A DNA stretch of 64,000 bases from Pseudoscleropodium purum (lineage: Eukaryota; Streptophyta; Bryopsida; Hypnales; Brachytheciaceae), in NCBI GenBank assembly GCA_963969395.1, contig OZ017803.1, positions 17,546,001 to 17,610,000 of the forward strand, given 5' to 3'. A program made the position numbers and the translations under genes. Positions 1 through 64,000 of this stretch are shown here, piece after piece. Positions within the stretch are counted from its first letter, which is position 1. Each line of letters begins with the position of its first letter. The notes beneath the pieces are model-generated. The model saw only the letters and a program-made list of their open reading frames with translations, did not search any database and had not been told where the DNA came from.

Positions 1-1454
1 AATTTGTCCTATAGGACGTGAAATGAATAGTAATTTGTCCAATGTGACAACCATGGTTTAAACAATTTCAATTTATGGAAATTAGTGAAAATTCACACAA
101 TAATTAAATATTGTGATATGCTGTAATTTAAATATATTTTAATATAGAGTGATTTTGATAATTTAGTGATTAGGTTTCAAACACGAATAGGATAAATCAA
201 TGCATCAAGGGGTTGATACCTTTTCTTGCTAGCCAAATGTTTTTTATTTTTATTATCATGTATTATCAATTGATTTTTAAAATGATTATTTTTTTATTCC
301 ACTCCCCAAAACAAGCATTCCTTTCAACTTAAGAATCAAAATTTTACAATAGGAAAAGAATCAAAACTATGCAATAGGAAAATTTTACCTCATTTGACCG
401 TGTTAATTGCCTTGAATTTTTGACTTTGTTTCACAAGAATGTTCAAAAATGTTTTCAAGTTTTGACACAAGATACAAACATTCACCTCCTTCATGCGCTT
501 TAAAGAACACCCCAATTGGATACATGGATCAAAAGTTAGGCTTCCCCCTCGAATATAGGCAATTTGGACAACCTACGCGGCGAAATGAGGTGAAAATTTT
601 CCTATATGTTTTCACAATACTCTACTACACTTTTGTGTACCATCAAAATTTTAAAAAGAAGTTGCTTGTTTCAAAGTCTAAAGGCCTAGTCACATTAGTG
701 TCAATAAAAAGTTGATAGACCAATCAAATAAATGAATCTCTTGGAAAAGTTAGATATTTCCATTTATTTTTTTCAATGTGTTAAATCATTTAATTTCTTG
801 AACTAACAATACTTGCATCTTTATAAATGCCAGTTAAACTTTGGTATTCGAACTAGAGAATGAAACTAAAGTTATAGAAAAACCTTGACAACTATATTGC
901 AAGAATGGTTTGCCTCACCAAATTAATTACAAAAATACATTTTATCTACATTTTAGTAGTTCATCTTACAACAATTGTTGCCAAGGCATGCATGACCATC
1001 CTTTGGAGTAAAATACTCCTCCCTTGGGTTGGATTTTAGTCTCCTTTTGTAATGATGTCTTTCTTTTTTCATTTTTTCATTTTTTCTTGATAAAAAATTG
1101 ATATTTATTAATTTATGATTAATTATTTTAGAAAAGGATATGAGTGTGTATTATAAGAGAATAAAAATACAAGTTTTTTACCCTTGAAGGACTTGAAAGC
1201 CCTTCATGGCCATATAATATATATTACGAATTTGGTGGTATTTGATCAAAAAATACTTAGACTATATGCTTTCTAGTACCAAGTAAATTAATCCCCACAA
1301 TAGTATGTAAATAATAATGTATAACAATTCATATACCAAACCACAATTGAAAAGTTACAAGGCTAACCACAAGTTGTAAAAAAAGATCCCAAGGGCCTTA
1401 ATTTAAAGGGTTCAAACGTTTCCTACACTGTATCTTTAAAAAAACAAAACCGTT
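1..1454. other. AT-rich intergenic DNA
   Basis: No coding region, RNA gene or clear repeat is visible. The only long frame (449-715, plus) encodes 88 residues of low-complexity composition with no recognisable motif and is treated as chance. Confidence 0.6.
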
Positions 1455-2395
1455 TCCTACACTTTAGCAGCGATTCCTGTGACATGACCTAAATACGAAC
1501 CCCACGTGCAAATCCGGGAAGCTTCCAGTCCCTTTCTGCACAGTTTCCAGGCACCTCCCCCTCCCGAACTGACCGCCTTGCCATCGACGATCGACCGGTT
1601 GTGAGTGACATACACCAAAATAAAGCTACAGTAACCTACGCAACTCGCCACGGCACACATTCATTTCAAATACTATTAAAAAAACCCTACTCCGGAGTAA
1701 GTTAATAATGAAACTGTAGACGGAACTCCAGATTCTTCCCTTGTCGTAGTGGAGAGACTGGAACTGCAGAACCCCAAAACTGAATCCACGGCCTAGATGC
1801 CAGGCATAGACAGTGCAACTGAAACGCCAATTAAGAGGTTCTGTCTTTACTGTCCTGTTAGTACAACAGCCGGCGTGGGTGCAGTTGAATCTGGATCCAA
1901 CTCGCCATCTCTGCAGTCTAAACTGTCTGCTCTCTGCAGTGATCTCTCTACTTAACTTACTGTAAGTTATTGAATCTGATCCCAGATTCAATCAATGTGG
2001 AGCCCAAAGAAAGAGAAAAGAGAATCTGGATCCCACTGACGCCGGCTTCCCTGCGTGTCCACTTGGTGGAGGATTCCGTGATCGTGGTGCTGCAGAATCG
2101 GAACTAACACAGAAGTGGATGGATTCTTTCAAGCAAAGAAATTATAGAATAAGTCGCCTTGGAATGCATGGGACTGGGGCCTAGTAGTATCTTCCCGTTG
2201 ATTCATAACATACTGACGGACGTTGTAAGTTAAGTTGTATGGAATCTGAGGCGAGATTCATCTACAGTAGAGGAGACGGAAAGGATCTACTCATTGCGAA
2301 AAGGAGAGTGTCTTGGCGTTGTGGTAACGCTTAAAGGACAGGCCTAGGACCACGGAAAGCACCGCTTGGGAGTTTCTGAGGGTCTGTTCGCAAGG
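1455..2395. other. GC-richer island without a recognisable gene
   Basis: Base composition shifts here to about half G+C with many CpG dinucleotides, as in the three real genes of the window and unlike the flanking AT-rich DNA. Open frames exist on both strands (minus 1626-1991, 121 codons; a plus frame around 1942-2106 that reads ...IPLTPASLRVHLVEDSV...), but none shows a domain I know and none is bounded by convincing splice sites. It could be a promoter or first exon of a gene leaving the window, a decayed gene, or unmethylated low-copy DNA. It ends directly at a repeat that also lies beyond the GC-richer upstream region of the methyltransferase gene. Confidence 0.4.
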
Positions 2396-2625
2396 CCAGG
2401 GAGGATTGACACTCTATTGACCCGTGTTTTACCCTTGTAGAAAACACTGAAATTTTGTATTTGCCACATATGAAAAAATTTGCAAATTTTGAATCCATAT
2501 TTGCAATTAGAGACTCCAAATTTTCTCAAGGATGTGATGAAATACAAAATTTAAGCAGCACAAAATAGGGGGCAATTTTGACATTTATTCTTTGGCAGGA
2601 CAAGGGAGGGGTCAATCCTCCCTAG
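2396..2625. repeat. MITE-like repeat with AGGGAGGATTGAC inverted ends
   Basis: The left end AGGGAGGATTGAC (2398-2410) is matched in inverse by GTCAATCCTCCCT at 2611-2623. The interior (2430-2520: GAAAACACTGAAATTTTG, then a stretch ending GCAATTAGAGACTCCAAA) recurs in the same orientation at 29090-29180. No coding frame. Superfamily not assigned, because no clean target-site duplication was found. Confidence 0.55.
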
Positions 2626-3147
2626 TCCTATTTTCACAGGGGTGTGTGTGTGTGGTCTGGATTGGAGGTGGAGCTCCAAGCATCAAGCTGTGAGGTCCGA
2701 TCCAGTTCATATCATGCTTCCAGATGTTGACCAGACCTTTAAATAAAGTATCTATCTTTTTTAAATGTTTGGAATTAAGTGGCATGTAGAAACCAATGGA
2801 TGAGGCAAGTCATGGAGACATGTCTTGAAATAGGTGAGAGAAGTTTTGGAATAGAAAATACTTTTAGATAAATAGTAAGTCGGGTTGATGGGAAGGAAAA
2901 TGGGCTTGCAAATCCTACAATCAAGGACAATAGAGAAAGGGAAGGATTGGAGTTCCACATTGGCAATTAAGTTGAAAACTGGCCCATGTGAACCCCTTCT
3001 AACTAGTTGGAAATCAAATCCAATCACCCCATGTGAACAACCCTTGATACAATTTGTGGAAGGGATTTGGTGGAGGTAAAGATATAGTGCAAGGATTGAT
3101 GGGAGGGATTAGGGTTTAGGACGTTCATACCAATTTATCTCTTATAT
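2626..3147. other. Intergenic DNA, no gene seen
   Basis: Mixed composition; contains a short (GT)n tract at 2641-2656. Overlapping open frames on the two strands around 2761-3079 (60-90 codons) have no motif and are regarded as chance. Confidence 0.5.
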
Positions 3148-3151
3148 TTAA

Positions 3152-4199
3152 CCCCTAAAGAACCAAGGCCATTTTCTTTTCTCAAAAGACACTTAAAATT
3201 GTCATTTCTATTGTATTCATTCAAGAAAATATAATTTTTTTTAAAGGAATCTAGCTGGATGATCTTGTATGTACTTGTCTAAGATCACATGATAAAAATC
3301 TCACAAAGTTTGACCATACAAATTGGATGATATTAGCATTCAAAGTTGGAATTTTTTTGAATGCTAATTTGCAATTTTAGATGACTTTGACCACCATTTG
3401 TAGAAAAAATTTGCACTACAAACTTTGAATTAATTTTTTTTTGTATTGAATAATTGAGTTGAAAGTCGAGGATTTTTTTTTGAAACACACACACTTGATT
3501 TTTGTTCATTAAAAATTTATTAAATAGGAGTAGGTTCAAGAATGGAGGAAAAATTAAATCATTAATAGATGTGAGGGCTTGTTTACACCCAAAAACTTTG
3601 GATTGGAGCCCAAAGAAATGGAGTGTTTTGATTAGAAGATAGCTATGGTATCAATCCAAAGTTCCAATCAAAGCACTCCATTTCTTTAAACTCTAACTCA
3701 AAGTTTTTGGGTGTAAACAAGCCCTAAGATGGGATTGAAACACAATAATTCCAATGGTGAGATTATTCTAGCAAGAAAACTTAACCTTGTCAAAAAATAT
3801 TTAAAAATTACATTCATAAATGAATCCTATATATTATTTTTGCAAAAAAATGCTTAGATTGCCAGAAAAACAAAATTGTCCATTGCTTTCACAACACTAA
3901 TCCAAATGGAAGAAATCAAACTTCATGTATAGACAAAAATAAAATCTATAAGACAATAAACCAAAAGATTTATTTTAAGTTTTTGTGAATGTTATTTAGT
4001 TTGTCAATATGAAAATTATATTTAAGATGGCATAACTTTTGCTTTTGGGCACCATTTGAAACAAAAATTATATTTCCACTAAGTTGATAATTTTTTCTAT
4101 TTTAAGAGAAAAATTCAAAAAAATCCACCAAAATTGAGGTCATAGGAATCTTTCCAAACTTTTAAGAGTCCATTGAAGGAACTCTTGGTTTCTTAGGGG
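3152..4199. mobile_element. TTAA-flanked non-coding element, related subfamily (copy A)
   Basis: Left tip CCCCTAAAGAACCAAGGCC and right tip (read inverted) CCCCTAAGAAACCAAGAG form terminal inverted repeats of about 16-18 bp. Both ends are flanked by TTAA (3148-3151 and 4200-4203). No transposase frame is present. Removing the nested foldback at 3575-3724 leaves about 900 bp, close to the size of the main family elsewhere in the window. The interior differs from the main family, so this is a separate subfamily sharing tips and target site. TTAA duplication with CCY-type tips is the signature of the piggyBac superfamily; assignment rests on the ends only. Confidence 0.7.
3575..3724. mobile_element. 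Foldback MITE nested in copy A
   Basis: Begins GGGCTTGTTTACACCCAAAA and ends with its inverse complement TTTTGGGTGTAAACAAGCCC. The arms pair over roughly 60 bp around a short centre (3637-3660), so the element is nearly one hairpin. It is flanked by TGA and TAA, possibly a diverged 3-bp duplication, and the GGGC tip would fit PIF/Harbinger. Inserted in the middle of the TTAA-flanked element, hence younger than it. Confidence 0.75.
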
Positions 4200-4487
4200 T
4201 TAAATGCAATTTTACTATGGGTCATAATTTTTTATCACAATTAGAGCATCACCATCATGGAGCAACCATATCTTCATGGCAAAGGTTGGCTAGCATGCTT
4301 TGTGAAAGTAAAGGGACTCAGTAGTGTGGGTTGAACAAATTGTAAAATCTCTATTGCCACATTCTTCTATTATCACTATAACTTTCATTTTTCTTCTCTG
4401 TGGCCTTGGTAGATATTGACTCTTCTTTGTCTTGTGTAGCTAATTCAACTTTCTTTTTCTCCAAGCACTCAAGGTACTACTCCTAGT

Positions 4488-4813
4488 CAGGGTTGACAGG
4501 ACGTCCGGACGCGGACGCTGTGTCCGCAGCGTTCGCTGACATTCGCGTCCTGGCGGACGGAGCGTCCGCATGTCCCCCGTCCGCCCCGTCCGCCCATCCG
4601 TCCGCCCGTCCGTCCGCCCGATTACGGCCGTCCGATCGACGCGTGGACTGATCTGGTCCACACGATCTGGGCGTCCGCCTCGGGCGGTCCGTCCGTCCAC
4701 CCCGCCCCGCCCATCCGCTTTCCGACGGCGGTCGGGACGCTGCGTCCGCTAGCGTCCGTGCGTTCGGAAAACGGACGCTATTTTGGGGCGGACGTTGAAA
4801 TTTGTCAACCCTG
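4488..4813. mobile_element. hAT-type MITE with GC-rich CGTCCG repeat interior
   Basis: Terminal inverted repeats CAGGGTTGACA / TGTCAACCCTG are enclosed by a perfect 8-bp duplication CTCCTAGT (4480-4487 and 4814-4821). Eight-bp duplications and CAGGG tips are diagnostic of hAT transposons. The 326-bp body is GC-rich in strongly AT-rich DNA and consists of degenerate direct and inverted GTCCG/CGGAC units. Frames running through it (4440-4700 minus, 4570-4752 plus) are repeat artefacts rich in Arg, Pro and Val. Confidence 0.9.
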
Positions 4814-4821
4814 CTCCTAGT

Positions 4822-5745
4822 GCCCTTTCTTTTTGCGTTGATTGCAATATGTGGGTTTCTTCAATTCAACAATTTTGACATGTGGTTTCTTCTTCTCATT
4901 AGGTATATGGCTTTGTAAGAGCTTGATGGTTGGATAATGATCCAAATCACTGATCGTGATTAGAAAAATAAGTTTTATTTCCTTCATCATCTTCCATAAG
5001 TAACATATGATGTAATGTTATAAGACATCAAAGAATCTATAGTTTATTGGTGGATTGGGACATTGTCCAATGCAAACATTACATGTTTATAACTTAACAA
5101 TAATATAGTTATGGTTTTGGTTATCATAGATTGTACAAATATGGTATTGCTAAGATCATTTAAATAATTTTTCATTAATTCTATATTATTGATATGATCA
5201 GCTATGTTTAAACTAACTTAATGTAAAACTTGTAAAATTTATGTGTAGTACTTGTCAATGGTGTTCTATTCATAAATGATGAAAAATTGTTGGTACATCT
5301 CATCTATATATTTTTCAATTTATTTTTTTGAAACAAATGAAAGAGATTTCATTGTAGAGCATGTTTTCAAGTTTCAAAAGAACCCGATGTTTGTCTCTAA
5401 AAAAACAAACAAATCGATGTCAAGTACAAATCAAATAATGGTTGGTATAAGACATCTTGATCACTCTACTAATAATGATCAATAAATGACTTTATGGAAA
5501 TGGATCTATCGATGATTTTGAGTTGCTTTTGTGCTCTCAACATTACAATCATTTGAAAATTCCATAGACAAAACCCCTCATGGTGTTTGGTTGAAATAAA
5601 AGAAGAGTCCCCTTTGTCTTGTAAAGACAACATAAATAATCAAATTACAAAGAAATTTCCAAGGAAACAACAAGACAAAATTGTAGTAGCAATTATTGTT
5701 ATTATATATATATATATAAAAGCTTAAAGAATAATATCACATTAG
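4822..5745. other. AT-rich intergenic DNA
   Basis: No gene recognised. Contains a short (TA)n tract near 5704-5718. The frame at 5276-5485 has no motif. Confidence 0.55.
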
Positions 5746-5952
5746 ATGCCGCATTTAACTATTTTTGAACTTTTGAAAGTCCAAAAATAATAATGGTCAT
5801 CATGAGAAAAAAAATTATCATCAAGAGATAATGCAAAATATTTAGAAATCTATGCAAAATATAGGGAGGATTCCTGATTCTATGATCAGGGGACCCCATG
5901 ATCTTTGGTCTAGAATTCAATGAATAGTCTAAAAGTAGTTAAATGTGGCATT
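5746..5952. mobile_element. MITE family with ATGCCACATTTAACTA ends, copy 1
   Basis: The left end ATGCCGCATTTAACTATTTT is mirrored by AAAAGTAGTTAAATGTGGCAT at the right end. A second copy in the opposite orientation lies at 62735-62938 and shares interior blocks around ATAATGGTCAT and GAGATAATGCAAAA. Flanks read TTAG on both sides here, but the second copy does not confirm a 4-bp duplication, so the superfamily is open. Confidence 0.65.
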
Positions 5953-6024
5953 TAGGTAAATACAAATTTTCTATAGCAAAAAAAGACGAGTAGTATAGGT
6001 TGTAAGCTCTTAATTTGTCACTTA

Positions 6025-7096
6025 GGGCCGGTTTAGACTACGGTCAAGAAGTGCACCGGTCAAGAATTCTAGGAAAATGGAGCAATATGATTGGAGCAAA
6101 TCTTGTTCTTGACCGGAGTGGGTTTACACTCGGCCAACTCTTGTCCGGTGGAGAACTTGAAGTATGGATGAAAAAATGACATGGCATCCTAGGTGGCAAC
6201 ACTTTTTGTAAGAGTTCTTGACTGGAGGCCAAGTTTCTTGTCCGGCCTCAACCCCCCGGACAAGAAACTGGGCTTCCGGTCAAGAGCTACTTTCAATAAA
6301 ATATTTAAAACATGAAGTCTTTTTCCAATGAACCTCTTTGTACTCAAACACCAATCAGTCACTCGATTTTTGCTCAATGTCTATGAAATTTATACCACAA
6401 ACACTAGACAAAATTGCGCAACTTTCAACACAAGTCTCATAACATTTGGACCTTGCATGACCAAGATACAAGACGCCAAAGTTGACAGACCCTAAGGTTA
6501 TCTTGACCTCCCCTTCCACTAAATCTCCTTGTACCCAAATATAAACGAATCATTCAAATTTCACTCCCTATTAATAAATTTTGAAACAAAAAAGCAAGAT
6601 ATGAATATGCACCTTTTCCAATAAATTTTATTGAAATTAAACCTTGTAAGGACATAAAAAACATCAAAGTTTATCCTAATTCAACAATGCCCATTTATTT
6701 TTTTTAAATTCAATTGACTATTATCAATGCATACAAATTTAGAGATTCACCAAAACCACTTGAAAAAAATAAGAAGTCATACAAAATAGCACACAACAAG
6801 AAAAAACTCACCCAAAAGTATAAATTGTTTCAAGAAGAATTTAGAGAACATTGGAGTTTCTTGACCGCCTTCAATTTTCTTGGAGGTGAAGTTCACCGGT
6901 GGACTTCAATTAATGAAGTTGGCCAAAAGAGTTCTCCGGATGGTGTTTAGACTACAACCGGTCAAGACTTCTTCACATGTTATTTTATCATTTTTTCATC
7001 TTGTCCAACATTCCACCAGTTGCTTCAAATGGTCATGTCTTGGCCAAGACTTCTTGACTGACCGGTGCACTTCTTGACCGTAGTCTAAACCGGCCC
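6025..7096. mobile_element. PIF/Harbinger-type non-autonomous element (1.07 kb)
   Basis: Terminal inverted repeats of about 38 bp begin GGGCCGGTTTAGACTACGGT and are matched in inverse at 7059-7096. They are flanked by TTA on both sides (6022-6024, 7097-7099). TTA duplication and GGGCC tips fit PIF/Harbinger (Tourist-like). Subterminal DNA carries repeated CTTGACCGG/CCGGTCAAG motifs in both orientations (for example 6050-6066, 6104-6116, 6233-6244, 6955-6966), possible transposase-binding repeats. No transposase remains; the frames at 6714-7077 are not Harbinger-like. A decayed relative lies at 10761-11727. Confidence 0.88.
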
Positions 7097-7099
7097 TTA

Positions 7100-7639
7100 G
7101 GACTCATGCATCTTTTTTTTTTTTTTTCAAATTTTGCAATTTAAGTGATAATTCTATACAAAAGACTTCAAAAGAGCGAAAGACCAAAATGGGAGGTGAC
7201 CTATCCAAGTAGGGATTTGGTCTTAAATAGGTTTTATGTTTAGAATCCCTGAGATGCCCAATTGTACATAAATTAGAACCTAAATATGATAGAAGTTAAG
7301 AGGTTGGAGAGCAAAGATCAAATTGTAGTCTAAAACTATTAAACTAGTAGCCAAGTTTTGCTAATTTGGTCTGAGGAGAGCCCAATGAGGTCATTAGGTA
7401 CCTTTCCCAAGATGAATCTTAGTTTCTCCATTCCATCAACGAAACTATAGAAACTCCAATTGTTGGTATTGTAGGGGTTACTACATTAAGACGGCAAGTA
7501 GAGGAATCTATGGCCAAGGAGCAGTGATTTAAGGTTAGATACACACTAGGGTAGTAGATGCAAAATCCATTTGCTAAGATTCCCTCATTTACAAAAGATT
7601 CTTTATTTATTGGTAATTATTGAGGGGATAGGATTTTAT
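7100..7639. other. Intergenic DNA, no gene seen
   Basis: Unassigned sequence between the PIF/Harbinger element and the large LTR-like repeat; includes a poly-T run at 7112-7128. Confidence 0.5.
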
Positions 7640-10600
7640 CCTCCTCTCTTCACATGTGCAAAGTAAAAATGTGATCTTGCACATTTGTTGTAGAAGTCTT
7701 CGAGAGGTTCTACAAAAAGTCTTGGAATTTTATGACTTGCAAAAATATCTTTTCTGGATGGTCAACTGCCAAAAACGACAATAGAAAATTTCTAGAAATT
7801 CCGTGGGCGGCGGTAAAATCTCACTAAATTTTTTGGATACTTTCTTTTATGTTATTAATGTGCTTCAACAAGTCTCAAAACATTCCAAGAGCGGGAGGTG
7901 GTCAAATTAGGAGGATTCTTCCAAATTAAAACTTCGACAAGATTTTTGTAGAGTTGACTGGCGTTGTAGGAGATCACAGAATTGAAATAAAGTTGAGGAA
8001 GAGTCTTTTTTATCCTCTTGGACCTTCTTGACAATCCTAAGCCATCACCATTGTCAGAAAAGGTAATTTCCGAAAGTTACATTTTTAGCTTTTTATTGAT
8101 TTCAATTGGTGATGAATTTCAATGGATTTTGGACAAAGAAAATAAGGGAGGAGAATTTTCCTAAACCAAGAATTGCCTTTTGAAGCCAATGGTGTAATTC
8201 GTTTGGTATTGATCTCCAAAAGTTAGAGTTTGGGCCAATATAAAAACTAAAAATCAACAATTTAGAAATAGGGGAAAATCGTGGGAAGATCAAGCCTCTT
8301 AGGGTTCCCACGGTGACAACAAAGTTTCTACTAGTTAGTTGGAGAACTTTGTGAAGAACTTTAGAAGTTCTAAGATCTTGATAGTTAGAATGTTTCTTTA
8401 AAATTTAGGCAAATAAAGATAAAAATCTAGTATTTAATAAGGTTCCTATGATTAGAACTAGTTCACATTTGGTAACTTAGAAAGGAGGTGGGTTCCAAGT
8501 TGTCTATAATAGGGAAGTCCATTTTCTTCTCAAAACACACCCATTCTTCTATTCGGATCTATTGGGTTCAATTTATAGCCAAAAACCTTGAACGGTGCTT
8601 TTTGAACTCTTTTTTAATCATTGTTGGTGTCTTGCAAGCTTGTAAAGGTCTTTGGGGGTCCCTTTACAACTTATGTGTTGTTGAGATACCTTGGCTCTAA
8701 GTTTTTTTTGTTGATAAGTTATTTTGGCTTTAAGTGTTGTTCATATATATTGGATCTAGGTGATGGATGCTTGAAGTGTCTAGTTCCACTAACGTTAAAG
8801 GTTGTTATTGTGACATTTTTGTGGTCCTATTATCTTGTACTAACTTTAGAATAACCCCCCTCCCCCCTCCAACCATCCCTTGGCGATGCTACTTGGAGGG
8901 CTTTGAACTTTGAGTTTGAATTGTGAGTCTTCCACTAATTTCTTTTTTACTAACACAAGTCCTATGTATGTCTTGGGTAGGTTCTAGCAAACTAACCTTG
9001 TTCTAATCTTGCAAGTATTTTGATGGTCCCTATTAGGGAAATGGAGCTCTAAACCACCTTTAAAGTCTAAATCTAAAATTGTATATTAAAAGCCACAAAT
9101 GGTGGAGCTTTGAACTCCAAGAGGCAAAGAAAGTCTTAGATTTGGTGTTTAATCCAAAACGACCATGGAGCTTTAAACCCGCATGATGGTTAACTCCAAA
9201 GTTTAGTTTTCAAAATATGATGGGGATAAGCCTAAGTTTAGCATTTAAAAGTAGAGGTTACTTAAGCCCATGTTTGGCTTCAAGTTCTAGAATTTACCCA
9301 AGTCCTAGAATTTACTCAAGTTCACATTTGGTTTCAAATCCTAGTTCAAAAATCCAAAGCCCCAGCTAATTTGATCTTGTCCAATATGTGGCCCAACTAA
9401 CCCAAGACCCTAGCTAGCAACACCTTTGGTCAAGCTAAATTTGTTTTTATTAATTTTAGGACTAAAAATGGAGTAGGGGGGAAAAGGGGAAGTCTTGGAG
9501 GGTGTAGAGGGGCTAAGAGAACTTAGGGAAGAGTAAGTTAGGAGAAAATAGGGAGAAGAAAATAGGAAGAAGAAGAGGATAGTAGAAAGAAATAGAAAGT
9601 AGAGAAACTAGTGCATACACTTTGAAAAACTCACTTTTCCTAAGCAATCAACCATGAAGTTTGTTACTCACTCACATCCAACTCCAAGTTCTCATTTGCA
9701 AACACATACAAGTGGGAAGGGAAGAGGAAGAAGATTAATTAGTAGGAAGTTAGAGAGACATCCAACCACTACAAGTTAGATTAGGCTTCATAAGCATAGC
9801 TTAGATGTAAGAAGTAGTGTGAAAGTGGCCATAATTCCCCTTTGGATCACATAAGTAGTGGAAGTCGGTGTTAATGCAAGCCAAGTGGCCATTAACATCC
9901 CATTGTTCATTTGTAAGTTGGTTGGTGGCTTTCCTAACTACCATTAATTCAGTGCAAAGGATGAGGTAAAGAGAAAGAGAGGAAGGAAAGAGAAAGGCAA
10001 GAAAGTTGGAAAGAAAAATAAGGAGGAAAGGGAGGTTAGAGGAGATTGCTAGGAAGTATGCCTACGCTATCAATGCCCAACATACAAAAATTGCCTAGGC
10101 AAGTATTAAGAGTAGAATGGCATTTAGGGACATATAGGGAGTATTGATTACATACTTATGGAGCTCCAAGCTGAGGTAGGCTACTAAGCTCCCCCCCCCC
10201 CCCCCCTTATTTCCGGTTATCACAATTAGTGTTTACCACTTAGGGCCGAGGCCTAAGACTAGGGAGCACCTTTGAATTGGAAATTCAGGTCAGATTTAGC
10301 CATGGAATTATAGAGTATAGGTCTAGGGGGTTCCAAAAAGATAAAATACGTACAAAACTGACTCATAATAAGGAAGATATGAATAGATGAAGTTTAGAGG
10401 CAAAACGAAATGAAGGTTTGATAATTTCATCCAAAAGGAACAAGAAAGGAAGTAAAGGTAGGAGTAAGGATCCAAAAGTCAAAAGTAGAAGTAAAAATTA
10501 GTTTTAAATTGTAGGTTAGGAATAATTAGTGGATGAAGTTTCAACCACCTATTAGTGGTCAAGCTTCATCCACCAATAACTTTTGATAGAAAAAGCCAAT

Positions 10601-12340
10601 TTTAGAATAAGATAGCAATTCGGAAAGACAAAGTGTAAAATTTTAAGGAAAAAATATCTAAATTCTAAAAATACTAATTAACTAGAGGTACTTTTGGTCC
10701 CCTCAAATTAATTAAGAATTAGCAATACAAGTTAGGTTAGAAGGTACTAAGTAGGAACCTAGGACCACTTTAGATTCCAATGGAGAAGTGCACTAGTTGG
10801 TCAAGAAGTTTTTGCCAAGACATGGTTATTTGAGGCAAAAAGTGAATTATTGGACAAGAAAGATAGAGAGTAAAATAATGCTTGAAGAAATCTTGACCGG
10901 TTTGTAGTATTAACACCAACTGGAGAAGTCTTCTGGCCAACTTCACAAATTGAAGCCCATTGATGAAATTCACCACCAAGAGATTTTTGGCTAGCCAATA
11001 GGAACCATAACCCAATGCAACTTTATCAATAAAATTTATTGAAAATAGACACTTGAGGAAGAAACAAGACGCCAAAGTTTCACCTAAACCTAGTGTAAGG
11101 TTGAACTTCCTTGCACTAAAATGCCAACCAATCACTCAAATCTTATTGGATTGATGTGAAATTTGAACTATATAACTAGACAAATATGCACAAATTTTCC
11201 AACAAAATTTATTGAAAATGGACACTTGAGGAGGAAGAAACAAGATGCCAAAGTTCACTTTTATCAAGTTGAGACTATTTTTTGCAAACATCAAAATGAC
11301 TAGCCCAGAGTCCAAAACTCATTAACAACATTGTAAAACAACTTGAAAAAATGAAGACTTATAAAGAGCAATGCAAAGCCAAAGGAAAACACCTCTCATG
11401 GTAGCGCAAATTGTATCAGGAAGATTTCTAACGGTACTGCAATTTATATGGGTAGAAATATTATTTTAATCAAAGTGGGTGTTTTCCGGAGGCTAGTTTG
11501 TTGTCTAGAGGGTTGAGGCTAGTCGAGAAACTAGACCTCTAGAGAAGAACTCTAATACATAGGCGGCCATGTCATTTTTTCATCCATGCTTGAAGTTCTC
11601 CATCGTACAAGTCTTGGCCGTAGTCTAAACCCAATCTAGTGAAGAACTACATTTGCTCCAATCATATTGTTAAATTTTCCTACAATTCTTGACTGGTGCA
11701 CTTTTCTACTGGAGTTTAAAGTGGCCCTTAAAGATAGGATCAAATAGGGTGAACTTAGAGGAATCCAAAACAAGTTGAACCTTAGAAAAATATCTCCAAA
11801 TCCAAAAGATAATCAAGGATGAAGTTTATGTTATGGGATAGATGAAGTTAGTTAGAAATCATCCATCCACATTGGAACCTAAAACTTAGGTAGAAGCTAC
11901 TTGTCTAGGGCTAGGATCCAAAATCTACAGTAATTCAAATGAAGGAGAGAGTTAGGGAGGTGGATGAAGTTTGACGTACTAATTAGTGGTCAAACTTCAT
12001 CTATGTATAACTCCTTGTAGGAATGTTCATTTTTCATGAGCCTTAGATCATTAAAAATGGCATGACCCAAACTACAACTTAGAAGTGATAAGACTAGGAT
12101 ATAATCTTTTTAGAAAGAAATCACGATAGCCTAGGGAACTGACGTTCGTTAAGCATAGCAATCGCAATTGGGATAGTTTAGGTGTTTTTTTCTTTGATAA
12201 ACTTACACAACTTAGGAACTTAAAAAAGATCTTTTGCTTGGAAGGCACAATCGTCTAATACTAGGTATCCACTATGATAGAAACCAACCCTAAACATAAA
12301 ACCTCGTTGTACTTGCCGATTTACTAAGGGTGGATGAATA
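7640..12340 (+). repeat. Large gene-less LTR-like repeat, copy 1 (decayed)
   Basis: Collinear blocks are shared with 38.5-43.2 kb in the same orientation: GCGGTAAAATCTCACTAAA (7812 and 39575), a block ending CTTGG..GCTACTT (8880 and 40420), TTCATCCAAAAGGAACAAGAA (10427 and 42832), GCTTGGAAGGC (12236 and 39430), and repeated GATGAAGTTT..GGTCAAACTTCATC hairpins (10540, 11965; partners at 38870 and 42940). No gag, protease or polymerase frame can be seen. Conserved order, similar spacing and repeated blocks near the ends suggest a non-coding LTR-retrotransposon derivative (LARD-like), but the LTR borders are not resolved. A poly-C tract lies at 10190-10206. Confidence 0.45.
10761..11727. mobile_element. 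Decayed PIF/Harbinger element related to the one at 6.0 kb
   Basis: The left end (GGACCACTTTAGATTCC, then AGAAGTGCAC and GGTCAAGAA) and inverted right end (GGGCCACTTTAAACTCC, AAAAGTGCACCAGTCAAGAA) align with the intact element's terminal repeat. The body shares CTTGACCGG-type motifs and the block ACACTTGAGGA..AAACAAGA. The target duplication is no longer recognisable. It lies inside the large repeat, so it inserted after that repeat was in place. Confidence 0.7.
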
Positions 12341-12960
12341 AGCACTCACATAGGTCCATAATTTGTTAAAAATGCTAAAATACAACAAAGCAATTTACAC
12401 TAATGAATGAGTTCAATGCAGGCAAATAGTAAATTGAATACATAAAGATTTTTTCTACAAGAATAAATCTTGTATTAGCATAGAAAAGAATGAAAGAATT
12501 TCACTATAAAAATTTTAACCTCTAAATCAAATTACTATTGAATATATGCGAGTGATTTCAAGTAGATGCTTGTGAAGTCATTTTTAACGGATGTTTTTCA
12601 AATCTTAGCACAAAACATGAACATATACCTCCTTAATAGGTATATAATTTTTATTCTAATTAGTTTTTTAGATCAAAAGTGATATTGTCTTCAATTTTAA
12701 GGGTAGCTTGATGTCGTGTTGCAAATGCAAACATTATATAATATATGTATATTTCTATCATTTAGATGGATTTTGATATTATAACATAGTAAGGGAGATG
12801 ATGTCATTTGAAGTGGCTTCATGATGACGCTTTATTTTTGGCTTTATAGGCAACTATAAAGAAAAAGGATTTGCTTAATAGCTTCATTATTTTGATGTTA
12901 TTCTCTTTGTTTTTCATTTAGATTACTATGTCGCATTGAAGGATTTTTTCTAAATCTTAA
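12341..12960. other. AT-rich intergenic DNA
   Basis: Nothing recognisable. Confidence 0.5.
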
Positions 12961-13387
12961 GATGACGATTCTCAATTGGAGCAGGAATTTGATTTTTCTT
13001 TATCACAACTATTGAATCAACCTCAATAGCCATTGAATTTTTTATTGCAACATGGGCAATTACATGACAAAGTTGGACCATCTCAACTACCAAAACAACC
13101 TCACGTGAAAAAATGATGGCACAAAAATCTTCAATGTAACGCTCAAACATTGATGATCTTGTTGTAGGTTGAATGTGTTGAGTCTGACAGCCATGAAGTT
13201 TTATTCAAAAGGTATTTTGAAGGTTTAAACAACAATCAATATTATTGTATGGTTAAACCTATCGAGATGAGTCGTGGTCATCAACGATGGTTAGAAGGGT
13301 CAATTAGCCTTTTAACTAAGGCAGATCATGCCAATTATGTTGTTATTATTGTCAACCACATTTTCAAATTTTTGAAGATGGAGTGAT
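12961..13387 (+). pseudogene. Degraded open frame of unknown origin
   Basis: One reading frame runs from 12961 to a stop at 13387, interrupted by only three stops (near 13027, 13111 and 13166). The translation has protein-like composition: an acidic Gln-rich start (DDDSQLEQEFDFSLSQLLNQ), and at 13167-13387 an uninterrupted 73-codon segment including LFKRYFEGLNNNQYYCMVK and HQRWLEGSISLLTKADHANY. I do not recognise the family. It could be an eroded transposon or retrotransposon protein; chance cannot be excluded. Confidence 0.3.
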
Positions 13388-15626
13388 ATTTTAATTGGAC
13401 TTTTAATTTTTTACCTCTATCAGACATTCATTTAGTAATAGTCTTCATATTTATGCTTGGAGTATTTTATTAGAATTTTACAATATGATTATAGTTGTAG
13501 AAGTAAAACATGGAGTTAGTTTGCTTTCTAGTTGAACTTTGAAGTGAATTTCTTTCAAAGATAAAGATAATGAGATAGTTGTAGGGTCAAGTTGTTGATC
13601 AATTATTGATATTGTAGCTTTGTGAGCAAGTTAAGGATTGATATCCACTTGTTTGTGGGATAGGAATGAAAAAAGTTGAGGAAAAGGTGAATACTATTTA
13701 TCTTCTCTCGTTGTGAGTTTTGGAGGAACCTAGATGTTTGGAGGCATTGTGTATTGATTATGAAGAATTTGAAAATGAAAATTTGAAGAGTTGTGTATTA
13801 TGATGTTGTGATTTTACTTGATTTGAAGTTAGTATTCAAAAGTTGTACTAGTTTGAGTGGAGAAAGATTTGCTGCATCTTATATGAAGGGACTGAGACTT
13901 TGAACATCTATAGAAGATGAACGTGTTTTTTATTTGCTATGAAAATTTGAGGGAGTATAAAAAATATTTTTAGATTTCTATGAAAATATTATACGTTCTA
14001 TTTGGAGTTTATATGAGTGATTAATGAACATTGAAGTGAAAGAGGATTTGCTGCCCTCAATTTTAAAGGTTGAAACTTCGGGCGGCTATCGATGTTGGAC
14101 AAAGTGTTAAAATGACTTGATTTTTTAAGGAAAAATAGGAATATATGTTAGCTTTCTAAAAAACTATCACTCACTTCATTTAAAGTTGTAGAGCAATGGT
14201 GGCATTCATTCAAAGTTTAGCTTTGAAATTGAAGTTGCGGTTGGAATTGAAGTTGAAGATAAAAAAAAAGACTTGTGTGTTGTATGTTGTGACTTTATAA
14301 ACATTTGTTGTTGTGGGTGGCTTGGTTTATACCAATGCTTAATCTTATTTTGTATCGTAGTGACGAGGTGGAGTTAATAGTCCACATGGTTGAGACTTGC
14401 TTGTTCTCACGGTGAAGCTTGGTTCTTAAAACTGGTCATTGGGAGTTTGAAGTTTAAGAGACAATTTTTGAACGGTTAGCTTATAGTTTGGCTATCATGT
14501 TTTACCTGTTCGAAGCCGTGGGATCTTATTACACACCTTAACTTTTATATCTATTTAGAGCTAGCTAATACATGATAGGTCAATAAATAGCAGTTCAATG
14601 GTAATTTAGAAAATTCAACGTTCAAGACGGAAGATTCGACATGACTATGACTTTCAGTCTTGAACCATGATAATTTAGTGGTTGAATATGTTGTGATGAA
14701 TTCACTCATACTCATCTTTTTTATTATTTTGTTGATTGTTAATAGGATGAATCTACGAGTGACAAGTTCACTTGTTTTTATCATCTTACGACTTTTTTTA
14801 TTTCCAAACCATTTTTTATCGCAACTAGAATCTCTGTGATTTTCCAAGGCAAACGTTCTCTACACGACACCGAGAAGCTTCAAGTAGCATATACAAAACT
14901 CCTTCAATAATTTTGGAATTTTAGTAGGTATGTAACTTACATGATATAAAATGCAAATGTAAAAAAGCCCCGTATATAGTGTAAAAATCTCACTTTAAAA
15001 GTTAATGTTTGCTAATCATGTTGGACATAATTAGAAAATAGTTTTTTCTTTTAACTTCAAATATTATAATTTTTCAATTTTTGCAATCAAAATTTTTGAA
15101 ATTTTTTCTACACATTCTCACAATAGTCTAGTATAGATTTGTAGAATTGAATTTAGGAAGAAAAAAATCTTTTTTTAACCATTGCTTTGAAAAGTAGCAT
15201 ATTTTCACAATTTTTGTCTAAAATGTACCTTGATCATTTCGGGGTTAATACAACTAGGAGAACTATTCCAAGAAAACAATTGTCACAACTAATGATTGCA
15301 AATACAAAATAAACTAAGTTGCAATTTTCTACAATATATTCATCCAATCATGCATGTAATATAAACAAACTAGATTCCTATAATCCCCATGCACATATGT
15401 GTATACATGTACATATGTATATATTCCTAGTAGACTTCATCTAGAGATTATGGAAGGGGATAAAGAATCAAATTCTACAAAAGAATGCTAAAATAACCAA
15501 CACACAAAATGTAATGGACTAGTGCAAAATTATAAATAAAAAAATCTAAAATACTTTGTTTCATATCTAAGTGTTCAAGCATGCATTTTTAGATGACGAA
15601 TTTTGTGAAAAGTGCACTATATCCAA
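13388..15626. other. AT-rich intergenic DNA
   Basis: No gene or bounded repeat recognised. The minus frame 14551-14847 (98 codons, Ser/Lys/Thr-rich) shows no motif. Confidence 0.5.
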
Positions 15627-15630
15627 TTAA

Positions 15631-15900
15631 CCCCTAAAAATCCAAATTACGATTTTTGGCAACATAGCAATTTTGGAAGCTCACAACAAATGGAATTTCT
15701 TTTCTATGAAATTTTCACACAATATGTGGACAAGGTTTTTCTTTAAGACCCAACAATTTTCATAACTTTTGACTACATGGTTAAAAAATTATTGTATGAT
15801 ATGTCGTTTTTTCCTAAATTAGGTAGTCTGGCTTGATAAAAGAAAATCACTTTTATAAAAATAAAAATTTGAAATTAATTTTCTAGATTTATATATATAT

Positions 15901-15968
<68 letters not shown>

Positions 15969-16586
15969 AAATAATTCCATTTTGATTAATGAGATGAAAA
16001 TTATGAGGAGTTCTAGTTTGCACATAGTTATAGATCATCTACTCTATAATAAACTTTGAAGCCCTTTATTTAACTCAATTTTCAATATTTTTGAAAAAAA
16101 TAAAACCAAAGGATGTAGATTTTTTATTACAAAATTACAAATAATGGATTGGCATTTTTCAATTCCATAACTATATTCTTAACAACTTAGTACTTTGAAT
16201 CATTTTACTTATTATTTTTTTCCTATGTGTTGTACATTTCCAAATGATCTAAATTTTTTTCAAGCATGTAGCTAACATGCCTTAAAGAATGAATCCAAAG
16301 AAGCACCACCAACATGGACATTTTTTCATACAAATGTAACCTTGTGAAGTGCAATTGTCTTGTTTGCAAGACCAATAATAGGATTATTGTCAATTCAAAC
16401 GCTAATATCTTACAATCCACAAGGTGAAAATTTCTGAAATTTTTTCTATATCTTTTCAAACAAACGTGTTATAAGATCCTATAGTTACATTTGTCCCCAA
16501 AAAAATTCCCTAAAATTTAGTACTTGCACTAGAAATGACAATTTTAGAGCATTTTTGGTGAAAACATAGTCAAGAAACTTTACAAG
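15631..16586 (+). mobile_element. TTAA-flanked non-coding element, main family (copy B)
   Basis: Begins CCCCTAAAAATCC after TTAA (15627-15630) and ends ...ACTTTACAAG before TTAA (16587-16590). The interior follows the family order: TTTTTGGCAACATAGCAATTTT near the left end, CATAACTTTTGACTACATGG, AATTTGAAATTAATTTTCTAGA, CCTATGTGTTGTACA, and TTTTTGGTGAAAACATAGTCA at the right end. It carries an expanded (GA)n tract. The 78-codon minus frame at 16223-16459 has counterparts in other copies only because the DNA is repeated. No transposase. Confidence 0.75.
15901..15964. repeat. (GA)n microsatellite
   Basis: An uninterrupted GA tract of about 64 bp inside copy B, absent from the other copies of the family at the same place, so it expanded after insertion. 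Confidence 0.97.
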
Positions 16587-16858
16587 TTAAAGCATGGTCA
16601 CCATGGTTTGGTCAATCTGACACACCAAAGTAGATTGAGTAGACCCTTGCACAGTTGAGGCTAGTAGATGGGTGGTAGACCCCGAACATCCCTCACTCTC
16701 CTCCCACTTACAATACAATGATCCCACCTCCTTGCTTTTTTGGTAGGCCAAGTGTCCTCTTCTAGTTCTTCTACACTAGCTTTGCATTGCTGCTTGTGTG
16801 TTGTAGTCTCTTTTCATTACCATACTTAGACAAAATATAACAACAAGACTTTCCTAAA

Positions 16859-17084
16859 CATTAGGAGAGATTTGAGGGCAATAATAGTCCGTTTTGGGCT
16901 TGTTCCCATCATTGTTCCCCCGTAACAAAGGGAATTTAAAAAATAGTTGAAAAAAATAAAATTTTTGAGGGGAAATGACATGGCACTCTCTTGGCCACGT
17001 TAGTTTGCATTGTTGGCTAGATTTATAGCATTTTCGGGGCTAGGGAACTTGCTATCTTGTTTTGGCCTCAAAAATCATCTAATG
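16859..17084. mobile_element. CATTAG-family MITE, copy 1
   Basis: Left end CATTAGGAGAGATTTGAGGGC; right end, inverted, CATTAGATGATTTTTGAGGCC. Like most family members it contains a CATGGCAC...CCACGT block (16978-17005). No coding capacity. Confidence 0.65.
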
Positions 17085-17690
17085 TTTGCATCATGCATCA
17101 TTGTAAGGACTCGCTACTCTTGAGTGGCCACTTTCATTTTTATATGGCCACTTTAAAAGTGGCCATTGCAAGAATCATGGTGGGGGTCTAAAAGGCGCAA
17201 GGGCTCACCAAGAGCTATTGAGGCTAGCTCCAGTGGGCCACGGTGGTCATGCTCTTAACATTCATAAAGGAAGCTTTAAGAAAAATCATCTAACATATTA
17301 ATGGAAAGAACAAAACATGTTCTACATGAATCAATGATATAGATATTTTTTAGGAGTTTTTATTTAAACAAATGGACAATTTCTGCTAAGAGGGGAAATT
17401 TTTTAGAAGAATTTCAATTATTCTTATTATAAATTTTGATTAGTAATCTAAAGATCTATATTTAAGAGTTTAAATGGCTATCCATTAAAAGTTACGGTCT
17501 GTAGCGATTCTGCTAAAAATTCTGGAAAAACATTAAATAGAATCACTACATAAATATTTTATAACTGGGCCAGACCTAATAAGGATTGTGGTGTTAGTAA
17601 GTAGTATCTTCATGCACTTTAGTATCCTCATGCATTCTAGATTCTATTATCTTCCATATAATTACTCGTGCAGGTTGTATTATAGAATCT
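17085..17690. other. Intergenic DNA, no gene seen
   Basis: Nothing assignable. Confidence 0.45.
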
Positions 17691-17844
17691 AACAAGCTGG
17701 TACTCGGTTTCGTATTTGTCTAAATTTGTGGATTCCTCTAGCAAAAGCAGCAGTGGAATCACCAAAATGTATGTCATAGAATGCTTCTAAATGTTTTTAG
17801 TTTTCTTTTTTTTAAATAGTTTTTAGATTTCTTTTTGTTTTTTT

Positions 17845-18036
17845 ATGGCAATGAATGCTTTGCAGTTGCAAACGGTTCATTATTTCGGTGCTGAATGGCT
17901 CCTGGAATATGCAGAATTGCAGACAAAGGGATTTGGGGAAGGTGCATCGTGTAGTAGAATACGGAGGAATGTAATACATGAATTATGGGATGACGACCCA
18001 TTTCCGACCACTGAAGGAATTCAGCGTAGCTACTAG
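17845..18036 (+). pseudogene. Possible coding remnant at the head of dispersed repeat D
   Basis: A 63-codon frame in GC-richer DNA ends WDDDPFPTTEGIQRSY and a stop. The same WDDDPFPTT stretch recurs at 63378-63404, followed there by an in-frame stop. It may be the 3' end of a dispersed gene or retroelement. Family not recognised. Confidence 0.3.
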
Positions 18037-18360
18037 ATGGGTGTATTCAGGGAAATATCTTTCCTGTGTAGGGAAATTGATTTAAGAAGGATTAAAAAAA
18101 AAAATTACATTTTACTGGTCAATTTTGAAATTATTTGAATTTTTTTCCTGAAGATTCTCTACAACCTATTCTTGTTATGTAGGTTGCTGTAATTCCGACC
18201 ATAGGCTGGTTACAAAATTGATGTAAGTGATAATTATTTCTGCAACTCTTGCAAGTCCTATTGTACATGAGTTGTAATGTAACCATAGCTATGATTGGAA
18301 ATAGAGCAGCCTATACTGTGGAAATGGGAGGGTGGTTGGAAATGGGTTGCCTACTTTAAG
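17976..18360 (+). repeat. Dispersed repeat D, copy 1
   Basis: Shares long collinear blocks with 63370-63822 and, more weakly, with 57690-58095: GGGTGTATTCAGGGAAATAT, GAAATTGATTTAAGAAGGATT, a block ending ATTCTTGTTATGTAGGTTG, TACAAAATTGATGTAAGTGA and GCTATGATTGGAAATAGAG. All three copies have the same orientation. Could be the 3' part of a retroelement or retrogene. Confidence 0.65.
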
Positions 18361-18620
18361 GTAAACCACCACATTCCAGGTCAAATGGGAGCAAGCCTAT
18401 GGTGGAAGAAATTGTAATGGTGGTGTAGATGTACACCATTAATATGATTTTGCCCCCAATGGGCTTGGTGCCATTTGGCTTGGAATATGGTGGTCTACCT
18501 CAAGGTAAATGAACCTATTGTAAACATGAATGGAAGCAAGTCCATTGGGAAAAAAATTGTAATGGTGGTGTACATTTAAGTTCTAAACTATATACCACTA
18601 ATTTAATTTTGCCAACAATG
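18350..18620 (+). repeat. Two diverged tandem copies of a ~140-bp unit
   Basis: The block CTACTTTAAGGTAAA...TTGTAATGGTGGTGTA...CCAATGGGCTT (from 18351) repeats as CTACCTCAAGGTAAA...TTGTAATGGTGGTGTA...CAATGGGCTC (from 18495). Confidence 0.65.
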
Positions 18621-21600
18621 GGCTCACTTATCCTATATTGGAACTGAAGGAAGCAAAATACTAGGGAAACAACACTACTAAAATAACATCACCTAGAAAA
18701 TTGACTAAAAAACATTTGAGCATGGTTTTTATTCTAAAACGATCTAAGTTTTTGTTGACTATTGTTGTTGGAAGTTTAAAGGAGATTTGAAAGTTTCTTC
18801 GAATGCATTTTTTTAGACACCATATGAACAAACTATTAATTTTTAAAGTGCTTGGAATAGATAGGAGGCTATCATGAACAAAAGTTGTATGTCATTGTCA
18901 AGGAAAGTAATGCAATCCAATTTCAACTGATAAGAATGCCTTTTTATAATTTGACCTTTCAAAAGTTATTGAACCTTTCATTCCTTGAGGACAATTTGTG
19001 TTCATTGGATGATTTCAAGAAGGTTTGTAGGATGAAAAAGTCATTTTTAATCCAATTTTTTAGGGGAAGTTGCTTGAATGCATTTCTTAATGGATATTAT
19101 TGGATTTTCCCTCACTATTGTATTGTTGACTTTTCAAAAAAAGAAGATACTTAATATACAGATCCCCCTCATAGTATATTTTGACCGCCTCTTGCTCTAT
19201 CCTCTTATATGAATTTAAGCCACAAAAATGATATTTTTTTGAAGTTTAGCTCAACTAATGAAATGAATTCTATTGTCTACAATTTCTATTCTAATTGGAA
19301 ATTTGAAAATATGTTAATATTCAATAGTTTATTGTAATTTGAATTTTGGATCTATGACATAGTTTGGTGATTTTTTAATTTTAGAAGACATAGTAATGTT
19401 ACATACTATAATATAAACCTATGGTAAAAATTTCCAAAAATTTAGCATATTTTGCATTTTATATAAATTTCTTCATTTTCCTTAAAGAATTAACAATAAT
19501 TCCATATTTCTACAAAAAAATTAGAAATTTTATGACTCATAGAAGGCATGTGATATCATATGAGTGAAAAATAGATATAAAATATTTCATTCATATATAG
19601 TTGCAAAATGGCAACAAACATAGTAAAGAATTGTGAAGTTTGAATCCATAGTCATGGGCTTGTCCTTCCAAGGTTAAATTTCAAACGAACCTATTGATAT
19701 TGTTCTTCAATATAATCTCAATCATTACATTAGTTTCACTATTGACAATCAAAAGCTCCATTTTTGATAAATTAGTTTTGGTATTTTTCTTTATTTCACA
19801 TAGGAATTGAGTGAAAATATTGGTTTTGAATATATATCAAATTGGTTGTACAAATATGTAAGAAACATTAATGTGCATACCTATTGTGTAGAGAAATGCA
19901 CATTAATGCTTCTTACATTGATAATTCAATCTTTATAGATAATTCAATATCTTGGGAGCTGATGCTTTTACAAATAAAACATTTATTTTTCTAAATTACA
20001 ATTAGTGTATTTTTAAAATTCATTTGGATCAAGGTCTTTCAATTTTAGATTCTAAAGGTTTCCTATTGCATTATGAGAGTTATCCTAAAATTCTTGAAAG
20101 TCATCCTTTCTTTAGTTTTTTATTTGTTTTTTAATTCTAGATTGCATTTGAACTTTTATTCAACTTACATATTTTGGGGAATGACAACAAGGCATGATTG
20201 CATGCAATCTAATATCATTGATTTGTCTTCTTCCTTAATTTAGGTTTAGATCCTAATCCCTGCAAAAAGATGTTTATTGTCTCTTATGTGAATTATTGAA
20301 ATCTCAAACTTACTTTCTTGCATTGAAACTATATCAAGTATTGGTAGTGACAAAGTACATGAGAGCATGAAAAACAACTGCAAGTTAATAACTTCCCTTT
20401 TGCTACCCTATATGAAGGTTTGGTTTGGCATATGAGTGCACACGCAAAGGATTTCGGTAGCTAAAACTATTGGTATTGGGGTTTCGGCATTTTTGCATCC
20501 CAATTTTTTTTGTATTTGGTAACATCTAGGTTTTCTTATTCTAAGAAGCTTGTCGTGTAGGACTTAAAGTGTGATGTAGGTTTTAGAAATATTCAAAAAT
20601 CAAACAATGTGGATGAAATTTTTTTGCAACATTTCAAACATTTTACTTGTAATATTCCACACATTTAGACATTCCAAAAAATACTTAATTTATGTTTGAA
20701 TCTGACCTTCACGTAGGGTAATTGTTAATTCCCTCCCTTTCAGTACCATACTTTACTAATCCTCTTTACTTTGTATCTATTCCCCTCATTAGATCCTAAC
20801 CTAGGTTTATTCTTCACAATATGGCTTGCTTTGCCATTAGCTAATCCAAATTGTAGGTTCTCTAGTGTTATAATAAATACTCATCAATTCCTTAGAATAT
20901 TATTGAGAGACATTTTTCTAGCTTATTCAATTTTAGTAGCCATGGCAATTGCCAACAACACCACAAAGAATTGCATTTGGCACAGTTAACTTCAACTCAT
21001 GGCTCTACTAGTACAACAAAATAGGAAAAGTTGGAAAAACAAGTTTTTTTATAAACTTATAAAAGATAGTGAGAAGCTTTGCATAGACAAAACTTACAAA
21101 TGAGGATGTTTGAGTAGGACATTTCTCAAAAAGCGAGCCCTAATTATAAAGATGAAGACTCTTGTAGTATATTTGCTTGCTTTATTTGGTACTATACTTA
21201 ATGTACCTTGCCTCCAGTGTAGACAATGAATACAAAAGTAAATGTCTTTTGACTTGCTTGCACTCCAATAATGAGTATTGCGAAGGCCTACTAGAAGAGG
21301 GTATGAATCAACCATAAAATTGGCCAAAATGTGCTAATATAAATCATTTTAGGTATCAAATCAATATACACTTTGAAACTTGCTACAAAATCAATAGGGT
21401 AAATAAGAATATGTTATAAGTTTCATATATGTCAAGTTTTTGTTTAGTTCAAGTGACACTTCAAATATGTCCATTTGTAAGAAGTGTCATTTTTAAATAT
21501 ATTGATTTGGTTAATGTAGCATTTTCCAATAGAAGATATATAAATGCATTTGAATTGAAATTATGATAGAGGTTTTTATACTTTGTAGATTAGTTTTTGA

Positions 21601-23160
21601 ATTGTTTTGTAGTGGAGGGATCCAATGGTGGTTTATCTTATTACAATCAACATACTTTAGCACAATTAACTTTCTTGGTTATAAAAAATGATTAGCATTG
21701 TCTAGCAACAACAAAGAGGAAGACATGTCTAGAAGTGAAGGCAAAATACAACTATTTTATAGGAGCAAGGCAATATTTTGTAGGGGCAAAATCCTATTTC
21801 TAATCACATGGCACGATACTAGAGATAAAAAAAAATGCATTGTTTAGAATAGTGTACACTACTAGAAAGGTGGTCTTGGGACATGAAGCTTCATAACTAT
21901 AGTTTGGTGTTCTAAAACAACCTTTCTAGTCATATGACATGGTAATAAAAATCAAGTACCTTTATAGCACCATGTTTATAGAGCATATTTCACTTTCATA
22001 AGACTAATACTTTCAACATTTTTGAAACATTGCAAAACATTGCACTAGTAATTCTCTTTAGAAATGTGATAATAAATTACTTCCTCTATTTGTGAATAAA
22101 ATAGGGATTTTGGCATTTTCTTTTATTTCAAATTAAAACTTGGATTTGGATTCTTTTAGCAATCAAGATGATGGATGGAGAGAAATAATCAACATCATCT
22201 TCCTTTGTTGGATTGGAGGACTTAACAATAAGTTTGTAGAGTTATCATAGGTCCAATTTTGTACGAACAATCTAGCATTCAAAAAATTTCATTGATGTTG
22301 AGTCACTAAGCCATGATGAAACAATAGCATCAATTGCAATAGCTACACCAACATCATTTTGTGATACTAGAGGTTTTCTATGACCGAACATCAACTATGC
22401 TTTTTAGATTCATTGAATAAGCATATTACTTTTTTGAAAAGCATATTGATTATCTAGAAAGCACATTACTTCTCTAATAAGCATGTTACATCTCTGAAAT
22501 GTGCATTAAATCTACATAAGCTCTATAATCCATACCTTAAATTAGGTTTATTTGTTTATTTGTTTGATATAAAGATATATCCTAAACTATGTATCCCTTA
22601 ATTGTGTTCTTGATACCATTAGAAATCCTTAACAAGGAAGGGTGCACAAGCTTTGTTTCATAGCAATTCAACTTATGACAAAAAAAACATTGAATTTTAA
22701 AGTTTTTATGAATTAAAAAATTGATTTTTTTTTCCTTTTATTATATTGTGGCAATGGCATAGGGCACACTAGTTAGCCTTAAGTTCACACATTTTTTGAA
22801 ATAGGGTTCGTATCCAAAAATGGAGAGAGCAATCCATGTAACTAAACCAAATACAAATAGGCACCTAAGGTAGACACCGGGATGATCTTTATAATGAGAA
22901 CATTAAAAATTTAACATTTTAAAAAACATCTATTTAAGGTCATCTCCCAAGAAAACTTTGAACTGTTACAACTTTAGAAAGAAGATATATAATTAAAAAT
23001 AAACCATATTTAGCTGCAACAAAATTGACCTATCTCAATATTAATACCTTTACTCACTTAGGTTGAATTACCTTAAAGAATTCTAATAGAGAATTTTCAT
23101 CATGCCAATTTGACACTGCCTTGAAGCCACCCTGGTGACACCTCATCATAGCGCTTCCAT
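18621..23160. other. AT-rich intergenic DNA
   Basis: No gene recognised. Frames at 18885-19154, 20771-20989 and 21094-21327 carry no clear domain. A small perfect-looking hairpin lies at 19856-19918 (separate entry). Confidence 0.5.
19856..19918. repeat. Short hairpin, ~23-bp arms
   Basis: ATGTAAGAAACATTAATGTGCAT (left arm, 19856 onward) pairs with ATGCACATTAATGCTTCTTACAT at 19896-19918 with one mismatch and a loop of about 17 nt. It may be a minimal transposon remnant or a small-RNA foldback; transcription is unknown. Confidence 0.7.
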
Positions 23161-24157
23161 AAAATAAAGCAAGCAAAGTTAAATCCTCACTCCGAATCAG
23201 ATGGAATCAACTGTTGTGACACCCTGAATTGAGCTTTCAAAGTCTAACATCTATCACCTTAGTCACTGCATAAGGCATTAAAGATTTGATATAAGCTTAC
23301 AGCATGTACCCCAGAATCTACAGATCGTGCATTTCAAGATTAGTTTATAAGAAGAGCACACCAATGCCAATGCTCCACCTACACAAGCGCACCCATCACA
23401 TTAAAATAATCAAACCCTTGAACTTATTCCTCGCCAGTGCCAAGTGGCTGAAGGCCCTGACATTTCAGGTACACGTCCTGCCACGTAAGACATGCTCGAA
23501 ATGGATAGATCAAAAGAACGACTTCAAGAGCGGGTCTGTACTTTGTAAGCTAACTTACACTCGAACGTTCTCTAACTGCTACCCCACCCTGGGGGACAAA
23601 AGAGTATGTCCGCATGTGTTCAGAACGTGTGAAACTTGTCAATTCGATGTTGCAGGACATGACAGATTCTCGGAATATAGAGAATGTGCAATTAGAGAGG
23701 TTTGAGTAGACTTCGACAATTGAACAAAGTTTAATATGTGCCAAACATACAGAAAAAGAAAATGAAAGTATCAGAAGGCATCCTCATTATGCAAGGCTGC
23801 AATGTCTCTTAAAAGCAGGAACCGGCTTCACTTCTGACCATAACGTTCATGGGATCAAAAGAGAGATCTAATTCATACAAACTCTACTATCAAAATCCAA
23901 GGTTGAGGTTTGAGTTGGAATGAGGAACTTTCTGGAAGAATAATAAACTAGCATTCTAATGTCAAAACTCGGCATTTACCAGTCAGAGAATTTCTAGGGT
24001 ATATGGTCCAAAATAAAGGCTTCAAGCCCCGCTGAGTCAGGTAAAAATGGTAGAAATAAATGGCCACCCAGCAATTCATCTTCAACCAAAACTTAAGCGA
24101 CCTCTGTACGAGGTGTAATGGCATACCAGCAGGAGATGCACTTGCTCAGCATGCAGA
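23161..24157 (-). other. Downstream region / probable 3'UTR side of HMT
   Basis: GC-richer DNA directly downstream of the methyltransferase stop codon; plausibly includes its 3'UTR. The plus frame 23304-23705 (133 codons, Cys- and Arg-rich) has no recognised motif, lies antisense to the presumed transcript and is not called as a gene. Confidence 0.4.
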
Positions 24158-27012
24158 TCACTTGGTAACATGTTCGTGATTGTGTTCATGCAAGCTTCTC
24201 GAGATGGCTCCTATAGTATTGGGTGTAGTCCGGCAGCATCCACCTATAAGCTGAGCTCCTGCTTTTCGCCACTCATGTACATATGAAACGAAATCGGTAT
24301 CGGTGATTCCGGTAGACTCCTATAAATAGTGAAGAAAATGAACACCAGGGAACTGTTAGATGTCTGAAACGTTGAGGTTATGTGCAAAAAAAGAATTTCA
24401 AGGACACAGCCATGGAATTTAGTCACATAGTAATGTTAATGATTTGGATCATGACAGAAATAGCCATTAGAAATTTCTAATGTTGAAGATCAACTGACCA
24501 AAACGACCTTCTACAAACAAGATTCAAAGTCTGCTGACCAGGCTTCAATACCATTCAGTGTCCATCTGAAGAATTGTTAGAAATACTAAATGAGTGAAGT
24601 TTACAATACAAAAAAGGGTGCTGTTTTCGACACTGCATTCGACTCTGGAGTGTCGAAAACAACCCCCTTTTTCAGTACGGTTATCAGTCTTTTTGTCAAA
24701 AGTTCAATTAACCAAATCTAAACTTTGCGACTGCTCGAGATAGTAGGCATCTATTCACTCAGATTAGCATTTTCATCATAAACATCAGGGAACAAAAAAC
24801 TTCAAACTAGAGAACCGGTCACCAAAGTTGGACTTAAACAAGTATTCAATGACCAAACGCAGTGAACAATAAAGGGGAGACTTACTACCCACTGCTTAAT
24901 GACAGGATCATAGTGCTCTCCACTATTCGGATAGACCACTATGGGCTTCTTTGTCACCTGCGTAGATACCACCAATTAATAATCGTCAGAAAAGCTTCTG
25001 AAATTATTGCAAGTAACGCACATTAACATGATTATGGGCTAAATTGACGATATACGCACACAGCAACATTTTTGTGGACGCTTAAAAACTCGTGCTGATA
25101 TACAATTACAGCAATGAAAAGGTTAATAAAATATGATTTGTTACCTCACGCGCCGCACAGATGAGACCAAGAATGAAACGAGGAGGCGTGCAGTTGATAC
25201 CAACTGCTACTACTTTAGCGCACTTGTCTACTAAGGAAACACAGTCGGAAAGAGAATCCCCCTTGACGACATTGACACCATCCTTTGAATTAAATGATAT
25301 CCAAGCAGGAGTTCGCAAATTTTCTTCATTTAATAACTCAACTAGAGCCTGCAGAAGATAGTAAACCAATAGTGAGAAACACCGGTGCACTTCCACTAAT
25401 AACCATCAGGTTTCTCGTCGACTCTCCAAGAATAATCAATCAGAATAAAGCAAGCACAACACACAGTTGAAAGGATTTTTGAAGGATTCTTTCACATGTA
25501 TCAGCGATTTTCACAGATGCATAATTCTGATAACTTTCAGATTGAGAATGAAAAGCAAATGCATTTTTCATATCATAAGATGGCCTATAAAAAGAAATTC
25601 CAGTAACACAACACATATTCCAACGAAGGCCAACCCCGGTCAGATTTCGTCAATATTCTACCCACTTGGTAGGGCTGAACAAGAACTAACCTGCGTTTCC
25701 AACTTGCAGGGGATGGTTTCTAGGGCCAATAGATCGGGTCCTGCATCCGCAAGCACCACCAGACGCCGACGATGGAAATCTTTCAACTTTTCAACGGTCA
25801 TGGATGAGCCGTAGTCTCCACTGCAAACAATTCATATGTATTACGTAGAAGCCAGCATACAAAATCAAGCAACGGCAGCGTCAACATATAAACTGTAGTG
25901 AATAGTACTTCCTAAGATTCCAAGCTCTCGGGAGTTTCAATCTCAACTCTAAGCCATTCCGTAAGAGATGCAACAACATGCATCAATCAATATCCAAAGT
26001 TCATTCCAAAAATTTCACCTGCATCCGAAAATACTGAGACAACAGTAGCATACCTGTACTCAGATCCGTCAGCCAAATACGCTCCATAACTACCAATAGA
26101 TGCAGCAACAAGGGCACGCTGGCGGGAACCTGCTCTAGCAGTTCCTGCGAGCACTTGGTTTTGATATTCTTTCCAGAACCTGTCGCGCTCTTCGCGAGCG
26201 ATACGGACACTCTTCTGAAGCAAATCCTCAGCCTCTTCAATTGACAGGCCCCGACTTTGAAACCCCTGAATTGTAGCCTGTCAATCATACAAAACAGTTA
26301 TGTAGTGTTACCAGCATGTTCAGAGCTGTATAGTTCAGGACAACATGTTACATCTTAAATACTGAAAATCAATCCAACTTAATTATTGGCAACTAGAAGT
26401 ATTGGTAATACACAAAGAAACGTAACGCATAGTGCTGCGGAAGAGGCCTAGATGGTTACCGAATAATCACCTGATAAGAAGCTGTCGATATAACAGCAGC
26501 TCCTGCTTCCAGATACTCCCTATGTACCTAATATCCAAAACATCATGACAGAGGACATAAGACCATCGCGCGGACTCGTTTGAAGGTAAATAACGCTGCA
26601 ACTCCGAGCAAAGGATCGAGACATCAAAGCCTTGTATGTTCCTAGAGCGTACAGAGCTTCACACTCTAGGAGATGGATATTGACAAGCAGGCCACTATGT
26701 CACTGTTTGCTCACGAATTGAGAGTAACAAAATTCTATAGCCAGTTTACTTCAAGTCTCAGCCGAACCAAACAAACCGGAAAATGTCAGTAAACAATCAA
26801 TTGATTACCGTGCTGATGAGATCGGGCATAGTGATAAGGCACAGGGCGCTCCATAATGGATCGTTAATATCTGCACCATGACGTTCTAACTGAGTAGCAA
26901 AGCCTCCGTCAGTCGCTACGTATCCCCCTGCCTGTTTCAAAAGCTCTGTAACTACATTGGATGTTTCTGGCTCTTGAGATTTCTCTTCCCGTACGTCCAT
27001 TGTGCGTCCCAT
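24158..27012 (-). CDS. HMT: Homocysteine S-methyltransferase (HMT3-like), 7 coding exons, 349 aa
   Basis: Transfers a methyl group from S-methylmethionine to homocysteine, giving methionine; plant enzymes of this family are cytosolic and zinc-dependent. Coding exons on the minus strand: 26809-27012, 26471-26527, 26054-26277, 25691-25820, 25145-25348, 24889-24957 and 24158-24319. Every intron is GT-AG and phases match, giving 349 residues (family usually about 325-350). Visible hallmarks are DGGFATQLE (residues 35-43), ASIGSYGAYLADGSEY, GPDLLALETIP, the zinc ligand in GINC (Cys258) and the paired ligands in GGCCRTTP (Cys324, Cys325), so all three zinc cysteines are kept. The start chosen is ATG at 27012; a second in-frame ATG at 27000 is possible. 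An acceptor (CTGCAG, exon edge 27047) just upstream implies a 5'UTR intron or a further N-terminal exon. The His-rich C-terminal tail is unremarkable. The gene looks intact. Confidence 0.95.
24609..24675. mobile_element. 67-bp TA-flanked foldback in HMT intron 6
   Basis: Inverted arms of about 28 bp contain GTTTTCGACACT and its complement AGTGTCGAAAAC; the tips read CAAAAAAGGG and CTGAAAAAGGGG. It is flanked by TA on both sides (24607-24608, 24676-24677), fitting a minimal Tc1/mariner (Stowaway-like) MITE. Confidence 0.7.
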
Positions 27013-27047
27013 GCTTCCCTGTACTCCGCGCGAACCTCCCGATTGCC

Positions 27048-29050
27048 CTGCAGAGATTAATATCATGAGTTCGACCGCAAATCTCCAAACAGAAAACACA
27101 AATATGTCAAAAATAAAGTTGCACATGTAGATAAACTTGTCACATCTCATTTTCTCAGCACATTAGGTAAAATGGCAACCTACACAAACATACCTCAAAT
27201 TGAAATACCAAAAACAGGCTGGCATCAGATGTTTAAATAGAGAGCGAGAGTGTTCATCTAGATTACTGTCAAATGATTTCTCTCAATCGAATTTCATGCG
27301 TAAAATATAAAGCGCATAGCGAGACTATGTGTTTGAGGTACTCTTAGATGGCTTCTTTATATCTCAGGTTATGAAGACAGACACAAAAGATTTTAAAAAC
27401 CCCGAAAGCAAGAAGCATCGAACAACATAACAATACAGCTGCGGCGACTTTGACCAAAAGCTACAAATTAACTGAATCCAAAAATCTCTTCAAAACATTC
27501 AATTCAAATTTAAAGCCTTTAGCATGGAAGATAACCTCTATCCTCTTTACTAACAATTCTCCCCCAGATAGAGAATGTTTGTCTAAGGTACTGTCAATAC
27601 ATATATACAAAGCACGCAGTGAGTATCTCTGTGAGGTACTCTCAAAAACTTCTCTCTAGTTCAGATTACAGAGACACTAAAGATCAACAAGATCCCGAAT
27701 GCACATGAAATCCAACAATCCGATGTTTTGAAGTGCGGCTTAGATCACAGCTACAAAAATTCACTCAATAACTTCAATACTGGTTTAGAACCTTTAACAT
27801 AGAACACACCCTCCATTTTCCTTTTTGTTAACACAGCAAATACGGGCAGAGAGCATTCCAGCAAAACAGCCCGAGAAATTACACTAAAGTGCAACAATTT
27901 CTCGAAAACATGCACGGCGGCCATCAACGTTTACATCTCGCCCGGATTTTTCATCTGCTAGCAAAACTCATTAAACTCCTTAAACGGCCTGGTATCAAAT
28001 ACATTAAGAAATATAGCTAGGTAAGAAGCATTTCTCTATGGAACTGTTTTGATTTCTCTCAATCCGAATTTCAAACGCAACTACATAGCACACAGAGCAT
28101 CAGCATGAGGTACTCTTAACTGGCTTCTCACTAGCTCAGGCTACAAACACGGACACTAATAAAGATCTACGAGAATCTAAATGCAAATAGCATCCAGCGC
28201 TCCAAAGCGCCGTAACAATGCGACTGAGACGGCTTTGATCAAAACAGTGGACCAAAAATTTCTTCAAGAACTTCAATACTGCTTTAAAACCGTAAGCAAC
28301 ATGGAACACAACCTCCATCGTCCTTCCCCACAATACAACACGAGCAAAACGAGCAGAGAGTATTCCAAACATTACACTCCAACAATGTCTCTAAAAAATA
28401 CACAGGCGGCTAGCAATCAAACCTTTACCGATTTAAATCGTGCCAGGATCGAAAGGAACTCGCAGCGTTCTCCAACGTTATCTCCTTAGATTTTAAAAAA
28501 AGAGGCTGCAACAATAACCGTCTTTGCCAACCAGAACTTCCACTACAGAGCATGAAACGAGGCCGAGAGCGGCTCAAAAGGATGTGGAAGTAGAGGGGAG
28601 GTGCATGGAGCGCGATTAGCTTGGCGTTCTGGCGAAAAAAAATGTCCGCACTCCGCAACGTGGCTGTGATGTAGTGCTCTGTAGTGCGCAAACTCTCACA
28701 CGAGAATAACAGAGCAAGTTACCAAGAGAACATACGAGAAAAGCCTTCTTGAAAACGCGCTGTTGAGATGCAAAGTCTCAGTTGACGACCGGATTGAGGT
28801 CCGGAAGATGATGACGTGGATACTCCATTCCTGTGCATTTGCTGAGGTGGCACGATGTCACGAGGAGCCCATAACCGTAAAAGAGAAAAGGGACGTGAAG
28901 CTTGCTCAGCCAGAAAGCGGAGTCCCAGCGTTGCAACTTCCCAATCCAATCCCTGTGAGTCTCCACAATCTCTGCTTTCATACAATTCACATCTCTCTTT
29001 GCCCAGCCGATGCAGATTAAAACTGAGTTCATTCCCAAGGATCCCCGGGA
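27048..29050 (-). promoter_or_regulatory. HMT upstream region: probable 5'UTR intron and promoter
   Basis: GC-richer DNA continues about 2 kb upstream of the HMT start. The acceptor at 27048-27054 (minus strand CTGCAG) shows that transcription starts further up. No first exon could be fixed; the frames at 28425-28691 and 28719-29105 (minus) are candidates without motif support. The stretch 27270-28430 is a triplicated sequence (separate entry). Confidence 0.45.
27270..28430. repeat. Three diverged tandem copies upstream of HMT
   Basis: A block order recurs three times with drift: GATTTCTCTCAATC (27278, 28051), GAGGTACTCT (27336, 27631, 28109), a CTTCTC/TATCTCAGGTTA-like segment, AGACACTAA..GATC, ACTTCAATACTG (27770, 28271), CCTTTAACAT-like and ACCTCCAT/ACCTCTAT. 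Spacings differ (about 295 and 480 bp), the second gap holding extra sequence near 27930-28050. Confidence 0.6.
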
Positions 29051-29195
29051 GGCTAGTGAGGACCGACCCCCTTATTGCCCTGTGTTTCATCCTTGGAGAA
29101 AACACTACAAAAATTTATTTGCCACCCACAATGAAATTTGAAAATTTTGAATTCATATTTGCAATCAGAAGCTCCAAATGTTATGAACCTCTTTA
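29050..29195. repeat. Partial copy of the repeat at 2396-2625
   Basis: GAAAACACTACAAAAATTT...TTTGCAATCAGAAGCTCCAAA aligns with 2440-2520 in the same orientation; the left edge GGGAGG...GACC resembles that element's terminal repeat. No right end is visible. Confidence 0.6.
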
Positions 29196-30513
29196 ATGTG
29201 ACTACCACACAAGTGTTATTGTGGAATTGGTTCATTCCAAGTTGGAGAAGTTATATTATATCCTGTGTATCAAGGTTAGCATTCCTTGTCAAGCAATACA
29301 TTAAACTTGGGAATCATGGTTCAACAAATGATTAAAAATATAAAAAACTTTGTTCTTTTTTCATACAAAGAAGTTTTTGAAAAAAATAATTTCCCAAAAT
29401 TTTTGAAAATGTATCTTTAGAAATATTTATTGCCAACCCTAACCACCAAATACAATATTATATACAATCAATGATTGATAAGAGAAATCTAGGGATCTGG
29501 AAATCAAATGCAAAATTTACAATGTTGAATAAGTCACTAAAGTTACTAAATTGCAAATATGCAATTATTGTGCAATTACCAAGAAGCTATTATTTAAGTA
29601 AATGTTATTTCCTAAAAGTTCCAAATATAACATGTTTTTCTTATTCAAAATTATAAGGCATTATTTTTTATTTTTTTAAATATATATTTATACATACTAA
29701 ATTTCTTAACAACTAAAAAAGTTTATTACTTTCCTTCAAGCTTCTTAAATGATTTATTTTAACTCCTATATATGTATTCTCATTTACAAATAGTACAATG
29801 TGTAGATGCAATTGCTCATTAAAAAATTATTTCATAGTGCAATGTATGTGAAAACTTTTGTTTTTAACTCCTACTCCATATTAAAATTCTTTATACAATT
29901 TTGACCTAACATGTATTGTTTTTGACAAAATTAGGAAAAAATTTAAAATTTTAATATTAAAATGATAAGCATAAACATTGAATATTTCAAGTGTCTTTTA
30001 GACGTCAACTTCAAAGCCTTTATAGATCCTAAATTCATCAAATCCAATAGATTATATTGTTTATAGAAAAAATATTTTCTAATTAATCTATTTTTGCAAT
30101 GAAGTTCTTGATTGAAAATTTTATGAAAATCAGTTTTATTTTCTTTCAATAGTTTGAAAAGCACTTCTAAATTGTATTGACCAAACCTAGCTTAGTCTTT
30201 AAATTTAGATTATCCATGCTAAACACAAGCATAGAAATTGTTGACAACTCAACTGGGCCACATGATCATATACAAAGAACTAACAAAACTTCTAAGTTCT
30301 CATCAAGAAAATGTGAAAAAAATACATTATGAGAAAAGTTTTGGATTTTTTTATGGTTGTCATAATTAACTGTTTTTTGAGGTTGTTGCTTCAATATATA
30401 ACAAACTTCTAATATTGAAAAGTTTCTAATGAACATTTCATTGTCAATTTTTTTTATTTTTTGCCATTTTTAAGGATAAAAATCCATTTAAATTCAATAT
30501 CAATACATTAATA
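29196..30513. other. AT-rich intergenic DNA
   Basis: Very AT-rich, with no gene or bounded repeat recognised. Confidence 0.55.
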
Positions 30514-30767
30514 CATTAGAAGATTTTTTAGGGCTCTGGAAGCCTGTGATTTATCAATTATGGGAACTCAAATCTACAGTGACAACGCAGCGATTTGATG
30601 TAAACGAGACCTTGCCACGTCATTGTCTAAAAAAAATTTGAACTTTAATTTGCATTCGAAGAATTTAATTTAATTTAATTTTTAATTCTAATAGCAAGCC
30701 GTTCCCTTCACATTGTGGGGGAAGAAGTCTAAAATGGGCTTCCAAAGCCCCGAAAAATCTTCTAATG
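30514..30767. mobile_element. CATTAG-family MITE, copy 2 (uninterrupted)
   Basis: Left end CATTAGAAGATTTTTTAGGG, then CTCTGGAAGCC; the right end inverted reads CATTAGAAGATTTTTCGGGG, then CTTTGGAAGCC, an inverted repeat of about 31 bp. The interior contains CCACGTCATTGTC followed by AATTTGAAC. This copy is the empty-site paralogue for the interrupted copy at 43185-44375. Confidence 0.8.
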
Positions 30768-31453
30768 GTGGTGAAAAGATCATAGACAAACTCTCATAAC
30801 ACTTGGAAAAATGAAAAAGTTCCTTGAAAGGGTTTCACTACTCCAAGAAACTTATAGAAATCAATTTTACCTTAATAGAAAATTGCCTTGATGATACAAC
30901 TATACAAGGGTCCAAATAGAAGTTGAATTCTAACTATTAGTAGATAAATGAATTAGAATATTTTTAGCAAATTCATTCAATAAATGTAGCACTCTAGCAT
31001 TTATTACAAGGAGAATTCTAACTTTAAAATTTCACCGTATCAAATAAATGTAAAAATTATTTCCTATTTTTTAGCTCATTCATTTTTGCTTTTCTACCTT
31101 TACAACCTAATTTAAGGTGTTTAAGTCCAATATAAATCCAAATTTGTTGAATTTAATCAATTGATTGAAAATAATTAGTTTGGGTGTTTCTACAATTGAA
31201 AATATTAGTAAAAGCATAGATTGCATAGACTACAAAAATTACTACAAAAAAATCCACTCATAGATAAATTAATCTTATTGATCTTCTTGTAGATCACTTC
31301 CTTTGTCTATGCCATCTATATTTTTATTACTGAATTGCAATAAATTCTACAGGGCAATATAAGTTTGGAGAAATTTCCAATTGAATTTAATACTAGCAAT
31401 TAAGATAAACCAATCTATAGCAAACAAAACACCTATGATAGACACCTTAAGAA
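30768..31453. other. AT-rich intergenic DNA
   Basis: Nothing recognisable. Confidence 0.5.
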
Positions 31454-31625
31454 CACTACAAGAGAAAGGGGTGTTTTAAGTATAGTTTTAGTAGTATAGT
31501 CCTATAAATAATGACTTTTTAAGGAGATTTCTAGTAAAATTTTACTAAAAATCTCCTTAAAAGGTCATTACTTATAGGACTATACTACTAGGAGTATATT
31601 TAAAACACACATTTTTCTTGTAGTA
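31454..31625. mobile_element. CACTA-type foldback MITE
   Basis: Starts CACTACAAGAGAAAG and ends CTTTTTCTTGTAGTA-like (one terminal base changed), flanked by GAA on both sides (31451-31453, 31626-31628). Three-bp duplications and CACTACAAGA tips define CACTA (EnSpm). The 172 bp fold almost end to end: TATAGTCCTATAAATAATGA at 31496 pairs with TCATTACTTATAGGACTATA near 31565. Confidence 0.9.
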
Positions 31626-32117
31626 GAATGACCAATTATAATCTTGCATTAACCCATGACATGATTTTTTCAACAAATGAGATTTGAGCTATAGTAGGTT
31701 GAGTTAGTGGCCACAATCAATATATTGAATGATGGTAATGGAGTGTTTAATAACTACAACGACAACTTCCACCTTTTTAGTGTAAATTCATCACAAGAAG
31801 TGACTTTTTTAGGCCTTCATGTTGTAGCCATGCTAGGAAGATATTGTGATTGCTTGATGTGAGTAAGATTGACTGTTATGGATACATTTTTTGTTGGTTT
31901 CATGATGGGTTAGAGACTCTTTTCAACCAAATGGGCAACACACTTAAAAAATTTGTAACAATTTCATACTTTGCAATGAAATAAAAATTTCAATTGCTCT
32001 CCCCATTTCTCACATTTGTCTTTATACGGGATTTTTTTTTCAAAATTTCAACAAAGCCAACAAGGCAACCCATTCATTATATGTCCTAGAGGTTGGTTTA
32101 CCTTATTTTTCCTTTAA
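31626..32117. other. Intergenic DNA, no gene seen
   Basis: Nothing assignable. Confidence 0.45.
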
Positions 32118-32408
32118 GGTAGGATGCTCTAAAAGCACCCCTTCTTTAAAACCGACTTCTAACACAAAAGTACATTTTTCTTCCTTCAATATGTGCATTT
32201 CAAGTCAGGGTCATTTTTTGTGACCTATGTGTTTCAACTTCAAAAATTCATAACTAATTTCACGAAGGTTCAAAAAGTATGAAATGACTTAGGTTAGATG
32301 CCAATTCCATTTTTCTTCCTAAGAAAATTTACTCAAAGTTGTTTCAAGGGACTTAGCTTCCCCCCAAAATGCAATCGCCTCTTAAAAGGTTGCTTCAAGA
32401 CAATTTCC
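32118..32408 (+). repeat. GGTAGG-end MITE family, copy 1
   Basis: Aligns over its length with 37569-37867: left end AAGGTAGGATGCTCTAAAAG, interior GATGCCAATTCCATTTTTCT and GAAAATTTACT, right end TTCCTTAG. Flanks TTAA on the left and TTAG on the right, as in copy 2. The right terminal repeat is eroded here. The frame 32298-32522 is part of the repeat and is not a gene. Confidence 0.7.
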
Positions 32409-34710
32409 TTAGCCCTTTTTCCTCTCAACTGGGAAGTTGGGATTCTTGTGAACTCCTGCACTCTATTGATCCTGACAATAGTAGTTCACACATTAAAGTT
32501 TGAACATGCCTTCAAAGAATAATTGCACCAATTTAATACTCCAGAGTATAAGCTGGAAACAGGGGCTTCTTCTTTACCCTCTACATCTATTCAAAAAGCA
32601 TGGGCATGTAACAGTGTACAGTACTGTACATTGCATCATGCCAATGCTCCACTCATGCTGCCTGCCTGTTGTACTTGAAGGAAGTCAGTTCAAGATACAC
32701 CCTACTAGAGCCTCATACCTTACCAAGTTTTTTTTGTTTTTTTTTTAACATATGAAATGGCATTTTTTTTACATAAATTCCATTGATAAGAAACTATTAT
32801 AGATGACTTTTCTTTTTTACATAAAATTTGAAGGATCAGTAATTGTACTTCTATCCTGCATGGAGAGATTCTTTGTCATTCATCTACATGAAAATGTCTT
32901 CAAGGTTGTCTATAAATCTATAACACTTGAAACACATTGCATACAATAGAGAGTTGATTGTAAAGGTCTCTTTAGTTTGTGATAGGGATGTGAGAAGAAA
33001 GTTTAACAAAGAATAGTACAAAGGAAACATAGCATGAAATTCCATGAGACCCTACTGATTTTGGTGCCTCAAGAAGTTTTGTCCTATGCTTTTCTCATAC
33101 TCTGGCTTGTGGTCCCTCATTTCACACACATTACGATGAACTCTTGTATGCTTGAATTTTTTTTGAATTCTTTTGGGTTTTTTTGGAAGAGGAAGGACAA
33201 AGGAAATTTGTTGTAAAAGTGGAGATGTGGAGTAACCAACCTCCTCTCTAAAAGCAGGGGCTGGTAAGTGAGTCTGTTGCATTTGCTTCTGATGTACGAG
33301 GAAAAGTATCCCAAAGCATGTGAAATGGTCTTGTTCAGCCCTTCTAGACATCTTTAGCAAATTCAGTCCAGGTTCAGTGCATTTGCTTGGAATGCAAACA
33401 ACAAACTCTCATGTGCCATCCATGCAAGTTACTCCTTAATCACACACTCTGTCAGTTTCAGCTCAATTCCTTGCCTTGACTGCATGGGAACCTCGTGAAC
33501 AAATGTTCTCAGTTCAACCCCCCTTTAGTTGCTCAGTCTATCATGCCTCTGACATCATTAATACTAAACTATCATAGGAGTTCGCAATATAAGTTTGACA
33601 ATATGGAGGGAATTAATTTTGATAAAGATTGGGGTTTTAGCAGCAATTATTTTACATTTTGCATTTGCAGCATCACATTGCTTGTATTTCACCGTGTTCT
33701 CACTTCTCACAACTGAACTCCCTGGAGCCCTTTTATTAAAAAATCAATCTTTTTAATGTAGTGCAATTAGAGATGTTGGAATATATTTGATATTCTACAT
33801 CCTTAAACTCTAAAGCCTCCTTGACCTTAAGGGAGACAAATGGATTTTAGGTAGGCTCTTATAGTCTCAGTTTTTGTCATAATTATTTGAATTTTTTTTA
33901 AGATAGAAAAACAAACACATTAGCCTTTTAGGAATATAATTTGTATTTCAATTAGTGTGAGGGAACAAAAGTTATACCATCCTAAGCACAAATTTCAACT
34001 CATGAGGTAGCAAAAGAAATTTATAAATTTTTTAAATGAAAAATAAATTTTTCTATTGTAGATTATACTTTTGTCTACATGTAAAGCTTTGATTTATTTT
34101 AATTGAATTAGTGATGTGAAAGTTATTGGACTTCTTATTTTGTAGGTAATCGTAACAAATTCTAAAGAAAAGAATGTATTGAAAATATTTTTGACCTCAA
34201 TTTTTATAATTTTCAAGAAACAAAAGCTCCACAAGATTTGACATGCTTGCTAAAACAATCTCAACAATTAGTGTGTTTCACTTCCATCTTAGAACTATGG
34301 ATTTTGATTTTGATTTCAACATTAGGATTAGTGCTTGTAGAATTCATACAAAATCGTTAAGCATTATACATTTATCTCTTTTTTTTGGTATTGGTTCCAA
34401 TCTTAAAGAAGTCTTTTAGTTTATTAGAATTTTTGGTATGTGATTTTCACTTTCTATGATATCCAAAGTTTCACTTTCTCTTAAATTTTTGTTTAGCCTT
34501 CACAACCTTGGTAGCTACAAAGATATTTTTTGGATAAGACTTTTTTTAGGTATAGTATGTGAAGTATGATTAAAAGGTCTTGAGTTATTTTTATTTTGGA
34601 ATTGAATATGTTTGGTTATAGGATTTAGTCTCTCTCAAAAGGGACAAATTTTCTAGGTGGTGCAGTACAATTTTCATATAAATGATCTAAATCCTAAACC
34701 CTAGCAATAC
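32409..34710. other. AT-rich intergenic DNA
   Basis: Frames of 60-100 codons occur on both strands (for example 32500-32748 and 33052-33360) but lack motifs and overlap each other. No gene called. Confidence 0.5.
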
Positions 34711-35222
34711 TTACCACGTTAGAAAATATAATCTCAATTTATTTTTTGTATTAGGATAATCATTAGCACAATATCTTAATTCTCTACACCTATAATACAC
34801 TACATATTTTCTTCTTCTAGGTGGTCTATTACGATGTGTGTTATAGGTGTAGGTATTATTCCTACAAAAGACAATTGTCATTAGGTTTGTACTGGGTACC
34901 ATTATTAGGTCTGATAAAGGGTCTTTTATGAACATTTGTTTTATTTATCCAAGGTTTATTGAAATTTACTTGAAGAACTTGTTTTATTGTTTGCAAATCT
35001 TATTTGACTAAAGCTACATTCCAACATTTATAAGTAGAATGATTCCCACCACACAAAATACATTGAATTAAACCTATTGTTTGTATTCCCTATAATAAGA
35101 GATAGATATTTGGATGGCAAAGAACCATGTCCTTGGCAATTTGGACACCACATATTTGTTTTTGTGTTGGTAGGTGTGAATGTTTCAATATCCATTCTTG
35201 ATATTTGAATGAGTACAACCAA
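34711..35222 (-). pseudogene. Decayed retrotransposon gag with three zinc knuckles
   Basis: Read on the minus strand from 35222 downward, three CCHC-like zinc knuckles appear across frameshifts: WCPNCQGHGSLPSKY (last Cys lost), CILCGGNHSTYKCWN in a shifted frame near 35055-35020, and YYRCRELRYCANDYPNTK near 34790 (first Cys, His and last Cys altered). Arrays of zinc knuckles are typical of the nucleocapsid part of retrotransposon Gag. No protease, reverse transcriptase or integrase is recognisable beside it, and LTRs were not found. Internal stops and shifts make it non-functional. Confidence 0.6.
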
Positions 35223-35223
35223 G

Positions 35224-35393
35224 GTCTAGTGTTTGTGTGAAAATTTACCCTAAATGGTTGCGTAAATATGGTTTATTGTGCCTTTCAAGTAATGAATCTT
35301 TTCTAAGTGTCTAGTGTTTGTGTGAAATTTTACCCTAAATGGTTGTGTAAGCATGGTTTATTGTGCCTTTCAAGTAATGAATCTTTTCTAAGT
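35224..35393 (+). repeat. Two tandem 85-bp units
   Basis: GTCTAGTGTTTGTGTGAAAA...TGAATCTTTTCTAAGT (35224-35308) is repeated almost exactly at 35309-35393, a recent duplication. Confidence 0.95.
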
Positions 35394-35710
35394 GTCTATT
35401 GGATATGTACTTGAAAGATAAAACAACAAAATATAGTACAAATCACATCTTTGGTCAAATTTAACAAGGCTAATGTGGATTTTAGGGCAAGAGGTTAAAG
35501 TTTTTTATTATCAATTTTAAGTAAAAGATAAGTGAAAGATAAGTTCATACCATATTCAAAAACATAAAATTCATTCAAATCCAAAACTCCTAAAGAAAGT
35601 TATGACTAGATGAAGTCATCAATCTTTGGAATGACACTTTAAACTTCAACCCCCAATTGGTTGATAACTAGACATAAGGTGGGTATAAGCAACCAATTTG
35701 GTAGTATTAA

Positions 35711-36633
35711 CCCCTGAAGGACTAAGGTGTGTTTTTTGGCAACATAACTTTGGGGGGCAAGTGCATGTGACTAGAGATTTCTACATTTTTTGGCCCAAAT
35801 TTTAATAGAAGGTGTAGACAAGGAATATCTTTCATGTGCACTAAATTTTAGGACATTTGGAAATACGAGTCAAAAGTTATGGGCTAAAATGTAGTTTGTT
35901 TCTCAACTCAGATAGTCCAAGTAGATCTGAAAAAATCATTTTTTTCGAAAACAAAAATTTGAAATTGATTTTCTAGATTTATACATGTATAAAAAGCTTT
36001 AAATCATTCCATTTTGATCAATAAGTCAAAAGTTATGAGGTGTTTTAGTTTGTGGGTGGTTATGGATTCTCCACTTCAAAGTAAACTTTGAAGTCCTTTA
36101 TTGAACTCAATTTTCAATATTTTTGGAAAAAAATAAGAAATATTAGTTGAAGATTGTTTATTACAACATTACAACCATTGGGATTTTCATTTTTCAATTC
36201 CATAACTAAATTATTAACAATTTAGTATTTTGATTCATTATCTATTTCTTTCTCCTTACTATTTTTTCCTATATGTTGTACAATTCCAAATGATCTGAAA
36301 ATTTTCAAGCATGTATCCAACTTGCCTTGAAGAATAAATACAAAGAGTTGCAACCATTTTGGACATTTTTTCATTAAAATGTGACCTTGTGAAGTGCAAT
36401 TGTCCGGCTTTTTGTAGGGCCAAAAGAAGGCTTTTTGTTATTTCAAACACTAATATCTTGCAATCTACACGGTGGAAATTTCTGAAATTTTTTCCACATC
36501 TTTTCAAATTATCACAATACAATATCTTACGGTTGGATGTGTTCAAAAATGTTAAATTTTTTTTTAATACTTGTCCTAAAAATGGCAGTTTTGGAGTGTT
36601 TTTGGTGGAAACATAATCAAGGAACTTTAGGGG
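35711..36633 (+). mobile_element. TTAA-flanked non-coding element, main family (copy C)
   Basis: Best-preserved tips: TTAA (35707-35710) then CCCCTGAAGGAC; right end ACTTTAGGGG then TTAA (36634-36637). The interior follows the family order. It is 923 bp with no transposase. Overlapping frames at 36259-36546 (minus) and 36359-36616 (plus) have lookalikes in copies B and G because the DNA is repeated. Confidence 0.88.
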
Positions 36634-36637
36634 TTAA

Positions 36638-37568
36638 GCAACCACTTTGGCAATGTTAAAAGGCAGCTAGTTTGGCAACCAATTGTCCAACCTTTCATTA
36701 ATTAAGGCAGGTATTCAAATTTGGATCCAAACACATGTGTGAAAACCAAAAACTGGGATGATGCTGCTAAGATCCCAACTTTGATTTTTTCCCTTTTAAA
36801 ACTCTAAGAATTCTACTAAGAAGTAAAAGGGTCTAAGATTGAGAAAAATTGACATCCAGAGTGATGAAATTCTCTTCTTTTATGTCTTGAGTGAATTAAA
36901 GAGAAACTTTAAATTCTACTCATAGTTTCTATTATACTAGAGATTCTAAAGTCAAAAAAATAAAAGCAGTTAAAATACTTTGATAGTATTTGGAAAAATT
37001 AGAATTTTGATAAAGAAAGTTTCGGAACCAGACCAAGTAAGTAGGGTTATTTTTTTGGTTTTTGGACAAATGGTTATGTGGCCTTTCTTTCAAGAAGGTT
37101 TTAAGTTCACGGCTCCTTCATTATGGGGGGTAGAATTAAAGAAGGCCAATTTTGAATATACAATTTTGAGTATGTAATTTTTGTATATGTTGGCTTTGCA
37201 CGATGGATGAAATGAGGTTTTGGAAACATTGTGACAATAGTGTGTAGGGTCATCATTACAGTTTGGCATTTTTTAACACAATTACCCCTTTTTTTCTATA
37301 GGCTTAAAGCTGCCCATTCTTTTTTAGGAAATTGACATTTAATTGCCTTAAAAAAACCCTGCCTGCAAGGGTTGATTTTCAATTAACCATCAAAACAGAG
37401 GTTGGTTTCCCAACCACGCAGAGGATCAAATCAAATTGAGAACATACCAGAGGGCCATACATCCATATTAGGCTGAATTTCTTTCCTGAGGTGACCACAG
37501 TCTAGGCTTCAAAGTCAACCCTGGTGCTTCTCCAAGCCAATTGGTTCCCTTCACAATCTGGAGCTTAA
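36638..37568. other. Intergenic DNA, no gene seen
   Basis: Nothing assignable; the frame 36980-37177 has no motif. Confidence 0.45.
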
Positions 37569-37867
37569 GGTAGGTGGCTCTAAAACATACCGGTCTCTAA
37601 AAGCGATCTGGCTGCAGAGGTACATTCTGCTTTCTTCAATGTACCAAAGGCGTACATTTCAGGAGGGGGTCGCTTTTAGAACCACTGCATTTCAAACTTC
37701 AAAACTTCGTAACTAATTCCACAGAGATCCAAAAAATATGAAACGACTTGGGTTGGATGCCAATTCCATTTTTCTTCTTATGAAAATTTACTGAAATTTT
37801 TTCATAGAGATTAGCTTTCCTCAAAATGTGATCAGATCTTAAAGGATTACTTTTAGAGCCTCCTACC
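37569..37867 (+). repeat. GGTAGG-end MITE family, copy 2
   Basis: Terminal inverted repeat TAAGGTAGGTGGCTCTAAAA / TTTTAGAGCCTCCTACCTTA, with subterminal TCTAAAAGCGA and its inverse TCGCTTTTAGA. Flanks TTAA/TTAG as in copy 1. No coding capacity; the minus frame 37699-38025 only overlaps it. Confidence 0.8.
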
Positions 37868-38500
37868 TTAGTTCCTTTGCCAAAATCCTGCGTGGATCTA
37901 CAATGAGTGTTCTGAACGTGCAAATTGCTCATTTCCAACTCCAAAACTGTGTGCAACAATACTAAAACAAAGTTTGGAAACTTGGTAGTTATAGAAGTTT
38001 GGTTGTTAGGAGAGTACAAATTCAATTTGGATCACTAACAAAGCATAGTTGACTTTGAAGGATACAATTTTTATTTATTAGACAAAGAGAAAAAACAAAG
38101 AAAAAAATCATTGACTTAGGAAACAATTAGCATTGATGTAGAATTGTTAAACAACTTTGTTGGGGTTGTTTAATTCCATTAGGAGAAATTAGAAGTAGTT
38201 AGATCTATTGGATTTTATTCTCAAAAAATATCTTAAAACAAAAAGAAGAACATAGGAAGGGAAAGAAGAAGGCAAGGTTGAAGAAAAAGAACTTAGTTTG
38301 TATTCAAGAGGCATATGAGCACAACCAATACCACCTTCATATATGGAAACATTGAAATGAATTTGGAAGTGTTGTCCGACATTCTCATGATTGTTTAAGG
38401 CAAGATGGAGACCACTAGAACAAAGGTATGTTTTTGAATTCTTCCATAACGCCAATTGTTTTTTGACCAGAAATATTAGATTAGAATTTGATGTTTGAAT
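37868..38500. other. Intergenic DNA, no gene seen
   Basis: The minus frame 38189-38455 shows no motif; nothing else recognisable. Confidence 0.45.
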
Positions 38501-39120
38501 TAAAAGTGAAAAATACTTAAAGTTAAACCATAAAAATATATCTTTTGTTAGTAATAGTAATAACCTATTAAAAAATTACTAAAGAAGTAAAAGGTAAAAG
38601 AAATAACAAGATAAATTTAAAATATTAAAAAAATATTCTCAAGATTTCAACACCATTTTTACCTTAAAAATTGGATTAATAACAAAAAACTTAGAATAGA
38701 ATGAAGTTTTAAACAAAATTAAAGTAGGAGTGGATGAAAGTCAACTAGAGTTGACCAAAATAAGTTAAAATCGTAACTTAGGAAGAAGATTAAAAGTAGA
38801 AAATAACCCTAAAATGTGCATTTAATTTCAATAGTTAGAACACTTGCAATTGACGGATGAAGTTTTAGAGGTTAGTTTAGGGTCAAACTTCATTTGCCAT
38901 TATCTATTAGGAATTTAGGTCAAATTTAGGTTTCTTTATCATTTTAAAAAGGGCAAAACAAGCCCTACACACTAAATCATTTCACTTATTTGCTTGTTCA
39001 CTTATACTAGACCTTAGTTTTGACCATTATAGTCAAAACCAAACTGAAATGACTAACATCTTTGGATTCTAATAGCAATGCAAGTGTGGAAAACTAGGAG
39101 TAAAAACAACATCAAAGATC

Positions 39121-39393
39121 CTATTACAAAAAATTTCAGCCTCAGGAGGTCTACAAGTTTTGAACCCCCTTACTGCAATTAGAGAGGAATTTTATCTTGT
39201 TTTTTTTAATTTATTATTATTATTTTAATGAAAGTAGCTGATGTGGCACTACTTGTGCTACATCAGCATTATGTCATGTTTTCTTACTTTTTTCTTATTT
39301 ATTTTTTCTAAATATTTTCTTACAGTTTTTTTTAAATTCATTTTTATTTTTTTGTACTTGTAGTGTGGGGCACCAAAAAATGAATCCTTAATG
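39121..39393. mobile_element. CATTAG-family MITE, eroded copy 3
   Basis: The inverted right end CATTAAGGATTCATTTTTTGG and a weaker left end CTATTACAAAAAATTTCAGCC resemble the family tips. The interior has the family's GATGTGGCAC...CTACATCAGCA block (39240-39267). Nested in the large LTR-like repeat. Confidence 0.5.
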
Positions 39394-41140
39394 GTCTTCC
39401 ACAAGGTTCAAATTTTTATAATGATTGCTTGGAAGGCGTAAGTGGACTACATATACTTAGACACCCACTAGGAACTCATCAACTAAAAAACTAAAGAACA
39501 TGGTTGTTGGAATAAAGCGCCCACATCAATTGCCAAAATATATAATGGGAAATTTGTAGAAAGTCTCTTGGATGCGGTAAAATCTCACTAAAAAATATAC
39601 TAGCTTATTTTATGCTAAGAACACATTCCAAGAAGTTTTAAGAGACTTCAATAGACAAAAGTATCCAAACTAGTAAGATTCTCCAATTACCGACAAATTT
39701 AAAGATTATCGCAAAGTTGATTAGCATTTTAGGAGTGTACAGAATTAGAATAGGGCTCAAATTAGGTCTTTTAATACTCCCTCATACCTACTAAAGATTC
39801 TAGGCTAGTTACTTTTTTTTTATAAAAAAGTCAAATTTCAAAAGTTGGATTTTTAACCCTTTTAAGTTTTAAGTTGGCACTAGATTTTGATGAGTTTTTG
39901 ACAATAGAAAAAAGAAAGGGATAGCTTTACTATTTTAAAAATAGACTTTTGAAGTGAATGTTACAATCTATTTGTGATTTGAAATCTTTTCTCAAAAATT
40001 AGAATTTTGGACCAAGATAGAAAGTTTTAAATTGAAGATTAGGATGAAAATCTCAAATGATAAGATTACCATGTTGAAAACAAGAGGGGGTAAATGACCT
40101 TGGAAATATATAAAAGGACACTCATTCTCTTTTTAAAACATCTTTTGTAGTTATTTTTTGGCACCTTGACACATTGATCCATTCAATTGAATTTTTAGCC
40201 ATTTTAAGCCAAATTGCCAAATTTGTATGTTTTGGAGAGCATTTCAAGTTCCGATTATTGTTGTTTTGACAAGGCTTGAAGGATTTAGGGATCCTTCAAA
40301 CCTTACAACTTTATTTTGTGATTTTTGGAAGTTGTTTCTAACTTGTTTAAATTTTGTTGAGTTTTGGGACTTGTTTCTTTGGTCTATTAATCTTAAAATA
40401 CCCCATACCATACCTTGGCAAAGCTACTTTGGGGGTCTTGGCTAATGTGATATTTTTTTTAATTTAGTGTATTAAGCAATTCTTGTGCTAAGTTGTATAG
40501 ATTTGAGTTTTGTACTAATGCATGGTTATACTAACCAAATTATACTAACATGTGTTATAAACTATCTAAGTTAGTTACTAATCTTTCTAAGTCTTATAAA
40601 AAATTTCATGATGTCCAATTAGATAGCAAAGCTTTGAACTTAAGAGTCTTAAAAATTATAGTGTGTTTTGGAATTTTCAATTAGACAGTGAAACCTTGAA
40701 CTTAGGATTCTTGAAAACAATTTTCTTAGCCAAAAAGTTGTTACCATAATTGGGAATTCAACTTCAAGTTTGTTTCCAGTTATCCAAGTTTTAAAAGATA
40801 GCGAGTTCCTAAATATACCAAAATTAGCAACCATAGGAACATTTACAAACTTAAACGACCAAATCATTGTTTTTGATACAAGTGCCAAGTTAGCTCCTAA
40901 AAATTGGATTCACATACATAAGTTTTAGGAGCTTAGTAGGGTCTCCCTAAGATTGAGACTCCACAACATAGCTCCGTAATGCCAGGGGTTCCGCAACTAA
41001 GGCTCTCACAAGTCACAACCAAAGCTCCCCCAAATAGAGACTCTTGTAGCCAAGGGTTCTTCATCGATGAAATTTTGAGTACAAAATTAGTGGCTCAAGA
41101 CCATTTAAGTGGGGGAGAAGAAGAGGGAAGTAGAAATTAA

Positions 41141-42060
41141 CCTCTGAAGGACCGAGCTTTGTTTTGGGTTACATGAAAATTTTGGGTAGGTGTATGTGAT
41201 TAGGTATTTACATATTTCTGGCCCAAATTTTAACACAAAAAGTTGGGACAAGGAGTATCTCTCATATGAACTAAATTTTATGACATTTGAAAATTGGAGT
41301 CAAAAGTTATAGCCTAATATGTGGGTTTTTTTTTCCGTAAATGAGCAATCTAGGCAAATAAGAAATAATCACTTTTTTCAAAAACAGAATTTTTTAAATG
41401 GTTTTCTAAAGTTATATATATGTAGAAATCTTTGAATCATTCCATTTGGATTAATAAATCAAAAGTTATGAGGATTTTTTATTTGCAAAAAGTTATGGAT
41501 TTTCTAGTCTAAAATAAACTTTGAAATCCTTTATCTTATTGAAGTTTCAATATTTTTGAAAAAAAATAAAATCATAGGATGTAGATTGTTTATTATAACA
41601 TTGCAACCATTGGGATTGGAATTTTTCAATTCTATAATTAAATTCTTAATAATTTAGTATTTTGAATCATTCTCTACTACTACCTACTTACTATTTTTTT
41701 CCTATATGTTGTACAATTCCAAGTGATTTGAAATTTTTCAAGCACGTATCAAACTTGTCTACAAAAACAAATCCAAATAAGCATCACCATTATGTTCATT
41801 TTTTCATTGACAAATAAGCGTGTGAAGTGCAGCCGCCTTATTTTTTGCAGGGCCCAAAAAATAAGTTCAATGAATTTAATCTTGCAATCCACACGGTGAA
41901 CATTTTTGAAATTTTTACCACATATTTTGAATTTATCTTAATATAAAATCCTATAGTTACAAATGTCAAAAAAGGTGTTCTTTCAAAAATTTGATACTTG
42001 TATTAAAAATGGCAATATTCAAGTGTTTTGGATGAAAATATAGTCATAGAACTTTAGGGG
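41141..42060 (+). mobile_element. TTAA-flanked non-coding element, main family (copy D)
   Basis: TTAA (41137-41140) then CCTCTGAAGGACC; right end ACTTTAGGGG followed by ATAA, a one-base decay of TTAA. Family interior throughout; 920 bp, no coding capacity. Inserted into the large LTR-like repeat copy 2. Confidence 0.85.
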
Positions 42061-43184
42061 ATAAAATCCAAACTAATATCAAAGAAGAAGGTGGATTAGG
42101 AAGAGTAGAAGCTAGATTAGAAGCAAAAGATCATCAAATAGCTCAAATCAAAAACAACTCTCTCAATTGCATTATAACTTAGAAGCTCCCAACATGTAGA
42201 AACCAAGAAGAATGAAGAGTGGTCTGAGAAGTGTGATACTAGTAGTTTAGCTAAAAAAGATTAGAAAGGATATCCAAGAATATTTGATTAGTCATTAGAA
42301 GTGACAATATTTAGTAGTTGATGGGGGAATAAACGTCCCAATTCTCAACTATCTTCTAGAAGTTGGTAGCTAAAATTCTTTTGTATCAAAAAGTCAAATA
42401 GTAGAAAATTCAAGATAGAATAGAATAATCTAAGAAAGAAATAGCACTAGTTAGAAGGTTGATTTCCAAATATTTGTATCAAACAACTTATATCAATATA
42501 GTGATGAATAAAAAACACTAAAATTTAAAGAAATATGATAGCCCAAGCGAAGGACTGTGAGGGCATATTTCAATACTAATATGATGAAGCACAATCCAAG
42601 GTATGTCCCTAAACCTTTATTTCCATTTTAATAAGCAAGTTTTAATTAGAGCTAAGGCCTAGGGTCAAGTAAGACCATTAGAGCGAAGTATCATGTCAAA
42701 ATTGAGCTTAGAATCTTATCGTAGAAGTCTAAAGGTTTTCAAAAACACAAAATAAATAGAAATCAAAGTTAAAATAAGAGACTTAAAAGTGGATGAAGTT
42801 TATGTATTAGAATAGATGAATCTCATCAAAGTTCATCCAAAAGGAACAAGAATGGAAACCTAGAAAGTAAATACTTACTAGAAATCAAAAATAAAATCAA
42901 AAACTAGTTTTTAACTTGTATGATAGGAGAAAATTATAGATGAAGTTTGTGCAATTGATTAGTAGTCAAATTTCATTTGGCTACATCTTTTTCTAGGAAA
43001 GTTGGATTATTTTGAATATTATGCTTTTAGAAATTGCATGACATTTTCTTTATCTTCGTTTGATTAATCTAGGTGGAAATTGTTTCCTTTAAAAACTCAT
43101 AGTGACCATAGTAATTTGGTTGTTAGAACTTATTTTGGCATTTAGGGTAGGGTTTTGTGGATTATTTTACAAGTTTAGGACATT

Positions 43185-44375
43185 CATTAGAAGATTTTCA
43201 GTTGCATTGGAGGGCTACAAGTTCCCTCAAATTTTCAGACCCTATGAACTCATAGCACCTATTGCTTGACATGGCACAATGACTACCACGTCATTAATCT
43301 ATAAAGGCTTAAACTACGTTTTTTTGGCAACATAGAAATTTTGGACAACTCACCATGAATGGAATTTTTATTTTTTTTGTTGGATTTTAACACAACATAT
43401 GCCCAAGGAGTAGCTTTAAGGTCCAACAATTTTCATAACTTTTGACTACATGGTTAAGAAGTTATCGTATGATATGTACTTTTTTTTGTTTAGTAAGCAA
43501 CCCGAGCAACAAAAAAAACTTCTTTAAAAATTATTTCTTTAAAAAATTAAAATTTGAAATTGATTCTCTAGATTTATACATAATTGGAAAGCTTTGAATC
43601 ATTCCATTTTGATCAATGAGTCAAAAGTTATGAGTTTTAGTTTGCGGGAGTTTGCGGATTGTTATTGAATCTCTACTCTAAAACAAACTTTGAAATCCTT
43701 TATTTAACTCAATTTTCAATATTTTTGAAAAAAAATAAAACATTAGGTGTAGATTGTTTATTACAACATTACAACCATTGGGATTGGCATTTTTCAATTC
43801 CATAACTAAATTGTTAACAATTTCATATTTTGAATCATTCTCTACTCTTTCCTACTTACTATTTTTTTCCTATCTGTTGTATGATTCCAAATGATTTGAA
43901 ATTTTTCAAGAATGTAGCCAACTTGACTTGAAGAATTAATTCAAAGAGTAACCACTATTTTGAACATTTTTCATATAAATGTAACCTTGTGAAGTGTAGC
44001 TGCCCAGATTTTTGTAGGGCCAAAATAAAAAAATTTGTCACTTCAAATGCCAATATCTTGCAATTTGTATGGTGGAAATTTCTGAAATTTTTTCCATGTA
44101 TTTTCAAACAAGCTTTCTACAAGTTCGTATGAATATATGTGTCCAAAAATGTTTTTTTTTTCTAAAAGTTGATATTTGTACTACAAATGACAATTTTGGA
44201 GTGATTTTGGTGAAAACATAGTCAAAATCATTTAGAGGTTAAGAAAAAATTTCAACTTTTTTTTTTCATTTTAAAACTAAAAAAATCTCACATCGGTTGT
44301 TCTTTGGCTATTGGGGGAATAACAATGGGAAAAATTCTAAAACAGCCTTCTCAGTCCCCCCAAAATCTTTTAATG
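43185..44375. mobile_element. CATTAG-family MITE, copy 4, split by copy E
   Basis: Left half 43185-43297 starts CATTAGAAGATTTTCAG and runs to CCACGTCATTAA. The right half 44239-44375 resumes TTAAGAAAAAATTTCAAC and ends CCCCAAAATCTTTTAATG. Joined conceptually across the insertion, the order matches the intact paralogue at 30514-30767. Confidence 0.78.
43298..44238 (+). mobile_element. TTAA-flanked non-coding element, main family (copy E)
   Basis: Flanked by TTAA at 43294-43297 and 44239-44242. The left tip has decayed to TCTATAAAGG and the right tip to CATTTAGAGG. The family interior is complete (TTTTTTTGGCAACATAGAAA, CATAACTTTTGACTACATGG, CCTATCTGTTGTATGATTCC, TTTTGGTGAAAACATAGTCA). 941 bp. 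It splits the MITE at 43185-44375. Confidence 0.88.
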
Positions 44376-45984
44376 TAAGCATTAAAAAGATTCATTTCTT
44401 GAAAGGCACAATGGACAATGCCTTGGCACCCTTTAGGATAAGAATTCATGTAGAAACTAGAACCTACTTGTGTTCATTTATTTATCAAGGATAGATAAAT
44501 AAGTGCTCGCATAGAATAAGAGGCTCCCATAGACACCAAGAAGTCCCCTGACCTTCTAGCAAGTGATGAAGAAAAAGAAACCAACTCGTGTCCAAGCATA
44601 GTTAGCTCACAACCAATCTTGTAGCTAAAATTGAAAAGGAATCTTGTGTATACAAATACATGCACAAGATTTGAATGAAAGAAGTAGACTAGAATTTTAT
44701 TTTATCATTGGCTATGGAGTTGGGGGCTCCCATTGGAACAAAACAAAGAGCTCATGTAAACAACCCAAAATGTAATCAAACAAAACAACAAATGCTAAAC
44801 ATGAATACAATCAAGCCAAAATCAATTGTGGAATCTTATATCATCAATGTAAGTTTTCAGCATTGTAAAGATCTTGATGGATTTTTTCTTATTCCAATTC
44901 CTCTTGGTGTTGCTTTCTAATTCATTGATGTTGCTTCTCCACCTTCCTATAGCTGCATTACTTGTAGCCAGTTTCCTTCCTATTTCACTCCCTTCTTCTA
45001 ATATACAATCAACAATAATAACACTAATTCAAAATTCTCTTCAATTGCAAATCAATGAATACAATGAAAATTCTATTTTAATATGGTAATCCAAGATGTA
45101 CAAACCAAGTTCTAAAAGTTCAAGCAATTGTGTTATAGTTCTTGAAGTACATGAAAGGAAACTTATTGTGGATTAGGATTTGTTCAACGCTCACTGCAAT
45201 TCTTGGACTAAGCTCTATTTTTCAATAACCTTGTCTCCAACCATATCTTTACTATTAGGAAGGACAATTGAATACTTTAGATTCAAGTTCTTGGGATTGC
45301 ATTCCTAATAACAAGTTTTTTTTAACAGTATATATTCTTGAGTTAAAACTTCTTAATATAATTGAAAATATATTCAAATCAATACTAAGCTAGAATCTAA
45401 GAATATTCTTGAATGACATTCTTTGTAACAATGTTGTCAATTTAACTTCGAATGACAAACTCTAATACATTGCCACTTATATAACTAGAATACACCCCAA
45501 ACTTGCAAATAAAAAAGAATTGGCTACTTATTAGAATAAAAGAGAGATATTGCATAGCTTATGTTGAGAAGTTTTTTATTTTTTATTTTTTTATAAAAAG
45601 TAGAAGCAATTTTCAACTACATTGTTCACTCTCTTGTGTGTCAACACTCTACAATGCATCCATCCTAATTAGTCACTAGTTGATTACTCCAAATATAGCT
45701 AGTCACTAGTCAATTACTAGCCAGTCACTCTCTACCACACTCTTCGATGTACTATAGATAATTCTAAATTTACTTCTATTTATAAATCAATATTAAATTA
45801 TTTGTTCTAAAGGTTGTTGTTTACAAAACTTCTAGTTAAGAAATGAGTGAGGACCTTTAGGGATAAACTACTAATGCAATACATATACATATGATGATAG
45901 GGGTCTTTTAAATTAATGGTTGGATAAAAACATACTTAAAAGTGCAAATGGAGAGAAGTGCATTGTAATTGTTTTGTTCCAAAG
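44376..45984. other. Intergenic DNA, no gene seen
   Basis: Frames near 44297-45089 lack motifs. Short repeated AGTCACTAGT-type words occur at 45675-45730. No gene called. Confidence 0.5.
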
Positions 45985-46253
45985 CATTAGAGGAATTCTA
46001 AGGGGGTTGGGAGGGCCATTTCAAGTTGGTGCATCACGAACTTTCCCCCCTACAATTTTGAAAACCGGCTATTTCAAACAAACAAACAAAAATTTTAATC
46101 TTAAAATGAAGAAAAAAGTTGAAAAAAAAATTTCATTTTTTTTGGATTTGGCAGTTGTTGTACCACATCAGTGAGCTACCGTGGCCTTCTACCAAGCAAT
46201 TCCCATAGTTTAGGAACTCACATGCCTCCCAGGAATGGAAAACTCCTCTAATA
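45985..46253. mobile_element. CATTAG-family MITE, copy 5
   Basis: The left end CATTAGAGGAATTCTAAGGG and inverted right end TATTAGAGGAGTTTTCC, followed by GGGAGGC, match the family tips. Interior block ACCACATCAGTGAGC at 46161. The frame 45920-46174 is incidental. Confidence 0.6.
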
Positions 46254-46594
46254 CATTGAGGTATCATTTTAATAGAAGGATCTAATTTTGACCTTCTCAG
46301 CATTTTTGGCTATAATACTTAACCAGAAAAGTTTGAAAATTTTAGAAAGTGTATTAAAAAAATGATTGGCTTTTATCAATTTAAAAAAAAAATCATTATA
46401 AATATATTTTAAATGTATTTTAAATATATACAAACTATGAAATTGAGTAAAAAGCTTTCACCAAACATCTCAATTGACGTTTGAAGGTATCTAAACATGA
46501 TTCAAGAATAAGAATATGATTAGTCAATGTATTTTGATTTGAGATTGGAAAGAAACCTTTGAAAGGATTCGAATGATTCAAGTAAAAACTTTAA

Positions 46595-47414
46595 CTCTTA
46601 AAGTTTTATGACTATGTTTCTTTGGAAATGCTTGAAAATTGCCATTTTTAGTACAAGTACTAAATTTTCAAAATTTTTTTGACATATGTAACCATAGAAT
46701 CTTGAAATGTGTTGACTTGAAAACATTTAGTAAGAATTTTAGACATTTCCCTTGTGTAAATTGCAAGATATGACCATTCAAATTCATTGAAATCATTTTT
46801 TATGCCTTGCAAAAAACAAGGTAGCATTTTTAAAAGTTGACTTTTCTATGAAAAAATAAACAATTTGGTGGTACTTATTTGGATTCTTTTTCTTAAACAA
46901 GTTAGCTGCATGCTTGAAAATTTTCACATCATTTGGAATTGTACAACATATAGGAAAAAATAGTAAGTAGATAATAGTAGAGAATGGTACATAATACAAA
47001 ATTGTTAAATATTTGACTATGAAATTGAAAAATGCCAATCCCAATGGTTGCAATGTTGTAATAAACAATCTACATCCTATAATTTTATTTTATTTCCAAA
47101 ACCATTGAAAATTGAGTAAGGTAAAGGACTTTAAAGTTTATTTTAGAGTAGAGAATATGTAATTGTCCACAAACAAAAATCCTCAAAACTTTTGACTCAT
47201 TGATCAAAATAGAATGATTCAAAGCTTTCCACACATATATAATTTTAGAAAACCAATTTCAAAGTTTTGTTTTTGAAAAATGTGATTATTTCTTATTTGC
47301 CTAGACTATTCATTTACAAAAAAAATAACATATAAGGCTATAATTTCTTACTCCTATTTTCAAATGTCATGAATTTTATTGCATATGAAGGATATTCCTT
47401 GTCCACACCTTCTA
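46595..47414 (-). mobile_element. TTAA-flanked element, main family, reversed and truncated (copy F)
   Basis: Reads in reverse: TTAA (46591-46594) then CTCTTAAAGTTTTATGACTATG, the inverse of the family right end, through CCTATATGTTGTACAATTCC and the family interior to GATATTCCTTGTCCACACC at 47389-47407. It stops at an internal TTAA of the family sequence, exactly where copy G begins, so about 110 bp of its left end are missing. Confidence 0.8.
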
Positions 47415-47418
47415 TTAA

Positions 47419-48343
47419 CCCTTAAAGGTCAAATCTGCATTTTTTGGCAACATAACAATTTTGGGCAGCTTACTATGAATGGAGTTTTTACTCTTTTTTG
47501 CTGAAATTTTCACACAACATGTGCCTAAGGAGTAGCTTTAAGGCCCAACAATTTTCAAAACTTTTGACTACATAGTTCAAAAGTTATTGTATGATATGTC
47601 ATTTTCAATGCTCAGTGGGCAACCCAAAAATTTCTTTCAAAATCACTTTTTTCAAAAACAAAAATTTGAAATTGGTTTTCTAGATTTATGTATATGTGGA
47701 AAGCTTTGAATCATCCCATTTTGATTTATGAGATGAAAGTTATGAGGTGTTCTAGTTTGCGGGTAGTTATGGATTCCCTACTCGAAAATAAACTTTGGAG
47801 TCCTTTATTTAACTCAATTTTTAATATATTTTCAAAAAAATAAATCATATGATGTAGACTGTTTATTACTATATTACCACCTTTGGGATTGGAATTTTTC
47901 AATTTTATAATTAAATTCTTAACAATTTAGTGTTTTGAATCACTTTGTACTTTTTTCTACTTACTATTTTTTTCCTATATGTTGTGCAATTCCAAATAAT
48001 CTAAATATTTTCAAGCATTTAGCTAACTTGCCTTGAAGAACGAATCCAAAGAAGCACCACCATTTTGGACATTTTTTCATACAAATGTGCCCTTGTGAAG
48101 TGCAGCTGCCTATATTTTCACAGGGCCAAAAAATGGATTTTTGTCACTTCAAATGTAAATATCTTGCAATCTACATGGTGGGAAATTCTGAATTTTTTTT
48201 CATATCTTTTCAAACTAGTTTACTACAAGATTATATGGTTAATTGTATCCAAAAATGTTTTATTATCTAAAATTTGGTGCTTGTATTAGAAATGGCAATT
48301 TTGGAGCGTTTTTGGTGAAAATATAGTCTCCGACCTTTAGGGG
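47419..48343 (+). mobile_element. TTAA-flanked non-coding element, main family (copy G)
   Basis: TTAA (47415-47418) then CCCTTAAAGGTC; right end CCTTTAGGGG then TTAA (48344-48347). Complete family interior; 925 bp. Abuts copy F tail to tail. Confidence 0.88.
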
Positions 48344-48347
48344 TTAA

Positions 48348-48955
48348 AAATTCAGTTTAAAATATACAAATCCTCATTCACAACCTCAAAATTTCTATAT
48401 AATAAAAAAAAAACATATTGGTCCTTTAAGAATTAAAGATTGAAAATGTGCAAAACAAGGGTCTTCTAAAAGTCTCTATCTTGTCTATTGGGTGGATGGC
48501 AAGTAATACATGGTTTTTATTCGTGTGAAACTTGCCTAGGGTTGATACACATTGAAATTCCCTTTATACTATATCCAAAGTCCTAACATTCTAAGTCATA
48601 GTTTAAGGCCAAATTCCAACTTTTTGAGGTTGTAGAAGGTGAATAAAAATGATAAGATATGAGACTTGGGACTTTATAGAATGAAAGCCAAAGTCCCAAG
48701 TCTAAGTATCAACTTGACTCTTGTATAATAAGATATTGCTATTCAATACTTAAAAAATAAATCAAAAAGTCTAAAATCCATTTTGTAGACACTTTTAGTA
48801 TCAAATCTACATTAGAAAGATTTAGAGAAATTTTAACCTACTAGAATACCTTATATTGTTTGGTGTTTTTCTCCTCACTTTACATTCAAAAAAATTGTTG
48901 GGACTTGGAAGATGAGCTGGCTTTCTATTACTACTAAACCTAATTTGGCCTCTAA
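48348..48955. other. Intergenic DNA, no gene seen
   Basis: A short inverted pair, GACTTGGGACTTTATAGAATGA and CCAAAGTCCCAAGTCTAAG (48662-48706), is the only visible structure. Confidence 0.5.
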
Positions 48956-49372
48956 GAGCATCCCCACTCTAGCTTCCCTATCTGTATCCCTATACATCTT
49001 TTTCCATCCGTGTTGCTTGCAGTAGGAACCCCACTCGCACTGGGCATTCCCTAAAATTCCCACTTTCTGTATAATATTAACCTCGAAGTTAAGAAGCGTC
49101 CTCCTCGCAGATGGGAGACATCAATTACACTTCACTTTATTACACATTTGTTTCACTGAACTGAGCTGTCAAGGTAAAAGGACACCAATTTTTTCTATTT
49201 TCAAAATACAGGTTACTAGTACCCTCTTCCCCAAACGCGAGCTAGTTTACAGGATTGGGACCCCCTCTCCCCAAAATTTTACGGATACAACACTCCAGTG
49301 GTGGGGGGCCCTTCCCTATCCGGATGAAATACATCCGGATAGGGATACAACAACCCCCGAGTGGGGATGCTC
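48956..49372. mobile_element. PIF/Harbinger-type MITE with GAGCATCCCCACTC ends
   Basis: Terminal inverted repeat GAGCATCCCCACTC / GAGTGGGGATGCTC, flanked by TAA on both sides (48953-48955 and 49373-49375). The interior repeats TATCCGGAT..ATCCGGATAGGGATAC in both orientations (49317-49346). 417 bp; frames inside it are not genes. Confidence 0.85.
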
Positions 49373-49375
49373 TAA

Positions 49376-50483
49376 GTCCTACTTCCTCACCATTAAAACC
49401 TACAAATAGTGTTGTCTTGTTCGTGTTTGGGAGTGGTGTGAGACTTTGGACTTTAGATAAAGTGTAAAGCCCCAAATTTGGATAAAGTGTAACTTCCAAA
49501 TTTGAGTTTTTCACAAATCAGATTTTGAGGATTCAATGGGTTTTAGAATATAGTGTAAAGTGACCCTAAGTCTAACAAAATATTTGGTGAGATAATTTGT
49601 GTTTCATGGTCAACAAAATCACTAGATTGCTACAAACTTCTAAAATGGTATGGCTTAGTTTTGGAAAATATCCATCTTTTCAATGAATAGTTGATGTCTC
49701 ATCCATATTTTCCAACTTCTATTCATGGACATCGATATGAAAATGGGCTGCAAAATCTCATATCGATTGCTTTCTGCACCGACTGCCCAAAATAAATGAA
49801 ATAGACCTAAAAGCCTGACCAAAAGTCTCATTCTCTTAACTACCATGACGTGTCACATTTGTATTTGTCCTTTTTTCACAAATAAAATAAACAAAAAGTA
49901 TCAAAGCCAGATGTCGATCCCATAAAATCCCACGTTCCCATGATATCCCCTAATCCCAGTATCTGAACCGCGTCATTTGACCGTCACGTGGAGGGAGACT
50001 GCACACTGTCAGTGTATAGACCTTATCAGGGCATCACAATCCTATCCATACCACAATATCAATCCTCACCCTAATCCGGGTATCCCCACTGTCCTCGGCG
50101 GACTCGTGACTGGGATTCCGGCAGAGGAAGCACAAGATTCCCCAATCAAGGACTTCACCACCTGTTTCACCAATTTTAAGCCCACTGCACAGATTTCGAT
50201 CAACATGATCAGTTCAACTAATTCGCCGCGCGCAACAATCTCGTTTTTCACAAATTCTGTGCAGGATTTGCAATTTTTTGGAATGCTCACACAGCACATT
50301 CGAGCATTGGCGGCATTGTGGAAGCAATTCATGGAATCTTAGTTTTTGAACCCTAAATTGCTGGCACCTTTTGGCGCAGATACAGGAGCGGAGTCAGTCT
50401 GCCGTTGCAGGATTTGAATTCGCCAAATTTATCATTACCGGATTAGGGTTTTGCGTGGAGAGAGAGAGAGAAAAAGAGAAACC
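49376..50483 (+). promoter_or_regulatory. Upstream region of the AS8-like gene
   Basis: Composition rises in GC from about 49900, suggesting promoter and 5'UTR. A purine-rich (GA)n leader (50459-50480) ends just before the start codon. A 121-codon plus frame (49977-50342) and an 88-codon minus frame (50066-50332) overlap each other; neither has a recognised motif. The plus frame could be an upstream ORF or an unrecognised small exon. Confidence 0.4.
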
Positions 50484-51074
50484 ATGCCTGCGGGTAGTTT
50501 GCCCTCTTCTCAGTCGCTGGAGCACCACGAGCCGGCAAGTGAGAAGGGAGGCTTGATGTCAGGACTGTGGGAGCAAACAACTGGGAAGAAGGTCGACGGC
50601 GACCGACGGCGAGAGAAAAGCGGAAGTCTGATTCCGGACTTGTGGGATACCGTCTCTTCTGGGAAGAAGGAGAAGGAGAAGCCTCGCTTTAGCTTGTTTG
50701 GCGGTAGTGCTGGCGGGAAGAAGAAGCAATCATCCATTGATTGGGGTCCCGGCGGAGCACTTGGGATCGGATGTGGTGTCGGAATCGGTGTTGGCCTCAC
50801 GGGTATCCAATCCTAACCCTCACTAGAGTTTGAGTCTTTCATTTCGGGTGCGTCAGTGCGCCTTTAAGCAGTTTGACTGACGAGGTGGCGTTGTTGTTGG
50901 TTGCGTTCAGGCGGAGCTGGGATTGGGGCGACCCCATGGAGCTCTCTTAGGCTTGTTTTCGGTGTTGGTGCCGGGTGTGGGGTGGGGGTTGGCTATGGCT
51001 ATGGCTATGGGATGGGATTGCGGTGGGACAAACCACCGGAGTCGACTCCCAAACATGTTGTCATTGAGTTTTAG
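50484..51074 (+). CDS. Cadmium-induced protein AS8-like, glycine-rich, 160 aa, 2 exons
   Basis: Exons 50484-50802 and 50911-51074 join in phase across a GT-AG intron (GG|GTATCC ... TTCAG|GCGG), splitting a glycine codon at residue 107. The start ATG has a good context (AAACCATGCC) after a GA-rich leader. Residues 1-90 are hydrophilic and hold two related motifs, LMSGLWEQTTGKK (24-36) and LIPDLWDTVSSGKK (49-62). The C-terminal half is glycine-zipper-like (GGALGIGCGVGIGVGLTG, then GAGIGATPWSSLRLVFGVG and GYGYGYGMG), giving one or two hydrophobic glycine-rich segments, and ends in a charged tail. This layout matches plant proteins named cadmium-induced protein AS8; their molecular role is not known to me. 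It lies 1.9 kb upstream of, and in the same direction as, the WRC gene. Confidence 0.8.
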
Positions 51075-52938
51075 ATGAGGAAGTCGCTTCATATTAGTCT
51101 TCAGGTATCGAACAGGATCCTCTCTTTGACATAGTCCACGTCGCTGTAGAGGGAATATTCCCTATGTTGCAGAGATATTTTAATTCCATCTTCACGTTTT
51201 GGCCAACTAACATAGTTGCAGGAGTGATGAGTTCACATGAAGTGTTGAGCAAACGCTACATTACTTGCAAATCAGATGAGAGTGAACGCTGGTCACATTT
51301 TACGATGCAAGTTAGGTTGTGGTGTAGCGTTTCAACCAGTAATGACTGGAGATTCAGACACGTGCGAAAGGCCAAAAAGGAAAGAGCTGGGATTGAGCTT
51401 TAACTTAGTACTGTCGCTTAGTCTAGAAGTTTGTACTACAGTAGAAGTTTGTACACCGTTGACAGACCAATAGAGAGAACATTCCCAATGCTGGGGAGAT
51501 ATTTTAATTACTTGCAGAGTTGTTCTCGAACATTTCCTTGAATTGAGTTTAGTCTGACTCAGTGGAAGCTGGAAGGAGTGACTTTTGTCGCCTGAATTAT
51601 GAAGGAAACCAAAGGTTACTTGAAAGTCTTATGACATTACATTTATGTTTTACGCCATATAGTTACTGTAACTTAGTTATAGTTTGTGGGGTTGAGTTCA
51701 GGGCAACTGTAGCAATACTCAAACCTCTCGCCAGCAAGGATGTTCAATCGGTCACATGTGAAAGGGTAAAAGAGGAGAAAGCGCAAAAGTGTGATATGCG
51801 TGCCCCACTATGGACCCCAGCGCGACACGTGGATAGGCCACTTGTTAGATAGTTTCAGGCACTGCTGAAAAGCCAAAGCCATGGAACTGCACCGAGCTCA
51901 CTTCATTTCTCCTTCTCTTTCTTAAAAAAAAAGCGACCAGTTGTGCTGTCAAGCAGACACCATCAGATTGCCATGGTCACCTTCCCTGGAGCGTTTTTAT
52001 GATTCTGTTCGTTTTGGACCACACTGTCATGCTTTGTGAGAACAGGTCTTAGTTCAGCTGCTGGTGGAGAGTTTGAGCTACTGCTTGACACGAAGCCTAT
52101 TCTTTCACAACGTGAGTTTCGTATCCACTTTGCTCTCCATATGCTTTTAGACTAACAGTTGCTAGCACTGTGGTGGCAATGATATCTTCGCAAGTACCAG
52201 TACTTTGTGTACTTGAATCCCGCGATAGTGTAGGACGAGAGTGTCTCGGGTATTGAGTCGTTGTCTATGCTGTTATTGTGATTCCGTTCGTTTGGTGGTA
52301 GGACCCAAATGTCGGTGGCATACGTGTTGGGGATCCTGATCAGTGAGGGACCCAAGATCGTCGTGAGAGTAAGAGTAACTCTTTTCGTGACTTTAAGTAT
52401 TGTAAGCAGTATATAGGAGTATGCTTTCATTTGGATATCGCTTTGAAGCTCACTGGAGGGATCACTACCGGTACAATAGCCAAATTCTCTGCAGTATCAC
52501 CATGTATGAATTTCGTATGGTCATTCAAAGTAGGAGGTTGTAGACCGCAATTGAAGTGACTTTAGATAATCATTTTCATTCAAATATCAGTCACCATTGA
52601 TATACAGCCACGTCGTCTTTACACCGCTTTTTAATTGAAGGTCAACCGAGTATGTGAAAAGATGAGTTGCTGTAGTCAGTATAGGAGACGGGATCAGGTC
52701 CCTAACGGTTCTAGTATCCTCTACCTCTGTGTTTCTGATTGGTTTCCGTCATGTCTGTAGCTTTGTCTTGTGTAGCTGAACGTACAAGCAACCATAATGT
52801 CGAATTCGGAAGATTTACGTAACCTTAGGACTCTAGAGCTTGGCATTCTGATCTGCCTTTGAATTTGGTGGACAGGATATCATTGTGGCAGTCGGAGACT
52901 TTCAGTTTTTGTGGCTACAATTCGAGTGATTACAGAAG
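51075..52938 (+). other. Spacer between the AS8-like and WRC genes
   Basis: GC-richer, probably the 3'UTR of the first gene and the promoter/5'UTR of the second. A motif of about 35 bp recurs diverged: TAGAGGGAATATTCCCTATG...GAGATATTTTAATT (51148-51186) and TAGAGAGAACATTCCCAATG...GAGATATTTTAATT (51470-51508). Frames at 51164-51403, 51276-51473 and 51562-51852 lack motifs. A possible acceptor (TTACAG) lies three bases before the ATG at 52939, so a 5'UTR intron is likely. Confidence 0.45.
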
Positions 52939-55900
52939 ATGCGTATCCGGAAGCAGCAGCCGAGGGGAAGTGCAGGAGGGGAATCGTCGGGTGCGACTCC
53001 TGGCCCCGGAAGCCAAGAGCATGAGCTCGCGCAAAGCCCTAGAGGAGTGAAAGATAAACCTGGAGACGAAGTGCAAATGTTGAACTCGGAGGGGGCGATA
53101 GAAACAGGGTTAGATGAAAGAAGTGGGAGACAGAGTGAAGTGGCAATTGAAAGAGTGGGTTCGACTTCTCGCTTTACTTTCACTTGGCTAGATAAGCTGC
53201 GGTATTCCAAAGGTTTCACTGAAAAAGAACCGTACTCGAATTTAGAGGATTTCATAACTTCTCTATCAAAGGATGGTGGGAGCTCATCAAAAGGAAGGAC
53301 TGGAAGTCAGGAGGAAGTGGTGGAAGAGAGTGACCAGAGCCGTTGGAATGCTCAGCAGTTGGCGAGATACAACTCAGTCAACTCCGAATTGAGTTCAAAG
53401 CAAGCGAGCGGTGTTGGTCCAGAGGGTACTGTTAGTCCTGCTATAGCCTCGTGCGACGATAGTTCTATGTCGGCCGCACTCGCCCAAGTTCTTCAGCTAC
53501 GTAGCGATGCAAGCCTTCCCAGTGCATTCAAGCTCTCCGGTGCTTCTCGCATGCCAGTTTATGATGCCATTAAGGAGTCTCTGAGTCTGGAACCCGCGTT
53601 AGGGAAGAAGAACGATAAGCAGAAAGGAGAGGGACAGACTTCAAAGACAATTAGGAAAGGCTGTGCAGGTAATACTACCGACGGTGGTTCCTAACTTTTA
53701 GCGTTTTCCTGTGTATCGTGAATCATGGACAAACTTAAGGCAATGATTGTTTCTGTATTTTGCGTACTTGGTATACCATACAATAGATTACAATAATTAA
53801 TAATAATTATTGTATGCAGGGACAAGTTCTGAGAAACCAATGCATGATGAAATTAAGAGTGGGACAATGAAGGGTTCATTTACTGATATTTCACGCAGCC
53901 AGCTTGCCACCGTTGAAGCAGGATTGAAGCTGGGTCCAGGTAGCTCAGTAAGTACTGCAATCTGTGCGTATAAACTGGTTCCTTCTTTCTGCAATATGAC
54001 ATGCTTGTTGTGTAATGTAGAGGATTAAAGGTGATGAATCCGACTGACACGCTAATGGTTGCTAATGAGTGGATTGGACTAAAACTGTAAGTTCGTTCGG
54101 CTAGAAAGGTGAAGCTTCAGGCTCAATCACGAACACAGTTAGCCCCTAAGTGCCTAGCCTAAAAAACAGAATGTCCACTTTGGAAGCTAATAGTCAATTG
54201 AAGTAACACTCAGAATAGTATTCTATCCTTCAAAAATGTAGGGTACGATTTCTTCTTTCTATCAGTACATTTGGTAACCTTTTTTGAAGCTTCCTGAATG
54301 GTTTATTTTAGGTTACTACATGTGTGGAAGCAGACACTTTGGCTATTTGGGCACTCGGGGGTTTAGCTTACAGTCGCCTAATTGAAAACTTAAATGATGA
54401 TCTTAACTTACTGCGTCAGTTTTAGATCACCTTAATACAAGACCGGAGGAAGTTGCTGGACATGCCTTCGTAGAGCTTGTAAAGGATGCAGACAGATGAG
54501 GGCGAATCTGTAATTGAGACTCATGTATAAGTTACAGAGTCTCAATGCTGTGCCAGGAGACAGAATTATTAATCTTTGGCTAGAATTCTGTATGCAGAGA
54601 CATATACCCTGGAGGGGAGATTCTCTTTCTGGCATGCCTTGCAGAAGAAAAATCTGGGCATGGGACCCTTGTTCATGCTGACTGTGTTTTTGCAACTAGC
54701 CCTTGAAAATTGTGCCGCAATTTCCTTAACATAAACATACAGATCCGGTAAGACGCAACCATTTTCTCCAGACTTACCAGCTGTGATGCTATGGGATGCG
54801 GCTGAACTTGGATCTGGCGTGACAATACACTTTTCCTTACAAGGAAGTTTATTAACCAAAGGCTTATAACCGTGAGAGATTTGAGGACTTTGAATCATTA
54901 CGCTTAGTCCCGAAGTCTTGAGCTGACACACTGAATCGTTTTTTCTTCAGATTGCTGAGCCTGCAGAGACAAGAATTGAAACTCGCCGACGAAGCGAACA
55001 AATTAACGGTCCTACCGAAACAACTCAACGAAGGTTTTCATCTTTCTCCCTCTAATTGGAACATGCATTACACAAGATCCACTATAAGTTTGGCATTGGT
55101 TTTTATTTCAAGGTAATTGATATAGATAGTGGTCCTCATGTCGAGTTAACGCCGAGTTATTGTTTGTGACGTAGTGTTTTGCAAATCTTGTAAACTCAAC
55201 GTCAATGTGATGTCAGTGTCCTTGGCAATAAATTGGTAGTCTACTGGCAACTATTAAGTTAACATTAAGTCAACAATAACTGGAAATTAATTTAACACTA
55301 TCTTAAGATTCTTCACCAGGTGAGCAGTATTAACCATTAATAACATTGTGGATCTAACAGAATCTTTTGAGATGTGATACAGTGTCTCGGTTTGCACACG
55401 ATTTTGGTGGAGTCTAATACTCTTTTTGTCTAGATACTATTCACCAATGCTATTGCAGTTTTGTCTGATTGATTAGTCTATCCTGATCCAATTTATCTGA
55501 TTTGATGATTTATGTTTCATTGATTTTGCGCAGGTCTCACAGAAACAGGAAGATCACCTCGTTTACTGGTAAGATTCACCACTTGTCAGTATGTACCTTT
55601 GTCTTGAGGGTGGAATCTGACTGCCCACCCTTTCCCATGTAGCTGGATTGTGGTTGGCAGTAACCACACTGGCCTATGCTCCTTATGAACACTCAAAATT
55701 TGATTCAAATTTGAGAGGGTACCCTGATTCTTCCTTGAACTCACAATTGGACCCAAGGACTTTGCTTCTCCTTTCAAGGATGTTATGCTCACAGCCTTCA
55801 AGAACAGCTTTATCTAATAGTATTCATGTTTTTTTTAAATTCAGATGCAGGAACGAGTCATGATCCACATGACGCAGCAATAGCCGAAAATCCTGCTTCT

Positions 55901-57041
55901 GCGTTGTCAGCAGACCATCCAGCACTGCAGCCGAAAGACAGCTTCATGTTCTCACTGTACACAATCTTTCTCGGAGCCGGTAATACCGGACTCACAGCGA
56001 GGGAAGCCATGTCCGACATACTGCAACAAGGGCCACCTGGTCTGGAGGAGCAAGGTGCAGTTCAATCTAGCCGACGCACGGCGAAGCTGCTTCGGAACTC
56101 GCCTTACTATATGGAGCTTGGGGCGGGAAAGTTCGCTCTCTGCAGTGCAGTGATTAACACAGGGGAAGTATCCCAACCCAGTTTGCAAGAGGAGCTTGAC
56201 TCGGGAAAAGCTTTGGTGTTCAGCACAGCGGATGTCAGTCAGGTATGCGCACCTTAAAGCGTCCAAATTCGCATGTCAGCATGGTTCTGGACCTAGTTTT
56301 GGTTTGGTTTGGTTAGCAATTGATTGGCGTGTAGTAAACTATGAATTTGAAAAGGACTAATTATCAGTGTTCCCAAACTGAACTCTAGGCAAGAATCACG
56401 GTCAAATTTGTGTACATTTTATGCAAGAATCCATAGGAGTGGCCTTTGGGTAACTTAACGTTCTAGCACCTCTTGCAATGGTTTCTTCTGCAGTGGAACT
56501 GTGGGGAGAACATTATTCCAATAGTACCACTGTGGATCAATTAATCAATTCAAAGATCTCTTGCTCTCATTTCTGACTTACATCTTGAAATGGAAAGGGA
56601 CCTGGAATGGTGAGTTCAAGAATATTATAGAGGCCGGCAATTAGGTTTAGTTACCTTCTAACCCTGACCATCCACCAGAAGCGGAGGCCGATTGGGAGTG
56701 ATGTGCGTGAAGGAAAAGCCCAGGACCCCGGTAGTGAAGCCAAAAGCAGGCCAGGTCGAAGTGGGCGTCCGAAGAAGCTGAAATACATGAAGCAAGAGAA
56801 TGTTGAAGAGCTGGGCAAGCAATGCAACAGGACTGATGGGAAGGGATGGGTTTGCCCGTTATTGGCCAAGCCCGGGTACCAGTTGTGCGACCATCACCTA
56901 GACAAGCTGCGCTGCAAGCCGGGTAGCAGATCGAAGAAGAAGAAGAACCGTCAACTGGCTGCAGGCGAGCCTGAGCCTGAGCAGGCTATGGAGACGCCTA
57001 CGGATGCAGAGGCTCCCTTGGACACAGCTGGGCACGAATAA
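52939..57041 (+). CDS. HARE-HTH-like and WRC domain protein, probable nuclear regulator, 6 exons, 578 aa
   Basis: Exons 52939-53668, 53820-53947, 54951-55033, 55534-55568, 55845-56242 and 56679-57041 join in phase at GT-AG introns. The start MRIRKQQPRG follows a probable 5'UTR acceptor. Residues 1-325 are mostly low-complexity, with conserved-looking stretches FTFTWLDKLRYSKGF (near 80-93) and SAALAQVLQLRSDASLPSAF (near 177-196). Residues 357-425 (SLYTIFLGAGNTGLTAREA ... LLRNSPYYMELGAGKFALC) resemble the HARE-HTH winged helix of ASXL/HB1-type chromatin proteins. Residues 485-493 (RSGRPKKLK) look like an AT-hook, followed by a WRC motif Cys507-X9-Cys517-X10-Cys528-X2-His531 and a basic SRSKKKKNR signal. 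WRC is the DNA-binding/nuclear-targeting motif of growth-regulating factors, but the QLQ domain is absent. A role in transcription or chromatin is inference. The open stretch at 54313-54425 could be an extra exon, but it lacks a donor. Confidence 0.82.
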
Positions 57042-57690
57042 GGCCCCGAGGGTGCTAAGCCCGCCTCCTCTCTGTACACAAAGATGTCCCAATGGGGGAC
57101 ATGTGGAGTGTACCATCTACGATCATGTAGGTACAATTGAAGGGGATGGTTTATGCACCCTCTGCCTTACCACACTACTATGCTTTGACATTAGCAGGTC
57201 GCCTGTCATGCACTTTCAAGTACACATTGACTTGAAACTTTAGACGTTATATCATTTCATTTATTTTCATTGACAAGCACCTGAACTGACACTTGATAGT
57301 AAGTTACAAGCATACCATCAAGGTTGGTGTTTTTGGTAGATGTTATTTTTCCTTTCATGTTATTGGTAGCTACTTTGGTAGCTGCTAGCTGTTATTTTTC
57401 CTTTCATGTTATTGGTAGCTTCCTTGGTAGCTGGTAGCCTGTTACTCCCATGACAAGGAGCTCTTCTTGTTGATTGAAGCGGTGTCATTATTGAATTGGC
57501 ACCAAGTTATACACCAAAAAAAAGAAAAAAGTTCTCACCATGGCTGGGTCTAACGGTTAAATAATGTAAGTGACTTGTTTTGAGCTGTAGAGGAAGGGAA
57601 CGGAACTTGAGAGAAGGTACCACCACTTACTGGATTCAGGGAAGAAAAGCAGGGGATTCATTTAGGAACAAAACCAACAAAACCAAGTAT
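57042..57690 (+). other. 3' flank / 3'UTR of the WRC gene
   Basis: Probably contains the 3'UTR. Holds a 49-bp tandem duplication (separate entry). No further gene seen. Confidence 0.45.
57341..57438 (+). repeat. Two tandem 49-bp units
   Basis: TGTTATTTTTCCTTTCATGT...TTGGTAGCTGCTAGC (57341-57389) repeats at 57390-57438 with few changes. Likely in the 3'UTR of the preceding gene. Confidence 0.9.
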
Positions 57691-58095
57691 AGTAGCCGAC
57701 CCATTTCCAGCCCACTTAAAGCAATTATGCATGTTTGGAGCACAGGTTTCTTGAGTGGAGAAATTTTCCCATGTACAGAAATAGAGCTTAGAAGGATTCC
57801 ATATTTTCTCAGAATTTAATTTCTCAAAACATAATTACTATGAATTTTTTAGTTGAAGATTTTGTTTGACCTATTCTTGTCATATAGGTCTTCCTATTTT
57901 CAACCATGGGTAGATTGCAAAATCAACCAAAACTACAACCAATTGTTATGTGCCATGATTGCATTGGAAATTGTGCCATAATTAATCATTGCTTTTCTCT
58001 TGCTTATTTCTTGCTTTTTTGTTCTTATTGGAAAGAAAATAGCCTATATAATAGGAATAGGTCTTTGATTGGAAATAGGTAAGCTACCAAATGTT
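57690..58095 (+). repeat. Dispersed repeat D, copy 3 (diverged)
   Basis: Shares with 17976-18360 and 63370-63822 the ordered words GACCCATTTCC, GAAATAGAGCTTAGAAGGATT, GACCTATTCTTGTCATATAGG and GATTGGAAATAGG. More diverged than the other two copies. Confidence 0.5.
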
Positions 58096-58489
58096 TTAAA
58101 CAAACATGACTTTGGCAACCATTTCCAACCAATTAAAGTCATAATTGTAGAGATTATAAGATCAAAGCATGAATTGAAGATGTCAAGTTCATCAATGTGA
58201 AACTAAAAAAGGAAAAGGAATTAGGGTCTTCAAAAATAAATAATTTAAGTAGTTGGGGCTCTTGTGTTCACTTTTGTTTGTTCACTTTTGTCTTTAGTCT
58301 TTCAACTTTGGTGTCTCTTTGATTAGATCTTTGTTTCGATCTAAGAAAAATGTAGAGAGTAAGATTGAAAGACAAAGAGGACAACCAAAGCTTTTTTACA
58401 GATCGAGGAAAGAAGTATTGTGTCATTTTGTTTTTGAAGGTTGATTTCAAACTACATTTCATACAACAAAATAATTTCATTCTAAAAGA

Positions 58490-59207
58490 GGTAAATTATT
58501 GTCCAACATCATTGTGAAGCATGTTTTGAAAGAAGTTGGATTGGGTACACATGTGCAACAGAAGAAGCCATGTTTGAATCATAAACAAATTCTTGTATGC
58601 TTGAAGTTTATTCAAATGTATGAAAATTGGAATGTTGATTATTAGAAATGCATGATTTTTAGAGATGAGACAAAGATAAATAGGTTATAACTAGTTGGTA
58701 GGTCATGGTGTTTGAACTACAACATATCCATTAGATCATAAAGCATTGTAGTGGACTAGTGATGATTTGGAGATGTATGAGGGCTTTTAGACCGGGAGCA
58801 TGGTATATAGAATTGAAGGTAGTATGAATATTCAACTATATAAATATATTTTAGAAAATTTCTTGTGGTCTACTATACAAAATTACAATTTGGATCCAAA
58901 TAGATTGGTCTTTCAAAATGATAAAGATTTCAAGCATTCAAGCAAGATTGTGAAGGAATGGTTGGCATCACAATCATTTCAACTCCTTAAATGGTTTGCA
59001 CAATCTCTAAACTTGAATCCTATTGAATACTTTTGGACACTTCTCAAACGATGCTTGAACAAATTTACACCACTTCCAAAAAGATTTCAAGAATTGTGGG
59101 AATGTGTGTGTTTTGTGTATTTCAATTTCAATGAAGAAGATTGCATGGAGCTTTATGAGAGCATGCCAAGAGGAATTGTTGTTTTGTTGAAGTGTAGAGG
59201 CTATTAG
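58490..59207 (+). pseudogene. Tc1-type (DD34E) transposase pseudogene
   Basis: A decayed transposase of the Tc1/mariner superfamily. The 58493-58690 frame reads VKHVLKEVGLGTHVQQKKP and, after a stop, IFRDETKINR, which holds the first catalytic Asp. After further stops and a frameshift near 58795, an open frame from 58800 to 59207 gives RIEGSMNIQLYKYIL, LVFQNDKDFKHSS (second Asp, codon 41) and LNLNPIEYFWTLLK (Glu, codon 76), then ELWE and ESMPRG at the C-terminus. The second Asp and the Glu are separated by exactly 34 residues, the Tc1 signature, whereas typical plant mariners are DD39D. The N-terminal DNA-binding domain and terminal repeats were not found. Broken by several stops and at least one shift. 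Confidence 0.85.
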
Positions 59208-61583
59208 ACTAATTATTAAAAAAAAATTTAGTGAACTTGAACAAAATTGAATATTTGTACATAGTTTCTCATTTGGCTTTGTAGCCTACTTTCTTGCTAT
59301 TAATGTAATTTATAATTTAGCATACAATTGCACAAGGGTACATAATATCATGTCCAGTTTTCAAATCTCTAAAAGATGAAATGTTGATATGTTGAAGATG
59401 AAATGTACAAAGTGTGCTCAATATTGTTTATTGTTGTATAATACTTCACTTAGCATTGAACAGTCTAAGATGAGAAGTTATTATTGAAATCATGTTTTCA
59501 AACACAAATACAAATCTTAAAGTTATCATCAATATTTAGCTCTTAAAGATATGGAAAATCAAATTTTGGAAGTAACATTTTTTTTTTGTATTTGATTTAA
59601 AAGGGCGTCAATTGAGGTATACATTATTGAAAAGAGTTGGTATTCTTGAAGAGTTGAAGTTCATGACACATGACCTTCATTTGGATCATTATTGCACCTC
59701 TAGCATGTCTTAGAAGCTTCAAAATGGTCATGTAGTATGTGTGTATGGTGCCATATTTCATTATGATAAGGTTTGGATGTAAAAATGCTGGTCAACTAGA
59801 ATACATCAATCCAACTATTTATATCTTACCATTTTAGTACAATATTTGTATTATGGAGTCAAATATGGTAGAAATTAATATGATTTCCATAAACCTTCAA
59901 GAGTTAATCAATGTGGGAGGATGAACAAACATGCCTAGAGACTTTCTATATTGTATCCACTTAGCATTAGTTTTACCTAGATTCAGATTCAAATTTTCAA
60001 ATCATATTAAAAACTTCATTTCTAAATATAGATATAGATAATAGGTGCTAATGCCCTTATAAATTCCATGCAAGTACATTAAATATAACTTTTTTATATC
60101 ATGCTTGAATTTGTAGAAATATGGTGACAATATAATGTGTGTAGAAGTGTTTTAAAATTTAAATATACTGTAAGTGTAGGTCGAGGTTAGTACATCCTTA
60201 TATCAAATATTTTATTTTTTACAAATAATAAGGTTGGATAGATGCTAAAATCAGAATTTTTGTAAATGTTATTTTTATTCACCAAAAAATAAATATTTAT
60301 GAAAAATAAATCCCCTAAAACTTTTGCATTTATTTATAGAATTATTTTCTTCCAAACTTGCCCTATAACTATGATATACGCAATAGAAGTGCTATCACAA
60401 ACGTTTTGTAATATTCTTTGAATACATAATATAGTTTCAACAATAGTATAAAAGAAAATTGTACAAGATAGAAACACCTAGAACCAACATTTTTTCTAGT
60501 CCCACTATCTTCAAGGTTAAATGACCAAAAACATTGATGAGATTATTAGTAACCTAAAGAGAAATACAACCCATGTGGTTTCTTAATTTTCCAATGCTCT
60601 CGTAATATTTTATAAATTTTTGAAGTTGAGAATGTAGAAAAACCTATACACAACATTAGCCTCTCTTTGAACGGATGAAATTTCTCAACTTTCATTGGTT
60701 GCTTTAAAAAACTCATCACCTCTCATTGAAAGTTGTGGTAGTTTTTAGTCATGAAAGTGTTCATTCAAGGCCATTTTTTAGGTGATGGAGAATAAAAAAT
60801 GTTGCAATTGGGTGTGTCTACTTTAGCTTCTTGATTTGAGCACTGTACAACCATGAAAGGAGTTGAATTATCTCAAGTTAATTGGTAAACAACAAATCAT
60901 GTCTACAAGCTCTCAAACTTTGTCTATTTCCTACATTAAAAAGTAGATTTTAAATAATTGATATCATAACATTATTAACCAACTCTAGGTAGATCCTTGT
61001 GCTCCTTCCAAATGCCCCTTTGTTGAGTGGACAAATCAAATATGTTTCTAGCAAAATTAAATGAATCAACAAAGACTCTAACAAAAGAAATAAACTAGAT
61101 AGAGGTTAAGTTGAATCGATTCCCATGTATCATGAAGGAAGGATATAACAACTCTCTTTGGAATTCAAAGGGAAGAAGTTTGCATGTTGTAAAATGTTAC
61201 AATTTATTCACTTAGTAAGTGTCTTCATCTTAGGTTTTTATTTATAATTTAATAACTTAAAACATCAAAATGAGATTTATATGATTTGTAGAAATCATAC
61301 TAATTATATAAATGGTTAAAATAGTATGAAACTTTAAGCAAAATACAGATGATAGTAATAAACATTGTAGAATGATGCACTTTATGCTTGAGTTCAAATT
61401 AAAATTTAAGGATAGTATAATATTTTTTAAATAAGAGAAAAAAAAATTCAAAAATGAGTTTTTTCGAGCTTTAAAGACATTAAATTCAAAGTGCTTCAAA
61501 AATTGAAATTTTCACTATTTTTGAAATAGTCAAAATGAAGTAAAAAAATAGTTTGTAGAAGTTACATTTTTTTTTGTTGAACT
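59208..61583. other. AT-rich intergenic DNA
   Basis: No gene or bounded repeat recognised. Confidence 0.5.
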
Positions 61584-61861
61584 CATTAATGTTTTTTTCA
61601 GGCCCCTAAAAGACTATATTGGGTTTGTTCCCAAAACTATAAATAAGCATATTGCTATCCAAAATATAAAATAATGAAAAATATGAAATATGAAATGAAA
61701 AAATATGAAATAATATAAATAAACAAACAAATAAATATTTTCTGATTTTTAGGTACTCAGCCACATCAGATTGGTGATATGCTAGAGTTGGGAAGTTATT
61801 CCTTAGTTCTCGGCAATTTGGGAATTCATAGTCTTCTTTTGGCCTAAAAAATCTTCTAATG
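61584..61861. mobile_element. CATTAG-family MITE, copy 6
   Basis: Left end CATTAATGTTTTTTTCAGGCC; inverted right end CATTAGAAGATTTTTTAGGCC. Contains the CAGCCACATCAGATTGG block at 61759. The minus frame 61606-61869 is incidental. Confidence 0.7.
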
Positions 61862-62195
61862 AATGACAAAACTTAGTTACAAGAACTATAGGAAAATTAA
61901 GTGTTTGCCTTAGAAAATGCCCTTCCTATAACAACTTTACCAAGTGTATTTCTTTCCTTCCAAGATTTTTAAATACAAAATTTATTCCTTGGATTCCTAC
62001 AATTCTTCTTCAATTATAATCTTGAATAACACTAGCCCAATTTCCTTGGAATAGGATAAATCAAGGACTTGAATCCTACACCATTACTCTCTACAATGAT
62101 TTGCACAAATAGTATATATAAATAGAAAACAAAGGAGGCTTCTTGTAGTCAACAAGTTATGTCCAACTTGCAATGTACAATGGAAGGATGTAAAG

Positions 62196-62555
62196 CATTA
62201 GATGTTTTTTGAGGCCTTTAGAGATTGCAAGTTCCTAGATAATAAGAAACATGGAAATGTTGTCACATCAACAATCTGATGTGGTTAGGAGACTACCACA
62301 TCAAATAATATGATTTAATTTTTAAATAAATAAATTTAATTTAATTTTTAAATAAATAAATAAAATTTAATTTTTAAATAAATAAATAAAATTTAATTTT
62401 TAAATAAATAAATAAAATTTAATTTTTAAATAAATAAATAAAATAAAAATTTAAAAAATTTAAAATTATTTAATACTTTGGAAAATAGTAATTGGTTCAC
62501 AATTTGTGGAACAATAGTGAAAAGATTTTCTATAGGCCTTAAAATACATCTAATG
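62196..62555. mobile_element. CATTAG-family MITE, copy 7, with internal minisatellite
   Basis: Left end CATTAGATGTTTTTTGAGGCC and inverted right end CATTAGATGTATTTTAAGGCC. Interior words TCACATCAACAATCTGATGT and CTACCACATCAAA are family-typical. Its length is inflated by an internal tandem repeat. Confidence 0.78.
62312..62447. repeat. AT-only minisatellite, ~25-30-bp unit
   Basis: About five units of the form TTTAATTTTTAAATAAATAA plus a variable number of AAATA words, within the MITE copy at 62196-62555. Confidence 0.92.
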
Positions 62556-62734
62556 ATACAACATGCTTGTTCGTACCATTCAATTTTCTTTAATTTTTTG
62601 TAGTACACCTAGTTTTTTTTACTTTAACAAATTGTCTTTTGTAGTAGAAAAGCAATTTAGATCACAATTAGTTCCTTTAATGGTGAGTGAATGTGAACAC
62701 AAATTGTCTAAGGATTTGAATTGATGTGAGTAGC

Positions 62735-62938
62735 ATGCCACATTTAACTACTTTTGGATTATTCATTAAATTCTCGACTAAAGATTGTAGGGTCTCCCAA
62801 TCATAGGATTGAGAGTTCCTTGATGTTTTGCATAGACTTCTCAATGTTTTGCATTATCTCTTGATGATAATATTTTTCTCATAATGACCATTATTAATTT
62901 TAGACTTTCAAAAGTTCAAAAGTAGTTAAATATGGCAT
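62735..62938. mobile_element. MITE family with ATGCCACATTTAACTA ends, copy 2 (inverted)
   Basis: Left end ATGCCACATTTAACTACTTT; right end AAAGTAGTTAAATATGGCAT. The interior is the inverse of 5746-5952 (TTGCATTATCTCTTGATGAT, AATGACCATTATTA). Confidence 0.7.
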
Positions 62939-63369
62939 AAGCTCAAAATTTGTAAGTTGACATTTTTTTTTTTTCTCTCTTTCTCAATTTTCACTCTCAA
63001 CTTTTGGAACTCTCGTGGTGTCAATCTTTAGTGTAACCAGTTGTCAAATTGTACACTTTGAACTCCTTCAACAATTTTTATACAACTTGTCTTTGTAATT
63101 GTTTGTGAGTTGCTGCAGCATGAGTAATCCAATCAGATTGGATTCTTTGCTTGGAATCTACAATAGTTGTGTATGACAATTTGCATTGGTAACTTAGTCT
63201 AGAGATTGGATTAAGGTAGCGTGAGTATTCAACAAATTGTTGAGTTGAAATTGGATGCGATAGTTGAATGCGCTTGGGTGGTATCTTGTAGGATGGATAT
63301 ACTATTTATCTTAAGATTGAGATAGCATGTATTTGCAAATAGAATCAAGTCAAGTAGACCCTGGGTGTT
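62939..63369. other. Intergenic DNA, no gene seen
   Basis: Nothing assignable. Confidence 0.45.
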
Positions 63370-63822
63370 GAGTTAAAGTATGGGATGATGACCCATTTCC
63401 TACTACTTAAGGAATTCAGCATAATTGTTGGATGGGTGTATTCAGGGAAATATTTTTCCCATGCACAGAAATTGATTTAAGAAGGATTCAAAAAAAAATT
63501 TACATATTTTTTGGTCCAAATTGAAATTATTTTGAATTTTTTTCCTAAAGATTCTTTGCAACATATTCTTGTTATGTAGGTTGTTGTAATTCCAATCATA
63601 GGCTTGTTACAAAATTGATGTAAGTGATAATTATATACATGCCGTGATCATTCTATGCTTTCAATATACATCTCTTGGACAATTTTGTAGCTCCTACAGG
63701 TCTTGCCGTATGTGAGTTGTAATGTAAATAGAGCTATGATTGGAAATAGAGTAGCCTATAGTATGAAGGGGGGGGGGGGGGGGGGGGGGAGGGGGGGTCA
63801 TGGTCGGAAATGGGTTGCCTAC
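63370..63822 (+). repeat. Dispersed repeat D, copy 2
   Basis: Aligns with 17976-18360 (words listed there), with an extra segment of about 60 bp at 63635-63695. The coding-like WDDDPFPTT stretch is present but is followed by a stop. A G-run is inserted at 63768-63789. Confidence 0.65.
63768..63797 (+). repeat. Poly-G tract
   Basis: 22 consecutive G, one A, then 7 G. Such a run may form quadruplex structures and is also a common sequencing or assembly artefact. Confidence 0.95.
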
Positions 63823-64000
63823 TCTATGTCACTAAGAGGAGAATAATTTGTCGCACAATTGGAGTAGTTTAATTCTACCATTTTGTTAGTGGTGGGATAA
63901 TTGTTCAATTAACAAATTTTTGGACAAATGTGGAGCTCTATAACTTCAATAACTTGCATAACATATTCATGTCTTTGCATTAATTAGTGACCAATTGTCT

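Follow-up and report, generated by a model that had tools for sequence, protein, structure and literature searches.

A family of TTAA-flanked, non-coding repeats in the moss Pseudoscleropodium purum shares its right end with piggyBac transposase loci

The stretch of DNA analysed here, 64,000 nucleotides of contig OZ017803.1 (hereafter the window), contains six copies of a non-coding repeat of about 0.93 kb. The copies form one family (family A) with TTAA on each side and ends of the type CCCCTAAAGG...CCTTTAGGGG; they start with TTAACCCCTAAAGG-like and end with CCTTTAGGGGTTAA-like sequence. When the copy at 43298-44238 was used as a blastn query against the window, all six copies of about 0.92-0.95 kb that had been predicted from the sequence were recovered at their predicted positions (Table 1). 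Their lengths are 917-964 bp counting TTAA, their pairwise identities are 71-81% over 890-930 aligned bases, and going by their coordinates, they account for about 5.6 kb (8.7%) of the window. The original prediction had placed TTAA on both sides of the full-length copies, with a single right flank changed to ATAA, and this is what was found: TTAA was present at 10 of 11 junctions and ATAA at one. As TTAA accounts for only 0.84% of the tetramers in the window outside the copies (488 of 58,375), its presence at the flanks is far beyond chance.

Table 1. Positions of family-A copies and other transposon-related features in the window
Feature	Position	Strand	Remarks
Element D, diverged seventh element	3148..4203	-	TTAA at both ends included; nhmmer E 1.4e-16
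Weak family-type right end, tip CATTTCGGGGTTAA	15052..15248	+	nhmmer E 2.2e-4, high bias
Family A copy 1	15631..16586	+	TTAA both sides; internal (AG)31 run 15903-15964
Family A copy 2	35711..36633	+	TTAA both sides
Family A copy 3	41141..42060	+	TTAA left, ATAA right
Family A copy 4	43298..44238	+	TTAA at 43294-43297 and 44239-44242
Family A copy 5, larger part (element's right end)	46595..47414	-	outer TTAA 46591-46594
Duplicated target TTAA of copy 6, left copy, within copy 5	47415..47418		
Family A copy 6, inserted in copy 5	47419..48343	+	
Duplicated target TTAA of copy 6, right copy, within copy 5	48344..48347		
Family A copy 5, remaining left end past copy 6	48348..48432	-	outer TTAA 48433-48436
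Tc1-like transposase remnant (DDE_3, PF13358)	58791-59207	+	

A weak, biased match to the family-A profile was also obtained at 34001-34287 (E 9.5e-5). Elsewhere the window contains an 85-bp tandem duplication (35224-35398), a G-run (63768-63797), a WRC domain (56631-57041) and a piece of a homocysteine S-methyltransferase that scored slightly under the cut-off (26797-27162). These last two are pieces of plant genes and, like the G+C content and the Tc1-like remnant, they agree with a moss host. A search of plasmid collections gave no match to the copy at 43298.

The reversed copy 5 had been described as truncated, with TTAA at its intact end. The TTAA is present, but the copy is whole: it is split by copy 6, which is inserted at an internal TTAA, and its left end survives on the far side of copy 6, where it terminates in a tip and TTAA of its own. 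Aligned to copy 3, this left-end piece scored 58, compared with a maximum of 45 among 1,772 random stretches of the window. For copies 2, 4 and 6 the same random-stretch test yielded 0/1,762, 1/1,771 and 2/1,757, respectively; with copy 1 the match was not significant (310/1,774).

The nested arrangement provides a paired empty site. The joined flanks of copy 5 align unbroken at the junction to three stretches from elsewhere in the genome, L137 (79%), L134 (76%) and L144 (79%), and to copy 3 of the window (75%). Each of these four relatives carries one TTAA at the target of copy 6, the outcome that the original prediction had anticipated for empty sites. L136 and L141 likewise span the junction, and copies 1 and 6 have TTCA, not TTAA, at this position. 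Six more pairs of filled and empty sites were aligned (L131/L145, L137/L139, L137/L135, the L135 tandem array, L142/L144 and copy 4/L129). Five of them run straight across the site and L142/L144 does so with a one-base gap there. Exact TTAA was found in the empty relative of none of the six (TTAG in the L135 array, for example), several of which are only 67-71% alike; these pairs therefore support the length of the duplication and not its letters. Family A inserts at TTAA, which ends up duplicated. Two other junctions were seen among the sampled stretches. At 3587-5462 of L144 two opposite family-A copies have one TTAA in common (4539-4542), a back-to-back insertion, and at 1-1318 of L133 a family-A left end is broken after about 200 bp by what appears by eye to be a retrotransposon end.

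To follow the family beyond the window, the genome (313,191,705 bases in 52 contigs) was searched with one copy. The search gave 10,132 first-look candidates, of which 40 were scored, and at least 46 matches; among the matches listed, the best other genomic copy was 89% identical to the query. Twenty of the listed places were taken with their flanks, a sample that favours query-like copies. End statistics were compiled from distinct ends that reach the ends of the model, leaving out eight duplicate loci (L121-L128). Of 35 left ends 33 have TTAA, as do 31 of 35 right ends; the other flanks among these ends were TTAG, TTTG, ATAA, TAAA, TTCA and CTAA. In the accessible parts of the papers cited here and below, TTAG, TAAA, CTAA and ATAA are recorded as rarer piggyBac flanks (PMC10813416, PMC8634313). 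Conservation continuing past the TTAA, for which the original prediction had proposed a check, was absent: positions beyond it carry at most 0.28 bit of information each in the 35 left and 35 right ends.

By sequence, duplication of TTAA is indistinguishable from duplication of TA by an element with ends A...T. Family A could therefore be moved by a TA-duplicating Tc1/mariner-like transposon that has such ends and prefers TTAA, and the window does contain a DDE_3 fragment (Table 1). This Tc1-like remnant has nine relatives in protein collections, 40-67% identical, and Tc1-like elements are known from moss and at a low level from angiosperms (PMC4054914). Against such a mover, conservation is as strict at the outer T and A as at the inner TA: all 35 left and all 35 right ends keep the outermost base.

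The consensus built from 27 full copies has a length of 953 bp counting both TTAA; the copies themselves are 917-964 bp long and 77-94% identical to it. The longest stop-free stretch in the consensus is 93 aa, and family A is without transposase coding capacity. Both ends carry TTAACCCCTAAAGG exactly, which makes an exact terminal repeat of 14 bp counting TTAA. The 14-base tip pattern was also seen in at least 120 matching stretches of viral contigs. A subterminal motif, GCGTTTTT..TGGCAACATAG / GCGTTTTTGGTGAAAACATAG, is present in direct orientation at both ends (24/27 left and 26/27 right ends with at most five differences), and may have a role in transposase binding. The family shows the MITE traits of being non-coding, having terminal inverted repeats and existing in many copies of similar size. 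At about 930 bp it does not show the size trait, MITEs usually being shorter than 500 bp (PMC2872659), and 'MITE-like' is therefore the safer term.

Short inverted repeats starting with CCY inside the TTAA had been predicted, and the consensus does start with CCCC, with CC in 23/27 left and 19/27 right tips. The commonest tip is CCCC (16/27 left, 15/27 right), and CCCT occurs in 4/27 left and 1/27 right. The consensus start differs from the piggyBac motif CC[C/T]T, found with TTAA (PMC2872659), and other piggyBac starts are on record, for example CCCTC and CCCAT (PMC10813416). Read inward, the tips are pyrimidine-pyrimidine at all 27 left and all 27 right ends. This bears on the possibility that a Kolobok-type transposon mobilises family A. 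Kolobok elements are on record from green and red algae (PMC9587614) and duplicate TTAA as seen here, but their termini follow the opposite purine/pyrimidine rule, 5'-RR...YY-3' (PMC9587614), which fits 0/27 left and 0/27 right tips.

The abundance of the family was estimated from a random sample. Sixty positions were drawn on nine contigs and the first ten were used as 5-kb stretches (G+C 34.6%). The family-A profile covered 4,882 of these 50,000 bases (9.8%), within 4 of the 10 stretches; much of the coverage came from L158, and one stretch there is nearer to element D. By this measure family A accounts for several per cent of the genome; the error on this figure is wide. The proposal that the family is a major component of the genome is thus supported by the one-copy genome search together with the random-sample coverage. 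Most of the sampled family-A copies are old.

Family-A tips were also found on elements with different interiors. These comprise element D of the window, a family B (L139 4790-6158 and L145) and a family C (L138, L142 and L131). Element D has common ground with family A in its last ~200 bp only, and has relatives in L132 and L133. Its interior (about 3574-3725) contains an inverted-repeat pair starting GGGCTTGTTTACACCC, which we take to be reminiscent of a Tourist-type MITE. At L156 (1199-1947), two family-A left ends form a 749-bp foldback with TTAA on both sides. Its arms are identical at 359 of 368 positions (97.6%), which points to an origin more recent than that of most sampled copies, or to homogenisation. 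Judging from this structure, two left ends may on their own be sufficient for mobility.

Larger elements with tips of this type were considered as autonomous partners. The stretch at 12515-15248 of the window, which is 2.73 kb long and carries a TTAA-type tip at either end, was rejected, its interior being a dispersed repeat of at least about 2 kb also present at L149 3054-5000 (70% identity over 1,975 bp). A Pfam search of four translated pieces of this stretch found no transposase, just weak, sub-cut-off matches to HSNSD_N in two pieces. L145 1331-5527 and L138 2959-5735 are composites, in which copies of family A occur within, or next to, other families that bear such tips.

A six-frame search of the genome with PF13843, the piggyBac transposase domain, yielded at least 117 matches (best E 2.2e-66). 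In this search 116 of 512 candidates were scored and introns were not modelled; all matches are above the curated cut-off. The same domain gave no match in 14 control genomes. Internal stops were found in 115 of the 117 matches and the remaining two are partial; no intact, complete transposase was seen. By inspection many of the stops are TAG and TGA, the codons that loss of methylated C would be expected to produce from CAG and CGA. At L163 a stop-free piece of 322 aa matches PF13843 (E 8.7e-49) as well as the solved piggyBac (6x67, E 1.2e-11) and piggyBat (9c0f, E 2.6e-10) structures. The piggyBat alignment covers ..TIDE.., ..TDN.. and ..GVDVADQ.., presumably the three catalytic aspartate sites of a piggyBac-type transposase. 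The piece has 137 relatives in protein collections at E<=0.001; the best 120 of the 137 all contain PF13843, the best-scoring being 57% identical, and some of these 120 exceed 500 aa. DNA relatives of the L167 transposase are at most 75% identical (among at least 46 matches, with 40 of 78 candidates scored), and the coding copies seen are therefore old. Many decayed piggyBac transposase genes thus coexist with family A in one genome.

Family-A right-end sequence was found 3' of the transposase domain, on the same strand, at 4 of the 12 transposase loci cut out. First-pass matches were clear at L165 (E 8.3e-11) and L169 (1.6e-7), and weak at L160 (0.025) and L163 (0.059, at the end of the locus). 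Three of the four loci were extended downstream (E163, E169 and E160), and E165 was not extended on that side. The match at E163, strong only after extension, covers model positions 573-950 of 953 (E 2.7e-49), ends in AACTTTAGGGTTAA and is separated from the transposase domain by about 1.4 kb. At E169 the match covers model positions 602-849 (E 6.8e-11), and the tip CATTTAGGGGTTAA lies 104 bp past it, which is the spacing of the model. The match at E160 (794-952, E 0.0017) reaches the tip CATTTAGGGATTAA, and at E165 (564-812, E 4e-11) no tip was recognised. Two of the four loci end in the canonical tip, CATTTAGGG[G/A] directly before TTAA. A reversed-sequence control on the same four loci gave a best E of 0.49. 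At these 4 of 12 loci, therefore, a stretch downstream of the transposase has homology with the terminal ~150-380 bp of family A at its right end. The other eight gave no match within 1.5 kb downstream, a range too short to exclude one. The original prediction had looked for a larger element with the same tips and a piggyBac-type transposase. Its right end is present at the four loci, but its left end was not found: upstream of them (three extended in that direction) no left tip scored above 6.9, the family maximum being 24.8, and nothing at these loci matched the first ~560 bp of the family.

These right ends might be later chance insertions beside transposase genes, which would link family A to piggyBac by neighbourhood only. 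The family is dense in the genome, a separate family-type right end lies on the opposite strand about 650 bp past the E160 tip, and the four loci were chosen for having a downstream match. However, no opposite-strand family match was obtained at E 0.1 in the 12 loci as cut out, and at the four loci only the right end is present, no left tip lying near it. The E163 match is moreover only about 66% identical to A copies, compared with the 77-94% identity of A copies to their consensus, and two of the matches run to the canonical tip. We therefore regard chance insertion as very unlikely.

The presence of this right end at piggyBac-transposase loci also weighs on the choice of mover. Together with the tips, it makes mobilisation by a Kolobok-type transposon extremely improbable. 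A TA-duplicating Tc1/mariner-like mover is, given the fixed outer bases and this right end, hardly credible, and the Tc1-like fragment of the window was set aside on account of the right end. Sola3 has TTAA as its target, and a Sola3-type transposon would agree with family A in this respect; set against the right end common to the piggyBac-transposase loci, we give it next to no probability. Resident PF13843 transposases and shared right ends make the family-A elements miniature relatives of piggyBac, and the piggyBac-type reading put forward in the original prediction is supported by these two observations and by the TTAA duplication.

Family A thus very probably consists of non-autonomous, MITE-like elements of the piggyBac superfamily that were moved in trans and derived through loss or replacement of the middle of a transposase-bearing element. 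A piggyBac transposase would bind the miniatures at their tips and subterminal sequences, cut them out and paste them into TTAA, and the family would have decayed afterwards. On a wider view, to which we would give about an even chance, a piggyBac lineage has long been resident in this host, has diversified into families A, B, C and D, which differ in their interiors, and now ranks among the larger components of its genome, at perhaps a tenth. To our knowledge, piggyBac has shaped genomes on such a scale only in animals.

The family and its putative source have much in common with piggyBac IFP2 and piggyBat, namely PF13843 with aligned motif regions, the TTAA target and CCC-type tips. Unlike these elements, the system has transposase matches that are interrupted by stops or partial, and a long non-coding right flank. 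The CMITEs of corals (PMC2872659) resemble family A in their TTAA duplication, short terminal repeats starting with CC and lack of coding sequence, and in the presence of piggyBac transposase elements with similar ends in the same genome. Compared with animal piggyBac MITEs, family A is longer (about 930 bp, as opposed to about 100 bp in PMC2872659), starts with CCCC, has a plant host and shows homology downstream of a transposase gene.

The supposition that piggyBac transposons are not usual in plants needs qualifying. A draft fern genome (Ceratopteris) has 1,230 piggyBac-annotated elements, amounting to 122 kb or 0.00% (PMC6890710), PiggyBac is named as one of seven MITE superfamilies of angiosperms (PMC10004981), and a general statement lists PiggyBac in plants (PMC10794571). 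The accessible part of an account of moss transposons (PMC7466625) mentions neither piggyBac nor TTAA. In view of the fern and angiosperm annotations, family A belongs to a kind already described, and as a label piggyBac is not new to plants. These earlier plant records, as far as the accessible text goes, consist of trace amounts or of the name only, whereas in the present genome the family profile covers 9.8% of the small random sample, and transposase genes as well as an empty site are present. In the open literature, a scope outside which most subscription papers fall, we found neither a description of family A nor such abundance in a plant. Family A is a new family of a known kind; what is surprising is how abundant it is in a plant.

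piggyBac is a workhorse vector that has been studied mainly in animals. With over 100 matches to the piggyBac transposase and miniatures at several per cent, a plant genome of this sort would offer a native plant piggyBac system, in which host control of TTAA transposons, TTAA-targeted insertion near plant genes and the origin of repeats that may be annotated as "unknown" could be studied.
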